From NCBI GenBank assembly GCA_017649745.1, contig JAGCGE010000368.1, positions 1 to 6,332 on the forward strand: DNA of 6,332 nt, given 5' to 3'. The position numbers were made by a program, and so were the translations under genes. Position 1 is the first letter of the stretch; the number at the start of each line of letters is the position of its first letter. The notes below the pieces were generated by a model that saw only the letters and a program-made list of their open reading frames with translations, had not been told where the DNA came from and did not search any database. This stretch comes from Clostridiales bacterium. Its GTDB lineage: Bacteria > Bacillota_A > Clostridia > Saccharofermentanales > Saccharofermentanaceae. Below, piece by piece: positions 1 to 6,332 of this stretch.

Positions 1-52
1 ACATACTGTAACAACTTACCAATTGCAGAGATCACAAGTGGTTTACCGTTGA

Positions 53-58
53 AAGGAG
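53..58 (+). promoter_or_regulatory. Ribosome binding site deciding the polymerase start
   Basis: AAGGAG lies 8 bases before GTG 67, which supports GTG as the start rather than the in-frame TTG at 49, which sits 5' of this site. An out-of-frame ATG at 65-67 is followed at once by TGA (ATGTGA) and overlaps the GTG. The 14 bases at 50-63 (TGAAAGGAGACAAA) recur exactly at 3046-3059 before the membrane protein gene. The polymerase frame is open back to base 1, so a start upstream of the window cannot be fully excluded. Confidence 0.7.
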
Positions 59-66
59 ACAAAGAT

Positions 67-1881
67 GTGATAAATTTTGACGGTTTGGTAAACGAGAAAC
101 AGATCAGGACGATGATCAAGAAAAATCTCGAAAAGGGTTATCATCCTGGTACAAAGCCGAGTGTAGATTTCATTAAAAAGATATTGGACGACGCGTATGA
201 ATCCAATATTAAGTATGATGTAAGCGATCTTCGAACGGCGGTTGTAACGTTTGCCGCAGGCAGCACTCATCACCCACAAGAATGCTTGAAGATTGTGAGC
301 AATATGCATTTCAAATCTCAAGAGATCTTGGACGATGAGAAGGATTTATATCCTGAGCAGATTGATCCGCCAGACCCTACGCCGGTATTTTATGATGTGG
401 AGGTATTTCCTAATCTGTTCCTGATTAATTGGCAGAAGCTTCCTGACGATTTATTTAATGAAATCATGGAAGAAATACGTAGCATGCCGAAGATATTTGC
501 AAGTCAGGAAAAAGCGGATGAGTATCGCCACGAGATCATAAGAAATGGTGTTGCACGAAATCCGGAACCCATGCATCGTATGATTAATCCGACGCCGAAA
601 GAGGTTGAGGATTTGATGCGGCATAAGCTTATAGGTTTTAACTGTCGCAGATATGACAACCACATGCTCTATGCTCGTATGATGGGATATTCCGAGAAAC
701 AGTTGTACAATCTGTCTCAAAGGATTATCGCCAAGAATGAAAAGAACGCTTTCTTTGGTGAGGCGTATAACATCAGTCACACTGATATTTATGACTACGC
801 ATCAAAGAAACAGTCACTCAAGAAATGGGAAATTGAATTAGGTCTTAGACATCTTGAGTTGGGTCTTCCTTGGGATAAACCTGTACCGGAAGAATTATGG
901 GGAAGGGTATCAGAATATTGTGATAACGACGTTATCAGTACAATATGCACTTGGATAGAAACCCAACCCGATTTTATAGCGAGGGAGATTCTTGCTGATC
1001 TGGCTGGCGGAATTGTGAATGATACTACCAATAGTCTCACTACGAGATTGATATTCGGTAATAATAAGAAACCTAAGCTTAACTATCGTTTCCTTGGCGA
1101 CAAACCTGCTGGAAAGAGCTTCACTCATGTTGAAGTTGAGGAGTATGCATCGGGTAAGACAGATAAGAAACCGACAGGAACTGTATGGTTCCCTGGTTAT
1201 GAGTTCGAATTTGTTAACAAAACTCCGGTAAGCAGATACAGAGGATACGAGGTAGGCGAAGGCGGAAGAGTTTATGCTAATCCAGGCTCATATGGCAATG
1301 CTGAAACATGGGATGTGGCGAGTCAGCATCCGCATAGCGCTATAGCAGAAACAGCATTTGGAGAATACACTGATATTTTTACAGAGCTGGTTGATGCAAG
1401 AGTCGATATTAAGCATAAAGATTTTGAATCCGCCAAGAAGAGATTCGGTGGTAAACTTGCTAAGTATCTTGACGATCCGACTGTTGCAAAGAACCTTGCA
1501 CAGGCGCTTAAGATTGCAATCAATTCAGTATATGGTCTCACTAGTGCTAAGTTCCAAAACGCATTCCGTGATGATCGTAACATTGATAATTTCATTGCAA
1601 AGCGTGGTGCTCTATTCATGGTTGATCTACAGCTCGCTGTTGAAGCACTCGGATACAAAGTTATACACATTAAGACAGATTCCATCAAGATTCATCATCC
1701 TGACGACTTCATTCGTACATTTGTTAAGAAATTTGGCGAATGCTACGGTTACACATTTGAGTTGGAAGATGCATGGGATCGTATCTGTCTTGTAAACGAT
1801 GCGGTATTCATTGATCACACCGAAGAAGGTTGGAAAGCTACCGGAGCAGAATTCCAGCAGCCCTATGTATTTAAAACCTGA
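67..1881 (+). CDS. Phage family B DNA polymerase, main part, ends at in-frame TGA
   Basis: This is a replicative DNA polymerase with 3'-5' proofreading, 604 residues from GTG 67 to the TGA. Exonuclease motifs are visible: Exo I as YDVEVF (D110, E112), Exo II as NCRRYD (N192, D197) and Exo III as YCDND (Y284, D288). Polymerase motif A is DVASQHPHS (D416), motif B is KIAINSVYG (K482 to G490) and motif C is KTDS (D538). The HPHS form of motif A and KTDS in place of DTDS are, from memory, typical of the phage branch of family B. About 105 residues of unrecognised sequence precede Exo I. The protein stops soon after a WKATGAEFQ stretch, before the C-terminal thumb-like part that I expect in this family. 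That part continues in the same frame after the stop. Together they would make about 772 residues, a normal length. The product is cytoplasmic and should copy the phage genome. Confidence 0.93.
   Translation: MINFDGLVNEKQIRTMIKKNLEKGYHPGTKPSVDFIKKILDDAYESNIKYDVSDLRTAVVTFAAGSTHHPQECLKIVSNMHFKSQEILDDEKDLYPEQIDPPDPTPVFYDVEVFPNLFLINWQKLPDDLFNEIMEEIRSMPKIFASQEKADEYRHEIIRNGVARNPEPMHRMINPTPKEVEDLMRHKLIGFNCRRYDNHMLYARMMGYSEKQLYNLSQRIIAKNEKNAFFGEAYNISHTDIYDYASKKQSLKKWEIELGLRHLELGLPWDKPVPEELWGRVSEYCDNDVISTICTWIETQPDFIAREILADLAGGIVNDTTNSLTTRLIFGNNKKPKLNYRFLGDKPAGKSFTHVEVEEYASGKTDKKPTGTVWFPGYEFEFVNKTPVSRYRGYEVGEGGRVYANPGSYGNAETWDVASQHPHSAIAETAFGEYTDIFTELVDARVDIKHKDFESAKKRFGGKLAKYLDDPTVAKNLAQALKIAINSVYGLTSAKFQNAFRDDRNIDNFIAKRGALFMVDLQLAVEALGYKVIHIKTDSIKIHHPDDFIRTFVKKFGECYGYTFELEDAWDRICLVNDAVFIDHTEEGWKATGAEFQQPYVFKT
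1879..1881 (+). other. In-frame TGA inside the DNA polymerase gene
   Basis: The codons run TTT AAA ACC TGA TTC ACC CAC GAA GAG TTG with no frame change, and the downstream frame stays open to TAA at 2383-2385. The downstream residues look like the normal C-terminal continuation of the polymerase. TGA appears to be an ordinary stop elsewhere in the window: it forms ATGA stop-start overlaps at 4650-4653 and 4898-4901, and all nine Trp codons in the upstream polymerase part are TGG. A single-base nonsense change (from TTA, TTG via a neighbour, or TGG), a sequencing error, or readthrough would each explain it. Confidence 0.85.
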
Positions 1882-1896
1882 TTCACCCACGAAGAG

Positions 1897-2385
1897 TTGT
1901 CTTTTAATGATTATTGTGAGACGAAGTCCGTATCCAAGGGTGCGATTTATCTCAGCGATCACGAGGTATCTAACAAAGTTTCCAAAGACGAAGATACTGA
2001 AGTGGTTGCAGACATGGTCTACGAAGAGCCTAAAGAGGACACCAGTGTTCACTTCATAGGAAGAGTTGGTCGTTTCTGTCCAATGAAAGAAGGCACTCCT
2101 GGTGCTGGATATTTGTACAGAGTGGACAACGATAAGTACTATGCCGTGTCCGGAACAAAGGGATACCTCTGGATGGAATCGGAGATGGTCAAGAATCTCG
2201 GTAAGGAAGATGACATTGATATTTCATACTATGAAAAGATGGCTAAAGATGCGTTGAATGATTTGGTCGTGTATGGTAATTACATCGAATTCCTCGACTT
2301 GTCTAAACCGTATGAGTACGAGTATGAAGAACCTTTTATGAACAAACCGGTGGATAAAGTTCCACTGGAGTTGCCATTTAAATAA
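1897..2385 (+). CDS. C-terminal part of the DNA polymerase, downstream of the in-frame TGA
   Basis: This 162-residue stretch lies in the same frame as the upstream polymerase, five sense codons after the TGA. It reads like the conserved end of phage family B polymerases: ETKSVSKGAIYL, then FIGRVGRFCPMKEGTPGAGYL, then KYYAVSGTKGYLWMESEMV, then KEDDIDISYYEKMAKDA, and an acidic and proline-rich tail. From memory these blocks occur at the C-terminus of uninterrupted homologues. The only start codon near the TGA is TTG 1897, whose upstream GAAGAG touches it with no spacer, and the first in-frame ATG is at 2014. Independent initiation therefore looks poor, and the segment is either read through from the upstream part or untranslated. 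It contains no catalytic motif of its own. If both parts were made separately they would have to reassemble. Confidence 0.8.
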   Translation: MSFNDYCETKSVSKGAIYLSDHEVSNKVSKDEDTEVVADMVYEEPKEDTSVHFIGRVGRFCPMKEGTPGAGYLYRVDNDKYYAVSGTKGYLWMESEMVKNLGKEDDIDISYYEKMAKDALNDLVVYGNYIEFLDLSKPYEYEYEEPFMNKPVDKVPLELPFK

Positions 2386-2403
2386 TTTTAAGGAGAAAGT
2401 AAA

Positions 2404-2970
2404 ATGAAGAGACATGAAATTGAAATTGTTGGTGGACAGATTGATTGGAAGAACTTCACAGGAGTGGAAAGAACTCAGATCGTGAACGGACGCCCTCAGA
2501 TTGTTAATGCTGAAGGCAAGCGCGGATTTGCAGCAATCATCGATCCGGTAAACAGCCAGATATATTTTGACGGCGAACTTGTAACCGATCCCGATTTTGG
2601 TCAGACTTTGTTTGAGATGGGCTATAAGGTTAATATCAGACCCGGTAAGGAAGAAGGAGACCCTGCTACCTATAGACTTCCTGTCGAGATCAAGTTCCCC
2701 GAAGAGCCTCAGAACTCTCGCTATGTGCCCAGGATCTATCAGGTAACACCCGACGGACGTAAGATTCCTCAGGACGAGTCTACCATCCGTAACTTCGATG
2801 AAGTTGATATTCTCAAGGCAAACTTCAAGATCACAAACAGCACTTCGATCGACCGTAACACTGGAGAAGAGAGAGCAAAGACATGGTGTAACTACGGATA
2901 TTTCTGGGTACGCGAGGATCGCCTTGATCCCGACTATGACAGATACATGTCTGCATCTAACGAGGAGTAA
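2404..2970 (+). CDS. Putative phage single-stranded DNA-binding protein
   Basis: The 188-residue protein starts at ATG 2404 with AAGGAG at 2390-2395, 18 bases after the polymerase stop codon. Its pattern matches, from memory, a widespread phage protein family usually left as hypothetical but suspected to bind single-stranded DNA. The blocks are: WKNFTG near residues 15-20; NAEGKRGFAAIID at 35-47; LFEMGYKVNIRP at 69-80; a strand-rich LPVEIKF at 92-98; YQVTPDGRKIPQDESTI at 112-128; and DEVDILKANFKI at 132-143. It is rich in predicted beta strands, as an OB-like fold would be, and there are no membrane segments or Cys pairs. The C-terminus ends in SNEE, which is acidic but shorter than the tails of classical single-strand binding proteins. 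Its position next to the polymerase supports a replication role. The function is inferred; the family resemblance is moderate. Confidence 0.65.
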   Translation: MKRHEIEIVGGQIDWKNFTGVERTQIVNGRPQIVNAEGKRGFAAIIDPVNSQIYFDGELVTDPDFGQTLFEMGYKVNIRPGKEEGDPATYRLPVEIKFPEEPQNSRYVPRIYQVTPDGRKIPQDESTIRNFDEVDILKANFKITNSTSIDRNTGEERAKTWCNYGYFWVREDRLDPDYDRYMSASNEE

Positions 2971-3003
2971 TTCGTAAGATCTACATGCTATATTATGAAG
3001 CGT

Positions 3004-3039
3004 GGGGCTTGGATATATTCTGAGCCCCTTAATTTTTTT
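3004..3039 (+). terminator. Rho-independent terminator after the replication genes
   Basis: GGGGCT at 3004-3009 pairs with AGCCCC at 3023-3028, extended inward by two G-T wobble pairs, leaving a 9-base loop. TTAA and then seven T residues (3033-3039) follow. It lies 34 bases after the 188-residue gene and before the next ribosome binding site. No promoter is obvious between it and the gene at 3062, so some readthrough is probably needed for downstream expression. Confidence 0.8.
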
Positions 3040-3061
3040 GTCTAATGAAAGGAGACAAATT

Positions 3062-3343
3062 ATGTTAGTACCCAATGCAGTATGGACCCTCGTTGAACTG
3101 TTCCTCATCATTTATATTCTCTATGTCGTTCAGAGAATCGTGATGAATGCTCAGACAATGGCACGCCAGGAGAAGGCACAGAAGATGCTTAAGGCTTACA
3201 CCAAGATCTTCAGCGGAGCTGTTCTTACGGGTCTTACTAAGGCTCTTGGTGATCTGACCAAGGATGAATCAAAGAAGGAGAAACCCAAGAAGGATGAAGA
3301 AGATTCTGACGATGATATCGATCTTGATGATCTTCTCAGCTAA
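3062..3343 (+). CDS. Small single-pass membrane protein with acidic tail
   Basis: The 93-residue protein starts at ATG 3062, chosen over the in-frame GTG 3002 (which lies inside the terminator) because AAAGGAGA at 3048-3055 is ideally spaced. Residues 6-27 (AVWTLVELFLIIYILYVVQRIV) form one clear membrane segment. A basic, probably helical stretch follows, with a milder hydrophobic patch near IFSGAVLTGL. The end is a Lys/Glu stretch and an Asp-rich tail, DDDIDLDDLLS. The last 50 bases also encode the signal peptide of the next gene in another frame. I do not recognise a family. The overlap with a cell wall hydrolase suggests a one-segment holin-like partner. The nearby polymerase and the acidic tail instead suggest a membrane anchor for replication, by analogy with phi29 p16.7. 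Neither is proven. Confidence 0.8.
   Translation: MLVPNAVWTLVELFLIIYILYVVQRIVMNAQTMARQEKAQKMLKAYTKIFSGAVLTGLTKALGDLTKDESKKEKPKKDEEDSDDDIDLDDLLS
3275..3280 (+). promoter_or_regulatory. Ribosome binding site for the hydrolase, inside the membrane protein gene
   Basis: AAGGAG lies 13 bases before ATG 3294, a somewhat long spacer, within the Lys/Glu codons of the upstream gene. It favours ATG 3294 over ATG 3264, which has only AAGG directly touching it. Because the site is inside a translated gene, hydrolase translation is probably coupled to that of the membrane protein. Confidence 0.5.
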
Positions 3344-3812
3344 TATTCTTTGCGGTTGCATGCCTGTCGAGTATACTGATAAAGGTGTGATTGTTCACTC
3401 TAGAGCTTCTTATGAAAATCGTTTGATATTATCGGACGACGAATGGGATTTGCTGGAACGTATAGCCATTGCAGAGGGCGGAAACCAAGGCGTTAAAGGT
3501 CAAGCCCTTATTATGCGAGTTGTGATTAATCGTTGGCAATCCGGTAGATATGGAGAAACTCTACGGGAAGTGATATTTGCACCCAATCAGTTTTATACGG
3601 CAGGCATGTATCGTTCTGATCTTCGCTCTGTCCTGGATAGCGATATAACTCCAGGACAACGGAGACAGATATTAGATGCACGAAATGCGAGAGCATGGGT
3701 TGAATATGGTTGGGACGAATCTGAAGGCGCTTTATATTTTTGCGCTGATGGATGGAATTATTATGGTGATGAGCACTTGTTTAAATACGGTGGTCATTGG
3801 TTTAGTAAGTGA
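3294..3812 (+). CDS. SleB-like cell wall hydrolase, probable lipoprotein
   Basis: From ATG 3294 this is a 172-residue secreted peptidoglycan hydrolase of the SleB / Hydrolase_2 type. Residues 1-21 form a signal peptide, with MKK and then a hydrophobic core. They end in L19-C-G-C22, which resembles a lipobox, so C22 could be lipidated and hold the enzyme on the outer face of the membrane. The SleB-like domain runs from about residue 46 to the end. IAIAEGGNQGVKGQALIMRV contains the expected catalytic Glu (E61); VIFAPNQF, ALYFCADGW and the closing GGHWFS match the family pattern. The first 50 bases overlap the membrane protein gene out of frame. In-frame ATG 3264 would add ten mostly basic residues. 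It ends TGA TAT TAG, a near-tandem double stop. It could be a secreted lysis enzyme or a cell-surface remodelling protein; a spore germination role is unlikely in this context. Confidence 0.85.
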   Translation: MKKILTMISILMIFSANILCGCMPVEYTDKGVIVHSRASYENRLILSDDEWDLLERIAIAEGGNQGVKGQALIMRVVINRWQSGRYGETLREVIFAPNQFYTAGMYRSDLRSVLDSDITPGQRRQILDARNARAWVEYGWDESEGALYFCADGWNYYGDEHLFKYGGHWFSK

Positions 3813-3835
3813 TATTAGTAAATAAGGAGAATGAA

Positions 3836-4039
3836 ATGGCCGGATTATTCGGAAAAGAAAAAACACTCAAATTATTTAAGAAGGATTACGAATGCTGTCA
3901 GTGCCATAAGAAGATGTGTGATATTTATGTCAAGCCGGAAGATGAGGAAAAGTTCGATGACTCATATCCGGTATGCTGGCCTTGCTTCCTGAAGCTTTGC
4001 GATGAGGCAAGAATTAATAGAGAAAAGGAGAACAAATAA
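3836..4039 (+). CDS. Small Cys-pair (zinc-ribbon-like) protein
   Basis: The 67-residue protein starts at ATG 3836 with AAGGAG at 3824-3829. The in-frame GTG at 3809 overlaps the preceding stop and has no such site. C20-x2-C23 and C47-x2-C50 form two Cys pairs that would bind one zinc ion, with further Cys at 21, 28 and 55. The N-terminus is basic and hydrophobic (LFGKEKTLKLFKK), and the C-terminus is a charged helix. The knuckle-like pairs suggest a zinc ribbon that contacts nucleic acid or protein, but no family is recognised. It is one of four Cys-pair proteins in the next 2.4 kb. Its stop TAA overlaps the next ATG by one base (TAATG), so the two are probably co-translated. Confidence 0.8.
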   Translation: MAGLFGKEKTLKLFKKDYECCQCHKKMCDIYVKPEDEEKFDDSYPVCWPCFLKLCDEARINREKENK

Positions 4040-4266
4040 TGTTTTTTGCAGCTACATTAATAGACGCGAGAAATACCGATAAGGACGGTAATGAGAAGGA
4101 GAGGAAGGAGCGCAAGATCGTATTCAATACCGAAGAGATCAAGTACATGATGGACAATCCTGACGATCCTGAGACAACTGTAGTGTTTACAACCAAGAAT
4201 CCTGCGATTATCAAGGGAACATTTGAGGAGAATTCCAAGATTCTGCTCGGATTCAACAGGAAATAA
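4039..4266 (+). CDS. Small hypothetical protein
   Basis: The 75-residue protein starts at ATG 4039, sharing one base with the preceding TAA, with AAAAGGAG at 4023-4030 eight bases upstream. I do not recognise it. The N-terminus MFFAATLIDAR and the segments RKIVFN, TTVVFTT and KILLGF look like beta strands. A very charged loop (DKDGNEKERKERK) lies near residues 14-26. There is no Cys, signal peptide or membrane segment. A small all-beta, cytoplasmic accessory protein fits best. It is the last gene before the 126-base gap, and no clear terminator follows. Confidence 0.75.
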   Translation: MFFAATLIDARNTDKDGNEKERKERKIVFNTEEIKYMMDNPDDPETTVVFTTKNPAIIKGTFEENSKILLGFNRK

Positions 4267-4286
4267 GGTTACTGAAATAGCCCTGT

Positions 4287-4361
4287 AACGCTCTAAAACG
4301 CCCAGGAAGGCCCACTTTATATTCTGTATAGAGTGGGTCAAGACGGGCATTTAAACGCGTT
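4287..4361 (+). repeat. Short AACGC repeats and a palindrome flanking the hairpin
   Basis: AACGC occurs at 4287-4291, 4297-4301 and 4354-4358. The last copy is part of the 8-base palindrome AACGCGTT (4354-4361). GCCC at 4300-4303 can pair with GGGC at 4345-4348, and AACGC 4287-4291 with GCGTT 4357-4361, enclosing the central hairpin. The elements are short and could arise by chance. Their position before a ribbon-helix-helix gene makes an operator plausible. Confidence 0.35.
4309..4339 (+). promoter_or_regulatory. Long hairpin / dyad upstream of a putative regulator gene
   Basis: Bases 4311-4322 (CCCACTTTATAT) pair with 4326-4337 (GTATAGAGTGGG) around a TCT loop, extended by G4310-T4338 and G4309-C4339. 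That gives 14 continuous pairs, three of them wobbles. No T-run follows on either strand, so it does not look like an ordinary terminator. It could be a DNA operator, an RNA leader or processing site, or a structure that isolates the downstream genes. It is the most ordered non-coding structure in the window. Confidence 0.6.
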
Positions 4362-4392
4362 CTAGGGGCAAAATAGGAGGATATAGGGCATA

Positions 4393-4653
4393 ATGAAGAA
4401 ACAAATTGACATGCACATACGAATCGAGCCCGAATTTCATGCATGCTTAAAAGAAATTGCGAGGCAACAGAACACAACCATGACTAATGTTATCTGCAGT
4501 TATATTCTGGATACGGTCATGAAAGATAAAAACGGTAAGATTACCGACGGCGAAAGCTGGATTAACGAGTATAAAAAGAGATATGAAGTAGGAAAACTTT
4601 GGAGAGTTTGCACTATAGATGAGATACGAAAAGAGAAGGAGGAAACAGAATGA
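4393..4653 (+). CDS. Ribbon-helix-helix-like small regulator
   Basis: The 86-residue protein starts at ATG 4393; AGGAGG at 4375-4380 lies 12 bases upstream, a long but usable spacer. Residues 4-11 (QIDMHIRI) form a strand with alternating hydrophobic residues. Helix EPEFHACLKEIARQQ and then TTMTNVICSYILDTVM follow. This strand-helix-turn-helix order is that of Arc/MetJ ribbon-helix-helix proteins, which dimerise and insert the paired strands into the DNA major groove. The second half (about residues 45-86) is charged and unrecognised, perhaps an effector or oligomerisation tail. As the first gene after the hairpin region it may repress its own unit. The stop TGA overlaps the next start as ATGA. 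The fold assignment is by pattern only, and a toxin-antitoxin role has no support because the next gene is not a recognisable toxin. Confidence 0.65.
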   Translation: MKKQIDMHIRIEPEFHACLKEIARQQNTTMTNVICSYILDTVMKDKNGKITDGESWINEYKKRYEVGKLWRVCTIDEIRKEKEETE

Positions 4654-4901
4654 TTAATTCTTTATGGGAACTGGTCAAACACAAAAAAGAACTCAACTTG
4701 GAGTGCTCACCATTATACAAAGTAACAATCGATCTCAATCAGGTTGATTCATATGAAAGCAGTGAGTATGTATTTGATCATGTTGTCGATGTCATTTTTG
4801 ATGATTCGTGTATATGTTTGGCAATGGCAGATGGATGCTGCTCATATTTTCGTGCTGAGCGCGTTATTAACTGGATCGCGGAAAGGGAGGTAGACGAATG
4901 A
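4650..4901 (+). CDS. Small hypothetical phage protein
   Basis: The 83-residue protein starts at ATG 4650, overlapping the previous stop as ATGA, with AAGGAGG at 4636-4642. I do not recognise a family. The core from about residue 23 to 68 (YKVTIDLNQVDSYESS, then VVDVIFDDSCICLAMADG) looks like beta strands. The end, YFRAERVINWIAEREVDE, looks helical. There are four Cys residues (C19, and C54, C56 and others near the middle) but no regular Cys pair. It ends in another ATGA overlap, so it is coupled to both neighbours. The coupling and spacing make it a real gene; its role is unknown. Confidence 0.75.
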   Translation: MINSLWELVKHKKELNLECSPLYKVTIDLNQVDSYESSEYVFDHVVDVIFDDSCICLAMADGCCSYFRAERVINWIAEREVDE

Positions 4902-5638
4902 GCATGAAAATGGTTTGCAACCGGTGCAATAAGGTTAAGGAAGACGGGGAATGCTTCAATCGTGTTCGATATATATGTGGCGAACCAGAGCTATTGAATG
5001 AGTATGATCTTTGTCCAGAATGCTCTAAGCTATTCGGTATATTTATGAATGGCGGCGAAGTAGAAGAAGATCGCTATAAGGATTCTAAACCATGTGCTGT
5101 TGTAATTCATAAGCTTGCTAACGGTCATTACGCTATCGAGAATGCGCCTAATGAGAAAAAGAATCATTGCGCTACTTGTGCATATCAATGGGACCCTGAT
5201 AAATGTCCGAGAGTAAAGGAAACGCCCGGTACCATTAGTTGCGAGAATGATGCAGAGGCTTGCGACAAATGGTCAGCGGTTCGCGTTGAAGAAGATCCGC
5301 ATGTCTGTGAGACTTGTACACACAGATTGGAATCTGCTTCGGAAGTTAACTCGCCTTGTTACGCCTGTGGTAAAGAAATCGAGGATAACTGGGAACCTGC
5401 CGGTGAATCAATCAACAAGGAAGAGTCAGATCTCTCAGTCAAGACGCATACCAATGCCGCAGGAGTAACTGTTCCAGATAGTGATCCTTGGAGATCGTCT
5501 GAAGATCACATTTGCAGTACTTGCGCATACGAGTTCCGTAAAGGTTATCTTGAACCTTGTAAAAGTTGTGAAGTGCATAACAATTGGAAACCCGCTATTG
5601 CTGAGGAGGAAACAAATGAACAGAGCAGCGAGACGTAA
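4898..5638 (+). CDS. Multi-module Cys-rich (zinc-binding) protein
   Basis: The 246-residue protein starts at ATG 4898 in an ATGA overlap, with AGGGAGG at 4884-4890. It carries four Cys modules. An N-terminal zinc ribbon uses C7-x2-C10 and C39-x2-C42. Three tandem modules then follow a C-x2-C, spacer, Cys, W pattern: C91/C94 with C115, C122 and W125; C137/C140 with C154/C157 and W165; C206/C209 with C221/C224 and W230. The last two share PC-x2-C followed by NWxPA. Single modules of this kind are, from memory, common in phage proteins of unknown function, so three in a row point to internal duplication. The linkers are acidic and probably disordered. There is no catalytic motif, signal peptide or membrane segment. 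A scaffold or nucleic-acid/protein adaptor is a guess. The end overlaps the next gene by 23 bases. Confidence 0.85.
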   Translation: MSMKMVCNRCNKVKEDGECFNRVRYICGEPELLNEYDLCPECSKLFGIFMNGGEVEEDRYKDSKPCAVVIHKLANGHYAIENAPNEKKNHCATCAYQWDPDKCPRVKETPGTISCENDAEACDKWSAVRVEEDPHVCETCTHRLESASEVNSPCYACGKEIEDNWEPAGESINKEESDLSVKTHTNAAGVTVPDSDPWRSSEDHICSTCAYEFRKGYLEPCKSCEVHNNWKPAIAEEETNEQSSET

Positions 5639-5828
5639 ATATATGAAGCGGGTAAAGTCATGCCAGACGTATACTTGTGAGCGTTGCGATAATACCATAA
5701 TGATATTTGAGATGAAGAATGGCAGCAGTGACGTTCTCATGAGCAAGAGCGACGAGCCCGAGTTGATGTGTAGTGAGTGTAGAGAATTATATTTAGAGGC
5801 TGTTAAAGCCAGGAATGGAGTTGAATAA
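5616..5828 (+). CDS. Small zinc-ribbon-like protein
   Basis: The 70-residue protein starts at ATG 5616, with AGGAGG at 5604-5609 inside the preceding gene. The same frame is open further upstream, but no better start exists there. The N-terminus MNRAARRKYMKR is very basic, an opening I have seen on other small phage proteins. C21-x2-C24 and C52-x2-C55 form two Cys pairs 27 residues apart, typical of a zinc ribbon, and a helix follows to the end. The basic arm next to a zinc site suggests nucleic-acid contact, but the role is unknown. It overlaps the Cys-rich gene by 23 bases in another frame. Confidence 0.8.
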   Translation: MNRAARRKYMKRVKSCQTYTCERCDNTIMIFEMKNGSSDVLMSKSDEPELMCSECRELYLEAVKARNGVE

Positions 5829-5829
5829 T

Positions 5830-6216
5830 ATGGACAAATACATCTGCGACTGTTGTGGTGGTCAGATAAACCGCGCAACAATGAAATGTGAGTATTGTGG
5901 TACAGCATACAGAGACACGTTTGACGACCGACTTGTGAGGATCGAGACATATGACAGATGCCCGGTTAAGACTATACGTACGGCTTTCTCGATAAGCCGG
6001 GAATACTTTGAGAAGTCGCCCGAGAGTATGATGGAGTACGTTGCCCACGAGATGGCAGCCAAGATCACTGAAGAGATTCTCCCTCATTGTCAGTTCCAGG
6101 CGGATTACGATCCGGAGTGGAATCGATTCCGTATTTATTCACAGTGCAAGGTTGTAGAACCAATCGACGCTGGTCCGGAAACCCTTTCGAGAGGATTGAG
6201 TACATGGATAAAATAA
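5830..6216 (+). CDS. Zinc-ribbon protein with unrecognised C-terminal domain
   Basis: The 128-residue protein starts at ATG 5830, preferred over in-frame ATG 5815 because GGAG at 5817-5820 lies nine bases before 5830 while 5815 has no proper site. The N-terminus holds a compact zinc ribbon, C6-x2-C9 and C20-x2-C23 (the second within CEYCGTAYR), as in small ribbon proteins. From residue 33 on the sequence looks like an alpha/beta domain: RLVRIETYD, a helix around SPESMMEYVAHEMAAKITEEI, then RFRIYSQCKVVEP. No family is recognised. The layout, a zinc tag plus a globular domain, could sense or bind a partner. The end overlaps the next start by 13 bases. Confidence 0.8.
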   Translation: MDKYICDCCGGQINRATMKCEYCGTAYRDTFDDRLVRIETYDRCPVKTIRTAFSISREYFEKSPESMMEYVAHEMAAKITEEILPHCQFQADYDPEWNRFRIYSQCKVVEPIDAGPETLSRGLSTWIK

Positions 6217-6332
6217 AAGATTATACTGAATTACACCAGAGAGACGTCGTGGAATTACAGGACAGCGTTAATGCCGCTGCCGAATTGTCAGAAGAGGCTA
6301 AGAACGCATTGGTTCTGCATGACAATCTCATG
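6204..6332 (+). CDS. Partial gene running off the window, unknown
   Basis: From ATG 6204 the frame is open for 43 codons to the end of the window. GAGG at 6191-6194 lies nine bases upstream, and the start overlaps the preceding gene by 13 bases, as in the rest of this unit. The visible residues (MDKIKDYTELHQRDVVELQD, then an Ala/Glu-rich stretch) look like a continuous helix, possibly a coiled coil. No family can be assigned from this piece. Confidence 0.6.
   Translation, partial: MDKIKDYTELHQRDVVELQDSVNAAAELSEEAKNALVLHDNLM

What the first reader, a model, noticed from the sequence alone, without database searches (positions are those of the whole stretch)
1879..1881. In-frame TGA splits an otherwise intact phage DNA polymerase
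An essential-looking gene has all exonuclease and polymerase motifs before a single TGA, and the conserved C-terminus continues in the same frame directly after it. There is no frameshift, no other decay and no good restart site. TGA looks like a normal stop elsewhere (two ATGA overlaps), so whole-genome recoding seems unlikely. The remaining options are stop readthrough giving two polymerase forms, a suppressor tRNA encoded elsewhere, a recent nonsense mutation in a defective prophage, or a base-call error.
Basis: partly seen in the sequence, partly recalled or inferred. Interest (0 to 1): 0.7.

Follow-up and report, generated by a model that had tools for sequence, protein, structure and literature searches.

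The report
Private nonsense codon in phage polymerase
One phage contig carries a stop codon inside its DNA polymerase gene where the relatives compared carry an ordinary amino-acid codon, so this is most likely a one-off mutation or a sequence error and not a new way of reading the code.

Summary
In detail: bases 1879-1881 are an in-frame TGA inside a family B phage DNA polymerase. The piece before it matches PHROG 4210 to profile position 1158 and the piece after it from 1160, so the TGA fills one column. It is neither a natural gene boundary nor a conserved recoding site in what I compared. Of 163 related DNA loci, 161 could be read at the site; all 161 have a sense codon and an open frame through it. 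Of 259 fetched proteins, 247 could be scored and have a sense residue; the only one found to end there is the window's own. Tryptophan was not seen there. 50 of 156 relatives end their polymerase with TGA, and the window's genes hold 32 TGG codons against one in-frame TGA. No opal suppressor tRNA was identified and no unusual RNA structure follows, but the phage's own genome is not held. Most likely it is a private nonsense change: a defective or minority variant, or a base-call/assembly error. At face value it removes the thumb-side domain. Reads would separate the two; none are held. Low interest.

The parts
1..1878 (+). upstream piece of a phage family B DNA polymerase (exonuclease and palm/fingers motifs); 5' end cut off by the contig edge
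   Evidence: open frame; PHROG 4210 E 1.3e-236; tblastn to 256 phage records
1879..1881 (+). in-frame TGA; one profile column, sense codon in all 161 readable related loci
1882..2385 (+). downstream piece of the same polymerase in the same frame (thumb-side C-terminal domain, inferred), stop TAA
   Evidence: PHROG 4210 E 3.8e-33, profile 1160-1291; tblastn to 227 phage records
2404..2970 (+). putative phage single-strand DNA binding / annealing protein, the next gene; open
   Evidence: PF24083 E 6.4e-10; phrog_4787 E 5.3e-14; tblastn match in 52 of 163 loci

Best explanation
The TGA is a private nonsense codon: a change of a codon that the comparable relatives read as an amino acid, seen in this one contig only. 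Either it is a real change in a defective or minority phage genome, or it is a base-call or assembly error. I lean slightly to a real variant (about 0.5 against 0.4) but reads are needed. If real, translation ends before the C-terminal thumb-side domain and the product is expected to be an impaired or dead polymerase. Shown: position, homology of both pieces, sense codon in relatives, TGA as a normal stop in the group. Inferred: loss of function, the thumb assignment, and its being recent.
For: Pieces A and B flank exactly one profile column. 161 of 163 loci are readable at the site (L001 and L004 are the same contig); 161 of 161 have a sense codon and an open frame through it. 247 of 259 fetched proteins have a sense residue there, 11 could not be scored, 1 (the window's own, P0001) ends there; 245 of the 247 have exactly one residue between the pieces and in 2 the second piece was not found. 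Three full-length relatives, 87, 86 and 83% identical over piece A, are uninterrupted. Three annotated phage records (contig89, 29632, FP_oengus) have one gene running on past the site by about 113-153 residues. The other window genes are open; the 5 of 10 with relatives among the loci match over most of their length. Both pieces look constrained against L001 (NG86 dN, dS: 0.17, 3.48 in A; 0.23, 1.78 in B; dS saturated), as expected if any loss is recent. A predicted structure of an intact relative puts the site in the helix at residues 563-571, before a C-terminal part that is ordered to about residue 687, in a model matching family B polymerases.
Against: No reads, so mutation and error stay unresolved. 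The piece after the TGA is still well kept, which functional readthrough would also predict. The P0001 cluster has 3 member sequences on 1 contig that I could not inspect. Of the 23 C-terminal proteins, 11 begin near or after the site or lack a matching upstream part; they may be contig fragments, but copies broken elsewhere are not excluded.
Confidence: 0.9

Rival explanations
1. Base-call or assembly error (one half of the best explanation, stated alone): the phage population carries a sense codon and the contig's consensus is wrong at this codon.
For: Short 6332-base contig; exactly one codon is affected in an otherwise open gene; relatives are intact.
Against: Nothing else in the contig looks badly called: the downstream genes are open.
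Confidence: 0.4
2. Occasional or programmed readthrough of this TGA gives a short and a long polymerase.
For: The frame after the TGA is open and conserved; no frameshift.
Against: No stop at this site in 161 of 161 readable relatives; RNA after the TGA folds no better than shuffles (z -0.10, 81 of 200 shuffles as good).
Confidence: 0.05
3. TGA is reassigned, or suppressed by a phage tRNA, in this genome.
For: TGA-to-Trp phages have been predicted (passages of PMC11210395); this phage's full genome is not held, so a tRNA elsewhere is not excluded.
Against: 32 TGG codons in the window's genes against 1 in-frame TGA; no Trp at the site among 161 loci and 247 proteins; three window genes end in TGA, two in ATGA overlaps; 50 of 156 relatives end the polymerase with TGA; no UCA tRNA identified (one tRNA match left without an anticodon).
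Confidence: 0.03
4. Selenocysteine at the TGA.
For: 2 of 247 relatives have cysteine at the site.
Against: The other 245 have other residues; no Rfam family reached its gathering score in the window and no unusual fold follows the TGA.
Confidence: 0.01

Closest known systems
PHROG 4210 phage DNA polymerases (as in Arthrobacter phage Qui and Faecalibacterium phage FP_oengus)
   Same: Both pieces match, in order and in register. Qui is listed in both tblastn tables; FP_oengus is listed for piece A and its genus is counted for piece B.
   Different: The window's copy has an in-frame TGA; in Qui both matches lie in one annotated gene, and FP_oengus has one gene of 4014 bases there.
Phages with TGA read as tryptophan (translation table 4), PMC11210395 (passages seen)
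   Same: An in-frame TGA inside a coding frame.
   Different: Only one such codon, no Trp seen in homologues, TGA in use as a normal stop, no suppressor tRNA identified.
crAss-like phages with TAG read as glutamine, PMC9523058 (abstract seen)
   Same: A stop codon inside a phage gene.
   Different: Other codon; there metaproteomic data support the recoding, here nothing does.

Membership tests
phage family B DNA polymerase, PHROG 4210 | profile match over exonuclease, palm and C-terminal parts | tested here: met
TGA-recoded phage (table 4) | many in-frame TGA codons | tested here: not met
   1 in-frame TGA, 32 TGG in the window's genes
TGA-recoded phage (table 4) | Trp in homologues at the TGA position | tested here: not met
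   0 of 161 readable loci, 0 of 247 scored proteins
TGA-recoded phage (table 4) | TGA avoided as a stop | tested here: not met
   three window genes end in TGA, two in ATGA overlaps
TGA-recoded phage (table 4) | phage-encoded UCA suppressor tRNA | tested here: inconclusive
   none in the window or L001-L003; one Rfam tRNA match in 7 relatives' records, anticodon not resolved; one tRNA-Leu in 12 loci; own genome not held
programmed stop readthrough | stop codon conserved at the site in relatives | tested here: not met
   0 of 161 readable loci
programmed stop readthrough | stimulating structure after the stop | tested here: inconclusive
   no excess stability, z -0.10 over 102 nt; not every readthrough signal is a stable hairpin
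selenoprotein | Cys or Sec in homologues at the TGA | tested here: not met
   Cys in 2 of 247

The most novel reading that the evidence does not exclude
This phage reads its one polymerase TGA at a low rate, using host leakiness or a tRNA elsewhere in its genome, so that full-length polymerase is made sparingly and replication is throttled.
Probability: 0.04. Interest if true: 0.6.

Novelty: already known. Interest (0 to 1): 0.1.

Why it matters
Mostly as a caution. A single in-frame stop in a short contig, even in an essential-looking gene, should be checked against relatives before recoding or readthrough is proposed. If the phage did make both forms it would be a simple case of translational dosing of a replicative polymerase, but the comparative evidence goes against that.

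Tried and rejected
Natural split gene: not supported. Among the 248 proteins whose upstream part could be scored, only the window's own ends at the site. Twenty-nine fewer phage records matched piece B than piece A (256 and 227). I checked two whose rows were listed for piece A, contig89 and 29632: one annotated gene runs on past the site by about 122 and 113 residues. MT838938.1 has no annotation and was not followed.

Not resolved: 11 of the 23 C-terminal proteins have no scorable upstream part. P0127 begins 5 residues before the site and by projection has tyrosine there. Six others (P0128, P0129, P0131, P0132, P0137, P0139) project to a sense residue; of these P0128 and P0132 have unlike N-terminal parts. 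Four (P0123, P0124, P0135, P0141) begin after the site. Their DNA was not reached.

Decay test: piece B is faster on the window's branch (0.182 against 0.075 for A; whole-tree lengths 3.232 and 2.166). Some intact relatives show such ratios too (P0159 0.403 and 0.116, P0002 0.632 and 0.219), and Tajima-type counts against P0163 disagree by outgroup (Fisher p 0.0006 with P0164, 0.81 with P0173, 0.49 with P0176, 0.10 with P0172). An earlier tree with more distant loci gave the window 0.458 (B) and 0.244 (A), with intact L008 at a similar ratio. Deviations at columns conserved in 95% of 143 sequences: 8 of 209 in A and 2 of 29 in B, reached or exceeded by 12 and 17 of the 142 others. A first count at 97% was distorted by the cut-off start of piece A. 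The faster piece B would fit some relaxed constraint after the stop, but I count the test as inconclusive. One of three dN/dS methods failed for piece A.

RNA structure after the TGA, Rfam families at gathering score, tRNAs in the window: nothing. Exact 39-base pattern around the TGA in viral contigs: no match. Megablast of the window against phage records: no match. Paper searches gave listings that I did not use further.

Limits of the counts: the locus scans kept the best 80 of 509 viral and 80 of 128 genome relatives, and the large protein tables list the best 120 of 4347 and of 7994. Many proteins are near-duplicates, so counts are not independent events. Loci L142 and L157 could not be read at the site.

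Full report
What is there. The window appears to be a whole 6332-base contig (the cluster of its own protein, P0001, lists one contig of 6332 bases), and no larger genome is held for it. Frame 1 is open from the left edge to a TGA at 1879-1881 and then open again from 1882 to a TAA at 2383-2385. Both pieces match PHROG 4210, a phage DNA polymerase family. The first stretch ends at profile position 1158 and the second begins at 1160, so the TGA sits in one profile column with no missing or extra residue. Separate tblastn searches of the two pieces found 256 and 227 phage records. In Arthrobacter phage Qui the two matches are in one annotated gene, ending at base 63157 and starting at 63161. In Siphovirus contig89, Siphovirus 29632 and Faecalibacterium phage FP_oengus one gene runs on past the site by about 122, 113 and 153 residues (from the gene ends).

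Relatives at the site. I fetched 163 loci. Two do not cover the site; 161 do, and all 161 have a sense codon there and an open frame through it (L001 and L004 are one contig). The polymerase stop could be seen in 156 of them: 95 TAA, 50 TGA and 11 TAG. Of 259 fetched proteins, 247 could be scored at the site and have a sense residue; none is tryptophan and 2 are cysteine. Eleven could not be scored from the upstream side, and one, the window's own P0001, ends there. Three full-length relatives are closer than any locus: 87, 86 and 83% identical over piece A (P0163, P0164, P0173), and all are uninterrupted. So the stop is private to this contig among what was compared. The lists are capped and partly redundant, and the 11 unscored C-terminal proteins stay open, as said under Tried and rejected.

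Recoding. Polymerase piece A has 9 TGG codons and piece B plus the genes downstream have 23, against one in-frame TGA. Three downstream genes end in TGA, two in ATGA overlaps; reading on would add 1 codon (hydrolase), 23 (4393-4653) and 1 (4650-4901) before the next stop. The window has no tRNA. Among relatives, L001-L003 have none, one of 12 further loci has a tRNA-Leu, and one of seven virus records, which may be fragments, has an Rfam tRNA match whose anticodon ARAGORN did not resolve (the control rang in 14 of 14 genomes). PMC11210395 (passages seen) reports that 11 of 73 phages predicted to use table 4 encode a UCA suppressor tRNA, so absence of a tRNA alone would not be decisive. It is the lack of tryptophan in homologues and the normal use of TGA as a stop that argue against recoding.

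Readthrough. Nothing after the TGA folds unusually (z -0.10), and the site is not conserved as a stop. The first start codon after it, TTG at 1897, has no spaced ribosome-binding sequence (sequence). Both pieces show constraint against L001. Rate tests between the pieces lean to a faster second piece in the window with one outgroup but not with three others, and I take them as inconclusive. That fits a recent change or an error, but does not exclude a phage that still makes some full-length enzyme.

Verdict. A private nonsense codon, by mutation or by sequence error, in one phage contig. Intact copies exist in relatives. The feature is ordinary. Reads at the site would decide between the two ordinary options.

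Noticed in passing
L065, near bases 5557-5617: Another copy of the gene whose N-terminal and polymerase parts lie in different frames (frame 2, then frame 1), the only such case among 145 loci whose upstream frame could be judged (144 long, 1 not; 16 more reach the locus edge). Two genes, a frameshift or an error; not resolved.
   Followed up: partly
P0127, P0128, P0132 and eight further C-terminal proteins: C-terminal polymerase pieces that begin near or after this same region or carry unlike N-terminal parts; P0132 has the Pfam label PF00091. Possibly contig fragments, chimeras or split genes.
   Followed up: partly
window 3360-3812: A cell wall hydrolase domain gene (PF07486, E 1.6e-13) sits just after the replication genes; tblastn finds a match in 40 of 163 loci.
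   Followed up: no
window 4898-5638: A 246-aa cysteine-rich protein with repeated CxxC-type blocks (read from the translation), no Pfam match above cut-off, weak PHROG matches only and no match among the 163 loci.
   Followed up: no
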